A stretch of 64,000 nt of DNA from assembly GCF_013372285.1 (NCBI RefSeq), contig NZ_CP054301.1:2156001-2220000 (forward strand), read 5' to 3'. Position numbers and translations under genes: made by a program. The notes under the pieces are model-generated. The model did not search any database, was not told the origin of the DNA, and saw nothing but the letters and a program-made list of their open reading frames with translations. This document shows, piece after piece, positions 1-64,000 of this stretch. Every line of letters starts with the position of its first letter. Within the stretch, counting starts at the first letter, position 1. This DNA comes from Marinomonas primoryensis (GTDB lineage Bacteria; Pseudomonadota; Gammaproteobacteria; Pseudomonadales; Marinomonadaceae).

Positions 1-557
1 CTTGTAAAGTACGCAGCTTTAAGATTTAAACGACGTCCAATCAACCAACAAATAAAGTGGTGCCACATTGACAGTGTTGTTCTTAACTGCTCTTTTGATT
101 CAGTGACAACTAAAGTATCAATAGCTTCTTCCGACGAATTCAAAGGCGCAAAAGTCACCATGGCAAATCGACCTTTTTTGATCAGTACCGGCTTGACTGT
201 TGGACCTCGGCAGATTTCATAGAAGTCACTGCAACGGTACAGGGCATGAGCAAGACTTCTTGCATGAATAATACAAAGGCACATCATTCTAAAAGTACCA
301 TTTGGCACTTTACCACCGCTCAACATACCAAACGATTCATCTTGCATTAGCCACATGATTTTTTGATATAACATTCCGTAGCGATAAGCAGGGAATGAAT
401 CGCTCTTCTCTATTTCATCTTGTGTTATTTCTAGACTGTCTAACACAGCCTGACGATCCAGACCTTGCTCTTCAACGGCTTTTAAAAGATAGCGAACACT
501 CGACATGGGAACAGAAGCTTTCACATTCATCACCTTATATAACGGAACAGTCGTCAT
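1..557 (-). CDS. AraC-family transcriptional regulator, N-terminal part (cut by window edge)
   Basis: My own translation of the minus strand stays open from an ATG at 557 to base 1, so the C-terminal half lies outside the window. The visible ~185 residues (SSVRYLLKAVEEQGLDRQAVL..., later GLDRQ, MLSGGKVPNGTFRMMC and LARALYR-like helices) resemble the arabinose-binding-type N-terminal domain of OruR/ArgR-like AraC regulators; the HTH domain is not visible. The start is uncertain. A GTG near 524 follows AAGGTG at good spacing and gives MKASVPMSSVRYL, while the ATG at 557 has a weak ribosome site. The regulated pathway cannot be told from this fragment. Confidence 0.7.
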   Translation of the reverse strand, partial: MTTVPLYKVMNVKASVPMSSVRYLLKAVEEQGLDRQAVLDSLEITQDEIEKSDSFPAYRYGMLYQKIMWLMQDESFGMLSGGKVPNGTFRMMCLCIIHARSLAHALYRCSDFYEICRGPTVKPVLIKKGRFAMVTFAPLNSSEEAIDTLVVTESKEQLRTTLSMWHHFICWLIGRRLNLKAAYFT

Positions 558-591
558 TATTATTCTTTATTGTACTGCGCTTTTCATGCAT

Positions 592-622
592 AAAAAAAGG
601 CTGCATAAGCAGCCCTTTTTTT
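592..622 (-). terminator. Rho-independent terminator of the small charged-protein gene
   Basis: GGCTGC/GCAGCC stem with a short TTAT-type loop, flanked by A and T runs on both sides. It lies 18-48 bases past the stop codon of the minus-strand gene at 640-999. It has a T tract on either strand, so it may work in both directions. Confidence 0.75.
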
Positions 623-639
623 ATTTTACATTTCTGCGC

Positions 640-999
640 TTACTTTTCTTCAGTAAAGGCAGACAACAATTCATCAAGCGATAAATCTTCGCTGTCGGTA
701 TCGATGTCATTGGACTTTGCCATTGCTTCAGCCTTCGCTTGTTCTGCAGCTTCATCTACAGGCTTAACGAAAACAAAACGGCGAGGACGCCCAGCAGCAG
801 GAGCCGCATCTTTTTCTGGAAGTAACCCTAATCTATCAAGTTTTTTGTGCGCTTGTTCTTTGCGTTCCTTGGATTTCTTTGTTGCAAAACGACGAGTAGA
901 TGAGGCTTTTCGAGCTTTATTCTGCTCTTTCATCTGCTCTTTTGAACCAGTTTTTCCAAGTTTTCCACGCATACTACGCGATTTTTTAGCACGAGCCAT
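640..999 (-). CDS. Small conserved-looking charged protein, function unknown
   Basis: 119 residues that I do not recognise. The first ~55 residues are very rich in Lys/Arg (MARAKKSRSMRGKLGKTG...), the middle has a Pro/Ala/Arg patch (AAGRPRRFVFVKP), and the C-terminus is acidic with a short amphipathic end (LSLDELLSAFTEEK). There is no signal peptide or membrane segment. A strong ribosome site (AGAGGATATT) precedes the ATG, and a terminator follows the stop, so it looks like a real single-gene unit. The basic N-terminus suggests nucleic-acid or ribosome contact, but that is only inference from composition. Confidence 0.7.
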   Translation of the reverse strand: MARAKKSRSMRGKLGKTGSKEQMKEQNKARKASSTRRFATKKSKERKEQAHKKLDRLGLLPEKDAAPAAGRPRRFVFVKPVDEAAEQAKAEAMAKSNDIDTDSEDLSLDELLSAFTEEK

Positions 1000-1060
1000 A
1001 ATATCCTCTCTTTATCGCGCGCATTGTAGCAGTGAATTCAAGCTAGGTCATCCAACAGTA

Positions 1061-1492
1061 CTAGCAATTTGCTTTAAAAGAACCATGTCCTAGCTTTCTT
1101 TGGCCCCCTATTTCACCAAACAGCATTTTCACTTGAGGCGCGTCTCCAGACTGCAATGCATTTTCCAGCTTTTTCAATATCACAATCGTATCGTCAACGA
1201 CTTTTGTGTATTCTGCTTTTTGTTCTTTGAGCTGGCTACCCTGTAAATTATTGGCACTGAACTTATAAGGGGTTTCATTACGCGCTTTCTCGAAAAAAGA
1301 AATTAACGTGTCCACTCTCTGTACCGCTGCGTCATTATCTCCTGACTTTACATCAGATGACATTAAACGCATTTCATCTTTAATATTCGCCATGTAACCG
1401 CTCAACGCAGTTTCATCACAAGCGCCTTCCGCAAAGGCGAAAGACGAACAAGAAATCGAGAGAATCGTAGCAACAAGAAGACCTTTATTCAT
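1061..1492 (-). CDS. Cytochrome b562-family periplasmic protein
   Basis: About 143 residues from the ATG (MNKGLL...) preceded by AAAGGGTG; an in-frame TTG 21 bases upstream is less likely. A signal peptide ends near SFAFA/EG. The mature part is a predicted four-helix bundle with the family pattern: an early Met in the first helix (MANIKDEMRLM), a FFEKARNETPYKF segment like the KAATPPK region of CybC, and a late His (KLGHGSFKANC) where b562 has its second haem ligand. The protein likely carries non-covalent haem b or is a haem-free relative. Two Cys residues (near the mature N-terminus and at the C-terminal end) could form a disulfide. Confidence 0.7.
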   Translation of the reverse strand: MNKGLLVATILSISCSSFAFAEGACDETALSGYMANIKDEMRLMSSDVKSGDNDAAVQRVDTLISFFEKARNETPYKFSANNLQGSQLKEQKAEYTKVVDDTIVILKKLENALQSGDAPQVKMLFGEIGGQRKLGHGSFKANC

Positions 1493-1665
1493 AAAAACAC
1501 CCTTTAAATCCAAAATACATTTGCATTGGCTTAGTTGATCGTTTTAAACAATGATGTTTAAAATAACATGCTCTCTAAAAAATACACCCTATAAATTGTA
1601 AGCTTTTTGGCATACTTCTAATCTTGTTGAATTATTTCACTTAGCGGATACTTATCTTTTATAGA

Positions 1666-2001
1666 GTGCTCGCAAACCGATCACTAGTCACACTGGAGTT
1701 TAGTATTTTAAATTTTAGATACAATTTTTTTATCGTGTTTTGTTTAACATTGAGTTTCCGAGCCTTTGCAGAGTGCAGTGACTTTGACGCAAAGCTAGAG
1801 GCGGATAAAGCCGCACAAGACTTAATGAGTGGTAAAACCTTCAAAAGTGCTTTGATTCTAAAGACGCATTTGCCAAGTAAACGAAAAGAGGTCGCCAGCT
1901 ATATTTATGTCAAAGCAGACGACCTCTATTACACGGTTTATTCTTTAGTAAATTCTCAATGCAAAACGAAGATAATCAAAAGAACCAATGGTAAACACTA
2001 G
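1666..2001 (+). CDS. Small exported hypothetical protein
   Basis: Reads as 111 residues from a GTG; the true start is uncertain. A hydrophobic segment (NFFIVFCLTLSFRAFA) followed by a small-residue cleavage-like site suggests a signal peptide, and the mature part (ECSDFDAKLEADKAAQDLMSGKTF...) is about 75 residues. Two Cys residues in the mature part could pair in the periplasm. The C-terminal segment SYIYVKADDLYYTVYSLVNSQC alternates like beta strands. I do not recognise a family. It converges on the Lon-like protease gene with a 13-base gap. Confidence 0.5.
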   Translation: MLANRSLVTLEFSILNFRYNFFIVFCLTLSFRAFAECSDFDAKLEADKAAQDLMSGKTFKSALILKTHLPSKRKEVASYIYVKADDLYYTVYSLVNSQCKTKIIKRTNGKH

Positions 2002-2014
2002 TTACCACTAACGT

Positions 2015-4477
2015 TTATTTCTTGCTTTTGTCCGCTTTCTTAGTCCCTTCAGACTCAGTGTCTTCAGCCTCATCGTCTTCTTCTTCGTCATCATCTTCCT
2101 CTTCACCAAGCTTAGAGATTTCCTCTAGGCGCTCAATGACTCTTGCAGATACCGTGCCTTCCGGATACTCGCCTTCTTCATCGGGAACGCCTGGCTCCAT
2201 ACCCGTTAATAAATGCAACGCTTCATCCGCTGTAGAAATGGCATAAATGTGGAATTTACCCGCTTTAACGGCTTCGACAATATCATCATTTAACATCAGG
2301 TTAATGGTATTAGATTTAGGAATGATGGCACCTTGCGTCCCCGTCAGACCACGCGCATTACAAACATTGAAGAAACCTTCTATTTTTTCATTCACACCAC
2401 CAATTGCCTGAATTTCACCGTACTGGTTTAATGAACCCGTAATTGCAAGATCTTGGCGGATTGGCACTTGGATCAACGCAGACAACAAACAACAAAGCTC
2501 AGCCGTGGAAGCACTGTCTCCATCGATATAGCCATAACTTTGTTCCATCGCAATAGAAGCCGAGATATCAAGTGGAAAGCGCTGAGCGTATTTGTTGCCA
2601 AGATAACCAGATAGAATTAACACACCTTTAGAGTGAATGTTTTGACCTAAGTTAGATTCTCGCTCAATATCTATAATCCCTTTGCCACCAGGATACACAG
2701 TCGTTGAAATCCGAGCCGGTGCACCAAAGCTACTATCGCCGATTTGCATAACCGTTAGGCCGTTAATTTTACCCACGGCATAACCTTCACTTTCTAATAA
2801 CACCGTGCCATCAATAATTTCTTCAATGATTTTTTCACTGACACGACCGGTACGATGTCTTTTAGCTTTTAAAGCGCGCGCTATATGATCTGCCGTGATT
2901 TCGGTGTCTTTGGCCATTTCACGAACAAAATCTGCTTCACCTAACAATTCAAAAACATCACCAATTTTAGCCGCCATTTCTCGCTGATGTTCTGCCAAAC
3001 GACTACTGTATTCAATAAGGGCAGCCACGCCATCGCGTGTTACGTTCGCATACTCTTCTTTATCTACACGGTCTTTCATAAGACGGGCAAAAGATAATTC
3101 AGACTCTTTTGAACGCTTTAATGTGTCATCAAAATCGACTAAAACACGAAACATTTCCTGAAAATCAGGATCTGCGTCTTGCAATAAATAATAAATATCA
3201 CGCGCACCAATCAACACCACTTTTACCTGCAACGGCAAATCTTGTGGCGACAGCGTTGTGGTGTTCATCAGCCCCATGTCGGCGTAAGGATGTTCGATTT
3301 TTATGGTCTTGCTTTTCAAAGCCCGCTTAAGCGCTTCCCACAAATAATGATCTGTGAGCAGTTTCTCTGCATCCAATATCAAATAACCGCCGTTTGCGGC
3401 ATGCAAACTACCAGAACGAATCAAACGATAGCTAGTAACGAGCATACCTTGATCACTACTGTGCTCGACTTGACCAAATAGGTTTCGATACGTTGGATGA
3501 GACTCATAAACTACGGGCTGCCCACCATCCGCTTCATGCGTTATCGCGATATTGGGCAAATACAACTCTTCATAAAATTGTCGACGACCAATTTCATCTC
3601 GATTCTCAGACGCTTTCTCATCGGCCATTTGATCTATAATAGTTTTATCAAGATCCTCTCTTAGGGCACTAAGATGAGCAGCAATATCCGCATCATCTTT
3701 GTATTTCTCAAACAAGCCAGACATCAAAGGGTCTAACGCTTCTTTCACCGTGTCCAAGTTCAACTGGCGAATTTGATCGTATGTCGCTCGCTTCCATTGC
3801 GGCAACCCTAATAATTCTTCGTTCAATAAGCCTTCTAATGTCGAAACGCCTTCTTGAAACACATCGCGTTCGTCATCGGTTAATGCAGCAAACTCATTTT
3901 CTTCTAACGCTTTGCCCTCTTTCATCGGAGCAAAACTAACAGAAGAAGCGTCGCGGAACATTGCCACACCAATTTTTCCTGAAACACGCTCAACTTTGTT
4001 AATTGCGGCTTCATATTGATCACTGAAAGCACGGTCAATTACACTCTTTTGCTGTTGGTAAGAAGGATTTTCGAAGGCGGCAGGAAAAGTAGCCATTAAG
4101 CCATCAATTAATGCACGAATTTCTTTCTCGAATTCAGACGCTAATCCTGGTGCAAATTCGATTGCTTTTGGTCGATGACTTTCCGTAAAGTTATTAATAT
4201 ACGCCCATTCGTTTGGCGCTGAACGGCGTTTAGCTTCGCTTTTGAGATAACTCAAGACGTAAGAAGAACGGCCTGTTCCCGAATCGCCCATAGCAAAAAT
4301 ATTGTAGCCTGGACGCTGCATGGCCACGCCAAATTGAATGGCTTCAACGGCACGCTCTTGACCTAAAATGCCACTCAGTGGCTCAATGTCATTTAACGTC
4401 TTAAAAGCTAGGTGATCATCAGGCACTTTAGCAGCAAGTGCTTGGTACGGTAGAGAGGTAACCATGTTGGACATCAA
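2015..4477 (-). CDS. Lon-like ATP-dependent protease (LonB/YcbZ type)
   Basis: 820 residues. Walker A is G-D-S-G-T-G-R-S-S at residues 64-72, and the proteolytic domain is C-terminal with catalytic Ser655 in GDSAS and Lys698 in NEKIE; the 43-residue Ser-Lys spacing is that of Lon proteases. The N-terminal part (PYQALAAKVPDDHLAFKTLNDIEPLSGILGQERAVEAIQFG) is typical of the YcbZ/LonH group, which lacks the classical Lon substrate domain. The last ~35 residues form an acidic stretch followed by a Lys-rich end. The likely role is cytoplasmic quality-control proteolysis. It appears monocistronic. Confidence 0.93.
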   Translation of the reverse strand: MMSNMVTSLPYQALAAKVPDDHLAFKTLNDIEPLSGILGQERAVEAIQFGVAMQRPGYNIFAMGDSGTGRSSYVLSYLKSEAKRRSAPNEWAYINNFTESHRPKAIEFAPGLASEFEKEIRALIDGLMATFPAAFENPSYQQQKSVIDRAFSDQYEAAINKVERVSGKIGVAMFRDASSVSFAPMKEGKALEENEFAALTDDERDVFQEGVSTLEGLLNEELLGLPQWKRATYDQIRQLNLDTVKEALDPLMSGLFEKYKDDADIAAHLSALREDLDKTIIDQMADEKASENRDEIGRRQFYEELYLPNIAITHEADGGQPVVYESHPTYRNLFGQVEHSSDQGMLVTSYRLIRSGSLHAANGGYLILDAEKLLTDHYLWEALKRALKSKTIKIEHPYADMGLMNTTTLSPQDLPLQVKVVLIGARDIYYLLQDADPDFQEMFRVLVDFDDTLKRSKESELSFARLMKDRVDKEEYANVTRDGVAALIEYSSRLAEHQREMAAKIGDVFELLGEADFVREMAKDTEITADHIARALKAKRHRTGRVSEKIIEEIIDGTVLLESEGYAVGKINGLTVMQIGDSSFGAPARISTTVYPGGKGIIDIERESNLGQNIHSKGVLILSGYLGNKYAQRFPLDISASIAMEQSYGYIDGDSASTAELCCLLSALIQVPIRQDLAITGSLNQYGEIQAIGGVNEKIEGFFNVCNARGLTGTQGAIIPKSNTINLMLNDDIVEAVKAGKFHIYAISTADEALHLLTGMEPGVPDEEGEYPEGTVSARVIERLEEISKLGEEEDDDEEEDDEAEDTESEGTKKADKSKK

Positions 4478-4687
4478 TGGATTTCCTTTTGTCTAACAAA
4501 CTACTTAGAAAGTTGGTTTGCGAAAGAAGAAAACTCTCCTTTCAAATATGTTAAATAAATACAATACGTTGAGATTAACACTCCGGTTTCACTTCGCCTA
4601 TATTGAAGTAGAAATATCATCGCGATTATTGACTATCAAAACAGTATTGATGTTCCAAAAAACGACAAAACGAACCGGATTACTCAA

Positions 4688-5497
4688 CTATTCTGTACCA
4701 AGCTGAAGTTGATGCTGTATATTTGCTTTTGAAAATACACGATGAAAATTCGCGGCAGTTGCCTCTAACAGAGCCTCGTAACGAATACCTTTTAAATCAG
4801 CTACATACTGAGCGATTTCTGATACGTATTTAGGCTCATTTTTCTTACCTCGATAAGGCACAGGAGCAAGGTATGGCGAATCCGTTTCAACAATCAAAGA
4901 TTCTAAAGGAAGTTTACGAACTGTCTCCTTAAGATCCGCTGCGGTTTTAAACGTTACAATTCCAGAAATGGAGATCAAATAGTTTTCATCCAATGCCGCT
5001 TTGGCCATTTCATAATCTTCAGTAAAACAATGCAAAACGCCAGCGGTATCTCGATTACCGTATTGTTTGATCAGTGACAATGTGTCTTCTTTTGCATTTC
5101 GAGTGTGGACAATGACAGGCAAACCAAGCGACCCAGCTGCTTTAAGGTGATGAATGAAACTGGTCTTTTGGGCTTCATGGGCCAACACTGATGTCTCATA
5201 AAAATAATCCAACCCTGTTTCACCGATCGCAATCACTTTAGGGTTCGCCGCGTATTGCCGCAATAAAAGCTCATCCTGAATTAAGCCTTCACTCTGCAAT
5301 GGGTGAACGCCACAACTAGCATAAACACCATTTCGTTTAGTGAACCCTAAAATGGTATCCATTTTCTTCAGATCAACACTGATACCCAGCAACTGTCTGA
5401 CGCCTTTTTGATACGCCGCATCAATAGCCAAGTTTATATCATCGTTATAAGGTGCCAGATCCAGCATGTCGAGATGGCAATGGGTGTCAATTAACAT
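4688..5497 (-). CDS. TatD-family metal-dependent hydrolase (YcfH type)
   Basis: 269 residues. The metal-binding signature starts at the N-terminus (MLIDTHCHLD, His6 and His8). Further conserved pieces are IGETGLDYFY, PVIVHTRNA, GVLHCFTEDYEMA and VETDSPYLAPVPYRGKKNEPKYV. TatD proteins are Mg-dependent DNases or deoxyribonucleases of the amidohydrolase superfamily; the exact substrate of this YcfH branch is unsettled. It is the last gene of the pabC-mltG-tmk-holB-tatD operon, starting 7 bases after holB. About 210 bases without a gene separate it from the Lon-like gene. Confidence 0.93.
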   Translation of the reverse strand: MLIDTHCHLDMLDLAPYNDDINLAIDAAYQKGVRQLLGISVDLKKMDTILGFTKRNGVYASCGVHPLQSEGLIQDELLLRQYAANPKVIAIGETGLDYFYETSVLAHEAQKTSFIHHLKAAGSLGLPVIVHTRNAKEDTLSLIKQYGNRDTAGVLHCFTEDYEMAKAALDENYLISISGIVTFKTAADLKETVRKLPLESLIVETDSPYLAPVPYRGKKNEPKYVSEIAQYVADLKGIRYEALLEATAANFHRVFSKANIQHQLQLGTE

Positions 5498-5504
5498 AGT
5501 TGGT

Positions 5505-6443
5505 TTACCACTGATTCAATTCGTGTGTGAGTTGTATTATCGGGTTTAAGTTTGTTTTTTTAAGGTCTGATTTCAGCTTTTGCAACGCTTGATAACGCAA
5601 CATGAGCGATTGAACACTCAATCTTACTATCAAGGTCGAATAAATCGCACGTAAGGCGCCATCTAATGGAGCGCCTGTTGAATGACAAATACATTGATGC
5701 AGAATAGCCGCCAGTCCGTTGCAATAATCTCCAATATTATTACTGTCCAACCCTTTTAATACATCACTAACTGCCGCCGCGCCTTGCAACATGCTATTCA
5801 GTTGCTCAGGCAAACCAGCGTATAAATTAGTCTTACCTTGTTGTTGAATCGACAACAAACGAAAAGGCTGTATGGTTAACCAAAACAGAGAGCTCAGCTC
5901 TTGGTGATCTGGAAACTGCAGCAACCACTGCTTTACGTCATCAACAGTTGGGGTAGGTACGCTGACCAAAAGACATCGACTTCTTATGGTTGGCAAAAGA
6001 CTAGTGGATTGGGAACTGGTAAGCACAAAATAAGTACGCGGCGCAGGCTCTTCTAACGCTTTTAATACAGCGTTTGCTGCGTTGATGTTCATCGCTTGAG
6101 CGTGCGTAATTAAGACAACTTTATTTTGACCTATTTGCGGTTTTTGATTTATTTGCTTTACTAACAAGCGCACTTGATCGACTTTAATCGTCGATGCTTC
6201 ACCATCTAAAACACGGAAATCTGGATGTGTATCGGCTCGCATCAAGTCGCATGAATGGCACTGTCCACAAGCCGCAGCCTGATCACCCTCGCACATCAAG
6301 TCTTTGACAATTTCACGAGCAAGTTGCTCTTGCCCTACGCCATCCGCCCCCGTCACTAACAAAGCATGAGACAGACTATTCGTTTGTTTCAGCACTTGAA
6401 CTTGTCGCAAACAAGGAATCAACCAATGAGCAATCGTTGTCAT
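5505..6443 (-). CDS. holB: DNA polymerase III delta' subunit
   Basis: 312 residues. This clamp-loader AAA+ subunit loads the beta sliding clamp as part of the polymerase III holoenzyme. Visible: a nucleotide-loop-like G-A-D-G-V-G-Q segment (residues 32-38), a zinc module with Cys51, Cys59, Cys62 and Cys65, the ALKALEEPAPRTYFVL stretch, and the clamp-loader SRC motif at 155-157. The C-terminal collar domain is divergent. Its start directly abuts the tmk stop, so the two are translationally coupled. The gene order tmk-holB-tatD supports the call. Confidence 0.95.
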   Translation of the reverse strand: MTTIAHWLIPCLRQVQVLKQTNSLSHALLVTGADGVGQEQLAREIVKDLMCEGDQAAACGQCHSCDLMRADTHPDFRVLDGEASTIKVDQVRLLVKQINQKPQIGQNKVVLITHAQAMNINAANAVLKALEEPAPRTYFVLTSSQSTSLLPTIRSRCLLVSVPTPTVDDVKQWLLQFPDHQELSSLFWLTIQPFRLLSIQQQGKTNLYAGLPEQLNSMLQGAAAVSDVLKGLDSNNIGDYCNGLAAILHQCICHSTGAPLDGALRAIYSTLIVRLSVQSLMLRYQALQKLKSDLKKTNLNPIIQLTHELNQW

Positions 6444-7082
6444 CTATTCATCACCAGACCACGTTTTACTCAGCTGCATCAACTGGTCTTCAATTTGTTT
6501 TTGCACAGCATCTAAAGATAGGCTCGCATCAATCACCTTGACTCTGTGTGGATCTGCGCTTGCGCACTCAAGAAAGCCATCACGCACTTTTTGATGAAAG
6601 AGTACGGATTCTTTATCCAAACGGTCTTGATGTTGACGCTGCACTACGCGTTCTTGGCCCAATTCAACAGGAACATCTAAAACCAGCGTGGCATCCGGCT
6701 TGTTGTCGCCAACGACCCAACTGGCTAATTGATCTAAAACCTTAGTGTCACCACCGCGCGCCTTACCTTGATAAACATAACTCGAATCTAAAAAGCGATC
6801 ACTGATCACCCATGTGCCTTTCTCTAATGCGGGCTGTATCTTTTCTGCCAAATGCTGGGCTCTGGCGGCAAACACAAGCAACAACTCAGTGACATCATTC
6901 ACCGGTTCTTCTCTAGGCGTTAATATCAACTGACGTATCTCTTCCGCCAGGGGCGTGCCACCAGGCTCTCGGGTCAGTATGTAAGAGATATTATGAGACT
7001 CTAACCACTGACGAATAAAGTGAATAGCCGTTGTTTTACCGCTACCTTCTCCACCTTCAAGCGAAATAAATTTACCTCTCAT
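6444..7082 (-). CDS. tmk: Thymidylate kinase
   Basis: 212 residues. It phosphorylates dTMP to dTDP with ATP. The P-loop is at residues 10-18 (GGEGSGKTT); the DR(F) motif appears in ISDRFLDSSYVYQGKARG; TREPGGTPLAEEIR and the LID-like region around RQHQDRLDKES complete the bacterial Tmk pattern. Length is normal for the family. It sits 12 bases after mltG and abuts holB. Confidence 0.96.
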   Translation of the reverse strand: MRGKFISLEGGEGSGKTTAIHFIRQWLESHNISYILTREPGGTPLAEEIRQLILTPREEPVNDVTELLLVFAARAQHLAEKIQPALEKGTWVISDRFLDSSYVYQGKARGGDTKVLDQLASWVVGDNKPDATLVLDVPVELGQERVVQRQHQDRLDKESVLFHQKVRDGFLECASADPHRVKVIDASLSLDAVQKQIEDQLMQLSKTWSGDE

Positions 7083-7094
7083 ACACCAACCCCT

Positions 7095-8126
7095 CTATTT
7101 CGCATTTTTTGGAGTCGATCGATAATCTTCTCGACGCTTAAACTGATATTTTCTTACGGCCTGATTGTGCTCTATTAGAGTGTTAGAAAAAGCATGGGTG
7201 CCATCCCCTTTAGCGACAAAATACAAGGCTTTGGTTTGCTCTGGATTCAATGCCGCCTCGATGGCTTCACGGCCAACATTAGCAATAGGCGATGGCGGCA
7301 AACCATAAAATCGGTAAGTATTATAGGGAGACGAATCCTGCAAACCTTTGCGGGTCAAATTACCTTTAAACGAATCTCCCAGGCCGTAAATTACCGTCGG
7401 ATCAGTCTGCAGCCGCATGCCTTTTTTTAGTCGATTAATGAATACCTGAGCGATCAAAGGTCGCTCATCCGGCACACCCGTTTCTTTTTCAATAATAGAC
7501 GCCATAACCAAGGCTTCATACGCTGATTTATAAGGTAAGTCTGGCGCTTTATGTTTCCATAAATCTGTCAATGTTTGCGTCATTAGTTCATGAGCATGTT
7601 TTAAAATACTAGCGTCAGTATCACCTTCATGATAACGATAAGTATTCGCGAAAAACTGCCCTTCTGGATGCTCAACCTCAAGTCCTAATTTTTCGACTAT
7701 TTCTTCATTCGAAGAGTCCAGCAAAGTCATTGTGATATTGCCTCTGGCCTTCATCGCCGACAAGAAATCTTGAGTCGTTTTGCCTTCCAGCAAGGTAATA
7801 GAGTAAAAAATAGATTGCCCAGAATCAAACAGCGCCATGATGTCCAATAAATTCATTTCAGGCTGGATTGCGTACTTTCCAACTTTGGGAACCCATTCAG
7901 GATTCAGTTTTGAAGCCACTCGAGTAAGAAAAGGATATGCGATCAAACCTTTTTTATTCAGCTCATCACCTAAACTATGAGAGGTATCTCCAGCACGGAC
8001 TTCAAACGTTTCTACAGACGTCAGTGTCACCGGAACCGTAATAGAATAATAAAGGTAGCCTGCAAATATAGCCGATAAGGTAATCAACAGAAAAACAACA
8101 CGATAAAACCACTTAATGAGTGCCAT
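7095..8126 (-). CDS. mltG: Endolytic murein transglycosylase MltG
   Basis: 343 residues from the ATG at 8126 (MALIKWFYRVVFLL...); a longer reading is possible, but this start overlaps the end of pabC by 14 bases, as expected for coupled genes. One N-terminal transmembrane helix (residues ~5-27) anchors a periplasmic LysM-like plus YceG catalytic domain. The catalytic Glu is in the S-I-I-E-K-E-T-G motif (Glu213), followed by TDPTVIYGLG and SPYNTYRFYGLPPSPIANVG. The enzyme cleaves nascent glycan strands at the membrane and is thought to set glycan chain length. Confidence 0.95.
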   Translation of the reverse strand: MALIKWFYRVVFLLITLSAIFAGYLYYSITVPVTLTSVETFEVRAGDTSHSLGDELNKKGLIAYPFLTRVASKLNPEWVPKVGKYAIQPEMNLLDIMALFDSGQSIFYSITLLEGKTTQDFLSAMKARGNITMTLLDSSNEEIVEKLGLEVEHPEGQFFANTYRYHEGDTDASILKHAHELMTQTLTDLWKHKAPDLPYKSAYEALVMASIIEKETGVPDERPLIAQVFINRLKKGMRLQTDPTVIYGLGDSFKGNLTRKGLQDSSPYNTYRFYGLPPSPIANVGREAIEAALNPEQTKALYFVAKGDGTHAFSNTLIEHNQAVRKYQFKRREDYRSTPKNAK

Positions 8127-8940
8127 GCATATCCTTAGCTTGCATTGAAATTTGTAATTTTCGAGTATGAATACCAATCGGAAAAGATGTTCCTGCAATA
8201 TGAATGACAGGTACGACCCCCATCAAGCTATTGGTAATAAAAACCTCATCCGCCACCATCAGATCGGACAGTGAATAATGACCAACCTGAACAGTATAAC
8301 GCTCTTGGTTTTCTATAATGGCCTTTCGATAAGTACCTTGCACTCCCGATCGATGAAGAGAAGGCGTATAGAAAATACCTTTTTCAACCCAAAAAAGATT
8401 GCTTTGAATACACTCCACCAATTCTTGACGCTCATTTAACATGATGGCTTCAAAATCTATCACCTTCAAGAACCGCTTAGCCATAACATTTTCTAACCTA
8501 TTTAAGTGTTTAATGCCGGAAAGAAAGCGATTACTGCTGATAGGAACAGGAGAAATAGAGAGTGAGACACCTTTGGCGCGGTGATCTTGATAATCTGGAG
8601 CCGGTAAAATACCGATAATGATGGAGTGAATACAGGGCTCAGGTGCTAAATAACCTCTTCCGCCTTCTCCGCGGCTGACGATAATTTTTACAACCGACTC
8701 ATCACGAATCAAAGACTGAACATTTTTATCTAAGAAATCCGATAAGACTTTTTTTTGATCGGATGAAAAAGGCATACCGAGCTTATATAGCCCTCGATAT
8801 AAACGAGAAAGGTGATCATCAATTTGTAGAAAACACTGAGGAAACGCACGAATGGTTTCAAATACGCCATCACCGTAAGCCAAACCACGGTCAGCAACGG
8901 AAACAGATTTTTCTAATCTGTAATTAACGAACCAAGTCAT
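8113..8940 (-). CDS. pabC: Aminodeoxychorismate lyase
   Basis: 275 residues. This PLP-dependent fold-type IV enzyme converts 4-amino-4-deoxychorismate to 4-aminobenzoate plus pyruvate in folate synthesis. Visible: the N-terminal SVADRGLAYGDGVFETIR signature, the PLP lysine at Lys144 in GIKHLNRLENV, an ELVECIQSNLFWV segment, and DEVFITNSLMGVVPV near the end. It is the first gene of the operon and lies about 50 bases downstream of the last tRNA-Glu gene, so read-through from the tRNA array is possible. Confidence 0.94.
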   Translation of the reverse strand: MTWFVNYRLEKSVSVADRGLAYGDGVFETIRAFPQCFLQIDDHLSRLYRGLYKLGMPFSSDQKKVLSDFLDKNVQSLIRDESVVKIIVSRGEGGRGYLAPEPCIHSIIIGILPAPDYQDHRAKGVSLSISPVPISSNRFLSGIKHLNRLENVMAKRFLKVIDFEAIMLNERQELVECIQSNLFWVEKGIFYTPSLHRSGVQGTYRKAIIENQERYTVQVGHYSLSDLMVADEVFITNSLMGVVPVIHIAGTSFPIGIHTRKLQISMQAKDMHGTH

Positions 8941-8989
8941 GGCTAAAAACTCAAAAAATAAGGTTAGCTATGATAGCGCAAAAAAAAGA

Positions 8990-9065
8990 TGGCGTCCCGT
9001 AGGGGGTTTGAACCCCTGTTACCGCCGTGAAAGGGCGGTGTCCTAGGCCACTAGACGAACGGGAC
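8990..9065 (-). tRNA. tRNA-Glu (UUC), copy 1
   Basis: 76 bases including encoded CCA. The minus strand begins GTCCCGTTCGTCTAG and has the anticodon stem CCGCCC-TTTC-ACGGCGG, so the anticodon is TTC. It is the array copy nearest pabC. It differs from the other five Glu copies at 9047 (GGCC instead of GGTC in the D-loop). Confidence 0.97.
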
Positions 9066-9115
9066 ACAACATTTTATTGCATTAATTATCTACTTTCTGA
9101 CCACTCAATATAAAG

Positions 9116-9191
9116 TGGCGTCCCGTAGGGGGTTTGAACCCCTGTTACCGCCGTGAAAGGGCGGTGTCCTAGACCACTAGACGAACGGGAC
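9116..9191 (-). tRNA. tRNA-Glu (UUC), copy 2
   Basis: 76 bases, CCA encoded, anticodon TTC. First member of the 279-bp Glu-Gly repeat unit. Confidence 0.97.
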
Positions 9192-9250
9192 ACTGTTTAG
9201 TTTTGAGAAAACTATAAACAATCACATCGCGTTATCGCTAACATCGATGT

Positions 9251-9325
9251 TGGAGCGGGAAACGAGGCTCGAACTCGCGACCCCAACCTTGGCAAGGTTG
9301 TGCTCTACCACTGAGCTATTCCCGC
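9251..9325 (-). tRNA. tRNA-Gly (GCC), copy 1
   Basis: 75 bases on the minus strand, beginning GCGGGAATAGCTCAG and ending CCCGCTCCA; the anticodon loop CTTGCCAAG gives anticodon GCC. Confidence 0.97.
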
Positions 9326-9394
9326 ATTACTAACCGCTCTACTCTATTCAAGCGATTTACGATCTCTATTTATAAAATAAAGCACCATAAATAA

Positions 9395-9470
9395 TGGCGT
9401 CCCGTAGGGGGTTTGAACCCCTGTTACCGCCGTGAAAGGGCGGTGTCCTAGACCACTAGACGAACGGGAC
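9395..9470 (-). tRNA. tRNA-Glu (UUC), copy 3
   Basis: 76 bases, same sequence as copy 2, exactly 279 bases further on. Confidence 0.97.
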
Positions 9471-9529
9471 ACTGTTTAGTTTTGAGAAAACTATAAACAA
9501 CCACATCACGTTATCGCTAACATCGATGT

Positions 9530-9604
9530 TGGAGCGGGAAACGAGGCTCGAACTCGCGACCCCAACCTTGGCAAGGTTGTGCTCTACCACTGAGCTATTC
9601 CCGC
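9530..9604 (-). tRNA. tRNA-Gly (GCC), copy 2
   Basis: 75 bases, same as Gly copy 1, 279 bases further on; CCA encoded. Confidence 0.97.
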
Positions 9605-9673
9605 ATTACTAACCGCTCTACTCTATTCAAGCGATTTACGATCTCTATTTATAAAATAAAGCACCATAAATAA

Positions 9674-9749
9674 TGGCGTCCCGTAGGGGGTTTGAACCCC
9701 TGTTACCGCCGTGAAAGGGCGGTGTCCTAGACCACTAGACGAACGGGAC
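9674..9749 (-). tRNA. tRNA-Glu (UUC), copy 4
   Basis: 76 bases, same sequence as copies 2 and 3, 279 bases further on. Confidence 0.97.
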
Positions 9750-9808
9750 ACTGTTTAGTTTTGAGAAAACTATAAACAACCACATCACGTTATCGCTAAC
9801 ATCGATGT

Positions 9809-9883
9809 TGGAGCGGGAAACGAGGCTCGAACTCGCGACCCCAACCTTGGCAAGGTTGTGCTCTACCACTGAGCTATTCCCGC
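9809..9883 (-). tRNA. tRNA-Gly (GCC), copy 3
   Basis: 75 bases, same as Gly copies 1 and 2; CCA encoded. Confidence 0.97.
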
Positions 9884-9952
9884 ATTACTAACCGCTCTAC
9901 TCTATTCAAGCGATTTACGATCTCTATTTATAAAATAAAGCACCATAAATAA

Positions 9953-10028
9953 TGGCGTCCCGTAGGGGGTTTGAACCCCTGTTACCGCCGTGAAAGGGCG
10001 GTGTCCTAGACCACTAGACGAACGGGAC
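9953..10028 (-). tRNA. tRNA-Glu (UUC), copy 5
   Basis: 76 bases, same sequence as copies 2-4. Confidence 0.97.
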
Positions 10029-10087
10029 ACTGTTTAGTTTTGAGAAAACTATAAACAACCACATCACGTTATCGCTAACATCGATGT

Positions 10088-10162
10088 TGGAGCGGGAAAC
10101 GAGGCTCGAACTCGCGACCCCAACCTTGGCAAGGTTGTGCTCTACCACTGAGCTATTCCCGC
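10088..10162 (-). tRNA. tRNA-Gly (GCC), copy 4
   Basis: 75 bases, same as the other Gly copies. The spacer on its promoter-proximal side (10163-10219) differs from the others. Confidence 0.97.
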
Positions 10163-10219
10163 AATAACTTCTCATTCACAGAAATATAGGTAAACTATAC
10201 AACCACCTGTATATAAAGA

Positions 10220-10295
10220 TGGCGTCCCGTAGGGGGTTTGAACCCCTGTTACCGCCGTGAAAGGGCGGTGTCCTAGACCACTAGACGAACGGGAC
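10220..10295 (-). tRNA. tRNA-Glu (UUC), copy 6
   Basis: 76 bases, anticodon TTC. It is the promoter-proximal gene of the minus-strand array. Upstream on the minus strand is GATTATAACG, a possible -10 element just before the tRNA 5' end; no convincing -35 was found. Confidence 0.97.
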
Positions 10296-10425
10296 TACGT
10301 TATAATCTTGCTGTGTGAGCGGGTGCGTATATTACTGTTACCAAACATAAAATCAACAGTTTTTTTTATTAATTTAAGTCACTTAAAAAAAAAGTACCAT
10401 ATAAATCAATTGAATCGGAGCTCTT

Positions 10426-10995
10426 ATGCTAAACAAAAAACTATTATTAACCCTGTCACTTTCAACGCTTTTATTAGCGGGCTGCTCTACAACACATTAT
10501 ATAAGCGTCACTCCGCAGGCTGATGTAAAAGGTAAAAGCCTCACCAACGAGAGAGTTATCAATGTCACCACTAGCACTAAACTGACTAATTCCATTGGCT
10601 TTATTAAAACAAGCATTAATGAGCGAGCTGACATTTTTACAACAAACGACGTCAAAGAAAGTGTTAAGGATAGTGTACTGGCAGGCTTGCGCGAATTAGG
10701 CTTCACTCCAGAACAAGGCGTTATGCCAGCAGCAGACCTACAAATTGAAATAACCAAGATGAGCTACACCACAACAGTCGAAACATTAAAAACCGTAGCC
10801 ACGTTAGAATTTGAACTAAAAACCACGCTAGCAGCAAAAGGACAAACCTACAAAGCCAACTACGGCTCTGAGAAAGTGAGAGAGTACGGCACAATGCCCT
10901 ACCAGCAATCCGTTCAGGACGATATGAATAGCCTAGCCAGCCAAACAGTCAACCGCTTACTAAGCGATCCAAACATTATCGTTTTACTTAAATAA
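10426..10995 (+). CDS. YajG-family lipoprotein
   Basis: 189 residues. A type II signal peptide with lipobox L-L-A-G-C puts the lipidated Cys at residue 19. The remainder (SVTPQADVKGKSLTNERVINVTTSTKL..., AADLQIEITKMSY..., NYGSEKVREYGTMP, DMNSLASQTVNRLLSDPNIIVLLK) follows the pattern of YajG, an outer-membrane lipoprotein of unknown function. The ATG follows CGGAG at proper spacing. It is monocistronic with its own terminator. Confidence 0.82.
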   Translation: MLNKKLLLTLSLSTLLLAGCSTTHYISVTPQADVKGKSLTNERVINVTTSTKLTNSIGFIKTSINERADIFTTNDVKESVKDSVLAGLRELGFTPEQGVMPAADLQIEITKMSYTTTVETLKTVATLEFELKTTLAAKGQTYKANYGSEKVREYGTMPYQQSVQDDMNSLASQTVNRLLSDPNIIVLLK

Positions 10996-11008
10996 AGCCC
11001 GATAATAT

Positions 11009-11046
11009 AAACGACCTTCATGCACTGTATTAAGAAGGTCGTTTTT
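11009..11046 (+). terminator. Terminator of the YajG-like gene
   Basis: ACGACCTTC/GAAGGTCGT 9-bp stem followed by TTTTTA. Confidence 0.85.
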
Positions 11047-11221
11047 ACTTCACCAACCTCTGCAACACAATCACCAATTACTCTCTTCTAATCAAGCCAG
11101 ATCGCAGCTTAACAACCACTTTCACTTTTTAACGTAAGATTTTTTCTCACTGCATCTTGATCACCTCGACGTTAAGTGTAAAGTTAGAATATTTTTACAA
11201 TCCAGCTTCCATAAGGATAAA

Positions 11222-12442
11222 GTGGTGCAAATTCGCAAATCAAACAAACTCGCCAATATATGCTATGAAATTCGTGGCCCAGTACTAAAAGAAGCTGTCC
11301 GGATGGAAGAAGAGGGGCAGCGTATACTTAAGCTTAATATAGGCAACCCTGCCGCATTTGGCTTTGAGGCTCCCGATGAAATACTCGTTGACGTCATTCG
11401 CAATCTACCCACTTCTCAAGGATACTGCGAATCCAAGGGCCTTTACTCTGCTCGCAAGGCCGTTATGCAAAAATATCAAGCAATGGGCATCAAATCTGCG
11501 GATGTAAACCATGTTTGGATGGGGAACGGGGTCAGCGAACTTATCGTCATGGCAATGCAAGGACTTCTTAACGACGGTGATGAAATTCTCATACCAGCCC
11601 CTGACTACCCTCTTTGGACCGCTGCTGCCACCCTCTCAGGCGGCTATGTGAAACATTACCTCTGCGACGAAGGCGCCGGCTGGCAACCAGACATCAATGA
11701 CATTCGCTCAAAAATATCCAACAAAACCAAAGCCATCGTCATTATAAACCCGAACAACCCAACGGGTGCGGTGTATGAAAAAGGCATACTAGAGTCAATA
11801 ATTAATCTTGCTGAAGAACACAACCTTCTGATTTTTTCGGATGAAATTTACGACAAAATCCTCTATGACGACGCCCAACATATTCCTACTGCTACATTGA
11901 CAGAAGGCCGCGCACCTTGCATTACGTTCGGTGGACTCTCAAAAGTCTATCGCACCGCTGGCTTCCGTTCAGGCTGGATGGTCATTACGGGGGATAGAGC
12001 CGGTATCAGCGATTATATAGAAGGGTTAGACATTCTCAGCTCTATGAGACTATGCGCCAACGTACCTGCTCAGCATGCCGTACAAACCGCATTAGGTGGA
12101 TACCAAAGCATTAATGAACTAATTATCCCCGGCGGTCGCTTTTATGAGCAACGCAAAGTAGCTTGGGAAGCGCTTGACTCAATTCCCGGCGTTCACTGCC
12201 ATAAACCTGAAGGGGCGTTGTATTTATTCCCTCGTCTCGATCCAAAAATATACAAAATTAAAAATGACATGGATCTTGTCTTGCAGTTCTTGCGAGAAGA
12301 AAAAGTACTTATTGTTCAAGGCACCGGATTTAATTGGCCAACACCAGATCATGTTCGTTTTGTCTTTTTACCACACACCGAAGAACTAACACCCGCCATG
12401 GAACGATTTGCTGCGTTTTTAGGTCGATTAAGAAAGCGTTAA
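11222..12442 (+). CDS. alaA: Alanine aminotransferase AlaA (YfbQ type)
   Basis: 406 residues, class I PLP aminotransferase. It closely follows E. coli AlaA along its length: IRGPVLKEA, LKLNIGNPAAFGFEAPDEILVDVIRN, GYCESKGLYSARKA, IINPNNPTGAVY, the PLP lysine (Lys241) in FGGLSKVYRTAGFR, and RLCANVPAQHAVQTALGGYQS. It makes alanine from pyruvate and glutamate. The start is a GTG (11222 or the adjacent 11225), served by AAGGAT. It has its own upstream region of about 170 bases. Confidence 0.93.
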   Translation: MVQIRKSNKLANICYEIRGPVLKEAVRMEEEGQRILKLNIGNPAAFGFEAPDEILVDVIRNLPTSQGYCESKGLYSARKAVMQKYQAMGIKSADVNHVWMGNGVSELIVMAMQGLLNDGDEILIPAPDYPLWTAAATLSGGYVKHYLCDEGAGWQPDINDIRSKISNKTKAIVIINPNNPTGAVYEKGILESIINLAEEHNLLIFSDEIYDKILYDDAQHIPTATLTEGRAPCITFGGLSKVYRTAGFRSGWMVITGDRAGISDYIEGLDILSSMRLCANVPAQHAVQTALGGYQSINELIIPGGRFYEQRKVAWEALDSIPGVHCHKPEGALYLFPRLDPKIYKIKNDMDLVLQFLREEKVLIVQGTGFNWPTPDHVRFVFLPHTEELTPAMERFAAFLGRLRKR

Positions 12443-12509
12443 CACCACTCTTGAAATAATCCAATAAAGCCCTACTATGCTCCTTAACAGTTTCTTAAGG
12501 AGCATATCG

Positions 12510-13388
12510 ATGCGCATTATTCTGTTTTTGCTGACAAACCTCGCCGTCATGGTGGTGGCAGGTATTGTCTTAAGTCTTTTGGGCGTTAATGGTTATATGA
12601 CCAGCAATGGCCTCGACTTCACCTCTTTGCTGATCTTTTGCGGTGTCTTTGGCTTTACGGGCAGCATCATTTCACTCCTATTATCTAAATTCATGGCGAA
12701 ACGTGGCTCGGGTGCCGTTGTTATTGAGCAACCACGCAACCACAAAGAAGCCTGGCTACTTGATACAGTAAAAGAACTTTCGCAAAAGGCGGGCATTAAA
12801 ATGCCAGAAGTTGCGATTTTTCCCGCTCACGATGCCAATGCGTTCGCCACTGGCTGGAACAAAAATGCGGCGTTAGTTGCGGTTTCCAGCGGCATGTTAG
12901 ATCGCTTCTCGCCCGATGAAATTAAAGCAGTACTTGGCCATGAGATAGGGCACGTAGCAAACGGAGACATGATCACCCTGTCACTCATTCAAGGTGTGGT
13001 TAACACCTTTGTTATGTTCTTTGCACGTATCGCCGCTTATGCCGTCGATCAGTTCTTGCGTAAAAACGATAACGAAGGCTCTGTGGGTTGGGGTTATTAT
13101 ATTGCGACATTTGTATTTGAGATCATCTTCGGCGTATTGGCCTCAATGATTGTTATGTGGTTCTCTCGCTTTCGCGAATTTAGAGCGGATGAAGCCGGGG
13201 CTCGTTTGGCAGGAAAAAACGCCATGATTGCAGCACTTGTACGATTACAGAAAGAGCATGAAGAAAGCCACATGCCGGACTCGATGCTTGCTTTCGGCAT
13301 TCGTCGCGGCAGAAAACCAACTATGGGCGAGTTGTTTTCTAGCCACCCACCAATCGAAGTCAGAATCAAAGCCCTTCAAGCACTTTAA
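12510..13388 (+). CDS. htpX: Membrane zinc metalloprotease HtpX
   Basis: 292 residues from the ATG at 12510 with a strong AAGGAG ribosome site; an earlier in-frame ATG has no support. Two N-terminal membrane helices (~4-25 and ~38-58) are followed by the zinc motif HEIGH (His144-His148), two more hydrophobic segments after [11 protein letters not shown] and [20 protein letters not shown], then [11 protein letters not shown], which holds the third zinc ligand, and [10 protein letters not shown]. HtpX degrades misfolded inner-membrane proteins and is usually envelope-stress controlled; I saw no clear regulator site. Confidence 0.96.
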
Positions 13389-13404
13389 CCCCCAGAGCTT
13401 CACC

Positions 13405-13440
13405 ATAAAAAACGCCAGCTTATTTGCTGGCGTTTTTTAT
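13405..13440. terminator. Bidirectional terminator between htpX and the PilZ gene
   Basis: ACGCCAGC/GCTGGCGT stem with A run before and T run after. It lies between convergent genes, so it can serve both. Confidence 0.88.
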
Positions 13441-13450
13441 GTTTAAAAAA

Positions 13451-14173
13451 CTATTTTGTTTTGTTGTGCTGGGTTTCTAAGATGAAAGCCATCAAAGGAA
13501 TACCCGCCTCCTTCAGAACATCCACAAAGCGAATACCATAGACATAAAAGTACTCTACACCCATTCGGCTTAAAAAATCATTATCTACTAAACTAGCCTG
13601 AACCTGCTCAAGCATTTGAATTTCTTGTGTCCTAATTTCACAATCTAGCTTTAGAATATGATTATAAGGCCCTATTTTCACACTACATACCAAACGCATT
13701 GTCTGGTTAACCGAACCGAAATCCTCTTTCGATATAAGCTTTGCGCCGCCAAGACTCAAATCAATAATAATAGAAGAAGAAGCCGCAGCGATGGTTGTTA
13801 CGGCACCATTTGGTTCAACATTCGATATTAAACGAGTTTCAACTCGAACAGCTTGACGAACTTCAGACGTTTCAACATAACTTGGGTAGGCGATGTGTAA
13901 GTGAGCAGCTGGCTCCATATAGCTTTTTGCCACTTTACTAGAAAAGGCGCAAACATGCGTACTCAACATTAATCGAACATTTACGACCTGACTGTCTCTT
14001 ACTAGAATGTTTTTTCCTTTTAACCTAGGACTAGACAAAATTAGCGAACTTCTTGGAATATTACCAAGCACTTTCACCATGTAACGCCCTGGAGGAGAAA
14101 TAAACTCCAACTGAACATTTGTCCCTATTGGCACTTCAAGATCTCCCAGATCAACCTGCATTACTCCAGCCAT
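13451..14173 (-). CDS. YcgR-like PilZ-domain protein (c-di-GMP effector)
   Basis: 240 residues. The N-terminal ~100 residues form a YcgR-N-like barrel (GDLEVPIGTNVQLEFISPPGRYMVKVLG). The PilZ domain follows, with the c-di-GMP signature RxxxR in EVRQAVRVETR and D-L-S-L-G-G-A-K. YcgR proteins act on flagellar motors in response to c-di-GMP; no flagellar genes are nearby, so the target is unknown. It starts 16 bases downstream of pdxB and is likely co-transcribed with epmC-pdxB. Confidence 0.82.
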   Translation of the reverse strand: MAGVMQVDLGDLEVPIGTNVQLEFISPPGRYMVKVLGNIPRSSLILSSPRLKGKNILVRDSQVVNVRLMLSTHVCAFSSKVAKSYMEPAAHLHIAYPSYVETSEVRQAVRVETRLISNVEPNGAVTTIAAASSSIIIDLSLGGAKLISKEDFGSVNQTMRLVCSVKIGPYNHILKLDCEIRTQEIQMLEQVQASLVDNDFLSRMGVEYFYVYGIRFVDVLKEAGIPLMAFILETQHNKTK

Positions 14174-14189
14174 GCACTTACCTTAGTCT

Positions 14190-15332
14190 CTATTTATTAT
14201 TTACCGAAAAACCGGCAGCACCTAAAAAGTTGTGCGCAATACTAATATCAGCGCTCATGAAACAAGTATTTAGTTCATCTCTTTCAATGTAATGTTTTCG
14301 CAACCAATCGAAGACGTTATTTTCTTTATTTTCCCGATATTTAAAGCGTAAGCGCGCATCATCTCTTGCAACATCATAGATCGCATGAATACTTCGAGCC
14401 AGCATTTCCTCTTGCGACCCACCTGCACGCACACGAATAGCCGAAAGCCAACCATCACTCATGGCATCTTTGCTGCTTATACCGAGAGTATTTAATTTCA
14501 AATACTGGCATAAAGCCTGATACACCATCCATGTACCTTTTTCACGACCTTGCTTGCTATATCCAGCAATATGCGGAGTAGCGATATCGACGATAGAAAC
14601 CAACGCCTGATTAATGTTGGGCTCATCATCCCAAACATCCAGTACTAAATGCAGATCACCGTTCAGCTGAGCATGACGCTCAATCAAGGCTTGCTCATCG
14701 ATAACGCCACCTCGTCCAGCCGAAATAATAGCAGCGCCAGCAGACAATTGACTTAACGCTTCCGCTCCCAGCATCCCCTTTGTGGGATAGCTTCCTGAAT
14801 GCGTTAAGGGGGCATGCAGTGAAATCACATCGCAAGCCAACACATCAGTCAAAGAAACAAAATTTACCGAGCCGCCAGAATCCATCTTTAAAGGATCATA
14901 AACACAGACCTGACATCCCATTCTGGCAAAACGCTCGTAGACGGATTTTCCTACATTACCATATCCGATGACGCCAATTTTTTTGCTTAACCAATGAAGA
15001 CCCTTCGTTAGATAAAGATAACTCAAACCACTGAAAACATAATCAGCGACCGCTTCCGCGTTGCACCCTGGAGCGCTACTGAAAGCAACATTCGCCTCCG
15101 CGAGATATTTCAGATCAATGTGATCCACGCCGATCGTAGCGCTTCCAACAAAACGAACAGAACTACCTTCAAGAAGATCTCGGGTTACCTTCGTTACAGA
15201 TCTGACCAAAAGCACATCCGCATTATTTACCTGATCATGCGTTAACGCTCGTCCATTAACCAACTCAACGGTACCTAAATGTGAAAAGAGAGCTTCCGCA
15301 TTCGGCATATTTTCATCTGCAATAATCTTCAT
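14190..15332 (-). CDS. pdxB: Erythronate-4-phosphate dehydrogenase
   Basis: 380 residues. It catalyses the second step of the DXP-dependent pyridoxal phosphate pathway. Visible: MKIIADENMPNAEALFSHLG, LLVRSVTKV, FVGSATIGVDHID, the NAD-binding GYGNVGKSVYERF, ISLHAPLT, ISAGRGGVIDE and IATPHIAGYSKQGREKGT with the catalytic His. The C-terminal PdxB dimerisation domain is present. It overlaps the end of epmC by 20 bases. Confidence 0.95.
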   Translation of the reverse strand: MKIIADENMPNAEALFSHLGTVELVNGRALTHDQVNNADVLLVRSVTKVTRDLLEGSSVRFVGSATIGVDHIDLKYLAEANVAFSSAPGCNAEAVADYVFSGLSYLYLTKGLHWLSKKIGVIGYGNVGKSVYERFARMGCQVCVYDPLKMDSGGSVNFVSLTDVLACDVISLHAPLTHSGSYPTKGMLGAEALSQLSAGAAIISAGRGGVIDEQALIERHAQLNGDLHLVLDVWDDEPNINQALVSIVDIATPHIAGYSKQGREKGTWMVYQALCQYLKLNTLGISSKDAMSDGWLSAIRVRAGGSQEEMLARSIHAIYDVARDDARLRFKYRENKENNVFDWLRKHYIERDELNTCFMSADISIAHNFLGAAGFSVNNK

Positions 15333-15852
15333 ACTGTCGCTTTAAAAACTCATCTAATACCAGATCAGAACTATGTTGTTTTAATAAATACCCTGCAAAC
15401 AACTCAACCCTTTCAGGAAATCCAGAAACTATATATTCGCCTACCTGAGCCATAACAGCCTTTTCAAAATGCCTAGCATCATAATCAGGCAGGGATAAAT
15501 TATCGACACTGACACGAAAGGGCAACCCAGCTACCCAATGCAATACACATTCAACCGCTTGAGGTCTCACCTCGACTCGCTCAAACTCTAACTGTGTAGG
15601 CAAGTCACGAGAATCAGATTCATACCAATAACCATAATCCTCCAAACACCGCCTTTCGTGTCCAGCAATACACCAATGACTCACTTCATGCAGCGCACTA
15701 GAAAGATAATCAAAACGAAAATAAACGGTCGCCGGAACATCAGTCTGAGCGGGCAAATAAAGCGGCTCAGCGGCACCACCTACAAGGCGGGTATTGAAAC
15801 TTGAAAGGAAACAAGCACTAAAGGCTTCCATCAGCTGCTTTACATCTGTCAA
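15313..15852 (-). CDS. epmC: Elongation factor P hydroxylase EpmC (YfcM)
   Basis: 179 residues. The HExxH-like metal motif appears in SSALHEVSHWCIAGHERR, followed by DYGYWYESDSRD and the FERVEVRPQAVECVLHWVAG block typical of the family. EpmC hydroxylates the lysylated lysine of EF-P after EpmA/EpmB. Its presence implies that this organism uses beta-lysylated EF-P, though epmA, epmB and efp are not in the window. It overlaps pdxB. Confidence 0.93.
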   Translation of the reverse strand: MTDVKQLMEAFSACFLSSFNTRLVGGAAEPLYLPAQTDVPATVYFRFDYLSSALHEVSHWCIAGHERRCLEDYGYWYESDSRDLPTQLEFERVEVRPQAVECVLHWVAGLPFRVSVDNLSLPDYDARHFEKAVMAQVGEYIVSGFPERVELFAGYLLKQHSSDLVLDEFLKRQYEDYCR

Positions 15853-15983
15853 CTACAGACTCCAAATGTAAAGAATTATCACACAAGAAAGAAAAATGCG
15901 CCACGCAAAGTAATTAACTCCACGTAACGCATGAGATTTTCATCTTAAGGCATCAGCCAGACGTTAATAAATAGCTTCAGTAT

Positions 15984-17084
15984 TTAACCGCGATAATAGC
16001 GTGAAGGCACGAAAGGCATCGTCGTTAGCGTCAACGGAATACTCTTACCTCTTACACTGGCAAACAATGGCTGATCAGTACCAAGCGATGAAGTAGAAAC
16101 ATAAGCCATTACTATAGGTTGCGCGAGCGTTGGCGAGAAACCGCCACTTGTCACTACCCCTTGAACATTACCAAGCGCATCAACTATATCGACACCTTCG
16201 CGAACTGGCGCACGCCCATCCACCAAATAACCAACACGCTTCCTGGCTGGTTTATTCGCAAATTGCGGCAATATGATATCAGCACCAGGAAAACCACCAG
16301 CACGCTCACCATCCAAACGACGTACTTTTTGGATTGCCCAATTAATAGAAGCCTCTACTGGCGTAGTATTGGTGTCAATATCGTGACCATATAGACACAA
16401 GCCCGCCTCAAGACGTAACGAATCACGCGCACCAAGACCGATCCATTCGACCTCAGTAAAAGCCAACAATGCACTCGCAAAGGCATCAGCATGGTCATTT
16501 GGTACTGAAACTTCGTAACCATCTTCACCAGTATAACCAGAGCAACTTACCCAAAGCTCAACCCCTTGCCAATCCAGTTTGGAGCTTTGCATAAATGTCA
16601 TAGACAAAACATCAGGCACCATTCGGGTAAACACTTCGCGAGCTTTTGGCCCTTGAATAGCTAACAACGCTCGATTATCAATGACTTCAACATCACAACC
16701 TACCAATGATGACCTAAGGTAAGCAATGTCCTGTTCTTTACAGGCCGCATTTACGACCATAAAGACATCGTCACCCCAGTTCGCAAACATCAAATCATCT
16801 GTAATGCCGCCCTCGTCTGTTGTGAACATACCGTAACGCTGCATACCTTCCGCCAAATCAACAACATCAACCGGCAGAATTGCCTCAAGAGACGACTTTA
16901 CACCCTCCCCCCTTAACATCACTTGCCCCATGTGCGAGACATCAAACAACCCCGCATTCTCGCGAACCCATAGGTGTTCCTTCATGACGCCAAGAGGATA
17001 TTGAACAGGCATTTCATAACCTGCAAATTCAACCATTCTGGCACCAGAAGCAATATGTTGATCATACAAAGCTGTACGTTTCAT
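15984..17084 (-). CDS. gcvT: Glycine cleavage system T protein (aminomethyltransferase)
   Basis: 366 residues from the ATG at 17084 (MKRTALYDQHIASGARMVEFAGYEMP), preceded by AAGG; a 14-codon longer reading is unlikely. It transfers the methylene group from the H-protein arm to tetrahydrofolate. Conserved: LFDVSHMGQV, YGMFTTDEGGITDDLM, SCSGYTGEDGYEVSV and GLGARDSLRLEAGLCLYGHD. It is transcribed away from glyA-gcvH-gcvP, an arrangement that separates T from H and P. Confidence 0.96.
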   Translation of the reverse strand: MKRTALYDQHIASGARMVEFAGYEMPVQYPLGVMKEHLWVRENAGLFDVSHMGQVMLRGEGVKSSLEAILPVDVVDLAEGMQRYGMFTTDEGGITDDLMFANWGDDVFMVVNAACKEQDIAYLRSSLVGCDVEVIDNRALLAIQGPKAREVFTRMVPDVLSMTFMQSSKLDWQGVELWVSCSGYTGEDGYEVSVPNDHADAFASALLAFTEVEWIGLGARDSLRLEAGLCLYGHDIDTNTTPVEASINWAIQKVRRLDGERAGGFPGADIILPQFANKPARKRVGYLVDGRAPVREGVDIVDALGNVQGVVTSGGFSPTLAQPIVMAYVSTSSLGTDQPLFASVRGKSIPLTLTTMPFVPSRYYRG

Positions 17085-17117
17085 AACGAAAACCTTAATA
17101 AAGTTAGTGGTAGGGTT

Positions 17118-17135
17118 TGTTTCCAATTGGAAACA
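17118..17135. promoter_or_regulatory. Palindromic operator-like site, gcvT side
   Basis: Perfect 18-bp palindrome TGTTTCCAATTGGAAACA, 34 bases upstream of the gcvT ATG. Placed right after a candidate -10, it would suit a repressor. The regulator is unknown. Confidence 0.6.
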
Positions 17136-17282
17136 GAGTATCTAAAAGCAACTTGATTTGACAAGTACTAAGCAATATTTATTAAGTGATTATTGTAATA
17201 AATACCAACAAAAATGGAGAAAACAACTAAATGATCGGTCAAAAATATTAAGATATATACTTAGAATTCACTTCAATTTACT

Positions 17283-17298
17283 GTTTCCAATTGGAAAC
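17283..17298. promoter_or_regulatory. Palindromic operator-like site, glyA side
   Basis: Second exact copy of the 16-bp palindrome, centred 164 bp from the first and 155 bases before the glyA ATG. Confidence 0.6.
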
Positions 17299-17453
17299 TT
17301 TTTGATTATGATAAAGAAAATGACGTAAATTGATCAATGACTGACGCTCTTAGAAAGATGATCTTTTTTCATCATCCTAGACTGCCATAGTGTTATTATA
17401 CGCAAAACTCATTGTCTTCTAGGCATACATGTTTATTAAAGAGGAATTTACCC

Positions 17454-18731
17454 ATGGTCAACACCGACGCTTTTTTCAGCCAAACGTTAGCTGAACGAGA
17501 TCCAGAGCTTTTTGCAACGATTGTTGCAGAAGAAGAACGCCAAGAAACCGGCATTGAATTGATCGCTTCTGAGAACATCACTTCAAAAGCAGTCTTGGAA
17601 GCTCAGGGCTCTGTCCTTACCAACAAATACGCTGAAGGTTATCCGAATCGTCGCTACTATGGTGGCTGTGAAGCGGTAGACGTAACAGAACAACTTGCGA
17701 TCGACCGAGCTAAACAACTTTTCAACTGCGAGTTTGCCAACGTGCAACCTCACTCTGGCGCCCAAGCAAATGGCGCAGTAATGCTTGCTCTACTTCAGCC
17801 AGGCGATACTATTCTTGGTATGTCTTTGGACTCAGGTGGTCATTTGACTCACGGTGCACCACCAGCGCAATCAGGTAAATGGTTTAATGCCATTCAATAC
17901 CAAGTTCACCCTGACACATTATTGATTGATTACGATGCCATCGAAGCACAGGCATTGGAATGCAAACCGAAAATGATCATCGCAGGTGGCTCTGCCATAC
18001 CTCGAGTTATAGACTTCAAGCGTTTCCGTGAAATTGCTGACAAAGTTGGCGCCTATTTGTTTGTTGATATGGCTCATATTGCTGGTCTTGTAGCGACAGG
18101 TGCTCATCCATCTCCGCTTCCTCACGCACATGTTGTAACAACCACAACACACAAAACACTTCGTGGCCCGCGCGGCGGCATGATTCTTTCCAACGACCTT
18201 GATCTTGGTAAGAAAATAAACTCTGCAGTTTTCCCAGGCTATCAAGGTGGCCCACTGATGCACGTCATCGCAGGTAAAGCCGTTGCCTTTGGTGAAGCCC
18301 TAAAACCTGAGTTCAAAGTGTACATCGATCAAGTAGTTGCGAACGCTAAAGTATTGGCAGAAGTGATGATTGAACGCGGTTGCGATATCGTGACCGGTGG
18401 AACAGACAACCACTTAATGCTTGTTGACTTGCGCCCTAAAGGCATCAAAGGCAACATGGCGGATAAAGCACTAGAACGCGCCGGCATCACCTGCAATAAA
18501 AACGGCATCCCGTTTGATACTGAAAAACCAATGATCACATCTGGTATCCGTATCGGTACACCGGCAGCAACGTCGCGTGGTTTTGGCATAGAAGAGTTTC
18601 GTCAAGTTGGTCATCTAATCAGTGACGTAATCGATGGCTTGGTAGCAATGCCAGAAGGCAATCCAGAAGTAGAAGCTCGCGTACTTTCTGAAGTAAAAGA
18701 ACTTTGCAAACGCTTCCCACTTTACCGCTAA
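17454..18731 (+). CDS. glyA: Serine hydroxymethyltransferase
   Basis: 425 residues from the ATG at 17454, with GAGG nine bases upstream. This PLP enzyme interconverts serine and glycine with tetrahydrofolate. Conserved: [60 protein letters not shown], the PLP lysine in [15 protein letters not shown], and [15 protein letters not shown]. Linked to gcvH-gcvP, so it closes the serine-glycine-C1 cycle with glycine cleavage. Confidence 0.98.
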
Positions 18732-18737
18732 AAACAC

Positions 18738-18771
18738 ATACCCAAGGATACGTATTCTTGGGTATTTTTTT
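18738..18771 (+). terminator. Terminator or attenuator between glyA and gcvH
   Basis: ATACCCAAG/CTTGGGTAT stem followed by seven T. It lies 18 bases before gcvH, so gcvHP either has partial read-through or an unseen promoter. Confidence 0.8.
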
Positions 18772-18789
18772 CGAAGAGGCATAAATATA

Positions 18790-19173
18790 ATGAGCACTAT
18801 CCCAGAAAATCTAAAATACGCCGGTTCTCATGAATGGGTACTAGACAACGGTGACGGTACAGTAACTGTTGGCATTACTGACCATGCACAAGACCTACTA
18901 GGCGATGTTGTGTATGTTGAATTACCAGAAGTAGGCGCAGAAGTTACCGCTACTGAGCAGTTTTCGCTCGTAGAATCAGTAAAAGCCGCTTCTGATATTT
19001 ATGCTCCCGTTAATGGTGAAGTCATCGCTGTCAACGAAGCACTAAATGATGCACCAGAGTTGATCAACGAAGTACCTTTTGAAGGCGCTTGGATTGCAAA
19101 AATCAAGCTTAGCGACGCCGCTGACCTTGATAAACTGCTTGACGCTGCAGGCTATTCAGCCACCATCGAATAG
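18790..19173 (+). CDS. gcvH: Glycine cleavage system H protein
   Basis: 127 residues. It carries the lipoyl arm that shuttles the aminomethyl group between P, T and L proteins. The lipoylated lysine is Lys65 in [27 protein letters not shown] and [19 protein letters not shown] are canonical. Length is normal. Confidence 0.97.
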
Positions 19174-19248
19174 TCTCCTTATAGGCTCTCCTACTTCTTT
19201 GATGAGAGAGCCCATTCTCCCGATTTTATCTTAATAGGTGATTGAAAC

Positions 19249-22113
19249 ATGACTTCGTGCATCCGCGATTTGTTAAACAATGATGAGTTTATTGCTCGCC
19301 ATATCGGCCCTGATGCTTCTGAACAAGCAAAAATGCTAGCAACTATAGGCGCTAACTCGCTTCCCGAGCTGATTGACAAAACAGTTCCTGAAGCCATTCG
19401 TCAAGCAAATCTAGACCTATCTGCTGAACCAGTTAGCGAAAGCGATGCACTGATTCAATTAAAGAAAATTGCCAGCCAAAACAAAGTGGCACGTTCTTTT
19501 ATTGGTATGGGTTATCACGATACACACGTCCCTTCGCCTATTTTAAGAAATCTACTAGAAAATCCAGGTTGGTATACAGCGTACACACCTTACCAACCAG
19601 AAATATCACAAGGTCGATTGGAAGCACTGCTTAACTTCCAACAAGTCATCATCGATCTAACCGGCATGGAAATTTCTAATGCGTCATTATTAGACGAAGC
19701 GACAGCGGCAGCCGAGGCAATGACGCTTATGAAGCGCTCAAATCGCAAAAAGAGCGATTCTCTTTTTGTTGCCAGCCATTGCCTACCGCAAACTATTGAC
19801 GTTATTAAAACCCGTGCCGAACTATTGGACATTAATGTCATTGTTGATGATATTAATAATTTTGAAAACCACGACGTATTTGGCGCCATCTTCCAATACC
19901 CAGGTATTGACGGCAGCGTAAGTGATTTAACGCCTATGATTGCCAAAGCACACGAACAAGGTGCATTGGTAAGTATTGCTGTTGACCTATTGTCTTTAGT
20001 CTTGCTGAAATCTCCAGGCGACATGGGCGCAGACATTGTTTTCGGTAGCGCACAACGCTTTGGCGTACCAATGGGTTTCGGCGGACCACACGCCGCATTC
20101 CTAGCAACAAAAGACGCATTCAAACGCTCTATGCCAGGTCGCGTTATTGGCGTCTCTAAAGACAGTCATGGTAAACCTGCACTTCGCATGGCCATGCAGA
20201 CGAGAGAGCAACATATTCGCCGTGAAAAAGCGACATCAAACATTTGTACCGCTCAAGCCTTACTCGCCATGATGGCTGGTTTCTATGCGGTCTATCATGG
20301 CCCAGTTGGATTGAAAAAAATCGCCAACCGCGTTGCCGCTCTAACAGATTGTTTTGCTAAAGCCGTTCAACAACAAGGTTTAACCACCAACGCAAACTAC
20401 TTTGACACCGTTATTGTTAACTCCGGCAGTCAAACTGACGCTATTATGGCGAAAGGCGTAGCCAAGTTGATGAACTTCTACAAGGTCTCAGAGACCCAAG
20501 TTTCTGTTTCCTTGAATGAAACCATTACACCAAGCGATCTAATCGATTTGGCGGAATGCTTTGGTGCAACACTGACATTAGAAGATGTTACTAACTCTAA
20601 TGCGACTTACGGCTTTGACAATACCCTACTACGCCAAGACGACATATTGACGCATCCTGTTTTCAATAGTCATCACAGCGAAACGGAATTGATGCGTTAC
20701 ATGCACCAATTAGAAGTAAAAGACATCGCCTTGAACCAAAGTATGATTCCTCTTGGCTCATGCACAATGAAACTGAACGCAGCGTCTGAGATGATTCCAG
20801 TGACGTGGGCAGAATTTGGGCGCATTCACCCATTTGCACCAGATAACCAAGTCAGCGGCTATCATGCGTTGTTGCAAGACTTGATTAAGATGCTTTCGAA
20901 AGCAACAGGCTACGACACCATGTCAATGCAGCCAAACTCGGGCGCACAGGGCGAATACGCGGGTTTAATCGCGATAGACAAATACCATAAGTCTCGTGGC
21001 GATCACGACAGAAACATTTGCTTGATTCCAAGTTCTGCTCACGGTACTAACCCAGCTTCAGCCGCACTAGCAGGCATGAAAGTGGTTATCGTAAAATGCG
21101 ATGAAGATGGCAACATTGATTTAGTCGATCTTGCTGAAAAAGCAGAAAAATATGCCGCAGCACTAAGCTGCATCATGGCAACTTACCCGTCCACTCACGG
21201 TGTATTCGAAGAACACATTCGTGAAGTGTGTGACATCGTCCACAAATTCGGCGGACAAGTTTACATCGATGGTGCAAACTTAAACGCATTGGTTGGTGTT
21301 GCGCCTCCAGGCAAATTTGGTGGTGACGTTTCTCACCTTAACTTGCACAAAACATTTTGTATTCCTCATGGCGGCGGTGGCCCAGGTATGGGACCAATTG
21401 GTGTTAAATCTCACCTTGCGCCTTTCTTACCGGGTCACGCAGTCACACCCGTAATGGGCATGACAGAACAACATGGTGCGGTTTCTGCAGCACCTTACGG
21501 CAGCGCAAGCATTCTGGTGATTACTTGGATGTACATCAAAATGATGGGCGACAAAGGCCTACGTGATGCAACCCTAACGGCTATCTTGAATGCAAACTAC
21601 ATTGCTAAACGCCTTGAAGATCATTACCCAGTACTTTACACAGGTAAAAACGGCACAGTAGCGCACGAATGTATTATCGACATTCGCCCACTGAAAGCAG
21701 AATCAGGCATCAGTGAAGAAGACATCGCAAAACGTTTGATGGATTTCGGTTTCCACGCGCCAACCATGTCTTTCCCTGTTGCTGGCACACTGATGATCGA
21801 ACCGACTGAATCTGAGAACCTTGATGAGTTAGATCGCTTCTGTGACTCCATGATTAAGATTCGTCAAGAGATCAGCAAAGTGCAAGCAGGCGAATGGCCG
21901 CTAGAAGACAACCCATTAGTAAACGCTCCACATACTGCGGACAGTCTTCTTGATATCGAATGGGCCCACGCTTACTCACGCAAAGACGCAGCTTACCCAT
22001 TACCTTGGATCAAAGGTCGTAAATACTGGCCACCAGTTGGCCGTATAGACAACGTCTACGGTGATCGTAATTTGTTCTGCGAATGCCCACCGATCGACAG
22101 CTACGAAGATTAA
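19249..22113 (+). CDS. gcvP: Glycine dehydrogenase (decarboxylating), P protein
   Basis: 954 residues, the long single-chain P protein with two aminotransferase-like halves. Early: [17 protein letters not shown] and [33 protein letters not shown]. The active half has [17 protein letters not shown] and the PLP lysine in [22 protein letters not shown]. It decarboxylates glycine and loads the aminomethyl group on GcvH. It is probably in the same transcript as gcvH (75-base gap). Confidence 0.98.
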
Positions 22114-22131
22114 AACGTCATAGCCTGAAAC

Positions 22132-22162
22132 AAAAAACGAGTCCAAGTGGCTCGTTTTTTAT
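22132..22162 (+). terminator. Terminator of the gcv operon
   Basis: AAAAAACGAG/CTCGTTTTTT 10-bp stem with a 9-base loop; it could also serve the convergent minus-strand gene. Confidence 0.85.
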
Positions 22163-22195
22163 TGTCCTTAATTTTATCGAAAATACTAAAGCGAT

Positions 22196-22948
22196 TTAGC
22201 CAAGCTCTTTATTCAGCGCTCGTCCAAGTAAGCCAAAGTAATTTTGAAATGCCTGATTGATTTTTTCTCGCTGCTCCCCTTGAGGATAAAGCCCTGCCTT
22301 TGCTTCCTCGGAATAGCGCGTACCTTTTACTAAGAATCGACTTGATGGCTTTTTGTCTTCTACGAAGGACTCAAATGCACGAGCGCACATTTCTTCTGGT
22401 TTGGAGTAATAGAAGGTATTGTGCTTTTCATCGACACATTGAGACGCTTGAAACATTTCGCTGGTGTCGCCGCCGTCTGGACTGAGTAGAATACTCTTGA
22501 AACAGTCGCCTAGAAGATCATTCAAGGGATGTGATTTGATATTACTTGAACTGGGTTGCTGTAGCCAATTACTAGATGCAAAGCTAGCTGAAGAGGCGAA
22601 GTGGAACATTTTATCACCTAGGTAATGATCGAAAGCATGAAACCATTCATGAGCAAGGCTTCCAGCGCCCGCATTTTTCGCTAAGGACAGCTGTCGCGTT
22701 GCTGGAACATAGTGAGCAGCCACGCCAGGCCTTCCACCTTTTCCATATTGAAGGCCAAGAGTACCCCGCAGAGATACAAGCAACTCAGGCCCTTGCAATA
22801 CAGACATTAAATCTTCTAGCGCACGATGAAAATTAACCGCTGCTCGATCTCGTTCTTCGGACGTAACCCAACGCCCCATTTCAATACCACGAAAATCAAA
22901 CTGCCGCCGAATCTTGGCAAAATTAATTGAGGCCTGTGAAGCTGACAT
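22196..22948 (-). CDS. CLCA_X-family metallopeptidase-like protein
   Basis: 250 residues. The sequence follows the widespread proteobacterial CLCA_X family: INFAKIRRQFDFRGIEMGRWVTSEERDRAA, SLRGTLGLQYGKGGRPGVAAHYVP, LAKNAGAGSLAHEWFHAFDHYLG, YYSKPEEMCARAFESFVED and LVKGTRYSEEAKAGLYPQGE. The HEWFH motif with a downstream Glu region resembles a zinc peptidase active site, but no activity is known to me. There is no signal peptide, so it is probably cytoplasmic. It appears monocistronic. Confidence 0.75.
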   Translation of the reverse strand: MSASQASINFAKIRRQFDFRGIEMGRWVTSEERDRAAVNFHRALEDLMSVLQGPELLVSLRGTLGLQYGKGGRPGVAAHYVPATRQLSLAKNAGAGSLAHEWFHAFDHYLGDKMFHFASSASFASSNWLQQPSSSNIKSHPLNDLLGDCFKSILLSPDGGDTSEMFQASQCVDEKHNTFYYSKPEEMCARAFESFVEDKKPSSRFLVKGTRYSEEAKAGLYPQGEQREKINQAFQNYFGLLGRALNKELG

Positions 22949-22994
22949 TATGACTCGCTAATTAATTACATTGAACTTAAAACTGTATAGGAAT

Positions 22995-23456
22995 TTATGT
23001 GATACCAAATTGCTGATTGAATTCAGCAATTTTAGAATGTCGCATATTTTTTAATAACTGCAATTCTTCTTCAACCCAATCCTTTAACTCTTTTGTTTGC
23101 ACAGGGTCGTTACTGGCTACAACATTAAGCTCATGTTCATACTGATCCAACAAGGCATCAAAGTCATCTTGATACGCCTCTTCGACCAGAGCTAAGGCGA
23201 CTTGATGCTGATAGTTGGACGGTTGCTGGGCGTGCTTTTGTATATAAGCCAGCGAATTATCTAAATAAAGTTGATTCAGTGGGTCAAGCTTTACACCAAC
23301 GCCTTTTAGAGTACTTTTTCTATCATCAGAAAGTACCCTTGCCTGCAGCACCTCTGCTTCGTAACCAACACTAGCCTGCGCAAAACCGACGGGCACCGTG
23401 TTCAATACAAGAATCGCGGTAAGAGACTGCAGCTTTTTCAGAAATACTTTCTTCAT
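22995..23456 (-). CDS. Exported hypothetical protein
   Basis: 153 residues. A basic N-terminus and hydrophobic core (KKLQSLTAILVLNTVPVGFAQAS) form a signal peptide with cleavage near AQA/SV. The mature part is helical and acidic (DDFDALLDQYEHELNVVASND, TKELKDWVEEELQLLKNMRHSKIAEF), with no Cys. I do not recognise the family. The gene lies 46 bases upstream of the CLCA_X gene, and co-transcription is possible. Confidence 0.65.
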   Translation of the reverse strand: MKKVFLKKLQSLTAILVLNTVPVGFAQASVGYEAEVLQARVLSDDRKSTLKGVGVKLDPLNQLYLDNSLAYIQKHAQQPSNYQHQVALALVEEAYQDDFDALLDQYEHELNVVASNDPVQTKELKDWVEEELQLLKNMRHSKIAEFNQQFGIT

Positions 23457-23827
23457 GCGGATCTTCTTCTATATCAGTGTAAGGCATGCCTTGGTTTGTT
23501 TTTTCAATCTCAACAAAAACAAAGTAATTGCAAGGCAAATATAAGTGACATCTGATTCTATTAAGGCAAAAGGATAAGAACAACACCCAAAGAACAGATG
23601 CACATTTTAATCTTATCTTTGCGCCTTTCAGGTTGACTACCTGACACTTTAATTTGGCAACACAGCTCACGCAGATCGTATTGCTAACACACATAACATC
23701 ACGTTTTCTGAAAAATTTAGATGACAAATTGCATGCAAAAATAATAGATGTATTAGCCTCATACATTCGTGCGAACTATGAAGGTCGTGATGGTGTAGCT
23801 GTTGATCACAGCTATCCTAAAATTTAA

Positions 23828-23869
23828 GCGCTAAGCGCTAAGAGCTCAGTGCTAAGAGTTCAGCACGAA
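23828..23869. repeat. Six degenerate 7-bp tandem units
   Basis: GCGCTAA, GCGCTAA, GAGCTCA, GTGCTAA, GAGTTCA and GCACGAA in direct succession; consensus roughly G-N-G-Y-T-M-A. Confidence 0.6.
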
Positions 23870-23885
23870 AGCCTTAACTCTGTAA

Positions 23886-23922
23886 AAAAGAAAAGGGCAA
23901 CCATCTGGCTGCCCTTTTCTTT
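23886..23922 (-). terminator. Terminator of the DASS transporter gene
   Basis: AAAAGGGCA/TGCCCTTTT stem flanked by A and T runs, about 95 bases past the stop of the minus-strand transporter. Confidence 0.75.
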
Positions 23923-24015
23923 ATCTATTACCAGTAATCAAATTACCTACAATCACGTTAGATTAACTTCTAACCGCTCTTTGCCGTTACCGGCATTCAG
24001 GATTTGTATTTATAA

Positions 24016-25482
24016 CTACCAATAGCCCAACACCTTCCACCACAGCCCACCGACAACCCCCCAAACCGCTAAATTGACGAGGCTCATAATAAAACCCATG
24101 ATCCACCAATCCTCCATGGAAACATAACCTGAGCCAAAAATAATCGGTGAGGTGCCTGTCGCATAGTGGGTTAACGACATCATCAAAGAAGACGCGCCAG
24201 CCAGTAATAAACCAAGAAACAAAGGTGGCGCACCGAGAGCCAAACCAGCCATATAGAATGCAGCGAACATGGCTGTAATATGCGCCGTAGTACTTGCGAA
24301 AAAATAATGTACATAAAAATACACGGCAACCAATATAACGACCGAAGCCCCCCAGCCAAAGCCTAAATCTGCGATATTGCTCTCAACAACAGAAGAGAAC
24401 CACTGCACCAAGCCCAACTTATTTAAAAAGGTTGCCATCATTACCAAAGCGGAGAACCAAACCACCGTATCCCATGCAGATCTTTCTTTAAGTACATCCT
24501 CCCAACTCAACACCCCCGTCACCAACAAAATTGACAAGCCCAAAAAGGCCACCGCGGTTGTATTGACGGCATAAGCGGAGCCAAGTAGCATCGCCGGTAC
24601 ACCAGCCCAAAGAATCAGCAAAAGAGCAAAAACACAAACCATGACTTTTTCGCCGTAAGACATAACACCCATTTCAGCAAGCTTAGATTTTGCATAGTTT
24701 TTTGCGTCTGGCGTGCTTTTTATTTCTGGCGGGTAAATGGCGTAAACAACCAAAGGAACCAATGCAATACATAACATGCCAGGTAAAAACGCCGCGAGCG
24801 CCCAAGTCCCCCAAGTAATACTGATGCTGGAACCTGTGGCATCTGCAATCAACTTAACAATCAAAGGGTTTGGCGCCGTCGCTGTAATAAACATCGCAGA
24901 GGTAATAGGATTAATATGATAATTAACTAAGGCAAGGTAGTGGCCAATCTTGCGAGAAGTGCCTTCTTCAGGAGAAGAGCCAAAGCTTGTGGCAATGGAT
25001 TTCATAATGGGATGAATAATACCGCCACCACGAGCCGTATTGCTCGGCGTAACAGGCGCGATAACTAATTCAGAAAGCGCCAGCGCATAACCAATTCCAA
25101 TGGTTTTTTTGCCAAACAAAGAAATAAAGTTGTAACCGATGCGATTACCCAAACCCGTTTTCACCAAACCTCTTGAAATAATGATGGCAATACCAATCAA
25201 CCAAATAAGAGAATTAGAGAAACCACTTAAGGCATCTTTAATTGCTGCTGAAGGGTCATCATTCGTCACGCCAGTTAGCGCAACCAAAGTAATCGCCAAA
25301 ATAGCAATCGCGCCGATTGGCATGGCCTTGCCAATGATGGCGACGACGGTACCGACAAATAAAGCCAGCAAATGCCACGCATTGACCGACACGCCATCAG
25401 GAACAGGCACAACAAACCAAAGCAAAAAAATCGTAGCGATGGAGATTAGCCCTGGAATAACGCGAATATCAGCGACTTTCAT
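24016..25482 (-). CDS. DASS-family anion transporter (CitT/YbhI-like)
   Basis: 488 residues with about 12 hydrophobic segments. The motif PVTPSNTARGGGIIHPIMKSIA is typical of the divalent anion:sodium symporter family branch that contains CitT, TtdT and plant DiT1. A second repeat has TGTSPIIFGSGYV near the end. These proteins exchange or co-transport di- and tricarboxylates; the substrate cannot be fixed from sequence. It appears to stand alone, without neighbouring catabolic genes. Confidence 0.87.
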   Translation of the reverse strand: MKVADIRVIPGLISIATIFLLWFVVPVPDGVSVNAWHLLALFVGTVVAIIGKAMPIGAIAILAITLVALTGVTNDDPSAAIKDALSGFSNSLIWLIGIAIIISRGLVKTGLGNRIGYNFISLFGKKTIGIGYALALSELVIAPVTPSNTARGGGIIHPIMKSIATSFGSSPEEGTSRKIGHYLALVNYHINPITSAMFITATAPNPLIVKLIADATGSSISITWGTWALAAFLPGMLCIALVPLVVYAIYPPEIKSTPDAKNYAKSKLAEMGVMSYGEKVMVCVFALLLILWAGVPAMLLGSAYAVNTTAVAFLGLSILLVTGVLSWEDVLKERSAWDTVVWFSALVMMATFLNKLGLVQWFSSVVESNIADLGFGWGASVVILVAVYFYVHYFFASTTAHITAMFAAFYMAGLALGAPPLFLGLLLAGASSLMMSLTHYATGTSPIIFGSGYVSMEDWWIMGFIMSLVNLAVWGVVGGLWWKVLGYW

Positions 25483-25611
25483 TATGCACCCTAAAATTCA
25501 GAAGATTTCTCCCCAAGAATAAGCAAGGAGTCATTGCGCCTATATTACCCTATTCACTAGTAACAAGAGGTGACTCATATCACAAAAAATAAATCCAGAG
25601 ACCGAAACAAG

Positions 25612-25645
25612 GCAAAAAAAGACCTACATAAGTAGGCCTTTTTTA
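25612..25645 (-). terminator. Terminator of rluC
   Basis: Short CCTAC/GTAGG stem flanked by long A and T runs, about 35 bases past the rluC stop. Confidence 0.7.
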
Positions 25646-25678
25646 ACAATACAATGTAAAACGCATTCCAGTAGCTTG

Positions 25679-26650
25679 CTAAGGAAAAGCCGCCGTCAAC
25701 TTATCGTTCATCAAACTCTGCCACTCTTTGTCTATTGGTGCCTCAAACAACATACGCTCGCCATTGAGCATAATGTCTAATCGCGTCGCATGCAGACACA
25801 AACGTTTAAAGCCTAATGCTTTGGTTTCTTTTAATGATTCGTCCGGTGAATATTTTTCATCGCCAACAATCGGATAGCCGGCATATTGAGCGTGCACTCG
25901 AATTTGATGTGTACGCCCAGTCACAGGTTCGCACTCAACCAAACTATATCCCTCAAATTGTCTTACCAACTTGAATCGTGTCAAAGATTCTTTTCCATCG
26001 GTATGAACCTTCACAACACGTTCACCAGATTTCAGCTCATTTTTAAGCAAAGGCGCATTAACTTGCAATTTACGCTTTGGCCAGCTGCCATACACCAAGG
26101 CAAGATATGTTTTTTGTACGCCTTCTTTTTCACGCAATGCCGTATGAAGCTCTTTTAATACTGCTCGTTTCTTAGCAATCATAATAAGACCCGACGTATC
26201 CCTGTCCAATCGATGGACAAGCTCAGTGAACTTTTCCAGAGGACGCATTTGCCGAATTACTTCAATAAGACCAAAACTCAAGCCACTGCCACCGTGGACA
26301 GCCAGTCCAGATGGTTTATTTACGACAATTAGACCTTTGTCTTCGTAGACGATACGTGACTCTATTTCGCCTTTCAGTCGATCACCCAAAAGTGGCTTTT
26401 CTGATTCTGGCGCAATAACAATTGGCGCTATTCGCACAATATCGTCATTCTGAAGGCGATAATCTGGCTTCGTGCGTTTTTTATTTACACGGATTTCCCC
26501 CTTTCTAAGCAGGTTGTAGATTTTACCTTTAGGCACGCCTTTCAAAAAAGTAAGCAAAAAGTTATCTACTCGTTGCCCCTCATTATTCTCGTCAATAGTG
26601 ACGTAACGAACCGCTGGGCGCTCTACTTGATTTTGTTCTGAGTCCGACAT
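25679..26650 (-). CDS. rluC: 23S rRNA pseudouridine(955/2504/2580) synthase
   Basis: 323 residues from the ATG at 26650 (MSDSEQNQVERPAVRYVTIDENNEGQRVDNFL); a longer reading is not supported. An N-terminal S4 domain (KIYNLLRKGEIRVNKKRTKPDYRLQNDDIVRI) is followed by the RluA-type catalytic domain with HRLDRDTSGLIMIAK, where Asp is catalytic, and GRTHQIRVHAQYAGYPIVGD. It is divergent from rne, as in enterobacteria. Confidence 0.95.
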   Translation of the reverse strand: MSDSEQNQVERPAVRYVTIDENNEGQRVDNFLLTFLKGVPKGKIYNLLRKGEIRVNKKRTKPDYRLQNDDIVRIAPIVIAPESEKPLLGDRLKGEIESRIVYEDKGLIVVNKPSGLAVHGGSGLSFGLIEVIRQMRPLEKFTELVHRLDRDTSGLIMIAKKRAVLKELHTALREKEGVQKTYLALVYGSWPKRKLQVNAPLLKNELKSGERVVKVHTDGKESLTRFKLVRQFEGYSLVECEPVTGRTHQIRVHAQYAGYPIVGDEKYSPDESLKETKALGFKRLCLHATRLDIMLNGERMLFEAPIDKEWQSLMNDKLTAAFP

Positions 26651-27124
26651 AAGCAAAGATTGGTTTCCTTTATAATTGAAGCACTTAGTTTTTACTGTTA
26701 TATTCACATTCGCAAAGGATAAGAGGCAACAAAACACCTCGAAGATAAGATGCAAGAATTGAATGAAAATTGCCGAAGCGACACTTTGGCCCCTATCTTA
26801 CCTCTGTAACAGTTAATCTTAAATAATAAACCGCATGATTCGGAAAAATCCGCTTCAGTGGAAGGACATCTCATTAAATTGCTCGACCGCGCGTTCGCGT
26901 TGTATCGTAAAAAGCAAATAAAAACGAGACCGGTTAAAGAGACTATTTAGTATTCATTAGGGCAGCGACCGCACAAAAGCGTTTAACATAAAATAAACGA
27001 ATAAGCGTACTCCTCTTGCCAGGAAAGACTGAATGACATGCTCTAATTCTGAGTCAAATTTATTAATGGTTACCCTATCACTGCAGTGACTCTTTCGCAT
27101 CAGCCAACAGAGTTCACATATACA
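26651..27124 (+). promoter_or_regulatory. rluC / rne divergent region with long rne leader
   Basis: 474 bases without a gene. RNase E mRNAs of gammaproteobacteria commonly have a long structured leader that mediates autoregulation. Here the sequence contains a GC-rich CGCG-CGTT-CGCG hairpin near 26888-26900, but I cannot match it to the known enterobacterial hairpins. The start codon has only a weak ribosome site. Confidence 0.4.
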
Positions 27125-30100
27125 ATGATTAGAATGCTTATAAATGCAACTCAACAAGAAGAGTTGCGCGTCGCCCTCGTAGACGGTCAACGTCTATATG
27201 ATCTAGACATCGAATCCGGTTCACGCGAACAGAAGAAGTCCAATATATACAAAGGCCGCATTACTCGCATTGAGCCGAGTCTAGAAGCTGCTTTTGTTGA
27301 TTTCGGTGCTGATCGCCACGGCTTTCTTCCTTTGAAAGAAATTTCAAAAACGTATTTTTCTAAAAAAACAAATCACGAAGGCCGAATTAACATCAAAGAT
27401 GTGTTAAGTGAAGGTCAAGAAGTGATTGTGCAAGTAGATAAAGAAGAACGTGGTAATAAAGGCGCAGCCCTTACTACTTTCGTTAGTCTCGCTGGCCGTT
27501 ACTTGGTTTTGATGCCAAACAACCCACGAGCTGGTGGTATTTCTCGCCGCATTGATGGTGATGACAGATCTCACCTAAAAGAAGCCATGTCAGGCCTAAA
27601 CACGCCAGAAAATGGAGGTCTGATTGTTCGAACGGCCGGTGTTGGTCGCTCAACAGAAGAGCTTCAATGGGATTTGGATTACCTTGATACCCTTTGGACC
27701 TCAATTACCAAAGCCGCAACAGAGAAGCCAGCCCCTTTCTTAATTTATCAAGAAAGTAATATCGTCATTCGTGCGATTCGCGATTACTTACGTGAAGACA
27801 TTGGCGAAGTATTGATTGATGAAAAAGACGCTTACCAAGATGCGATCAACTTTGTAATGCAAGTTATGCCGCATTTCAAATCGCGCATTAAAATGTACAC
27901 AGACTCCACACCTCTATTTAATCGATTCCAGATCGAAAGTCAGATTGAAACCGCCTTTCAGCGTGAAGTTCGTCTGCCATCTGGTGGGTCTATTGTTATT
28001 GATCCAACAGAAGCTTTGGTTTCTATCGATATAAACTCTGCCCGCGCAACAAAAGGTGGAGACATTGAAGAAACAGCACTTCAAACAAACTTAGAAGCCG
28101 CAGATGAAATTGCTCGTCAGCTACGTCTACGAGATATTGGCGGCTTGGTGGTTATCGACTTTATCGATATGACACCAGTACGCAATCAAAAAGAAGTTGA
28201 GACGCGCATGAAGAATGCGCTAGAAGCTGACCGTGCCCGAGTTCAAATTGGACGCATTTCACGTTTCGGTTTACTAGAAATGTCCCGTCAACGACTACGC
28301 CCATCGCTTGGTGAAACCAGTGGTATCGTTTGCCCTCGCTGTAATGGTCAAGGATTTATTCGTGACGTGGAGTCTCTAGCACTCTCTGTGCTTCGTCTTA
28401 TCGAAGAAGAATGCTCTAAAGAACGTACCGCTCAAATTCGCGCTGTTTTACCGGTATCCGTTGCAACCTTCTTGCTCAATGAGAAGCGCACCAATATCGC
28501 CAAAATTGAAAAACGTAACAGCGTTCATATTATCCTTGTTCCGAATCCGCATATGGAAACGCCACACTTCGAAGTGGAACGTATTCGTGATGACAGCACA
28601 GTGGTAGCTCAGAACGAAAACAGCTACTCATTAGTCGAAGCGCCTGAGCAACCACCTTACGAACCTCGCCAGGTGAACGAAAATGTGCGTCCACAAGCAG
28701 CCGTGACAAGCATAGCTCCTAAAGCGCCGGCACCAGCACATAACGCACCAACCCCTGCGGCTAATAAAGTGACCAAAAGTACGCAAGCAAAACCTAGCTT
28801 ACTTAAACGTATTATGACGGCCTTACTTGGAGAGCCACAAACCAAGACAAAACAAAAGCCAACAAGTAAAACGACGCCAAGTAAAACCGCTTCCAATACA
28901 CCTGCACCCAGTGAACGCAACGCTTCAAGTACACCTAGCGGCAGTCGTGTAAACAGAAACAAGCGTAACGTAAAACACCAAAACTCAGATCATGGCGACA
29001 ATAAAACCGAGCAAAATCGCTCGACCCGTCAATCGCGTCGCGAACAGGCGGAAGCCGAAACTGAAACCAAAGGCAACAACCGCCGTAATAATCGCGGAAA
29101 CAAACAAGAGACGCCAGAACCTAAAGTTGAAAAGCAAGAAGCGGCTGTAAAAGCACCTCGCCAACAACAAAAGGAAAAAGAAATTCCTGAAGTAAAAGAA
29201 CGTAAGCGTGACCGTAATGACAATCGTCGTCGTAACGGGAAATTGAAAGACGAAGTACTAGAAGCAACAAAACTACAAGAGCAAGAAGATGCTGCTTTAC
29301 TAGAAGCTGCTCAGAACGCCGTAGCAGAAAGCAATGAAAATGGCGATGAACCACAACGCCGCTCACGTCGCTCTCGTCGCTCTCGTCGCCCACAAAAAGA
29401 AGAAAATAACGTACAACATGAAAGTACAGAGCCTGACAACCAAGAAACAAATGTTGTTGCTGAATCGTCAGAAACCGTAAAAGCTGAAACAAATACAGAA
29501 GAAACAACATCAAAATCACCATCAGTAAAAGAGCCTGAAGCTGTTGAAGCTGTTGAAGCTGTTGAAGCTGTTGAAGCTGTTGAAGCTGTTGAAGCTGTTG
29601 AAGCTGTTGAAGCTGTTGAAGCTGTTGAAGCTGAACAAGTTTCAACAACAGAAGCACAACAAGCAATAGAAGAAGTTGTTACAGAAAGCGAAACACCGGT
29701 AGAAACGGTAAAGCCTAAAATGTCAGTAAAAGCTCAAATGAGTAAAGTTGAGCAAGAAACACCACAAGTAACCGAAGCCCCTATTGCAGATAAACCAGCA
29801 GTAGAACTTTCGGAAGATCAAGTGGAAGACACGGTAGAAGCTGAAGCCACTATCGAGAAAAAAATTGAAGAGAGTGTCGCGCCTTCTGAACCTGAAATAA
29901 AAGAAGCCGAACCAGTAGAAGCAATACAGCAAACAACAGAAAGTGAAGAGACGAAAGAAGAAACACCAGAAAATACTGGTCGCTCATCTAGGGCTCCTCG
30001 CCGCGGTCGTGGTAAACCAGCTACCAAGCAGGCAAACACGGAAACCAAAGCACCTGTTGAGCTGCCTGCCGCTATTTTGGCCCAGCAAGAAAAGCTTCGC

Positions 30101-30235
30101 TTAGAACAAGAGGAAAAACGCAGCGCAGCGACATCTCGCAGACGAGCTTCAGCCGGTCGAGTAAAAAATGACCCAAGAGCTTCTCGAGAAGAGCAAAGCG
30201 GCACTGAAACAACGTCAGATTCCCATGTAGAATAA
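27125..30235 (+). CDS. rne: Ribonuclease E
   Basis: 1036 residues from the ATG at 27125 ([30 protein letters not shown]). With this start, catalytic Asp302 and Asp346 and zinc-link Cys403/Cys406 (CPRC) fall within one residue of E. coli numbering. Order: S1 domain (~37-120), RNase H/5'-sensor/DNase I-like catalytic core (to ~400), zinc link and small domain (to ~500), a probable amphipathic membrane-anchor helix ([16 protein letters not shown], ~560), then a long disordered scaffold with Arg-rich RNA-binding clusters ([12 protein letters not shown]), an acidic Val-Glu-Ala repeat (~806-836) and a C-terminal GRVKNDPRA tail. It initiates mRNA decay and organises the degradosome. Confidence 0.96.
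29540..29632 (+). repeat. 9-bp minisatellite inside rne (Val-Glu-Ala x10)
   Basis: Ten perfect tandem copies of GCTGTTGAA plus a final GCT. The unit is a multiple of three, so copy-number change keeps the reading frame. Confidence 0.97.
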
Positions 30236-30256
30236 AACCTACAAATTATATCTAAG

Positions 30257-30290
30257 AAAAAAAAGAGCCCGCATTATGCGGGCTCTTTTG
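30257..30290 (+). terminator. Terminator of rne
   Basis: 13-bp perfect stem AAAAGAGCCCGCA/TGCGGGCTCTTTT with a TTA loop. Confidence 0.92.
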
Positions 30291-30356
30291 CAAACAGATA
30301 AAATATACAATCTCAATAGTCTGATATGAACATAGATAACGGATAGGTATAAAACA

Positions 30357-32003
30357 ATGATCATTGATTTTTCTCGCTTCAAAGATTGGGCTTTAGTGGG
30401 TGATTTATTTGGAGGTGCGACTACTGCCATCGTTTCCCTTCCCCTTGCTCTAGCTTTTGGTGTTGCGTCAGGTGCTGGCGCAGAGGCAGGATTATGGGGG
30501 GCGATACTTGTCGGTTTTTTTGCCGCTGTTTTTGGTGGATCAACCAGCCTAATTTCTGAGCCAACAGGCCCAATGACGGTAATCATGACCGCCGTACTCA
30601 CCAGTATGATTGCGAGCAGCCCTGAAGGCGGGGTGGCCATGGCTTTCACTGTTGTTATGATAGCTGGCCTGTTTCAAATCACACTTGGTTACCTAAAATT
30701 AGGAAAATACATCACTCTAATGCCGTACAGTGTCATTTCAGGCTTTATGTCTGGCATTGGCATTATTTTAATCATTCTTCAGCTCGCTCCATTCCTAGGA
30801 CATCCCTCACCCTCTGGCGGAGTCATAGGAACGCTTACTGCGCTGCCAAAACTGCTAATGAATCTGAAATTTTCAGAACTTTTTTTAGGACTTTTAACGT
30901 TAGGTGTTCTGTTCTACCTACCTAAACATTGGCGTCGTTACGTACCTCCTCAACTGGTTGCCCTAGTCGTTATCACATTAGTATCTGTCATTCTCTTTAA
31001 TGACACTGACGTTCGCCGTATTGGCGTCATTCCATCTGGACTACCCTCTATCAACTGGCCTCATTTTGAAAGCCCTGTCATCATAGAAATGATTATAGAT
31101 GGACTCGTCCTTGGAACACTAGGCTGTATCGACACACTATTAACTGCTGTCATCGCCGATAGCTTAACCCGTAAAGAACATGATTCGAATCGTGAATTAA
31201 TAGGTCAAGGTATAGCGAATTTCTTCTCAGGCCTATTGGGAGGACTACCAGGTGCTGGTGCAACCATGGGCACCGTGGTCAACATTCAATCTGGAGGAAA
31301 GTCTCCTATAGCCGCCATTGCAAGAGCATTCATTTTGCTATTGGTTGTGCTTGGTGCCTCTGAACTTATCAGTCCGATTCCTATGGCTGTATTGGCAGGC
31401 ATTGCCCTGTATGTGGGTATCAACATTCTTGACTGGAGCTTTCTAAAACGCGCCCATAAAATAGCCTTATCTCCTACCATCATCATGTACGGAGTAATGA
31501 CGCTCACTGTCTTTGTCGATCTAATGGTCGCAGTAGGAATCGGTGTCTTCATTGCCAACATTATTACGATAGAGAAACTCAGCCGACTGCAGTCTGGAAA
31601 TGTAAAGGCCATTAGTGATGCTGACGATGACGTGCCTTTAACTGACGAAGAAAAGCAGCTACTTGATGAGGCAGACGGGAAAGTTTTACTGTTCTATTTG
31701 TCTGGTCCAATGATTTTTGGCGCCAGTAAAGCCATCGCAAAACATCACAACCGCATCCATAATTATAAAGCGGTTGTATTGGATTTAAGCGCCGTTCCTA
31801 TGATGGATCTAACCATCAGCTTAGCGCTAGAAAATGCAATAAAAGATGCGATAGAAGCAGATTGCGCCGTTTATATCTTTAGTCCGAACGGACAAACCAC
31901 AGAACGTTTAGAAAAATTGGGTGTATTGAAGCGTCTACCACATAATGCCTTCTGTGATTCACGAAAATCCGCACTCATGCTAGCCATTAATAATCTCGGT
32001 TAG
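30357..32003 (+). CDS. SulP/SLC26-family anion transporter with STAS domain
   Basis: 548 residues. The membrane part (~10-400, about 12 segments) begins with DLFGGATTAIVSLPLALAFGVASG and STSLISEPTGPMTVIMTAVL, typical of bacterial SulP proteins. A C-terminal cytoplasmic STAS domain (~435-545: KVLLFYLSGPMIFGASKAIAKHHNRI, VVLDLSAVPMMDLTISLALENAI) follows. SulP members move sulfate, bicarbonate or dicarboxylates; no carbonic anhydrase or sulfur gene is adjacent to decide. It probably has its own promoter after the rne terminator. Confidence 0.9.
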   Translation: MIIDFSRFKDWALVGDLFGGATTAIVSLPLALAFGVASGAGAEAGLWGAILVGFFAAVFGGSTSLISEPTGPMTVIMTAVLTSMIASSPEGGVAMAFTVVMIAGLFQITLGYLKLGKYITLMPYSVISGFMSGIGIILIILQLAPFLGHPSPSGGVIGTLTALPKLLMNLKFSELFLGLLTLGVLFYLPKHWRRYVPPQLVALVVITLVSVILFNDTDVRRIGVIPSGLPSINWPHFESPVIIEMIIDGLVLGTLGCIDTLLTAVIADSLTRKEHDSNRELIGQGIANFFSGLLGGLPGAGATMGTVVNIQSGGKSPIAAIARAFILLLVVLGASELISPIPMAVLAGIALYVGINILDWSFLKRAHKIALSPTIIMYGVMTLTVFVDLMVAVGIGVFIANIITIEKLSRLQSGNVKAISDADDDVPLTDEEKQLLDEADGKVLLFYLSGPMIFGASKAIAKHHNRIHNYKAVVLDLSAVPMMDLTISLALENAIKDAIEADCAVYIFSPNGQTTERLEKLGVLKRLPHNAFCDSRKSALMLAINNLG

Positions 32004-32035
32004 CGCTCAATCATAAGAAAAATTTTGAACAAAAA

Positions 32036-32062
32036 AAAAGCCGCTTTTAAAAGCGGCTTTTA
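32036..32062. terminator. Bidirectional terminator between sulP-type gene and aceF
   Basis: AAAAGCCGCTTTT/AAAAGCGGCTTTT inverted repeat with A run upstream and T run downstream, between convergent genes. Confidence 0.88.
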
Positions 32063-32094
32063 TGTACACTAGCAATATGGATCAAAGCGACTCA

Positions 32095-34020
32095 TTAAAG
32101 AGACAAGCGACGCACATCACTTAATAGCGAATTCAAGAACGTCATAAAGCGACCAGCATCTCCACCGTTAACCGCTCTGTGATCATAAGACAAACACAGT
32201 GGCAACATAGTGCGAGGCTGGAACTCTTTGCCGTTCCAGCGTGGTTCAATGTCCGCTTTAGAAACACCAAGGATACCCACTTCAGGACAATTGACGATAG
32301 GTGTAAATCCTGTACCGCCAATAGCACCTAAGCTAGAGATAGTGAAACAACCACCTTGCATATCAACAGGCTTAAGTTGCTTACTAAGGGCCTTCTTAAT
32401 TAACTCGTTTGCTTCTTTAGCGATCTGAACCACTGACTTCTTGTCAACATCACGCAATACAGGAACCACCAAACCTACCGGTGAATCCACTGCAATACCA
32501 ATGTGTACATAGCCTTTCTGGACATAGCTTTCACCATCAGCCATCAGCGACACGTTAAAGCTAGGGTTCGCGACCATCGCCTGAGCAACCGCTTTAATCA
32601 AGAACGGAAGTGGCGTCAGCTTAATACCTTGCTTCTCCATCTCTCCTTTCAAGCCCTTACGGAAGCCTTCAAGATCTGTAATATCAGCTTTATCGAACTG
32701 CGTAACCTGAGGCACAACAAGCGCGTTGCGAACCATATTTTGAGCAGTTAAGCGCTGAATCTTACTCATCTTAACAACTTCGATCTCACCGAATTTGCTA
32801 AAGTCTTGATCTGGAACCGTTGGCAAACCAGAACCTGACGTAACACCACCTGCTGGAGCTGAAACAGCTTTTTGCACCGCTGCTTTAACATAAGCATGCA
32901 AATCTTCTTTCGTAATACGGCCACGAGGACCCGTAGCACGAACAAGAGCAAGCTCAACGCCCAATTCACGAGCAAGCATGCGAACCGCAGGTCCAGCATG
33001 AACTTTCGTAGATGGCGTTGACAGCACAGCAGACTGATCGACTGGCGCGGCTTTAACCGCACTAGCTTGAGGCGCAGTGGCAACAGGTTCTGCTTTTTCA
33101 GCAACAACAGGCGCCGCTACCGGCACAGAACCACCTTCAACTTCTAACTCAAGAACAGCATGACCCTCAGAAACCTTGTCGCCCACTTTGATCGAAACAG
33201 ATTTAACCGTTCCAGACTTAGGTGCAGGGATTTCCATAGATGCTTTATCAGTTTCAAGAACGATAATTGAATCGCCCTCTGCAACTTTATCACCAGCAGA
33301 AACAGCCACCTCAATAACTTCAACGCCTTCTGCGCCGCCGATATCAGGAACATTAACCGTTTCAACACCACCAGCTACAGGTGCTGCTGTCACTGGAGCA
33401 GCCTCTATTTGCTGTGGCGCTTCTGCGGCTTCAGCAACAGGAGCACTAGATTCAGCAATAACCACTAAAATATCAGCACCTTCCGAAACAGTATCGCCAA
33501 TTTTAATAGATATTTTTCCAACTTTACCGGTAAACGGTGAAGGAATATCCATCGATGCTTTGTCAGTTTCCAATACAATTATAGAGTCACCCTCTTCAAC
33601 CATATCGCCTTCTGCAACACAGATTTCAATGACTTCAACATCTGTTGCGCCACCAATATCAGGTACAGAAACTTTCTTATCACTAGAAGCAGACGGCGTC
33701 GAAGTTGGAGCTGCCTTGGCTTTAGGAGCCTCTGCAACGACTGGAGCATCTTCTTTCGCTTCAGGCGCAGATGCAGCAGCACCTTCAATCTCGATAACAA
33801 TAACGTCATCGCCTTCAGAGACTTTGTCGCCCACTTTAACGGAAATGCTTGTTACCTTACCAGCCATGGAAGATGGAACATCCATAGAGGCTTTATCCGT
33901 TTCTAATACAATTATAGATTGGTCAACTTCAACAGTATCGCCAACCTTAATACTGATCTCGATAACTTCGACATCAGTCGCACCACCAATATCCGGTACT
34001 CGAATGATTTCAGTACTCAC
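32095..34020 (-). CDS. aceF: Pyruvate dehydrogenase E2 (dihydrolipoyl acetyltransferase)
   Basis: 641 residues. Three N-terminal lipoyl domains carry ETDKAS motifs with lysines at 43, 154 and 259, joined by Ala/Pro/Val-rich linkers. An E1/E3-binding domain (AGPAVRMLARELGVELALVRATGPRGRITKEDLHAYV) and the catalytic acetyltransferase domain follow, the latter ending in LSYDHRAVNGGDAGRFM with the catalytic His. It forms the core of the complex that turns pyruvate into acetyl-CoA. It is downstream of aceE by 90 bases; no lpd gene follows. Confidence 0.97.
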   Translation of the reverse strand: MSTEIIRVPDIGGATDVEVIEISIKVGDTVEVDQSIIVLETDKASMDVPSSMAGKVTSISVKVGDKVSEGDDVIVIEIEGAAASAPEAKEDAPVVAEAPKAKAAPTSTPSASSDKKVSVPDIGGATDVEVIEICVAEGDMVEEGDSIIVLETDKASMDIPSPFTGKVGKISIKIGDTVSEGADILVVIAESSAPVAEAAEAPQQIEAAPVTAAPVAGGVETVNVPDIGGAEGVEVIEVAVSAGDKVAEGDSIIVLETDKASMEIPAPKSGTVKSVSIKVGDKVSEGHAVLELEVEGGSVPVAAPVVAEKAEPVATAPQASAVKAAPVDQSAVLSTPSTKVHAGPAVRMLARELGVELALVRATGPRGRITKEDLHAYVKAAVQKAVSAPAGGVTSGSGLPTVPDQDFSKFGEIEVVKMSKIQRLTAQNMVRNALVVPQVTQFDKADITDLEGFRKGLKGEMEKQGIKLTPLPFLIKAVAQAMVANPSFNVSLMADGESYVQKGYVHIGIAVDSPVGLVVPVLRDVDKKSVVQIAKEANELIKKALSKQLKPVDMQGGCFTISSLGAIGGTGFTPIVNCPEVGILGVSKADIEPRWNGKEFQPRTMLPLCLSYDHRAVNGGDAGRFMTFLNSLLSDVRRLSL

Positions 34021-34110
34021 AGAAATCTCCTTCGTCGTATAGACGCATCAAACTTAAAAACTTATCTGACTCAAGATACTCTTGAGTCAGATACCTAGCT
34101 TGTTGGGTAA

Positions 34111-36777
34111 TTAGCAAGTTACTGGGTTTGGCTTTTCTGGATCAAGACCAAACTTAGCAATCGCCCCACTAACTACAGATGCATCAATCACACCGTCTTT
34201 CGCCAGCGCGTTCAAAGCAGAAACAACGACCCAATAACGGTTAATTTCAAAGAAATGACGTAATTGTGCACGTGTATCACTGCGACCAAAACCATCCGTA
34301 CCTAGCACATTGTACGTACTCTTAATGAACGGACGAATTTGATCTGCGAACAATTTAATATGATCGGTAGATGCAATAACTGGACCTTTACCATCCAAGC
34401 AAGACTCGACATATGACTGACGAGCTTCCTCTTCTGGATGAAGCATAGACCAACGACTTGCATCAAGACCTTCGCGACGCAATTCATTGAATGATGTTAT
34501 GCTCCAAATATCAGAGTTTACACCAAAGTCGTTAAAGAGAATTTCTGCAGCGGCTTCCACTTCACGAAGAATGACACCAGAACCAAGTAATTGTACCTGT
34601 TTCTTATTGGCTTTCTTCTCATGAGATTTAAGCTTATACATCCCTTTAATGATGCCGTCCTCAACACCTTCAGGCATATCTTCATGAGCGTAGTTTTCAT
34701 TCATTACAGTTAGGTAATAGAAAACACTCTCTTTTTCCTGATACATACGACGCAAGCCATCTTGAACAATGACAGCCACTTCGTAAGAGTAAGTCGGATC
34801 GTAAGATATGCAGTTAGGGATAAGACCAGCCTGAATATGGGAATGACCATCTTCATGCTGTAAGCCTTCGCCATTCAACGTAGTACGACCTGCAGTCGCA
34901 CCAATCAAGAAACCACGTGCCTGTGAATCACCGGCAGCCCAAGCCAAATCACCAATACGCTGGAATCCGAACATTGAGTAATAGATGTAAACAGGAATCA
35001 TTGGAAGAGCGCTGTTGGCATAAGACGTAGCCAATGCTAACCAGGCAGAGAATGCACCAGGCTCATTAATGCCCTCTTGAAGGATTTGACCATCCGCAGA
35101 TTCTTTGTAATACATTATCTGAGTATGATCATGAGGCGTATAACGCTGACCTTCAGAAGAGTAAATACCTAGCTGACGGAACATGCCTTCCATACCAAAC
35201 GTACGCGCTTCATCTGCAACGATTGGAACGACACGCTTGCCGATTTTTTTATCTTTAACCATAACATTCAGCGCACGCACAAATGCCATAGTCGTAGAAA
35301 TTTCACGCCCCTTTGTTCCCGCAATTTGAGCTTTGAAGGCTTCTAAAGAAGGTACTTCAAGCGCTTCGCAATCGTGGTTACGAATAGGGAAAGCACCATG
35401 CAATTCTTTACGACGAGAGCGCATGTATTGCATTTCTGGGCTGTCTTCAGCCGGTTTGTAATACGGTAAGTCTTTTAGGTCTTCATCGCTGATAGGAATA
35501 CCGAATTTATCACGAAACAGAGCAAGTGACTCTTCATCTAACTTCTTAGTTTGGTGCGCTGTATTTTGCGCTTCAGCCGCTTTAAACATGCCGTAACCTT
35601 TAACGGTTTGCGCCAAGATAACAGTCGGTTGACCTTTATGAGAAGTTGCTTCGGAATACGCTGCGTAAACTTTGTAAGGATCATGCCCGCCGCGATTAAG
35701 ATTCATAATCTCATCGTCAGTCATGTCTTTAACCATTTCTAGCAACTCTGGATATTTGCCGAAGAAATGTTCACGAGTATAAGCACCACCATTTGCTTTG
35801 TAGTTCTGAAGTTCACCATCGCAAACCTCGTTCATACGCTTAACAAGCAAACCGTTATGATCTTTCGCGAAAAGAGGATCCCAATGACGACCCCATAAAC
35901 ACTTGACCACATTCCAGCCAGCGCCACGGAATACACCTTCAAGTTCCTGAACAATTTTACTGTTACCACGTACAGGGCCATCAAGACGCTGTAGGTTACA
36001 GTTGATCACGAAAATAAGGTTTTCTAGGTTTTCACGTCCAGCAAGCGCAATTGCACCTAAAGATTCAGGTTCGTCACACTCACCATCACCAAGGAACGCC
36101 CATACTTTACGATCGCCTTGATCAATAAGACCACGACTATGCTGGTACTTCATTACATGTGCTTGATAAATGGCTTGTAATGGCCCAAGACCCATAGATA
36201 CCGTTGGGAACTGCCAGTAATCAGGCATTAACCAAGGGTGTGGGTAAGAAGAGATACCTTTGCCATCTACTTCACGACGGAAGTTATCTAACTGCTCATC
36301 AGTCAAACGACCTTCAATGTATGAGCGAGCGTAAATACCTGGAGAGATATGGCCTTGGAAAAAAACCATATCAGCTTGTTGTTTACCGTCATTACCACGG
36401 AAAAAGTGGTTAAAACCGATATCATAAAGCGTTGCCGCAGAAGAAAAGCTCGTAATGTGGCCACCAAGTGTTGAATCAACACGGTTTGCCTTCATTACCA
36501 TAGCCAATGCATTCCAACGAATTATAGAACGTATACGACGCTCCATAAATACATCACCCGGTAATGGCTTCTCATTTTCAGGAGCAATTGTATTCCGGTA
36601 TGCCGTCGTGATAGACGAAGGCATTGATGTGCCAGCTTTTGAAGCTTCATTCGATAAACGATTTAAAATGTATTGTGCGCGATCAGGACCTTCTTCGCGA
36701 AGGACAGACTCAAGCGCATCGACCCACTCTTTGGTTTCAATTGGATCAATGTCTTCGAGAATATGCTGCTCAGTCAT
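34111..36777 (-). CDS. aceE: Pyruvate dehydrogenase E1 (homodimeric type)
   Basis: 888 residues, the normal length for the gammaproteobacterial homodimeric E1. The thiamine-diphosphate motif spans GDGECDEPES to NLIFVINCNLQRLDGPVRGN. GHISPGIYARSYIEGRLTDEQLDNFRRE and GLQHEDGHSHIQAGLIPNCISYDPTYSYE are canonical. It decarboxylates pyruvate and acetylates the E2 lipoyl groups. No pdhR regulator gene is adjacent, unlike enterobacteria. Confidence 0.97.
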   Translation of the reverse strand: MTEQHILEDIDPIETKEWVDALESVLREEGPDRAQYILNRLSNEASKAGTSMPSSITTAYRNTIAPENEKPLPGDVFMERRIRSIIRWNALAMVMKANRVDSTLGGHITSFSSAATLYDIGFNHFFRGNDGKQQADMVFFQGHISPGIYARSYIEGRLTDEQLDNFRREVDGKGISSYPHPWLMPDYWQFPTVSMGLGPLQAIYQAHVMKYQHSRGLIDQGDRKVWAFLGDGECDEPESLGAIALAGRENLENLIFVINCNLQRLDGPVRGNSKIVQELEGVFRGAGWNVVKCLWGRHWDPLFAKDHNGLLVKRMNEVCDGELQNYKANGGAYTREHFFGKYPELLEMVKDMTDDEIMNLNRGGHDPYKVYAAYSEATSHKGQPTVILAQTVKGYGMFKAAEAQNTAHQTKKLDEESLALFRDKFGIPISDEDLKDLPYYKPAEDSPEMQYMRSRRKELHGAFPIRNHDCEALEVPSLEAFKAQIAGTKGREISTTMAFVRALNVMVKDKKIGKRVVPIVADEARTFGMEGMFRQLGIYSSEGQRYTPHDHTQIMYYKESADGQILQEGINEPGAFSAWLALATSYANSALPMIPVYIYYSMFGFQRIGDLAWAAGDSQARGFLIGATAGRTTLNGEGLQHEDGHSHIQAGLIPNCISYDPTYSYEVAVIVQDGLRRMYQEKESVFYYLTVMNENYAHEDMPEGVEDGIIKGMYKLKSHEKKANKKQVQLLGSGVILREVEAAAEILFNDFGVNSDIWSITSFNELRREGLDASRWSMLHPEEEARQSYVESCLDGKGPVIASTDHIKLFADQIRPFIKSTYNVLGTDGFGRSDTRAQLRHFFEINRYWVVVSALNALAKDGVIDASVVSGAIAKFGLDPEKPNPVTC

Positions 36778-37619
36778 CGTGTTAATAACTCCCGCTATTA
36801 GAACAGATACTAACCTACCAAGATCAATTATGTATTAATGTCTTAGAGGCTACTTAAACGAGCCGTCGGACCCTATTTATATAGCTATAAAAATAGCTAT
36901 ATAAAGATCCAGCCGACCTAGGATAAAACGACACACTAGTTTACTTATGTTTAAAGCGTCGTTTTATACGTTCCAATGGCAACTCTTATTGTTTTTATAT
37001 TTTGTCCATTGCATCGACCACTAAATTTTCTAGTCGGCTCGCTTCCAATTTGGGTTTGGTTCATCAAACCCAACATTAAGTTTTTACATACAAATAGCGT
37101 TACTAAATGCACATAAAAATTCAAAACTATTTACTAAACTGCGTACGTAAAACGCACACATAGTATAAAAACTTTACCTAAACCTTACATGTAGTGGGGA
37201 TAAACTCACCATAACAGGGTCTAATTTGGGCCTAAGATTAACACCTAATCAAGAGATCGCCTAGCCACCCACATAAAGATCGAAGCCAGCAAGACACTTT
37301 TGAAGCTTTAAAATGCCATGATGCATACCGAAAAACTGACAGTAAACCATGCCAACCCTCTAGAATGCGATACAAACACATTGGAATTCACTAAATCTAT
37401 GGCTTGTATAAATATCGTGAATTACCTGCATTTTTCAAAAAAAATCACAAAAACAAGCTTAAGACAGCAAATACGAGCTAACAACCAACCCCAAAAACAA
37501 GCTTTATAAACCATAACGTCAAGGTTATTACGCAGTGCAAACTGAGATTGTGGAAAAACAAAAAAATGGTGTCTCCCATAGAAAGCCTAAGTAAATCAAG
37601 GAATATAGAAAAAACAACA
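36778..37619. other. Gene-free interval upstream of aceE and nadC
   Basis: About 840 bases without a credible gene. It is A+T-rich by eye, and a 63-residue plus-strand reading near 37318-37509 has no ribosome site or family resemblance. Two long inverted repeats lie on the aceE side (36876-36905 and 36923-36967). The divergent arrangement means it must hold the aceE and nadC promoters. Confidence 0.6.
36876..36905. promoter_or_regulatory. Perfect 13-bp inverted repeat upstream of aceE
   Basis: TTTATATAGCTAT and its exact complement separated by AAAA, about 100 bases before the aceE ATG. There is no T tract, so it is not a classical terminator. It does not match the PdhR-type TTGGTnnnACCAA site. 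Confidence 0.6.
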
Positions 37620-37648
37620 CTGACGCAACATTAATATAGCGCTACAAT
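37620..37648 (+). promoter_or_regulatory. Probable sigma-70 promoter of nadC-ackA-pta
   Basis: CTGACG and TACAAT separated by 17 bp, 35 bases before the nadC ATG, which itself follows TTAGGA. Confidence 0.6.
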
Positions 37649-37682
37649 ACCTATTTTATTATGTGGCATATTAGGATAGTAC

Positions 37683-38537
37683 ATGACCCTTATGAGCGCT
37701 CTATTAAGCGAGCACATTCAATCGCAAGTTGCTTTTTCGTTGAAAGAAGATATAGGTTCAGGTGACATTACTGCCCAGCTCATTCCTGATGACCAAGAAA
37801 TCACCGCCACTATTATAAGCCGCGAGCACACTGTTTTATGCGGTCAAGCATGGGTGAATGAAGTATTTTCTCAGCTAGAAGGGAAAGTTTCCCTTGAGTG
37901 GAAAAAAAATGAAGGCGACCTACTGGAGCCTAATCACGTTTTCTTAACGCTTAAAGGTCACGCCAGAAGCATTTTAACAGGTGAAAGAACCGCATTAAAC
38001 TTCTTACAAACTTTGTCTTACACTGCCAATATCACTCGCCAGTATTCGCAGATCGTAGAAAATACGAAACTCACTATTTTAGACACTCGTAAAACATTGC
38101 CCGGCATGCGACAAGCTCAAAAATATGCGGTGACGGTAGGTGGTGGAAAAAATCATCGTATGGGCTTATACGACGCATTTTTAATAAAAGAAAACCATAT
38201 TATGGCCGCTGGCTCCATCGCCAATGCCGTTAGCATGGCAAAAACAATCGCCCCAGGCAAAACAATAGAAGTTGAAACAGAGAACCTCGAAGAAGTCGCT
38301 ATGGCAGTGGATGCTGGTGCCGACATTATTATGCTGGATAACTTTTCATATGAAGACATGACCACCGCGGTCTCTCGCTTTCAAGGCCAAGTGAAATTTG
38401 AAGCGTCTGGAAATATGACCAAAGAGCAACTTTTGAAAGTAGCAGAAACGGGTGTTGATTTTGTCTCTATTGGTGCCTTAACAAAACACGTTCAAGCAAT
38501 AGATCTATCTTTGCGCGTATCCCAGGAAAAAGTATGA
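37683..38537 (+). CDS. nadC: Nicotinate-nucleotide pyrophosphorylase (quinolinate phosphoribosyltransferase)
   Basis: 284 residues. It makes nicotinate mononucleotide from quinolinate and PRPP in NAD synthesis. Conserved: LKEDIGSGDITAQLIP, GERTALNFLQTLS, LDTRKTLPGMRQAQKYAVTVGGGKNHRMGLYDAFLIKENH, EVETENLEEV and MLDNFSYEDM. Its last bases overlap the start of ackA (ATGA), so the NAD and acetate genes are translationally coupled, which is an unusual pairing. Confidence 0.97.
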   Translation: MTLMSALLSEHIQSQVAFSLKEDIGSGDITAQLIPDDQEITATIISREHTVLCGQAWVNEVFSQLEGKVSLEWKKNEGDLLEPNHVFLTLKGHARSILTGERTALNFLQTLSYTANITRQYSQIVENTKLTILDTRKTLPGMRQAQKYAVTVGGGKNHRMGLYDAFLIKENHIMAAGSIANAVSMAKTIAPGKTIEVETENLEEVAMAVDAGADIIMLDNFSYEDMTTAVSRFQGQVKFEASGNMTKEQLLKVAETGVDFVSIGALTKHVQAIDLSLRVSQEKV

Positions 38538-39724
38538 AAGATAGTATTCTAGTCATTAATTGCGGAAGCTCCTCTTTAAAATTTGCCATCTTAGCCAATG
38601 CAGGCCAGACAACGCTGGTTGAAGGTATCGCCGACAGGTTGGGTTCAAGTGAAAGTAGCATTACCTTCAAATACCAAGAAAAAAAAAGTATCGTCATGCT
38701 TGACGAAGGCAGCCATAAGAACGCCGTTACTCAAGTCAAGCTATGGTTAAATGCTCACTTAGATATTGAACACTCATTGATGGGAATCGGCCATCGAGTG
38801 GTTCATGGCGGTGAAGCATTCACTAAGTCTGTATTGATCAATCAAGAGGTCATAAACGGCATAACAGATTGTTCGAAATTCGCCCCACTACACAATCCAG
38901 CGCATGCCAAAGGCATAGAAGTGGCTTTTGAGCTTTTTCCTGGACTTCCTCAAGTGGCAGTTTTCGATACAGCTTTTCATCAAACACTTGCACCAGAGCA
39001 ATTCCTGTACCCTATTCCCATGAGCTTTTATCGAGAACATCATTTTCGAAAATATGGATTCCATGGCACCAGCTATCGTTATATCAGCCAGCGATTAGCG
39101 CAAATTTCGCTAGGCAGCGATCAACAAGGCGTACTCGTCGCCCACTTAGGCAATGGCGCTAGCACTTGCGCAATCAATCATGGTCAATCATCTGATACAA
39201 GCATGGGTATCACCCCATTAGAAGGGTTAATGATGGGGACCCGCTCAGGCAGCCTAGACCCAAGTCTCATTTCTTTTATCAGTCATGCTGAAAATATTTC
39301 AGCGGACGAGGCTCTGGATATTCTTAGCAAGAAAAGCGGTTTACTTGGAGTATCGGAAATATCCAATGATTGCAGAACACTTGAAGAAGCAATGGCATCA
39401 GGTGACCAAAGAGCAAAGCTGGCTTTAGATATGTTTGCAGCACGTACGGCGAAACATTTGGCGAGTGTAGCAACGACGTTAGAGAGCATTGATCATTTAG
39501 TCTTTACTGGTGGTATCGGAGAAAATTCGAGCTATTTGCGTCAGGTGATTTGTAATCACCTGAAAGCACTAAATATCAATATAGACTCGACACTTAATGA
39601 AAAAGCACCACGTGGCGCAGAATATGACATCACAGCAAACAATAGCAACACAACCGTTTGGATCATTCCAACAAACGAAGAGTTAATGATTGCATTGGAT
39701 ACTATTAGCTTAATTCAACATTGA
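38534..39724 (+). CDS. ackA: Acetate kinase
   Basis: 396 residues. It interconverts acetate/ATP and acetyl phosphate/ADP. Conserved: ILVINCGSSSLKFAIL, GHRVVHGGEAFTKSV, PLHNPAHAKGI, VAVFDTAFHQTL, YGFHGTSYRYIS, VAHLGNGAST and FTGGIGENSSYLR. It forms the acetate switch with pta, 45 bases downstream. Confidence 0.97.
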   Translation: MKDSILVINCGSSSLKFAILANAGQTTLVEGIADRLGSSESSITFKYQEKKSIVMLDEGSHKNAVTQVKLWLNAHLDIEHSLMGIGHRVVHGGEAFTKSVLINQEVINGITDCSKFAPLHNPAHAKGIEVAFELFPGLPQVAVFDTAFHQTLAPEQFLYPIPMSFYREHHFRKYGFHGTSYRYISQRLAQISLGSDQQGVLVAHLGNGASTCAINHGQSSDTSMGITPLEGLMMGTRSGSLDPSLISFISHAENISADEALDILSKKSGLLGVSEISNDCRTLEEAMASGDQRAKLALDMFAARTAKHLASVATTLESIDHLVFTGGIGENSSYLRQVICNHLKALNINIDSTLNEKAPRGAEYDITANNSNTTVWIIPTNEELMIALDTISLIQH

Positions 39725-39769
39725 TCATGACCGTGCTCCCATAATGGACTAACTTAGGATTCATCAGAT

Positions 39770-41869
39770 ATGTCAATTAATGTACTTATGACTGTCCCTA
39801 CCGGCCCTGGCGTTGGCTTAACGTCTGTCTCAGTAGGCCTTGTTCGAGCACTCGAGCAACAAGGGTTAAAAGCCAGCTTCTTTAAACCTATCGCTCAACC
39901 TCAGCCAGGCGATAAGGGACCCGATAAATCAACCGCAATGGTCGCTCAAGGGTCAACATTATCACCTGCCGAGCCCATTCCGTTACATGATGCAGAACGT
40001 TACCTTTATAATGATAATATTGATGAGCTCATGGAAGAAATTGTTGGTCGCTTCCAAGCAAGCGTGGAACCAGACTCGACGGTTATTGTAGAAGGTCTTG
40101 CCCAAATAGCAGGACACCCCTATGCAACTAGACTTAATAAAGCCATTGCTAGAACCCTAGACGCTGGACTTGTATTGGTAACAGCGCCTAACAACATGCG
40201 TGTAAATGAATTAGAGCATCATGTTGAAATTGCCGCAGGCTCTTATGGCGGAATTAAAGCAAATGATGTGATTGGCTGTATCCTGAATAAAACAACACCA
40301 GGGTCGTTAGGAGTAAAATCTTACGGTGATCTATTTGCACAAAGAGGTATTTTTAAGCGCAACTTTAGTTTACTTGGTCAAATACCAGCGGCAGTTGAAC
40401 TAACCTATCCTCGAGTCAAAGACGTAGCAGACTTTCTTAATGCCCGTATTATCAACGCTGGAGAAATCGATTCTCGCCGTGTGCAATCTTATACCTTGTG
40501 TGCTCGCGGTGTTGAAAATATGCTTGAAGCCTTACGCCCAGGCGTATTAGTTTTCACACCGGGTGATCGAACCGATGTCATCATGGCAACGGCCATTGCC
40601 GCACTAAACGATATTAAAATCGCGGCATTAGTTCTCACTGGTGGTTACCAACCAAGTGAAGCGCTCATGTCACTATGCGGGAAAGCCATGGCAAAAGGCT
40701 TGCCCATTTTATCGGTTGAATCAAACAGCTGGGAAACCGTTATCAATATGCAGTCTTTTAACCAAGAGATTCCATTAGATGATAAAGAGCGGATTTTGAT
40801 GGTGAAAGAGCACATTGCACGATGCATTGATCATGACTGGATCAATTCATTTGCCATGAACCAAGAAGAACGCAAGTTCTCACCACCGGCCTTTAGATTT
40901 CGCCTTATTGAATTGGCACGCTCTCTTAATAAGCGAATAATCCTACCAGAAGGCGAAGATATCAGAACCATTCAAGCGGCTTCTATCTGTGCTGAGCGAG
41001 GCATTGCTCGCTGCACTTTATTAGGTAATGAAACAGAAATTCTTCGAATTGCACAAAACAACGGCATTGAATTAAACCATGGTGTTGAAATCCTTAATCC
41101 AGTCAGTATTCGCGACCGTTATGTCGCGCCCATGGTTGAGCTTAGAAAAAGCCGAGGCCTAACGGACATTGTCGCCCGAGAACAGCTTGAAGATAACGTT
41201 GTTTTAGGCACCATGATGTTACAAGTCGGCGATGTTGATGGCTTAGTGTCTGGCGCTATTCACACCACAGCAAATACCATTCGACCTGCGCTTCAACTGA
41301 TCAAAACATCGCCTGGCGCAAGCTTAGTGTCATCAGTTTTCTTTATGTGCTTACCGGACCAAGTATTGGTTTACGGTGATTGCGCCATCAACCCAGACCC
41401 AACAGCAGAGCAGCTTGCAGAAATCGCCATTCAAAGTGCAGATTCCGCAGCGGCGTTCGGCATCACCCCTAAAGTCGCTATGATTAGTTACAGCACAGGT
41501 GGGTCAGGAACAGGTAATGATGTCGATAAAGTCAGAGAAGCGACAGCGATAGCGCAAAAGCTTCGTCCTGATCTTTTGATTGATGGTCCCTTGCAATACG
41601 ATGCGGCTATTATGGAAAAAGTCGCAAAACAAAAAGCGCCAAACAGCAAGGTAGCAGGTAAAGCCACCGTCTTTATTTTCCCTGATTTGAATACCGGCAA
41701 TACCACTTACAAGGCCGTGCAACGAAGCGCCGATGTTGTAAGCATAGGACCGATGCTGCAAGGTATTCGCAAACCGGTTAATGATTTGTCTCGCGGTGCC
41801 TTGGTCGATGATATCGTCTATACCATTGCGATTACCGCGATCCAAGCCGGAAAACTTAAGGATCTATAA
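39770..41869 (+). CDS. pta: Phosphate acetyltransferase (long form)
   Basis: 699 residues, the long type. An N-terminal P-loop-like domain (VLMTVPTGPGVGLTSVSVGLVRALEQQG), a central DRTGG domain (~225-330), and the catalytic PTA domain from ~375 (ARSLNKRIILPEGEDIRTIQAA, LVSGAIHTTANTIRPALQLIKTSPG, SYSTGGSGTG, DGPLQYDAAI) follow. It converts acetyl-CoA and phosphate to acetyl phosphate and CoA. Confidence 0.97.
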   Translation: MSINVLMTVPTGPGVGLTSVSVGLVRALEQQGLKASFFKPIAQPQPGDKGPDKSTAMVAQGSTLSPAEPIPLHDAERYLYNDNIDELMEEIVGRFQASVEPDSTVIVEGLAQIAGHPYATRLNKAIARTLDAGLVLVTAPNNMRVNELEHHVEIAAGSYGGIKANDVIGCILNKTTPGSLGVKSYGDLFAQRGIFKRNFSLLGQIPAAVELTYPRVKDVADFLNARIINAGEIDSRRVQSYTLCARGVENMLEALRPGVLVFTPGDRTDVIMATAIAALNDIKIAALVLTGGYQPSEALMSLCGKAMAKGLPILSVESNSWETVINMQSFNQEIPLDDKERILMVKEHIARCIDHDWINSFAMNQEERKFSPPAFRFRLIELARSLNKRIILPEGEDIRTIQAASICAERGIARCTLLGNETEILRIAQNNGIELNHGVEILNPVSIRDRYVAPMVELRKSRGLTDIVAREQLEDNVVLGTMMLQVGDVDGLVSGAIHTTANTIRPALQLIKTSPGASLVSSVFFMCLPDQVLVYGDCAINPDPTAEQLAEIAIQSADSAAAFGITPKVAMISYSTGGSGTGNDVDKVREATAIAQKLRPDLLIDGPLQYDAAIMEKVAKQKAPNSKVAGKATVFIFPDLNTGNTTYKAVQRSADVVSIGPMLQGIRKPVNDLSRGALVDDIVYTIAITAIQAGKLKDL

Positions 41870-41877
41870 AAATCACA

Positions 41878-41915
41878 GTCCAATACAAGTACGTCATTTT
41901 TCACCTGTATTGGAC
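41878..41915 (+). other. Stem-loop downstream of pta
   Basis: GTCCAATACA and TGTATTGGAC form a perfect 10-bp stem with an 18-base loop, nine bases after pta. There is no T run after it, so it is more likely an mRNA 3'-end or protein-binding element than an intrinsic terminator. Confidence 0.45.
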
Positions 41916-41969
41916 ATATCCTCAAATGCCTATTATCATTTACTGATAATCGTTTGATTGGTGATTGTA

Positions 41970-42344
41970 ATGTCTGGCAGCCTCCCACACACAATAGCGC
42001 TTTCAAGTCATACTTCAACAAGTACGACAACACCTGGCTATACCACTTTTGATTTACGCTCGGACGAAGACACTAGCTTAGCGGCCCTGAATACGCGCAA
42101 TGCAAAAGCATCAAGCGACCTTGTTGTTACTATATCGGAACAAGGACAGGCCCTTTCACAAAGAAAACAAAAAAAATTTGAAGAAGAAACAATCAATAAA
42201 AAAAGTGACATATGGCATGATCTAGAGGAAGAGTTTATAGAAGATGACCTTGAGCCTCTCATCGACGGTATGAATAAAGAGACAAAAACCACCAGCTATA
42301 AAGAAAAAACACCGACTGGAGATGTTCTCGATCAAATTGTTTGA
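41970..42344 (+). CDS. Hypothetical acidic protein
   Basis: 124 residues from the ATG at 41970. The N-terminus is Ser/Thr-rich and the C-terminal half is charged and helical (EQGQALSQRKQKKFEEETINKKSDIWHDLEEEFIEDDLEPLIDGM). There is no signal peptide, membrane segment or Cys. I do not recognise it. It lies between pta and the pilin gene; membership in the pilus set is possible but unsupported. Confidence 0.5.
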   Translation: MSGSLPHTIALSSHTSTSTTTPGYTTFDLRSDEDTSLAALNTRNAKASSDLVVTISEQGQALSQRKQKKFEEETINKKSDIWHDLEEEFIEDDLEPLIDGMNKETKTTSYKEKTPTGDVLDQIV

Positions 42345-42419
42345 TTCTTACAGACTCTTTCATTAAATGTAATTTTATTGGCAGGATGCTGATAACTAAA
42401 AACCTTCAAGGAGTGAAGA

Positions 42420-42872
42420 ATGTTACGTTCCCGCCTAACTATGCGTGGTTTTACGCTATTAGAGCTCATGGTTGTGATAGCGATTATCTCAATACTCGCT
42501 AGCCTGTCAGCCCCTACCTTTACACGCCAAATTGCCAAAGCAAAATTAATAGAAGCACAAAACCTCGCGACTCAGCATCAATCTATGGTTGAGGAATTTA
42601 TTCTTTTACACGGATCCTTTCCAACCAAATCCGAATTTAACCTCATAAAACACCCCTTATCCAAAGATTCAATCGTTAAGTCACTGTCTGTTAATAGTCA
42701 AAATAAAAGCTCAGGAATCCTGGCTATCAGCCTTAATAGCAGCACGGGAGTAAATGAAAACCAATATCTAAAATACACACGAGATGTAAATAGAAATTGG
42801 CATTGCAGCTCTGATTTAGACTCAAACATTCTTCCGATGCAATGCCAAAGCTTAGCGGGGGAAGAAGAATGA
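42420..42872 (+). CDS. Type IV pilin-like protein
   Basis: 150 residues. The class III signal is clear: basic leader ending in Gly10, cleaved before Phe11 (MRG/FTLLELMVVIAIISILAS), with Glu at mature position 5. The alpha-1 helix continues through PTFTRQIAKAKLIEAQNLATQHQ. Two Cys near the end (WHCSSDLDSNILPMQCQ) form the typical D-region disulfide loop. It overlaps the ATPase gene by ATGA. Confidence 0.88.
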   Translation: MLRSRLTMRGFTLLELMVVIAIISILASLSAPTFTRQIAKAKLIEAQNLATQHQSMVEEFILLHGSFPTKSEFNLIKHPLSKDSIVKSLSVNSQNKSSGILAISLNSSTGVNENQYLKYTRDVNRNWHCSSDLDSNILPMQCQSLAGEEE

Positions 42873-43819
42873 CATTAGAAGAAATACTCTCCAATGCTGT
42901 TAGCAGCCATGCGACCGATGTGCATATTGAACACTCAAACCTTGGAGCAACAGTCTTTCAACGCAACTTCGGGTTACTACACAAAATCGCTAATTTATCC
43001 CAAGGTAGCAATCTCATCAACCGCATCAAAATGCGTTCAAATTTAGACTTGTCAGAAACAAGGAGAACACAAGAAGGCCAGTTTTTATTTGAGGAGCGAA
43101 ATCGACAGACTTTTATTAGAGTAAGTATTGTTGCAACGGTCAAAGGCGAAAAAATCGCCATGCGATTATTACCTGAAAAAAACCGCTTAGGGCTTAATGA
43201 TATAGGCATAAAGCCATCATTACTGACGACATTGAACTCAACACTAAAGGGTGCCAGCGGCTTAATTTTAGTCTGCGGAGCCACAGGGGCAGGCAAAAGC
43301 ACCACACTGTATTCGTGTCTTGACTCTTTAAATAATGGCAAAAGAACCATTTTTACTATTGAAGACCCAGTTGAATATGAGATTCAGGGGTTATTCCAAT
43401 GTGAGCCAAATCACGCTATTGGATTAGATTCTGCCGCTCTATTGAAATCTTTTTTAAGACAAGATCCGGATATCATTATGGTCGGTGAAATACGAGATTC
43501 GATCACAGCAAACCTTGCAGTTAATGCGGCTCTCACTGGACATCTGGTACTCGCCACTCTGCATACAAACTCAGCACTTGATGCGATGCATCGTTGCCAT
43601 GGCTGGCAAGTAGACTTTTTTTCCCTAGTTAGCTCTTTGAAACTCATTATTCACCAATCCATGCTTTATAAAATTGCTTCACAACAGCCCGTATTCAATG
43701 GTTTACAGCCTCTATGGAAAGACTCTCTACCCAAAAACTACGAAATGCTTATTTCTACTCCCGCCCTATGGCAAACCTTTACCCATAAAGATAGCGAGGC
43801 TCAAATTGCCTTGGTATAA
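42869..43819 (+). CDS. pilB: Short PilB/GspE-type assembly ATPase
   Basis: 316 residues from the ATG at 42869. Walker A is at 137-145 (GATGAGKST), the Asp box near 166, Walker B at 201-206 (DIIMVGE), and the His box in TGHLVLATLHTNSA. The usual N-terminal N1E/MshEN domain (~150-200 residues) and the four-Cys zinc module of PilB/GspE are absent, so it is only about 55-60% of normal length. The flanking pilin, PilC-like and PilD genes argue it is an extension ATPase, not PilT. Confidence 0.8.
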   Translation: MTLEEILSNAVSSHATDVHIEHSNLGATVFQRNFGLLHKIANLSQGSNLINRIKMRSNLDLSETRRTQEGQFLFEERNRQTFIRVSIVATVKGEKIAMRLLPEKNRLGLNDIGIKPSLLTTLNSTLKGASGLILVCGATGAGKSTTLYSCLDSLNNGKRTIFTIEDPVEYEIQGLFQCEPNHAIGLDSAALLKSFLRQDPDIIMVGEIRDSITANLAVNAALTGHLVLATLHTNSALDAMHRCHGWQVDFFSLVSSLKLIIHQSMLYKIASQQPVFNGLQPLWKDSLPKNYEMLISTPALWQTFTHKDSEAQIALV

Positions 43820-44870
43820 AATCAAACACCAAAATGACAAAGTCGATTACAGGCATGGGATATCCGAAAGCAAGGTTCTTTTTGATTATATAAAAGATGG
43901 TCACTGGCAAATTTCTATCACCCACTGGAATCCAAAGAAACTGGATTACAAAGCATTGCAGACTTTTTACGAAGAAATACAGAGTGCTCTGCATTCTGGA
44001 CTGCAACTGAATCAAGCCATCACTCATTTTGCTTTATCATCAACACACCCCATTATCGGAACAGTAAGCAAAGCAATATTGAGCGAATTAGAGCATGGTG
44101 TCCTTTTCAATGAAGCGTTAAACAACCTAACAAAATCAGCCGCCGCTCCCTATTGCCATTTACTGAACTCACACGGCACAAGAGAAGACTGCGAACAAAG
44201 CCTTACTGTTTCTATTGATCAACTAAAAACATTGCTAGATTGGTCAAAACGATTATTAAAAGCCATTATTTACCCATTTTGCATCATTCAAATCGCGTTA
44301 ATCATTATGATCGTGAACCGTATATTTCGGTCAACGTCTATGGGTAATTATGTTTTTGAATTCATTAGTGACTTGTCTATTTATACCGTATGCAGCGCCA
44401 TTCAACTCGTAATCATCCATAGCCTTTATAGAGGCCATGCTTGTTATTGGCTAGAAAAATACAGCTCAACCTTTCGTCTTACCAAACTTTTCTCTCTATT
44501 AAGTACAACACGAAAAACAGGGCTCACTTTGCAACAGGCGATAAAAAGGATGCCGGAATATTTTCAATACGAACCAATGAAACAAGAAATTTATACGGTG
44601 TATTACACGCTCTGCCTTGGAAATAATTATGCAGCTAGCTTCCCAAAGCTTTGGTTTCCCAATCAGTCGGCCATAGCCCTTCATTCTGCAGAGCAAGATG
44701 GCAACATAGAAAGAGCGCTTATTCTTGCCAAAATAGAACACGAAAAGCACTGGCAAAAAAATATTTCCTTACTTGAGAAACTCATTCCCGCAGTGTGTCT
44801 ATTTATCGCTGGTGGGTTTGTCACTTCTGCTCTGATTTCTTTATACGCACCACTGCTTGAGATGCCTTAA
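43806..44870 (+). CDS. pilC: PilC/GspF-like inner-membrane platform protein
   Basis: 354 residues if translation starts at the TTG at 43806, which has GAGG seven bases upstream and overlaps the ATPase gene by 14 bases; the reading is open further upstream, but that part is only overlap. It contains a duplicated GspF cytoplasmic domain (LQTFYEEIQSALHSGLQLNQAITHF and LLSTTRKTGLTLQQAIKRMPEYF) and three hydrophobic segments (~195-215, ~230-250, ~325-348). It is more divergent than usual PilC proteins. Confidence 0.72.
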   Translation: MPWYKIKHQNDKVDYRHGISESKVLFDYIKDGHWQISITHWNPKKLDYKALQTFYEEIQSALHSGLQLNQAITHFALSSTHPIIGTVSKAILSELEHGVLFNEALNNLTKSAAAPYCHLLNSHGTREDCEQSLTVSIDQLKTLLDWSKRLLKAIIYPFCIIQIALIIMIVNRIFRSTSMGNYVFEFISDLSIYTVCSAIQLVIIHSLYRGHACYWLEKYSSTFRLTKLFSLLSTTRKTGLTLQQAIKRMPEYFQYEPMKQEIYTVYYTLCLGNNYAASFPKLWFPNQSAIALHSAEQDGNIERALILAKIEHEKHWQKNISLLEKLIPAVCLFIAGGFVTSALISLYAPLLEMP

Positions 44871-45656
44871 ATGGATACATTCATATTAGAATGGTTTTTT
44901 TACACATTAACTGTCTTAAGTATTGGTAGTTATTCCGCGGCTTTTATCTCTCGATGGCCGATGAAGCACGCTTACTTATGGGAAAAAGAAGCGCATGACT
45001 TTCTTTCACTGCCTTTTAACAAACTTCCTCCAGTCCAAATAAGTAACACTCGATCTCACTGCTCACATTGCGAACAGATACTTAGGTGGCAAGACCTGAT
45101 TCCTCTAATAAGTTATTTATTACTCAAGGGAAAATGCCACTACTGTCAAAAAAAGATCTCTTCTCATTATCCTACGATCGAGCTTCTACACCTTGTTTTC
45201 TGCCTTCCTCTGTTATGGCTATATGAAGACGTCTATCAGCTTACGCTGCAGACTGTATTAGTAAGTGCTTTAATAACAGCAGCATGCATTGATATAGTGC
45301 ATAAATTAATACCCGATGAATGCAGTACAATAATATTGGCGTGTGGTTTATTACTCCACTTACTTTCAAACACATTAGAAAACAGTGTATTGGGGATGTT
45401 AATAGGCTATAGCCTTATATTCACGTTACGATGGCTATATTTAACATTTAGAAAACAAGAAGGCATAGGGCTAGGCGACGTAAAGCTCATCGCGGCACTT
45501 GGCGCTTGGCTTGGATTTTCAAGCTTAGCGCCTCTGTTACTTTGTGCAAGTTTAACCGGAATCCTATACACTCTGTTATTCAATAAAGATGGATCTAAAC
45601 ACATGGCATTTGGCCCATTTTTAATTCTCTCTGGCATGCTGATGTTTTATTTATAA
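44871..45656 (+). CDS. pilD: Prepilin peptidase / N-methyltransferase
   Basis: 261 residues, polytopic. Two CxxC pairs in the first cytoplasmic loop (Cys64/67, Cys89/92) and the two catalytic aspartates Asp141 (CIDIVHKLIPDE) and Asp203 (GLGDVK) identify a type 4 prepilin peptidase. It begins immediately after the pilC-like stop. It processes the pilin signal peptide and methylates the new N-terminus. Confidence 0.93.
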   Translation: MDTFILEWFFYTLTVLSIGSYSAAFISRWPMKHAYLWEKEAHDFLSLPFNKLPPVQISNTRSHCSHCEQILRWQDLIPLISYLLLKGKCHYCQKKISSHYPTIELLHLVFCLPLLWLYEDVYQLTLQTVLVSALITAACIDIVHKLIPDECSTIILACGLLLHLLSNTLENSVLGMLIGYSLIFTLRWLYLTFRKQEGIGLGDVKLIAALGAWLGFSSLAPLLLCASLTGILYTLLFNKDGSKHMAFGPFLILSGMLMFYL

Positions 45657-45659
45657 CCT

Positions 45660-46271
45660 ATGGCTGACACTACTCCACCTATCATTGGCCTTGCTGGTGG
45701 CATTGGCTCAGGCAAGAGCACAATTACAAAATGCTTCAACAAATTGGGCATTCAAAGTGTCGACGCTGATGACGTCGCAAGACTCGTCGTTCAGCCAGGA
45801 TCGGCTTGCTTAAGCAACATTCATCAGCGCTATGGTGATCGCATATTATTAAATGATGGCAACCTGAATCGAAGCGCCTTACGCACTATAATCTTCAATC
45901 AACCAGAAGAGAGATTATGGCTAGAATCTTTAACACATCCCGCCATTCGTGATGAAATAAAAGTACAAATCAATGCTACATCCTCAAAATACACATTACT
46001 TGTTCATCCTCTACTGTTTGAGACAAATCAAGACGCTATATGCAAGCTAGTGGTCGTGATTGATGTTCCCGCACATATACAGATTCAACGCGTCATGAAC
46101 AGAGACAGGGTAAGCCAAGAAAGCGCTGAAAAAATCATGGGTACACAATTAAGCAACAGTGAACGCATTAAGAGGGCTGATCTAGTCTTGGAAAACGCTG
46201 GTAATATTGTTGAAATGAATGCTAAAGTCTTCAAATTGCACCAAAATATTTTAGAGTTATTATCATGTTAA
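45660..46271 (+). CDS. coaE: Dephospho-CoA kinase
   Basis: 203 residues. It catalyses the last step of CoA synthesis. P-loop at 13-21 (GGIGSGKST), [23 protein letters not shown], the PLLFET motif and [17 protein letters not shown]. It lies directly after pilD, the usual pilD-coaE-yacG order. Confidence 0.96.
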
Positions 46272-46489
46272 ATAGTAATACTGCAACCTTAGTTGCCTGC
46301 CCAACGTGCCAAACAAAAACACCTTGGTCTAAAAAAAATCCAGACCGTCCGTTTTGTAGTGCGAGATGTAAGTTGATTGACTTGGGAGCATGGGCGAGTG
46401 AATCTTATTCTATTCCTCAGCAAACCTCAGAAGAGGACGAGATTTTTTCGGAAGATCTCGTGATTGATCCAAATAAATCCTTTTTATAA
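46265..46489 (+). CDS. yacG: DNA gyrase inhibitor YacG
   Basis: 74 residues. Zinc ligands Cys12, Cys15, Cys31 and Cys35 (ACPTC...FCSARC), then [16 protein letters not shown]. YacG binds gyrase and blocks its DNA binding. It overlaps coaE by 7 bases. Confidence 0.92.
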
Positions 46490-46515
46490 TTGCTAGACGT
46501 GGAATGTAATTATTT

Positions 46516-47727
46516 ATGGCACAACCAGACTTCTCTAAGAAAAAAGCGTTACTCATAGAAGATATGGCAGAAGCCAGAATCATGCAGCGAAAAATGCTAA
46601 CAGATTTTGGTTTTACCTCAATTGACATTGCCATGAAAGCAGAAACTGCTATTGAGCTTCTGAGAAATCGAACTTTTGATGTCATTCTATCTGACTACAA
46701 CCTAGGTAACGGTAAAGATGGACAACAACTGTTAGAAGAAGTGAGACATTCTAAACTCATACCAAACACAGCTACTTATTTAATGGTCACCGCCGAAACA
46801 TCAATTGAAATGGTCATGGGCGCCATCGAATATCAGCCTGACGGCTACATTACGAAACCTTTCTCTCAAGCTGTTTTGCAAAGACGTCTCAGCAAATTAT
46901 TAGAAACAAAAGAAAAATTGTATGACGTGAATGTTGCGCTTGATTCAAATAATTACGAAGAAGCAATTGCCGCCGCAAAACGGGTAATAAAAAAACACCC
47001 TTCTTTAATTGGTAAATGTGAAAGAGTCATAGGTGAAAGCCTGCTAGAGATAAAAGAATACAAAAAAGCACTGTCTTTATTCAATAACACATTAAAAAGT
47101 CGAAAAATGCCTTGGGCATTATTTGGCAAAGCTAAATCCTATTTTTTTATGGGCGAATTGGAAAAAGCGGAGCAAAACTTTCGGCAACTAATGTTTGATA
47201 ACCGATTCTTTGTCAGCGCCTATGATTGGCTTGCAAAAATTCAAGTCGCTCAGGGGAAGCCTGAGGAAGCCCAAGCAACTCTAGTTGAAGCGATAGGCAG
47301 ATCGCCCAAAAATATTCTTCGCCAAATCGAATTAGGTAAAATCAGTTTATCGCTAAATGACCCAGTAACCGCTGAAATGGCATATCGAAGAGCGGTTTTT
47401 TTAGCCAAATACTCTTGTTACAACACGGCTGAAGTCTATCTAAAACACCTGGAATCCCTCGCCAGAATAGCGGACAGCGGCCCATTACTGCCACGACAAA
47501 AAGACAATTTTGAAAGTACTCTTAAGAAAGTTCATGAGTCATTTTTTGATGACATGGAGAATAAAGCCAAATCTTATAGTTATGAAATAGACGTTTATTT
47601 AGCGGAAAAAGACACATTGACGTCCAAGCAAATATTTGAGGTTTGGCTTAGTGAAGCAGCATCAGGCAGTGCTACGCCACCAACAAAAAAACAAAGCTCT
47701 GCCTATAGCAATGCTTTTGGAGGCTAG
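46516..47727 (+). CDS. Response regulator with TPR output region
   Basis: 403 residues. Receiver domain at ~9-128 with acidic pair in LLIEDM, phospho-acceptor Asp60 (ILSDYNLG), Thr in MVTAE and Lys114 (TKPF). The rest (~135-320) is TPR-like helical repeats (LDSNNYEEAIAAAKRVIKKHP, EIKEYKKALSLFNNTL, YFFMGELEKAEQNFRQLM, AQGKPEEAQATLVEAIG); no DNA-binding or enzymatic domain. It is separated from the kinase gene by two bases. It probably works by protein contact; the target is unknown. Confidence 0.82.
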   Translation: MAQPDFSKKKALLIEDMAEARIMQRKMLTDFGFTSIDIAMKAETAIELLRNRTFDVILSDYNLGNGKDGQQLLEEVRHSKLIPNTATYLMVTAETSIEMVMGAIEYQPDGYITKPFSQAVLQRRLSKLLETKEKLYDVNVALDSNNYEEAIAAAKRVIKKHPSLIGKCERVIGESLLEIKEYKKALSLFNNTLKSRKMPWALFGKAKSYFFMGELEKAEQNFRQLMFDNRFFVSAYDWLAKIQVAQGKPEEAQATLVEAIGRSPKNILRQIELGKISLSLNDPVTAEMAYRRAVFLAKYSCYNTAEVYLKHLESLARIADSGPLLPRQKDNFESTLKKVHESFFDDMENKAKSYSYEIDVYLAEKDTLTSKQIFEVWLSEAASGSATPPTKKQSSAYSNAFGG

Positions 47728-47729
47728 AG

Positions 47730-48419
47730 ATGAAAAAACTGAATATTAGTACTATTCTTGCCAGTGCAATACACGAAAGTAAAAACCAAGTAGGCACCCT
47801 GCTTTATCAGCTACAAGGCCTGAAAGACACAACAGACAGTAATGACCCAAACCAAAGTAAAATCATATTGATAGAAGAGTCGCTTAAAAAACTAAATGAC
47901 GAATGGGTCGAGTATCTCTACCTCTACAGACTTGCGTCAAATGGCTACGATCTCCATGTTGATACTTTTTCAATCGATGAATTTTTAGATGATCAAGTGT
48001 TCGCTTTACAACCGTCTGCCAATGCCAAAAACCTAGTATTAGACTACCATTGCGATACCAACCTAACGGGTACTTTTGATGAGAGATTAATGACGGCGGT
48101 CGTTAGCACGGCTGTTTATAATGCTTTTCGCTTTGCAAAATCAAAAATCATTCTCAGTGCAAGGCAGGAAAAAGAATTTCTAGTCATCTCTATAGAGGAC
48201 GATGGCAAAGGTTTTGTGCATATAGAAGAGCAACCGGAAGATATCTTTGAGGTTAACACTGGCTTAGGATTGTATTTTGCTGAATTATCAGCCTCAGCGC
48301 ACGTTGTTGATGAAGTATGTGGCTTTATAAAAAAGGAATCTTCTTTATCTCTTGGTGGTGCAAGCCTTACCGTCTACCTACCCCAAGCATCAGAAGAGCT
48401 CTTCGTTGAACACTATTAA
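47730..48419 (+). CDS. Soluble sensor histidine kinase-like protein
   Basis: 229 residues. A short dimerisation region with candidate phospho-acceptor His14 (AIHESKNQVGTLLYQLQGL) is followed by a HATPase_c domain: N-box-like TAVYNAFRFAKSKI, G1 box IEDDGKGF and G2 box NTGLGLYFAEL. There is no transmembrane or sensor domain. It is the likely partner of the upstream REC-TPR protein. Its stop codon overlaps the stop of the convergent GntR gene. Confidence 0.78.
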   Translation: MKKLNISTILASAIHESKNQVGTLLYQLQGLKDTTDSNDPNQSKIILIEESLKKLNDEWVEYLYLYRLASNGYDLHVDTFSIDEFLDDQVFALQPSANAKNLVLDYHCDTNLTGTFDERLMTAVVSTAVYNAFRFAKSKIILSARQEKEFLVISIEDDGKGFVHIEEQPEDIFEVNTGLGLYFAELSASAHVVDEVCGFIKKESSLSLGGASLTVYLPQASEELFVEHY

Positions 48420-49039
48420 TATGAAATTTCTTTCAGATATTCTGATAACAACTTTCCTGCTTGCTCAATGTGCTGCCTCAAATAGTTGAGCGCAGCCTGC
48501 TTATTTTTTGACTCAATAAGGCGAAGCAAAACTTCGTGCTGATCCTGACTTATTGATCGATAGCCCAAAGGTCCATACTGAAAACCTAGATAGCGAACAG
48601 CCTGTTTATTTAACCCCTCCACGACTCTTTGAAGTGTCGGTCTATTGGCCGCTTGATACAAAGCATTATGAAACTGCCAGTTAAGCTCCCCTCGTCCCAC
48701 TAATGTTAAATTTTCATGGTCTAAATCGATAAGAAAGCCTCTCGCTTCTTTAACATTCTCTTCTTGAATATTATCAAACGCCATCTCAAACAAAAGACAT
48801 TCTAGTTCAGCCCGCATTAAGCAAAGATCCTCCGCCTCTTTCCAATTAAGAGCGGGTATCATCACACCCGCTTTACCGTGAGGGGCAAGCCAGCCTTCGG
48901 CTCTTAATGATAGAAGCGCATCTCTAATCGGTATTCGACTCACACCATAACGTGCTGACAATTCAGCTTGACGAAGAGGTACGCCTCTTGGAAGCTCACC
49001 ATTAACAATATGCTCTTTAATTTTCTGGGTAATATCCAC
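48416..49039 (-). CDS. GntR-family regulator (FCD/FadR subfamily)
   Basis: 207 residues. An N-terminal winged helix (KEHIVNGELPRGVPLRQAELSARYGVSRIPIRDALLSLRAEGWLAPHGKAGVMIP) is followed by an all-helical FCD ligand domain with metal-binding-type His residues (WQFHNALYQAANRPTLQ, HEVLLRLIESKNKQAALNYLRQHIEQ). It lies 12 bases after benE in the same operon, so it probably regulates that transporter. Confidence 0.9.
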   Translation of the reverse strand: MDITQKIKEHIVNGELPRGVPLRQAELSARYGVSRIPIRDALLSLRAEGWLAPHGKAGVMIPALNWKEAEDLCLMRAELECLLFEMAFDNIQEENVKEARGFLIDLDHENLTLVGRGELNWQFHNALYQAANRPTLQRVVEGLNKQAVRYLGFQYGPLGYRSISQDQHEVLLRLIESKNKQAALNYLRQHIEQAGKLLSEYLKEISY

Positions 49040-49051
49040 TAAGCAATGCCT

Positions 49052-50224
49052 TTACTTAAGCTTAATATTTGATACTAGAAGACATATAACACCAAATAAA
49101 ATACCCCAAAAAGCCGACGCGATACCGCCAAACGAAACACCCGAAACGGTAACTAAAAAAGTGACCAATGCTGCTTCTCGATTAGGGTCATCCGCCATGG
49201 CATTTTTTAAATTCATCCCAATAGTTCCCAATAAAGCAATACCGGCTAATGCAGCAATCATAGTTGCAGGAAAAATGGAGAATAGCGCCACGACAGACGT
49301 ACCAGCCAAGCCCGCCAACAAATAAAATATACCGGCTGATAGTCCTGCAATATAACGTCGTTTAGGATCTTTATGGCATTCATCACCAGAACAAATTGCC
49401 GCTGTGATCGCTGCTAAATTGAAAGCAAAACCGCCCAAAGGCGCTAAAAAAATTGACGTAAATCCAGTCCAGCTAATGAGAGGAGAAACCGGCGTTTGAT
49501 AGCCACTACTGCGCATTACTGCGACACCAGGGATATTTTGAGACGTCATAGTCACAATATACAAAGGCACACCAATCCCAATCAGTGCACTAATATTCCA
49601 TTCAGGCCAAACCCAAACAAGAGAACCAATCTCAACAGGAATACTAGACATAAGCTGACCATCGGACCTTCCAAGCACAAGCGCAACACCTGCCATCAAT
49701 ACAAACAGCACAGCATAACGAGGAGTAAGTCGCTTGCTCACCAAATAAGTAACCAACATACTGCCGACAAGAAAAACATCACTTATCATGGCGTCAAAAA
49801 TAGAAAGACCGAATTTAAAAAGCACTCCAGCTAACATTGCACAAGCAAGCGGTAAGGGAACCAAACGCATGACTTTATCAAACAAACCTGACACACCTGT
49901 TAACAGAGTTAATAGGCCAGCAAAGACAAATACGCCAATCGCTTCAGCATAACTAATTGTCCCCAAACTTGTTGCTAGCAATGCGGCTCCAGGTGTCGAC
50001 CAAGCGGTAATGACAGGCGATCTGTACCATAAAGAAAGGAAGAAACAAGTTACGCCCATGCCAAAACCAAGCGCCATAATCCAAGACACGATTGTATTAG
50101 AGTCAGCACCAGCAGCTTGCGCCGCCTGAAAGACGATCGCGACTGAACTCGCGAAACCAATGAGCACCGCCACAAAGCCTGCGACCAATGCACTCAAACT
50201 GAAATCCTTTAATATTTTGAGCAC
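49052..50224 (-). CDS. benE: BenE-family transporter
   Basis: 390 residues with about 12 membrane segments. Recognised by LSALVAGFVAVLIGFASSVAIVFQAAQAAGA, RSPVITAWSTPGAALLATS, NIPGVAVMRSSGYQTPVSPLISWTGFTSIFLAPLGGFAFNLAAITAAICSG. BenE proteins are benzoate/H+ symporter relatives (E. coli YdcO). No aromatic catabolic genes are nearby, so the substrate is open. Confidence 0.9.
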   Translation of the reverse strand: MLKILKDFSLSALVAGFVAVLIGFASSVAIVFQAAQAAGADSNTIVSWIMALGFGMGVTCFFLSLWYRSPVITAWSTPGAALLATSLGTISYAEAIGVFVFAGLLTLLTGVSGLFDKVMRLVPLPLACAMLAGVLFKFGLSIFDAMISDVFLVGSMLVTYLVSKRLTPRYAVLFVLMAGVALVLGRSDGQLMSSIPVEIGSLVWVWPEWNISALIGIGVPLYIVTMTSQNIPGVAVMRSSGYQTPVSPLISWTGFTSIFLAPLGGFAFNLAAITAAICSGDECHKDPKRRYIAGLSAGIFYLLAGLAGTSVVALFSIFPATMIAALAGIALLGTIGMNLKNAMADDPNREAALVTFLVTVSGVSFGGIASAFWGILFGVICLLVSNIKLK

Positions 50225-50283
50225 AACCCTATTACCTATATGGTTTGAAATTAATATTAACTATATTTCAAAAAAAGTATTTT

Positions 50284-50291
50284 TGTATACA
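50284..50291. promoter_or_regulatory. Candidate GntR operator upstream of benE
   Basis: TGTATACA palindrome flanked by T runs, 60 bases upstream of the benE start. A GTATAC core is common in operators of FCD-type GntR regulators, and such a gene lies in the same operon. Confidence 0.45.
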
Positions 50292-50308
50292 TTTTTATCT
50301 ATATTTTA

Positions 50309-51022
50309 TTATTGCACCAACATATAACCCACCAAACCAAGCGCAAATCCCATTACTGCACCCATTGGTGGCGCCCAACGCTTCTCCAAAGTAACCTGAG
50401 GGGCAATGTCTTGAAACACGGCATATAAAATTCCACCTGAGGCAAATAACATGATTCCCGATACCACCGCAGGCCATTCAGCAAGCCAAACATGTGCGAC
50501 AACACCTGCTATTGGTCCGCATAATGCCAGCAACACAAAACAAAGAATGATAGTAGATGGACGATAATGAGAGGATGCTTTTAGCTCTCGAAAAGCATTA
50601 AAGCCCTCAGGGAGATTTTGCATTGCAATAAGCGTCGCGAGCAGCACGCCATTAATAGTACCCAATGCAAACGCCGCACCCAAAGCAAGGGATTCCGGAA
50701 TAAAATCAGCCAACATAGCCACCAACTGACTCATAGAGGTTTGACTTTTGGATAGTTGAATATCCAGACACATAAAAGTCGTACCGCCCAATAGAAACAA
50801 CAAAGCAGCAGACCAAGGAACAAAATGCTGAACACCTTCGGGAACAAGAACTAATGCAATAGCGGACAGCAAAGCCCCGCCACCAAATGCAGTAACGCCG
50901 TGCATTAATTCAGTTTCTAACCATTTAGGCCTAATACGCTCAAAATGGGCAATCAATGCGCCCAATGGCATTGCCAAGCCTGCAAACAAGGTTAAAAAAA
51001 TCACACTATATAAGGGTGTCAT
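50309..51022 (-). CDS. ZIP-family metal transporter-like protein
   Basis: 237 residues with about eight membrane segments. ZIP signatures appear in LADFIPESLALGAAFALGT and LIAMQNLPEGFNAFREL, where the Asn/Pro/Glu-Gly pattern marks the metal path. The usual His of HNLPEG is Gln here. Substrate (zinc, iron or other divalent metal) is unknown. It stands alone. Confidence 0.82.
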   Translation of the reverse strand: MTPLYSVIFLTLFAGLAMPLGALIAHFERIRPKWLETELMHGVTAFGGGALLSAIALVLVPEGVQHFVPWSAALLFLLGGTTFMCLDIQLSKSQTSMSQLVAMLADFIPESLALGAAFALGTINGVLLATLIAMQNLPEGFNAFRELKASSHYRPSTIILCFVLLALCGPIAGVVAHVWLAEWPAVVSGIMLFASGGILYAVFQDIAPQVTLEKRWAPPMGAVMGFALGLVGYMLVQ

Positions 51023-51085
51023 TCAATCAATACTCCATAAGATATTCAGCCATTATCCGTGCTGAATACGTCATTTGTCACGACC

Positions 51086-51118
51086 AAAAAATAAGGCGCC
51101 TGCTTAGGCGCCTTATCA
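51086..51118 (-). terminator. Terminator of the Ehu-type ABC operon
   Basis: ATAAGGCGCC/GGCGCCTTAT stem with a T run on the minus strand, about 40 bases after the ATPase stop. Confidence 0.85.
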
Positions 51119-51155
51119 ATAGATACTAAAATACGTTTTGGATTGCTATTGAAAA

Positions 51156-51929
51156 CTATTGTCCAATATAGGCATTCAGAAAAGCCTTGGTTCGCTCTTC
51201 TTTTGGTTGTGTAAAAATAGCTTCTGGCTCGCCTTCTTCCACTATCGCACCTTTATCAAAGAAGCACACTCGATCACTGATCTCACGAGCAAAGTACATT
51301 TCATGGGTTACTAACAACATAGTAAAGCTTTCTTCTTTCACCAGATTACGAATAACATCCAACACTTCATCTACTAATTCAGGGTCTAAAGCTGAGGTGA
51401 TTTCATCCAGTAATAAAATAGAGGGCTTCATCGCAAGTGCACGGGCAATGCCCACTCGTTGTTTTTGACCACCAGATAAATCATTTGGATAACTGTCGGC
51501 TTTATCAGCCAGGCCCACCAACTGCAGTAATTTTTCTGCAAATTTCTCGGCTTCTGCCCGCGAAACACCTTTTACTCGCATTGGTGCCTCTGTGATGTTG
51601 CGCTTCACTGTCATGTGAGGAAACAAATTAAAGTGCTGGAACACCATACCAAGGTGATTACGCATTTTATGCAAATGCTTATTATTGGCTGGCACATACT
51701 GACCTTGCCAAGGCATGTGCCAAAGCGACTCACCTGCTACGTTTATGTAACCGCCATCGATGCCTTCTAATGTCATCAAAATTCGCAGCAAGGTACTTTT
51801 ACCCGAACCACTTGGTCCGATGATTGATACAATCTCATTTTCTTCCACTTTGAAGTTAAAATCACTAAAAATGACCGTTTCACCAAAGCATTTTTTAACA
51901 TTTTTAAATTCAATAATTGGCGCACTCAT
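51156..51929 (-). CDS. ehuA: Ehu-type ABC transporter ATP-binding protein
   Basis: 257 residues. Walker A GPSGSGKST, signature LSGGQKQRVGIARAL, Walker B ILLLDEITSALD and switch His in VTHEM. It belongs to the polar amino acid importer ATPases; the EhuA assignment depends on the binding protein. It overlaps ehuD by ATGA. Confidence 0.8.
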   Translation of the reverse strand: MSAPIIEFKNVKKCFGETVIFSDFNFKVEENEIVSIIGPSGSGKSTLLRILMTLEGIDGGYINVAGESLWHMPWQGQYVPANNKHLHKMRNHLGMVFQHFNLFPHMTVKRNITEAPMRVKGVSRAEAEKFAEKLLQLVGLADKADSYPNDLSGGQKQRVGIARALAMKPSILLLDEITSALDPELVDEVLDVIRNLVKEESFTMLLVTHEMYFAREISDRVCFFDKGAIVEEGEPEAIFTQPKEERTKAFLNAYIGQ

Positions 51930-52603
51930 TTCAAACTAAATCCTTCTTTTGGAAAGCGTCTTTCAACCTGATGAATACCGTAGGCTGCTAAAAGACTAAA
52001 CACGAGATACAAAATCCCAACCAAGGTAAACGGCTCTAGATAACGGAAGTTTTCGGAACCAATAATCTTTGCCATCTGCAACATTTCCAACAATGTAATG
52101 GCAGAAAGCTGAGGGGTTTCTTTAAACATGGCAATGATGTAATTCCCTGTCGCCGGTATCATCGGACGAATAGCTTGAGGAAGCACAATATCTTTGTAAG
52201 TATCAAAAATGGTTAAATTTAATGCTCTAGCGGCTTCCCATTGGCCTTTTTCAATGCCATCAATACCACTACGAAAGACTTCCGATAAATACGCACCATA
52301 ATGAAGGCCCAAAGCAAATACGCCTGTGGCAAGTGGTGACATACTGATCCCAAATTCTGGCATCACATAATAGAGAAAGAAAATCTGCACCAGCAAAGGC
52401 GTACTACGAATAAACTCAACAACCCAATAAGTCGAAATACGTACGGTTCGGCTATTGTTACGACGTAGTAAGGCAAACACCAACCCCATCACAATCGCAA
52501 AAATACTACCCAGCAATGTCGCCAATAAGGTCACTTTTGCCGCTGACAAAATCATGGGAAGCACTTCCCATGTAAACGCCCAGTCCCAATGAAATCCATT
52601 CAT
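51926..52603 (-). CDS. ehuD: Ehu-type ABC transporter permease EhuD
   Basis: 225 residues, five predicted membrane segments, His/Glu/Gln family permease. The EAA loop is in GIDGIEKGQWEAARALNLTIFDTYKDIVLPQAIRPMIP. ATGA overlaps with both neighbours show tight coupling. Confidence 0.75.
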   Translation of the reverse strand: MNGFHWDWAFTWEVLPMILSAAKVTLLATLLGSIFAIVMGLVFALLRRNNSRTVRISTYWVVEFIRSTPLLVQIFFLYYVMPEFGISMSPLATGVFALGLHYGAYLSEVFRSGIDGIEKGQWEAARALNLTIFDTYKDIVLPQAIRPMIPATGNYIIAMFKETPQLSAITLLEMLQMAKIIGSENFRYLEPFTLVGILYLVFSLLAAYGIHQVERRFPKEGFSLK

Positions 52604-53262
52604 GAGTGTAGCCCTCCACGACCTAAACCTTTACTAAGGTGTGTTTCTAAACGTCTAATAAAGAAGACTAAGAATTGAGCCATAACAAAATAAAATAACA
52701 ATACGACACCGAAGATCTCGCCAACCTGTAAAGTTGTATCAGCTAACATTTTAGCTTTAAAGGTCAAATCCCCAATCGTAATCAGAGAAACTAACGAGGT
52801 CGCTTTTACTAATTCAATAGCCAAATTACCAAAAGGCGGAATCATATTAACCAAAGCCTGCGGCATGATGATGCGCCACAGTCGTTGAGAAGCTGTGAAA
52901 TTTAATGCAATGGAGGCTTCATACTGCCCTTTTGGCACAGATTGAATAGCACCACGAACAACTTCTGTACCGTACGCACCAATATTCAAACCTAAGGCAA
53001 CGACAGCCGCTGTCATCGCATCAATGGTTATACCAAAAAATGGCAAAACAAAATAAATCCAATACAACTGAATTAGCGCCGATGTACCACGAAAAAATTC
53101 AATGTAAACAATGGCAATTTGTTTGAAGGGTGCTGGAGCGTAAAGACGAATCAATCCGAAGCTGAAGGCCATTAACACAGCGAGAGGCAACGCCATTGCC
53201 ACAATTTCTATTGTGACAATGGCCCCCTGGAGTAATACGGAGACAATTTCTCCAAATTCCAT
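52600..53262 (-). CDS. ehuC: Ehu-type ABC transporter permease EhuC
   Basis: 220 residues, five predicted membrane segments. The EAA loop is in GAIQSVPKGQYEASIALNFTASQRLWRIIMPQALVNMIPPFGN. It pairs with the next permease. Confidence 0.75.
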   Translation of the reverse strand: MEFGEIVSVLLQGAIVTIEIVAMALPLAVLMAFSFGLIRLYAPAPFKQIAIVYIEFFRGTSALIQLYWIYFVLPFFGITIDAMTAAVVALGLNIGAYGTEVVRGAIQSVPKGQYEASIALNFTASQRLWRIIMPQALVNMIPPFGNLAIELVKATSLVSLITIGDLTFKAKMLADTTLQVGEIFGVVLLFYFVMAQFLVFFIRRLETHLSKGLGRGGLHS

Positions 53263-53280
53263 GAGTCTAATTTCCCAGAG

Positions 53281-54129
53281 TTATTGACACAATGTTTCGG
53301 CAGTCATGCCTTCGGGAGAAGTATGCTTACCAAAACCATAAGGCTCTACCATGGCAATATGCTCTTTAGTATCAATAAAGCCTTTCAATTCGGCGTTAAA
53401 GGCATCACGCAATACGGTATCTGATGGGCGGAAACCAAATCCACCGTAGCCTTTAATCGATTTACCCTTGATCATTAAAGGCGTAAAAGGTTGCGCCAAT
53501 TCCACGTTATCATCTTTTTGAGCCAACGAAGCCATAGTTAAGCTCGTACCCGCTAACGCATCAATACGATTTGATTTAAGCGCAGCAACACCAGATGGAT
53601 AATCAGGTAAAATCACAATTTTACTAAGATCAATACCGAAGTCACGAGCATAGCCGTACTCTACAGAGCCAGACATCACACCTAATTTCACAGACTTACT
53701 GTCTATATTGTCGTAACCATTTAGTGCTTTAGGATTGCCGTTTTTAACCAAAAAGCCTTCACCAATACTGTAAGTTGGATTAGAGAACAAAATTTGCTCA
53801 CAACGCTTTGGCGTAATGTACATACCCGCGGCAATAACATCAAAACGGCCTGCTCTTAAACCTGGGATCAAAGAACCAAATTCAGTAACAACCACCTTCA
53901 CATTATCCACACCCAAATCATTAAGCACTTGGACAGCAATACTAGGTGCTTCACCAGCAGGCTCACCATCAGGAGTCGTATAGCCATAAGGAACTTCATT
54001 GGCAACACCGATCGTCACAGTGCCTTCATCTTTTATCTTATCTAATGTATTTGCAGCTACCGATACAGAGAAAAGAGCCATTGAGAAACTCATTAGAGAT
54101 ATAATGTATTTCCTGAATATTTTTTTCAT
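53281..54129 (-). CDS. ehuB: Ectoine/hydroxyectoine-like substrate-binding protein
   Basis: 282 residues from the ATG at 54129 preceded by GAGG. A signal peptide ends near SVAA/NTLDK. The mature protein (LDKIKDEGTVTIGVANEVPYGYTTPDGEPAGEAPSIAVQVLNDLGV, EFGSLIPGLRAGRFDVIAAGMYITPKRCEQILFS) follows the EhuB pattern, including the RCEQILFSNP block. Order ehuB-C-D-A is intact. No ectoine degradation genes (doe/eut) are in view, so another compatible solute or amino acid is possible. Confidence 0.7.
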   Translation of the reverse strand: MKKIFRKYIISLMSFSMALFSVSVAANTLDKIKDEGTVTIGVANEVPYGYTTPDGEPAGEAPSIAVQVLNDLGVDNVKVVVTEFGSLIPGLRAGRFDVIAAGMYITPKRCEQILFSNPTYSIGEGFLVKNGNPKALNGYDNIDSKSVKLGVMSGSVEYGYARDFGIDLSKIVILPDYPSGVAALKSNRIDALAGTSLTMASLAQKDDNVELAQPFTPLMIKGKSIKGYGGFGFRPSDTVLRDAFNAELKGFIDTKEHIAMVEPYGFGKHTSPEGMTAETLCQ

Positions 54130-54511
54130 AATAAACCTCATGTTTGCTAGAAAAATGAACTAATAATCGTAAAAAGTCTCTTTACACTAAATAAAATGAA
54201 CCGAATGATCAAGAACTATTTAGATCTGTAATCATTAGATTCCTTATTATTTTTCCACTAAAGTGGTAAAAAACAAGAGGCTACAGTAGAGGCATTAAGA
54301 ATAGAAAAAGAAACACCCAAAGGCTTAACGCTTATCTGCACAAAAGCACCAAATAAAAAAATACCAGACATTGTCTGGTATTTTTTTATCGATTCAATAC
54401 TCACCCAGGCATCCTACCCTTCCCATTCATCTTGGATAGACACTTGAAGTGAAAATATAAAATTACCGTAAGCTAATAACTTAATATGTAAAATTTATTT
54501 CTATGAGTAAA
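54130..54511. other. Intergenic region between ehuB and the kinase gene
   Basis: About 380 bases without a gene. It holds a CCAC-TAAA-GTGG inverted repeat near 54255-54266, flanked by T and A runs, which could be an ehu operator, and the terminator at 54352-54388. Confidence 0.5.
54352..54388 (-). terminator. Terminator of the dsbD-regulator-kinase operon
   Basis: ATACCAGAC/GTCTGGTAT stem with A and T runs on both sides, about 125 bases after the kinase stop. Confidence 0.8.
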
Positions 54512-55924
54512 TCATTTGCTATTCGTTAAAATAGGAAGTTTAACTTGAACGGTTAGGCCTTGAGGTAACGAATCCTCAAAAGAAAGAACACCTTGGTATT
54601 TGTCTACAATATTTTTAACAATAGACAACCCAAGACCAGCGCCTTCCACTTCTCCTGATCGAAAAAAACGTTCGCTCAATCTATTCCTGTCTTGTTCAGA
54701 AATTCCTGTACCTGTATCAATCACCTTTAACTCAACTTGCATGGCAGTTTGCGCCCAGACCACTTTAATCACTGAGCCATTAGATGAAAACTTAATCCCG
54801 TTACTCATTAAGTTTTGTAATAGTATTTCGATATGGCTAGGTTCAACAAAACAATACCAAGGCAAGCTATCATCAACATTAAGAACAATGTCAATGTCTC
54901 GCTTCCATGCTAAAGGAAGAATATCTGCAATCATCGAGCGAGTAATTGCCAAGACATCGACCTTTTCCTTAACAGCGTCTTTTTGATGCTCAAGACGCGC
55001 TAGAGCCAGTAACTGAGACACAATTCGAGTGGAGCGATCGACCCCAGATGTAAGCTGTTTTAGCGATTGATTTCGTTCTGTATCATTGTTGGCTGATGTC
55101 GCATTTTCAGCATGCACCTTTAAAATACTTAATGGGGTTCTTAGTTCATGGGCGGCATCGGCGATCCAACGTTTTTCGCGTTTCATCAACACATCAATTT
55201 CTACTAAAAGGCCATTCAAAGCGTTTTTAACTGGAACCAGCTCCTCAGGAACATCAGACATTTCAATCGGCTCTAACTTTGTCGGTGTAATTTTATTTAT
55301 TCGTTGAGCTAACTGCTGTAAAGGCTCAAGACCAAAACCAACCGCAGCCCAAACAAGCACCGCCAAAATAGGCCAAGCTAATAGCTCAGGAAACAGTGTT
55401 TGAAAAACAATTTTATCTGAAATTTCTCCTCTCACATCTGCACGCTCTGCAACAATAATCCTGACATCCCCAACCGTTTGTTCTAGCGTAAAAGTACGCC
55501 ACTGATAGTGATCAGACATGGCATAACCGTAGCCAAAGTCGCCTTTTTTATGCTCAGTGAGGGATATCGAATCTGAAGCGATTTTGAGTTTATCCATACT
55601 CCAAATCTGATAAAATATTTTACTTTCGTACTTATGACCAACGCTGGAATCGGTATTTGCTTGATCAATAAATAAGGGCGACAAGATATCTAAATTTGCA
55701 CTTATACTTTCAACGTTTTCGGATAAAGTGAGCAGCAACCTTGCTTGTTGAGCCAACCGCGCATCAAACAACTCTTCGACTTCATGGTTAGCGAATAACA
55801 ACCCAATCAACATGATAGCTATACTGGTTAGGGTAAAAACCAGCATCACAAAAAAAAGCGTTCTTCTTCGAATTGAGCTGAGTAACTGGCTTTTAACCCA
55901 CGTCTTGATCGACCACATAGCCAA
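54512..55924 (-). CDS. QseC/PmrB-like sensor histidine kinase
   Basis: 470 residues. Two membrane helices (~22-46 and ~180-198) flank a ~130-residue periplasmic sensor region. A HAMP-like linker, the phospho-acceptor His259 in AADAAHELRTPLSILKVHAE, and the ATPase domain (NLMSNGIKFSSNG, DTGTGISEQDRNRLSERFFRSG, GAGLGLSIV) follow. The start overlaps the regulator gene. It is the third gene of the dsbD operon. Confidence 0.9.
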   Translation of the reverse strand: MAMWSIKTWVKSQLLSSIRRRTLFFVMLVFTLTSIAIMLIGLLFANHEVEELFDARLAQQARLLLTLSENVESISANLDILSPLFIDQANTDSSVGHKYESKIFYQIWSMDKLKIASDSISLTEHKKGDFGYGYAMSDHYQWRTFTLEQTVGDVRIIVAERADVRGEISDKIVFQTLFPELLAWPILAVLVWAAVGFGLEPLQQLAQRINKITPTKLEPIEMSDVPEELVPVKNALNGLLVEIDVLMKREKRWIADAAHELRTPLSILKVHAENATSANNDTERNQSLKQLTSGVDRSTRIVSQLLALARLEHQKDAVKEKVDVLAITRSMIADILPLAWKRDIDIVLNVDDSLPWYCFVEPSHIEILLQNLMSNGIKFSSNGSVIKVVWAQTAMQVELKVIDTGTGISEQDRNRLSERFFRSGEVEGAGLGLSIVKNIVDKYQGVLSFEDSLPQGLTVQVKLPILTNSK

Positions 55925-56576
55925 TGCCTCGTATGGTGCGAATTAATTCAGGGAACAGCTTCTTACGCAAATGATGGATATGCACTTCTAACGCATTGCT
56001 TTCTACATCATCGCCCCAGCCATACATCAACTGTTGAAGTACGTCTCTGGTAAATACATGTCCAGGCTGACTAATAAGCTCATGCAGTAAGGAATATTCT
56101 CTTCGGGTAAGATTGATATCCCTGTCTTGATAAATCACTTTATGACTCGCGGGATACAACACAAGTCCTTTGTAATGAATCTCACTGATCGCGCGCCCAT
56201 AACTACGTCGTAATAACGCCCGTGCCCGTGCTTTCAGCTCAGTCACATCAAAAGGTTTAACAAGATAATCATCTGCACCTAAATCCAAACCAGCCACCCT
56301 ATCTTCTAAGGCATCTCTGGCGGTAAGAATTAAAACAGGCACGCTATTTTCATTGGCACGCAGTTGCTTAAGTACAGCTAAGCCATCCAGTCTTGGCAAA
56401 CCCAAATCCAACACAACTAAATCAAACACTTCGTTCGCCAATGCCTCCAAAGCATGAATCCCATCATGGAGTAAATCAACCGTATAACCTTCCCGTTTTA
56501 AGGCGGTAACAAGGCCGTCCGCTAACGAAAGATCATCTTCTACAACCAGTATGCGCAAACCTATTCCTTCTTTCAT
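55893..56576 (-). CDS. QseB/PmrA-like response regulator (OmpR family)
   Basis: 227 residues from the ATG that overlaps the dsbD stop (ATGA). A TTG at 56558, six codons in, has AAGGA upstream and would give MRILVVEDD with the phospho-acceptor at the family-typical Asp51, so it may be the real start. Receiver domain: VVEDD, VVLDLGLPRLDG, LTARDA and VKPFD. The winged-helix domain ends in VEVHIHHLRKK-like SNALEVHIHHLRKKLFPELIRTIRGIGYVV. It probably binds the CTTAAK-type boxes at 58441-58490. Confidence 0.92.
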   Translation of the reverse strand: MKEGIGLRILVVEDDLSLADGLVTALKREGYTVDLLHDGIHALEALANEVFDLVVLDLGLPRLDGLAVLKQLRANENSVPVLILTARDALEDRVAGLDLGADDYLVKPFDVTELKARARALLRRSYGRAISEIHYKGLVLYPASHKVIYQDRDINLTRREYSLLHELISQPGHVFTRDVLQQLMYGWGDDVESNALEVHIHHLRKKLFPELIRTIRGIGYVVDQDVG

Positions 56577-58393
56577 AAGTTTGCCAAGGTTAATTGCAGC
56601 ATGCTGTTAAATTGTGCTAAATCCATTTCACCTTGGCGAACGTTGATCAAATCACCATTAGAGGAAAAGAATAACAGAGTTGGTGGCCCAAATACGCCAT
56701 ATTTTGATAAAAATGCTTGCTGAGCAGGCGTATTTTCAGTGAGGTCAAGCTGCAAAAATGAGATATTATTTGAATAGGCTTTTAGATCACTATTACTAAA
56801 GACATCCTTTTCCATTTCTAAGCAAGCAGTACACCAATCCGCATACATATCCACCACCACAACTTTTCCATTATCCTTAGCCTGTTGCATTGCATTTTCG
56901 ATAAGCGCAGGATCTTGCATACGATTAAATAAAGACTGTTTCTCAATCGAATTGACGTCACCTGTTACAGAGGAAAAATAACCTAATGGCTTGTCTAAAC
57001 TGGGCTTTCCTGCCAAGCCAGAAGTCAACAATGCCGCGCCGTATATTAATAAAATCAACGCAAAGCCTTGACGAGTTTTTCCCCAGCTCTTATCGCCAGA
57101 CTGAAAAGGAGAAAGATGTACCGAATAGACAATACAAAGTATGGCCCATAAATACACACTAAGCGTTTCCGACACAATTCTTGATACCAAAACAATTGCC
57201 ACACCTAGTAAAATCACACCGAATGCGGCTTTGACTTGCATCATCCACATACCTGCCTTCGGTAGATACTTACCACCACCCAAACCAACAAGTAATAAGG
57301 GTATCCCCATTCCCAAACTCATCGCAAACAACACACTGCCGCCAAGCAGAGCATCACCTGTTGTACTGATATAGATTAATGCACCGGCTAATGGTGCAGA
57401 GACACAAGGTGAAACAATCAGCGCAGAAATAGCACCCATTATACCGACACCAAGATAAGGGCCACCGGCACTTTTTTGACTTAGCCGATCAAGCCTGTCT
57501 CGAAGAAACATAGGTAACTGTAATTCATAGAAACCAAACATCGACAAAGACAGCAAGACAAACAACACACTAAAACCAATCAATATACTGGGCGCTTGAA
57601 ACAAAGCCTGAAGGTTCAGTTGCGCACCAAAAATTCCGACTAACACTCCTGCCATACTGTAAGAAAATGACATCCCTAGGACATATGATAGGGATAAGAA
57701 AAAACCTTTCTTAGCGGTAATATTGCCTGCTTGACCCGCAATGATACCCGCTAAGATTGGAATCATCGGCAATACGCACGGTGTAAAAGTAAGACCTAAG
57801 CCTAAAACAAAAAAAGTAACCAATACCCAAAAACGATCACCGTTTAACAACAACTTTACGAGCTGCCCTTCTTCTGCTTCGGATGATGTTTCTGACTCAG
57901 TAGAAAATGAGTTCTTCGCGAATGCAATTGGCACTGCTGCAACTTTTTGGTCAGGCGTTGCAGCATGATTAAATGACACAATTTTGGTTTGCGGTGGATA
58001 ACACAGACCTGCAGCGGCACAGCCTTGATACGTTACCTTTAGCTCATCCATATTTTCGCCGACTGGATCAATAACAATCACCATTCGATTATGAAAAACC
58101 TGCACTATGCCAAAATTTGGATCGTCTTTAACGTCAGATTTCGTCAGAAAATGAAACGGTATGGAGACCGTTTTATCATTAGCCAAAACAACTTTTACAC
58201 GCGATTCATACAAATAATAACCATCAGAAATCGTCCATTGCACTTCTCTTTTTACCGTATCAAGTTGCAATTGAAACGCTTCAGATGGTTTCAAAAAATC
58301 ACTATCAGCAAAAGCAGGGACCGCCAAAATCACAGCGAAACAAGAGCCTATTAGCCATTTAATTAACCTAAAAGACATGAAAGAAGTCGTCAC
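56573..58393 (-). CDS. dsbD: Thiol:disulfide interchange protein DsbD
   Basis: 606 residues from a GTG with AAGGA at proper spacing; the signal peptide ends near VPAFA/DS. The alpha domain has the Cys pair in GCAAAGLCYPP, the eight-helix membrane domain has FTPCVLPMIPIL and VSPCVSAPLAGAL, and the gamma domain has the thioredoxin motif ADWCTACLEME. It carries electrons from cytoplasmic thioredoxin to periplasmic proteins. It is the first gene of an operon with a two-component system, an unusual partnership, and is divergent from a TlpA-like thioredoxin. Confidence 0.95.
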   Translation of the reverse strand: MTTSFMSFRLIKWLIGSCFAVILAVPAFADSDFLKPSEAFQLQLDTVKREVQWTISDGYYLYESRVKVVLANDKTVSIPFHFLTKSDVKDDPNFGIVQVFHNRMVIVIDPVGENMDELKVTYQGCAAAGLCYPPQTKIVSFNHAATPDQKVAAVPIAFAKNSFSTESETSSEAEEGQLVKLLLNGDRFWVLVTFFVLGLGLTFTPCVLPMIPILAGIIAGQAGNITAKKGFFLSLSYVLGMSFSYSMAGVLVGIFGAQLNLQALFQAPSILIGFSVLFVLLSLSMFGFYELQLPMFLRDRLDRLSQKSAGGPYLGVGIMGAISALIVSPCVSAPLAGALIYISTTGDALLGGSVLFAMSLGMGIPLLLVGLGGGKYLPKAGMWMMQVKAAFGVILLGVAIVLVSRIVSETLSVYLWAILCIVYSVHLSPFQSGDKSWGKTRQGFALILLIYGAALLTSGLAGKPSLDKPLGYFSSVTGDVNSIEKQSLFNRMQDPALIENAMQQAKDNGKVVVVDMYADWCTACLEMEKDVFSNSDLKAYSNNISFLQLDLTENTPAQQAFLSKYGVFGPPTLLFFSSNGDLINVRQGEMDLAQFNSMLQLTLANL

Positions 58394-58424
58394 TTAATGT
58401 TCCTTAATATACGTTGATTGAGCC

Positions 58425-58457
58425 ACTATAAATAAGAAACCTTAAGCAAAACTTACG
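58425..58457 (-). promoter_or_regulatory. PmrA/QseB-like box and -10 of the dsbD operon
   Basis: On the minus strand, CGTAAG-TTTTG-CTTAAG is followed after exactly 10 bases by TATAGT. The repeat fits the tandem YTTAAK-N5-YTTAAK arrangement with one mismatch and takes the place of a -35. Confidence 0.6.
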
Positions 58458-58473
58458 TCTTGTATTTTTGACA

Positions 58474-58506
58474 CTTAATTTTCCCTTAAGAAAGATACCG
58501 TACTAT
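58474..58506 (+). promoter_or_regulatory. PmrA/QseB-like box and -10 of the tlpA-like operon
   Basis: On the plus strand, CTTAAT-TTTCC-CTTAAG is followed after exactly 10 bases by TACTAT, about 30 bases before the start codon. Both half-sites match YTTAAK. Confidence 0.65.
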
Positions 58507-58535
58507 TTCCAATATACTTTATTTGGAAGCAAGCC

Positions 58536-59072
58536 ATGATCAAATATCAAAAACACGTCTTGATAGCCGCGCTCTCTAGCTGCCTATTCTTTTCTTCCAG
58601 CCTGTGGGCAAGCGAACTAATATCAGCCGCCAAGGCTAAAATTGCGCCTCATCAAACTGTGTACTTACCCGAATACCAAACCAACAAACAAATATCATTA
58701 GGCATGGAAAAAGACCAAGTGCTACTGGTGGATTTTTGGGCTTCATGGTGTGGACCTTGCCGAGAGTCCTTTCCATGGATGACGAACATCCAAGCTAAAT
58801 ACAAGGCACAAGGTCTGAAAGTCATCGCGATTAATCTGGATCAAGAAAAAGACCAAGCCTTAGATTTCTTAAAAGAGTTTAAACCTGGCTTTTCCGTATT
58901 ATTTGATACCGACGCCCAGCTTCCAGAAGACTTTGGCGTCATTGGCATGCCTACCAGTTTTTTGATTGATCGTCAGGGAAAAATTAGAGCAACACACGTC
59001 GGTTTTCACGAAAAAAACATAGCGGATTATGAATCGGCTATCACTGAGTTATTAGCGGAAAAAGGGGAATAA
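58536..59072 (+). CDS. TlpA-like periplasmic thioredoxin
   Basis: 178 residues. The signal peptide is ~1-25 (SSLWA/SE). The thioredoxin fold of the TlpA/ResA type has Cys72-Gly-Pro-Cys75 (DFWASWCGPCRESFPWM) and the cis-Pro in VIGMPTSFLIDRQG. It likely receives electrons from DsbD, encoded divergently. It is the first gene of a four-gene operon, with DUF4266 3 bases downstream. Confidence 0.92.
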   Translation: MIKYQKHVLIAALSSCLFFSSSLWASELISAAKAKIAPHQTVYLPEYQTNKQISLGMEKDQVLLVDFWASWCGPCRESFPWMTNIQAKYKAQGLKVIAINLDQEKDQALDFLKEFKPGFSVLFDTDAQLPEDFGVIGMPTSFLIDRQGKIRATHVGFHEKNIADYESAITELLAEKGE

Positions 59073-59075
59073 CAG

Positions 59076-59300
59076 ATGCAAAAAACAATCAGCATAATCA
59101 GTTTGCTTACCCTGTCTATTGTTTTAGCGGGTTGCAGCGATCTTGGAGTGAAACCCTGGGAACGTGATGTACTTGCCCAGCAAGAAATGAATTTAATCAG
59201 TGATCCTATCGAAAGCAGTTTGAACGATCACATCTATTTTAGTAAAGAAGCCAGTAGTGGCGGACAAGGTTTCGGAGGTGGTGGCTGTGGCTGTAACTAA
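59076..59300 (+). CDS. DUF4266 lipoprotein with Gly/Cys tail
   Basis: 74 residues. Lipobox L-A-G-C puts the lipidated Cys at residue 20. VKPWERDVLAQQEMNL, DPIESSLNDHIYFSKEASSGG and a Gly-rich end G-G-G-G-C-G-C-N (Cys71, Cys73) match the DUF4266 family. Function unknown; the tail could bind metal or be a thiol substrate of the adjacent thioredoxin (inference). It overlaps the next gene. Confidence 0.88.
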   Translation: MQKTISIISLLTLSIVLAGCSDLGVKPWERDVLAQQEMNLISDPIESSLNDHIYFSKEASSGGQGFGGGGCGCN

Positions 59301-60594
59301 AACAACGCAAAAAAATCAAGATCTGGCGCGTTTATTAACCGCAGCCAGCTGTGCATTAATTGGCAGCCTATCAGCAAGCGTTAATGCTGCAGATAACTGG
59401 GATGTCGATTCTGCGTTCCTGCTTTATTCAGAAAGCGACGGACGAGTTTCTGCTGCCGAACCAGTGATTAGTGCCACTAAAAACTATGACGAAGAAACAA
59501 AGCTTAATATCAAACTGGCTGCTGATACGCTAACGGGTGCATCACCGAATGGCGCTACACCAAGCGACCAGGTTCAAACCTTCACAAGCCCTTCAGGTAA
59601 AGGCTCTTACGCCGCCACCGCTGGTGAGCAACCTCTAGACGATACTTTTAAAGATACTCGCATTGCCCTTTCAAGCAATTGGTCAGCACCAATAGATCGT
59701 GATTGGGCATACGGTGTTGGCGGCTACCTTTCAAAAGAGCACGACTACCAATCTCTTGGTCTAAATGGCAACTTGTCACGTTATCTCAATCAGAAGAACA
59801 CCACACTTACCTTGGGTGTAAACCTGTCTAGTGACAGCATTAACCCTGAGGGCGGCGTAGCAACAGGATTAGTGCAAGTACCACTAAGCAGCTCAGACAG
59901 TGAATTTACTCAGCGTACAGATTCTGAGAATAAAAGCCTTGTTGATGCGGTTTTTGGGGTAACACAAGTCATTAACCGCAAAACTATTATGCAATTTAAC
60001 TATGCATTGAGTACAAGTTCTGGTTATCTAACCGACGCTTATAAAATCATCTCTGTAATAGATGATAGTGCTGGCAGCAATTATGGTGGTAATTACCAAA
60101 GCAGCGGACGTAATCTTTACCTATACGAAAAGCGGCCAGACTCACGCCTAAAACAAAGTCTTTATTGGCAAACAAAATATCAATTTGATAACAACGACAT
60201 ACTCGATGTGAGCTATCGATACATGTTTGATGATTGGGGTGTCAACTCGCATACCATAGATGCCAAATATCGATTCCGTTTTGACAACCAATATCTAGAG
60301 CCGCAACTTCGTTGGTATACTCAGAGCAAGGCCGACTTTTATCATCGTTATTTAAACTCAAGTGATTACTCAAGCGCTGAATTTGCCAGTGCAGACTATC
60401 GATTAGGGGATTTAGATACCTACACCATTGGTTTAAAATATGGCTATCAGTTTGCCGATGAAACTGAATTTTACACCCGGTTTTCTCTATATCATCAAGA
60501 AAGCTCTGGCGACAAAGGTTATGGGAAGTTGGCAACACAGGAACTCTATCCTGGTTTAGATGCTGCAATGCTAATTGTTGGCTATAAATTTTAA
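59287..60594 (+). CDS. DUF3570 protein, predicted outer-membrane beta barrel
   Basis: 435 residues from the GTG at 59287, which has GGAGG eight bases upstream; it overlaps the DUF4266 stop by 14 bases. A signal peptide ends near SVNA/AD. The remainder alternates like beta strands and ends in a Phe (LIVGYKF), as outer-membrane barrels do. Asp80-T-L-T-G-A-Ser86 fits the ApbE flavinylation consensus D-x-x-[ST]-G-A-[ST]. The partner DUF4266 and ApbE genes are typical for the family. Substrate and role are unknown. Confidence 0.85.
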   Translation: MAVTKTTQKNQDLARLLTAASCALIGSLSASVNAADNWDVDSAFLLYSESDGRVSAAEPVISATKNYDEETKLNIKLAADTLTGASPNGATPSDQVQTFTSPSGKGSYAATAGEQPLDDTFKDTRIALSSNWSAPIDRDWAYGVGGYLSKEHDYQSLGLNGNLSRYLNQKNTTLTLGVNLSSDSINPEGGVATGLVQVPLSSSDSEFTQRTDSENKSLVDAVFGVTQVINRKTIMQFNYALSTSSGYLTDAYKIISVIDDSAGSNYGGNYQSSGRNLYLYEKRPDSRLKQSLYWQTKYQFDNNDILDVSYRYMFDDWGVNSHTIDAKYRFRFDNQYLEPQLRWYTQSKADFYHRYLNSSDYSSAEFASADYRLGDLDTYTIGLKYGYQFADETEFYTRFSLYHQESSGDKGYGKLATQELYPGLDAAMLIVGYKF

Positions 60595-60601
60595 CTAAAT
60601 A

Positions 60602-60628
60602 CACCCTCTACCAAAAAGGTAGAGGGTG
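60602..60628 (+). other. Intercistronic hairpin before apbE
   Basis: CACCCTCTACC/GGTAGAGGGTG, an 11-bp perfect stem with an AAAAA loop, with no T tract after it. It may reduce read-through or protect the upstream mRNA. Confidence 0.55.
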
Positions 60629-60646
60629 ATCATTCACCGGAAAGCC

Positions 60647-61606
60647 ATGACTTTTATTGAAGAATTAATTATTGATTCGTCGTTCAACCTAAGCAAGCAC
60701 CCGAACCCAAGTCTGTGGCGAGAAGGTAAGCACACTTATCAAATAAAGTTTGAATGTATGGCAAGTAACTGTTCCATACTGATTGAATGCGAAGCGTTAG
60801 AATTAGTTAAGACAGCGGCAAAAAATGCCATTATTGAAGCCTGGAGAATTGAGTACAAATACAGCCGCTATCAAAAAAAAAATACCTTTTCAGACATACA
60901 CTCCACACCAGATTGCTGGCAAAAGCTAGACAATGAAAGTGCACAATTGATGATTTTCGCCAACCAAGCCTACAACGCCTCGCAAGGATTATTTGATATA
61001 ACATCAGGCATCTTAAGAGAAGCATGGACCTTTAATGGTAACGACAAGTTACCACTACAAAACCAGATTGACGCTCTCTTACCCTATGTCGGTTGGAAGA
61101 AATTAGCTTGGAGTACTGAAGCGCCTGAACAACTAAAAATGCCATTAGGCATGGAATTAGATTTTGGCGGCATTGGCAAAGAATACGCAGTGGATAAAGT
61201 ACTCACCATCTGTTGTCAGACCCTGGCCAGCAAGTCTGCCGCCATCTTAGTTAACTGCGGTGGCGATCTTACCTGTAGTGGCGTAAGACTAAACGGAGAA
61301 AGCTGGAAAGTCGGCATTGAATCGATTTCCCGTCATAATAAAGCCCAGCAGATAATCGCTCTATCATCCGGAGCACTCGCCACATCAGGGGACAGCAAAC
61401 GCTTTCTATTAAAAGATGGCATTCGTTATTCTCATGTATTAAACCCAATCACTGGTTGGCCCATTACAGACGCACCGAGAAGTATCACTGTCGCCGCTCC
61501 AACTTGCATCAACGCAGGCATCATCGCTACACTCGCCCTATTACAGGGAAAACACGCAGAAAGCTTCTTAGCATCGATAAAAACCCCTTACTGGCTATAT
61601 AACTAA
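60647..61606 (+). CDS. FAD:protein FMN transferase (ApbE family)
   Basis: 319 residues from the ATG at 60647. ApbE motifs: MELDFGGIGKEYAVDKV, LVNCGGDLTCSG, GALATSGDSKRF and YSHVLNPITGWP, where the His/Asp-type metal and flavin residues lie. ApbE enzymes attach FMN to Thr/Ser of target proteins. Unlike the common periplasmic lipoprotein type, no signal peptide or lipobox is visible, so it looks cytoplasmic. It is the last gene of the operon, 52 bases after DUF3570. Confidence 0.9.
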   Translation: MTFIEELIIDSSFNLSKHPNPSLWREGKHTYQIKFECMASNCSILIECEALELVKTAAKNAIIEAWRIEYKYSRYQKKNTFSDIHSTPDCWQKLDNESAQLMIFANQAYNASQGLFDITSGILREAWTFNGNDKLPLQNQIDALLPYVGWKKLAWSTEAPEQLKMPLGMELDFGGIGKEYAVDKVLTICCQTLASKSAAILVNCGGDLTCSGVRLNGESWKVGIESISRHNKAQQIIALSSGALATSGDSKRFLLKDGIRYSHVLNPITGWPITDAPRSITVAAPTCINAGIIATLALLQGKHAESFLASIKTPYWLYN

Positions 61607-61653
61607 GTACCGTTCCATAAAGAGGCCAACATTGCATAGGCTTTTCTTCAGAC

Positions 61654-61690
61654 GAAAAAAAGCCCTGACTGCATCGGCAATCAGGGCCTC
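61654..61690 (-). terminator. Terminator of the rRNA operon
   Basis: GCCCTGA/TCAGGGC-type stem with a TTTTTTT run on the minus strand, 12 bases past the outer 5S gene. It also stands between the convergent apbE operon and the rRNA operon. Confidence 0.8.
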
Positions 61691-61701
61691 ATTAATTAAA
61701 T

Positions 61702-61815
61702 CTTGATAACGACCTACTCTCACATGGGATCTCCCACACTACCATCGGCGATGGCGCTTTTCACTTCTGAGTTCGGGATGGGATCAGGTGGTTCAACGCC
61801 TCTATGATTATCAAG
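61702..61815 (-). rRNA. 5S ribosomal RNA, distal copy
   Basis: About 114 bases, minus strand: CTTGATAATCATAGAGGCG... through CCCGAACTCAGAAGTGAAA to GGTCGTTATCAAG. The ends pair as helix I. Confidence 0.93.
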
Positions 61816-61904
61816 AAAACTTTATAGATCTTGCGATCAATTCTTACACTTTTTAAAACCAATATAGTTAGGTTTATAAAAGGAGCTAAGCTCAAAATTT
61901 TAAG

Positions 61905-62018
61905 CTTGACGACGACCTACTCTCACATGGGATCTCCCACACTACCATCGGCGATGGCGCTTTTCACTTCTGAGTTCGGGATGGGATCAGGTGGTTCAAC
62001 GCCTCTATGATCGTCAAG
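61905..62018 (-). rRNA. 5S ribosomal RNA, proximal copy
   Basis: About 114 bases with the same core as the distal copy but helix I changed to CTTGACGATC...GTCGTCGTCAAG. Tandem 5S genes separated by an 89-base spacer. Confidence 0.93.
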
Positions 62019-62251
62019 CAATTCTGCTGCGTTCGTTCTGGCGGTTTCTTAAGATTATAATTTCTATCATCTCTTTCTTCCTACCAAAACACGCGAAGAC
62101 ATGCTTGGATCTTTAACAATTCTTTTTTGAAATAACGGTAATCAAGGTCAAACCAGTTTTATCGTAATGTGTCTCTGTAATCTTTGATGCATTTGCTTAG
62201 AGTCTTTTTCATTCTCTCTTCACTTATCATCTAAAACCACTTTGGTGTTAT

Positions 62252-64000
<1,749 letters not shown>

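Follow-up and report, generated by a model that had tools for sequence, protein, structure and literature searches.

A predicted DsbD/DUF3570 flavinylation system of Marinomonas primoryensis, probably under an adjacent two-component switch

A dsbD operon that ends in a two-component pair faces, in Marinomonas primoryensis, an operon for a thioredoxin, two DUF proteins and a flavin transferase, which raises the question of what switches these genes on and what purpose they serve. The seven genes lie in the window, the whole stretch of 64,000 nucleotides analysed, and their families were assigned by Pfam as follows.

54512..55924, minus strand: QseC/PmrB-like sensor histidine kinase, encoded at the end of the dsbD operon (HisKA, HATPase_c)
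55893..56576, minus strand: OmpR-type response regulator, PmrA/QseB-like (Response_reg, Trans_reg_C)
56573..58393, minus strand: DsbD, second paralogue by its distribution in the genus (DsbD_N, DsbD_TM, Thioredoxin_7); possible start ATG at 58378
58536..59072, plus strand: TlpA/ResA-like exported thioredoxin (Redoxin, AhpC-TSA, Thioredoxin_8; hydrophobic N-terminus)
58749-58760, plus strand: CGPC active site of this thioredoxin
59076..59300, plus strand: DUF4266 lipoprotein (PF14086, E 8e-23)
59286-59294, plus strand: C-terminal CGC of DUF4266
59257..60594, plus strand: DUF3570 protein, predicted outer-membrane barrel of an ApbE-substrate family (PF12094, E 1e-135); start codon uncertain
60626..61606, plus strand: ApbE FAD:protein FMN transferase without signal sequence (PF02424, E 4e-55); possible start ATG at 60647

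The preliminary description had placed dsbD in one operon with an OmpR-type two-component pair, and the coordinates bear this out, with overlaps of 4 nt between dsbD and the regulator gene and 32 nt between the regulator and kinase genes. The opposite-facing series of tlpA, a Cys-tailed DUF4266 gene, DUF3570 and apbE is likewise confirmed by Pfam and coordinates, and the overlap of DUF4266 with DUF3570 is real. DsbD (PF02683), DUF3570, DUF4266 and ApbE thus occur together in one cluster, in which 142 bp separate dsbD from tlpA.

A "DsbD system" with thiol-to-flavin electron transfer has already been proposed (Meheust et al. 2021, PMC8238504). DUF3570 is there a proven ApbE flavinylation substrate, covalent FMN having been shown for C. 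luteolum only, and the system is marked by two [S/T]GA[S/T] motifs in DUF3570 and a C-terminal CXC in DUF4266 (PMC8238504). The electron route first suggested for this locus, from DsbD through the thioredoxin and the lipoprotein thiols to a flavinylated protein, equals that published model, but the order of the carriers is still a presumed one. Because both the route and the flavinylation were published in 2021 (PMC8238504), the statement that DUF4266 and DUF3570 have no assigned function is outdated for the flavinylation step. The locus shares with the published system DsbD, a thioredoxin-like protein, DUF4266 with its CXC tail, DUF3570 and ApbE; it has in addition the regulator/kinase pair, paired PmrA-type promoters, a second-paralogue DsbD and a signal-less ApbE. 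The terms "response regulator" and "histidine kinase" are absent from the main text of PMC8238504. What is new in the present analysis is the control of the system, namely a candidate genetic switch common to both operons.

TlpA has a thioredoxin fold by Pfam in addition to its CGPC site and matches PF08534, PF00578 and PF13905, not PF13899, the thioredoxin-like family found in 183 published clusters (PMC8238504). The C-terminal end GGGCGCN of DUF4266 occurs in 79/79 sequences, the tail in the window being identical, with CGC as its CXC. For DUF3570 the flavinylation motif is located as follows.

59524..59559, plus strand: flavinylation motif DTLTGASPNGAT, DUF3570 residues 90-101, of the form D-x-x-[ST]-G-[AS]-[STA] found in 81/81 DUF3570 sequences

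Residues D90, G94 and G99 are invariant among 45 sequences and the terminal Phe is nearly so. The first motif in the window, TGAS, fits [S/T]GA[S/T]; the second, NGAT, does not. No solved structural relative of DUF3570 was found at E <= 1. Since a hydrophobicity threshold is passed by only 31/81 DUF3570 N-termini, the export signal would be weak or short, and export of the protein is taken as presumptive. Tat export was considered and rejected, an RR pair being present within the first 35 residues in only 12/81. A DUF3570-ApbE fusion in 900-aa frames was also rejected, as ApbE is a separate gene there.

ApbE itself has solved relatives. A signal sequence, judged by the hydrophobicity threshold and not by a signal-peptide predictor, is missing in 66 of 68 cluster ApbEs (71 matches less three fragments scoring <350), and the N-terminus of the window ApbE is not hydrophobic. 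The Chlorobium ApbE, by comparison, was cut behind a signal peptide (PMC8238504). The lack of an export signal suggests that FMN is probably attached to DUF3570 in the cytosol, before export.

How firmly these genes belong together was assessed in the window and the best 80 of 520 gammaproteobacterial relatives of a query built around it, a choice that biases the set to near relatives. Near DUF3570, DUF4266 was found in 79/81 loci, ApbE in 69/81 (one a fragment), TlpA in 67/81 and DsbD in 20/81, a grouping that exceeds chance. A family regulator lies near DUF3570 in 31/79 of these near relatives. DUF3570 genes are present in 95/369 genomes of the class, and in 43 DUF3570 genomes, the full-length portion of an even class draw, the regulator adjoins the operon in 8, against about 0.2-0.3 expected by arithmetic. 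Random placement of dsbD and two-component genes around DUF3570 clusters had been named in the preliminary description as counter-evidence to a module; in part of the family the regulator genes are non-randomly placed, but the class-wide regulator count and the DsbD count are low. DsbD and the two-component pair are add-ons to a four-gene core and not a general rule. Within 48 Marinomonas genomes the module-type DsbD occurs in 14/15 that bear DUF3570 and 0/33 that do not, and a housekeeping DsbD is present in 47/48.

The 142 bp between the operons contain the elements that could join their expression.

58425..58430, minus strand: TATAGT, -10 element for dsbD at a distance of 10 nt from its box, identical in 8/8 Marinomonas loci
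58441..58457, no strand assigned: PmrA-type box on the dsbD side, one mismatch (in Marinomonas, one mismatch in 6/8 loci and two in 2/8)
58474..58490, no strand assigned: PmrA-type box on the tlpA side, no mismatch, by box comparison across loci
58501..58506, plus strand: TACTAT, -10 element for tlpA at a distance of 10 nt from its box, by promoter comparison across loci

A PmrA-type promoter (PMC3973317) consists of two CTTAAG-like half-sites spaced 5 bp apart with a -10 element downstream, and the intergenic region has this layout. Searching upstream of DUF3570 operons for YTTAAK-N5-YTTAAK without mismatch, and excluding 2/81 loci with <150 bp of upstream sequence on the contig, we found the box in 27/31 loci with an adjacent PmrA/QseB-like regulator versus 11/48 without (p = 1.5e-8). 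Counted by lineage, with genus labels read off record titles, the contrast is 10/13 versus 4/24 (p 8e-4). The box is present in 7/8 class-sample loci with an adjacent regulator and in 0.19% of random windows; two shuffle controls preserved base composition alone. In 35/38 box loci a -10 element lies exactly 10 nt 3' of the box. The no-mismatch box is absent from four regulator-linked loci, L066, L088, L103 and L109, and G239 and G384 also lack it. Genome-wide the box is not enriched over the reversed control, with 5 versus 3 in the own genome and 10 versus 17 in 43 genomes. It is noted that the own genome encodes further regulators of the wider family, which might use the same box.

A mirror-image promoter is found on the dsbD side in 16/20 dsbD-divergent loci (8/8 Marinomonas, 4/4 Oceanospirillum and 4/4 dsbD-bearing Marinobacter). 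One of the promoter surveys behind this count covered only no-mismatch boxes together with 12 hand-picked rows from the six class-sample loci L174, L175, L177, L178, L180 and L181. No -10 element was seen on that side in L048, L049 or L053, and L069 has a box with one mismatch only. It should be mentioned that L178 and L096 represent one and the same contig stretch, as do L198 and L038, so these pairs are not independent. The intergenic region yielded no classic sigma-70 promoter, which is what activator-dependent promoters would lead one to expect. The paired boxes and mirror-image promoters suggest that the dsbD and tlpA operons probably share one switch. Separate regulation of the two operons had been named beforehand as a finding that would speak against a module; a common promoter architecture exists in part of the family but is not general.

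It could be argued that the pair is an unrelated neighbor and that the boxes serve another regulator of the family, as some Marinomonas genomes have the pair but no DUF3570, and several box-bearing genomes have no adjacent pair. We regard this as very improbable, given that the box tracks the adjacent pair in both counts above, that the box-bearing dsbD promoter would transcribe the pair itself, and that two lone-pair genomes retain traces of a lost module. Such traces remain in L193 and L191, and the module has decayed as one unit in L198.

For the regulator the NCBIfam scores are 245 bits for PmrA (cut-off 330) and 213 for QseB (cut-off 345), and because both lie under the equivalog cut-offs it is filed only as PmrA/QseB-like. 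The best kinase model, QseC at 237 bits, likewise does not reach its cut-off of 475. The pair thus shares with PmrAB and QseBC the family by best score and the PmrA-type box (PMC3973317); it differs in scoring under the cut-offs and in being predicted to control a redox relay together with metal genes. The idea of one dedicated regulator family was rejected, since linked and unlinked regulators are intermixed in the tree. DUF3570-linked regulators do not form a single clade, with 8 changes on the tree and at least 4 of them forced, and judged from this tree a regulator has become linked to DUF3570 more than once. Of 29 sampled members of the regulator family, 28 have no DUF3570 gene within the 1.5 kb covered. 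The kinase carries a sensor signature.

55619..55639, minus strand: sensor signature GHKYESK, kinase residues 96-102, by GHxYExK comparison across kinases

GHxYExK occurs in 14/15 kinases of the dsbD layout, in 7/7 of the divergent layout without dsbD, in 2/25 of the general family and in 0/9 other linked kinases; the kinases of other layouts lack it.

As to the signal and the purpose, the own genome has two further box promoters with -10 elements, located before a CDF metal exporter (TIGR01297) and a cytochrome b561, which point to metal. L174 has a perfect box at two operons, an EfeU/Ftr1-like one and that of DUF3570. The P19/FTR1 iron assimilation clusters with FMN-binding proteins (PMC8238504) similarly combine a flavinylated protein with an FTR1-family permease, and a cupredoxin is present in some lineages here; the difference lies in the permease, here a divergent homologue of EfeU/Ftr1, and FTR1 was not found in the own genome. 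The early suggestion of metal reduction or transport gains from finding boxes of this type before both the CDF exporter gene and the EfeU/Ftr1-like genes, but it stays at the level of a suggestion.

Other neighbors, MsrPQ and SCO1/CtaA, hint at other functions. MsrPQ-like genes adjoin the operon in six loci, all without an adjacent regulator; cupredoxin genes lie downstream (3') of the kinase in several loci, and SCO1 is close to the core in Thiodiazotropha. The cupredoxin and SCO1 genes would fit a copper/thiol stress response like that of DsbRS in P. aeruginosa, in which the pair would sense copper or thiol damage and raise the DsbD-TlpA reducing branch, with the flavin protein as side sink or copper reductase. 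DsbRS is described as a copper-responsive pair controlling dsbDEG; compared by that description, both systems have a two-component pair with a DsbD-type gene set as its target, here a predicted one, and they differ in that no flavin protein is described for DsbRS and that the copper sensing described is that of DsbRS. We consider this explanation unlikely, as the permease next to the L174 cupredoxin is EfeU/Ftr1-like, of an iron family, and the sensor region of the window kinase has no cysteine. The latter counts against a cysteine site only, and cysteine-based copper sensing was put aside on this ground. Less probable again is periplasmic redox homeostasis with no surface acceptor, in which TlpA and the CGC tail would maintain envelope thiols in the reduced state or repair oxidised proteins, and oxygen or a quinone-like oxidant would accept the electrons from the FMN of DUF3570. 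The MsrPQ-like genes and the cytochrome b561 behind a box agree with it; the metal-transport genes behind boxes are left unexplained by it, and, as noted, no regulator adjoins the operon in the six MsrPQ loci.

We favor, as the rather likely reading, that a two-component switch governs a DsbD/DUF3570 flavinylation system. An envelope signal would activate the kinase, and the PmrA/QseB-like regulator, presumably by binding the two PmrA-type boxes identified by comparison of promoter architecture, would turn on both divergent promoters. The leftward operon would supply the second DsbD, the regulator and the kinase, and the rightward operon the TlpA-like thioredoxin, the DUF4266 lipoprotein with its Cys-Gly-Cys end, the DUF3570 outer-membrane protein and ApbE. 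Electrons may then pass from cytosolic thioredoxin to DsbD, TlpA, the CGC tail and finally the FMN on DUF3570, probably joined before export. The system may serve metal handling, iron first, through reduction at the cell surface. A narrower version, a metal-switched electron export line with an HxxE metal site in the sensor, PmrA-type promoters, a dedicated DsbD, thiol relay and metal exporter, cytosolic FMN loading, passage of the loaded precursor through the inner membrane and surface iron reduction, is conceivable and rather doubtful.

DUF3570 genes are common, and a regulator with a readable promoter offers a direct route to the trigger of the system, hence to its purpose. A signal-less ApbE with an apparently exported substrate would, moreover, alter the usual picture, in which such flavinylation takes place outside the cytosol.

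The seven genes of the module (window 54512-61606) lie at the coordinates assigned to them in the preliminary description and belong to the families named there, and its overall observation was right. The leftward operon consists of dsbD, regulator and kinase genes with overlapping ends, and its DsbD has the N-terminal, membrane and thioredoxin domains all present. The rightward operon encodes a TlpA/ResA-like thioredoxin, a DUF4266 lipoprotein, a DUF3570 protein and an ApbE. The closest named records are from Marinomonas, with the M. polaris DUF3570 being 89% identical. Two tandem 5S rRNA genes followed by a 23S gene (window 61701-62400) lie downstream of the cluster, and ten tRNA-Glu/tRNA-Gly genes are arrayed at 8990-10295. 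A strong hairpin (60602-60628, 11-bp stem, z -5) at the DUF3570/apbE junction covers the GTG start codon of apbE. At this junction, 9-13 bp stems of differing sequence are found in loci L031, L032, L035 and L037, and not in L033, L034 and L036. The hairpin may set the ratio of DUF3570 to ApbE.

DUF3570 and DUF4266 were treated together by Meheust et al. 2021 (PMC8238504), in which the Chlorobium luteolum DUF3570 is flavinylated by its own ApbE at two [S/T]GA[S/T] sites. The same work describes 285 flavinylation clusters with DsbD, typically accompanied by DUF3570, a thioredoxin-like protein and a DUF4266 ending in a C-terminal CXC, and suggests a DsbD-fed thioredoxin/flavin hybrid system; its function is left open there. 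The electron path proposed in the preliminary description is the same as this model and is already published. All parts needed for it are present in the window. The flavinylation motif occurs in 81/81 compared DUF3570 proteins (TGAS at the first site and NGAT at the second in the window protein), and the GGGCGCN tail in 79/79 DUF4266 proteins. No regulator for a DUF3570/DsbD system was found in the literature searched, which included the available parts of PMC8238504 and PMC11334425, with supplementary tables outside its scope and subscription papers mostly so. That the two operons form one unit gains support from the promoter evidence of the present analysis.

The PmrA box comprises two CTTAAG-like half-sites spaced by 5 bp (PMC3973317). 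The following PmrA-type boxes are found in the window:

58441-58457, dsbD-side box
58474-58490, tlpA-side box

A YTTAAK-N5-YTTAAK box without mismatch precedes the DUF3570 operon in 38 of the 79 testable loci, drawn from the best of 520 relatives of the query and leaning to near relatives; the same box occurs in 0.19% of 14,944 random windows from these loci. It is present in 27/31 loci with an adjacent PmrA/QseB-like regulator versus 11/48 without (Fisher p 1.5e-8), five of these 11 being from Marinobacter. Counted by lineage, the values are 10/13 versus 4/24 (p 8e-4). A -10-like hexamer, defined by A at the second and T at the sixth position, lies exactly 10 nt 3' of the box in 35/38 box loci. 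The same geometry is seen on the dsbD side in 16/20 dsbD-divergent loci: in 8/8 Marinomonas, all with TATAGT and with one (six loci) or two (two loci) mismatches in the box; in 4/4 Oceanospirillum; and in 4/4 dsbD-bearing Marinobacter, where both directions share one near-palindromic box. L048, L049 and L053 did not show this geometry, and L069 ends at a contig edge.

Of the 81 neighbourhoods covered to 11 kb (80 named DUF3570 loci and the window), 79 contain DUF4266, 69 ApbE, 67 TlpA and 20 DsbD, with any regulator in 38 and any kinase in 35. The layout of the regulator-kinase pair is divergent behind dsbD in Marinomonas, Oceanospirillum, Marinospirillum and Saccharospirillum, and divergent without dsbD in Oleiphilus and others. 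The pair is downstream in Colwellia, Pseudocolwellia and Cellvibrionaceae, and upstream in Glaciecola. Nearly all neighbouring regulators are members of a single PmrA/QseB-like family, also present at E 1e-45 or better in 30/56 sampled class genomes, with or without DUF3570. On the regulator tree, only the dsbD layout forms one clade (15 rows, support 100/99). Since the linked regulators are scattered (8 changes, at least 4 forced), the switch was probably recruited more than once. It is noted that MsrPQ-like genes (Ferric_reduct and Oxidored_molyb families) are divergent to the DUF3570 operon in L073, L075, L078, L085, L087 and L089. A class of DUF3570 matching only from profile position ~100 onward occurs at L182 (6892-8037), beside genes for a DUF4266-like protein and a DsbD_2 protein (PF13386), and in many class genomes. 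DUF3570 relatives of ~900 aa in L183, L184 and L185 have TlpA and ApbE genes near, with a DUF4266-like gene in L183 and L185.

The even class draw of 369 genomes includes 43 with full-length DUF3570, and 24 of these 43 have, between them, 37 family regulators at E 1e-50 or better. The regulator adjoins the DUF3570 operon, or its tlpA gene at a contig edge, in eight (G000, G035, G143, G154, G239, G301, G346 and G361), versus ~0.2-0.3 expected by our own arithmetic. G091, with its regulator ~5 kb away next to efflux genes, was excluded from this count. Seven of the eight have a box without mismatch, and G239 has none at this locus. Perfect CTTAAG-N5-CTTAAG sites number 10 versus 17 for the reversed control in the 43 genomes, and therefore the box in itself shows no enrichment; five of the 10 lie at promoters of DUF3570 or of linked regulators (two in G143, one each in G035, G154 and G346).

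Among 48 Marinomonas genomes, 47 have a DsbD at 36-41% identity to the window DsbD. DUF3570 is found in 15 and a module-type DsbD (at least 48% identity) in 14, each of the latter with an adjoining DUF3570. G395 has its module DsbD split in two, with no second DsbD listed. In the fifteenth DUF3570 genome, G391 (L198 6104-8212), fragments of the dsbD, regulator and kinase genes adjoin a shortened DUF3570. Of the 15, 12 have an adjacent regulator; G388 retains both boxes with the regulator elsewhere, and G384 has neither box nor adjacent regulator. Four genomes keep the regulator, at 90% or above, without DUF3570. Among these, a 78-aa dsbD remnant and a near-box are seen in L193, two near-boxes 33 bp apart in L191, and one in L192; L190 has none close by.

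In the M. primoryensis genome, CTTAAK-N5-CTTAAK occurs five times versus three for the reversed control. Three sites, the first at the tlpA operon, are followed at exactly 10 nt by a TANNNT hexamer and are directed at a gene start; the other two have no such hexamer, and one lies within a reading frame. The genes behind the second and third are:

L142 345-1511, CDF cation exporter, site 75 bp before the called start
L141 980-1477, cytochrome b561, site at 62 bp

The CDF gene scores above the CDF superfamily cut-off, with every equivalog score below its own cut-off. Since other family regulators of this genome could use these sites, the regulon is a prediction.

Up to 60 in-frame residues ahead of the catalytic core of ApbE were searched for a hydrophobic stretch. 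None was found in 66/68 cluster ApbEs; the remaining two have one, located mainly in the extension that precedes the called start. By the same test, a signal is indicated for 65/67 TlpA and 73/79 DUF4266 proteins. The M. primoryensis genome has two further ApbEs, one, adjoining an Nqr-like gene, with a hydrophobic N-terminus and the other with a lipobox. A cytosolic ApbE acting on a soluble substrate is known (PMC12052999). The substrate in the present system appears to be exported.

Our best guess for the role of the system is metal, with iron as first candidate, because of the CDF gene here, the VIT1 iron transporter in 25 of the published clusters (PMC8238504) and neighbours at related loci. 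Colwellia-like relatives have a cupredoxin (PF13473) after the genes for regulator and kinase, followed in L174 by an EfeU/Ftr1-like permease (NF041756, E 5e-16, below cut-off). In L174 the operon of this permease and the DUF3570 operon each begin at a perfect box. A ZIP-family gene is near the pair in several Marinomonas. Against a metal role, no FTR1 was found in the M. primoryensis genome, and MsrPQ or SCO1/CtaA genes adjoin the core at other loci.

The kinase sensor has GHxYExK in 14/15 kinases of the dsbD layout (SHKYESK in the remaining one), in 7/7 of the divergent layout without dsbD, in 0/9 of other layouts and in 2/25 general-family kinases, one of these two itself linked. We would guess that its HxxE pair binds metal. 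PmrB senses ferric iron. The nearest precedent in the literature covered for a two-component pair over DsbD genes is P. aeruginosa DsbRS, a copper-responsive pair over dsbDEG (PMC11195947, PMC10141476, PMC12802237). The module belongs to a kind of system already known, and its testable switch is new.
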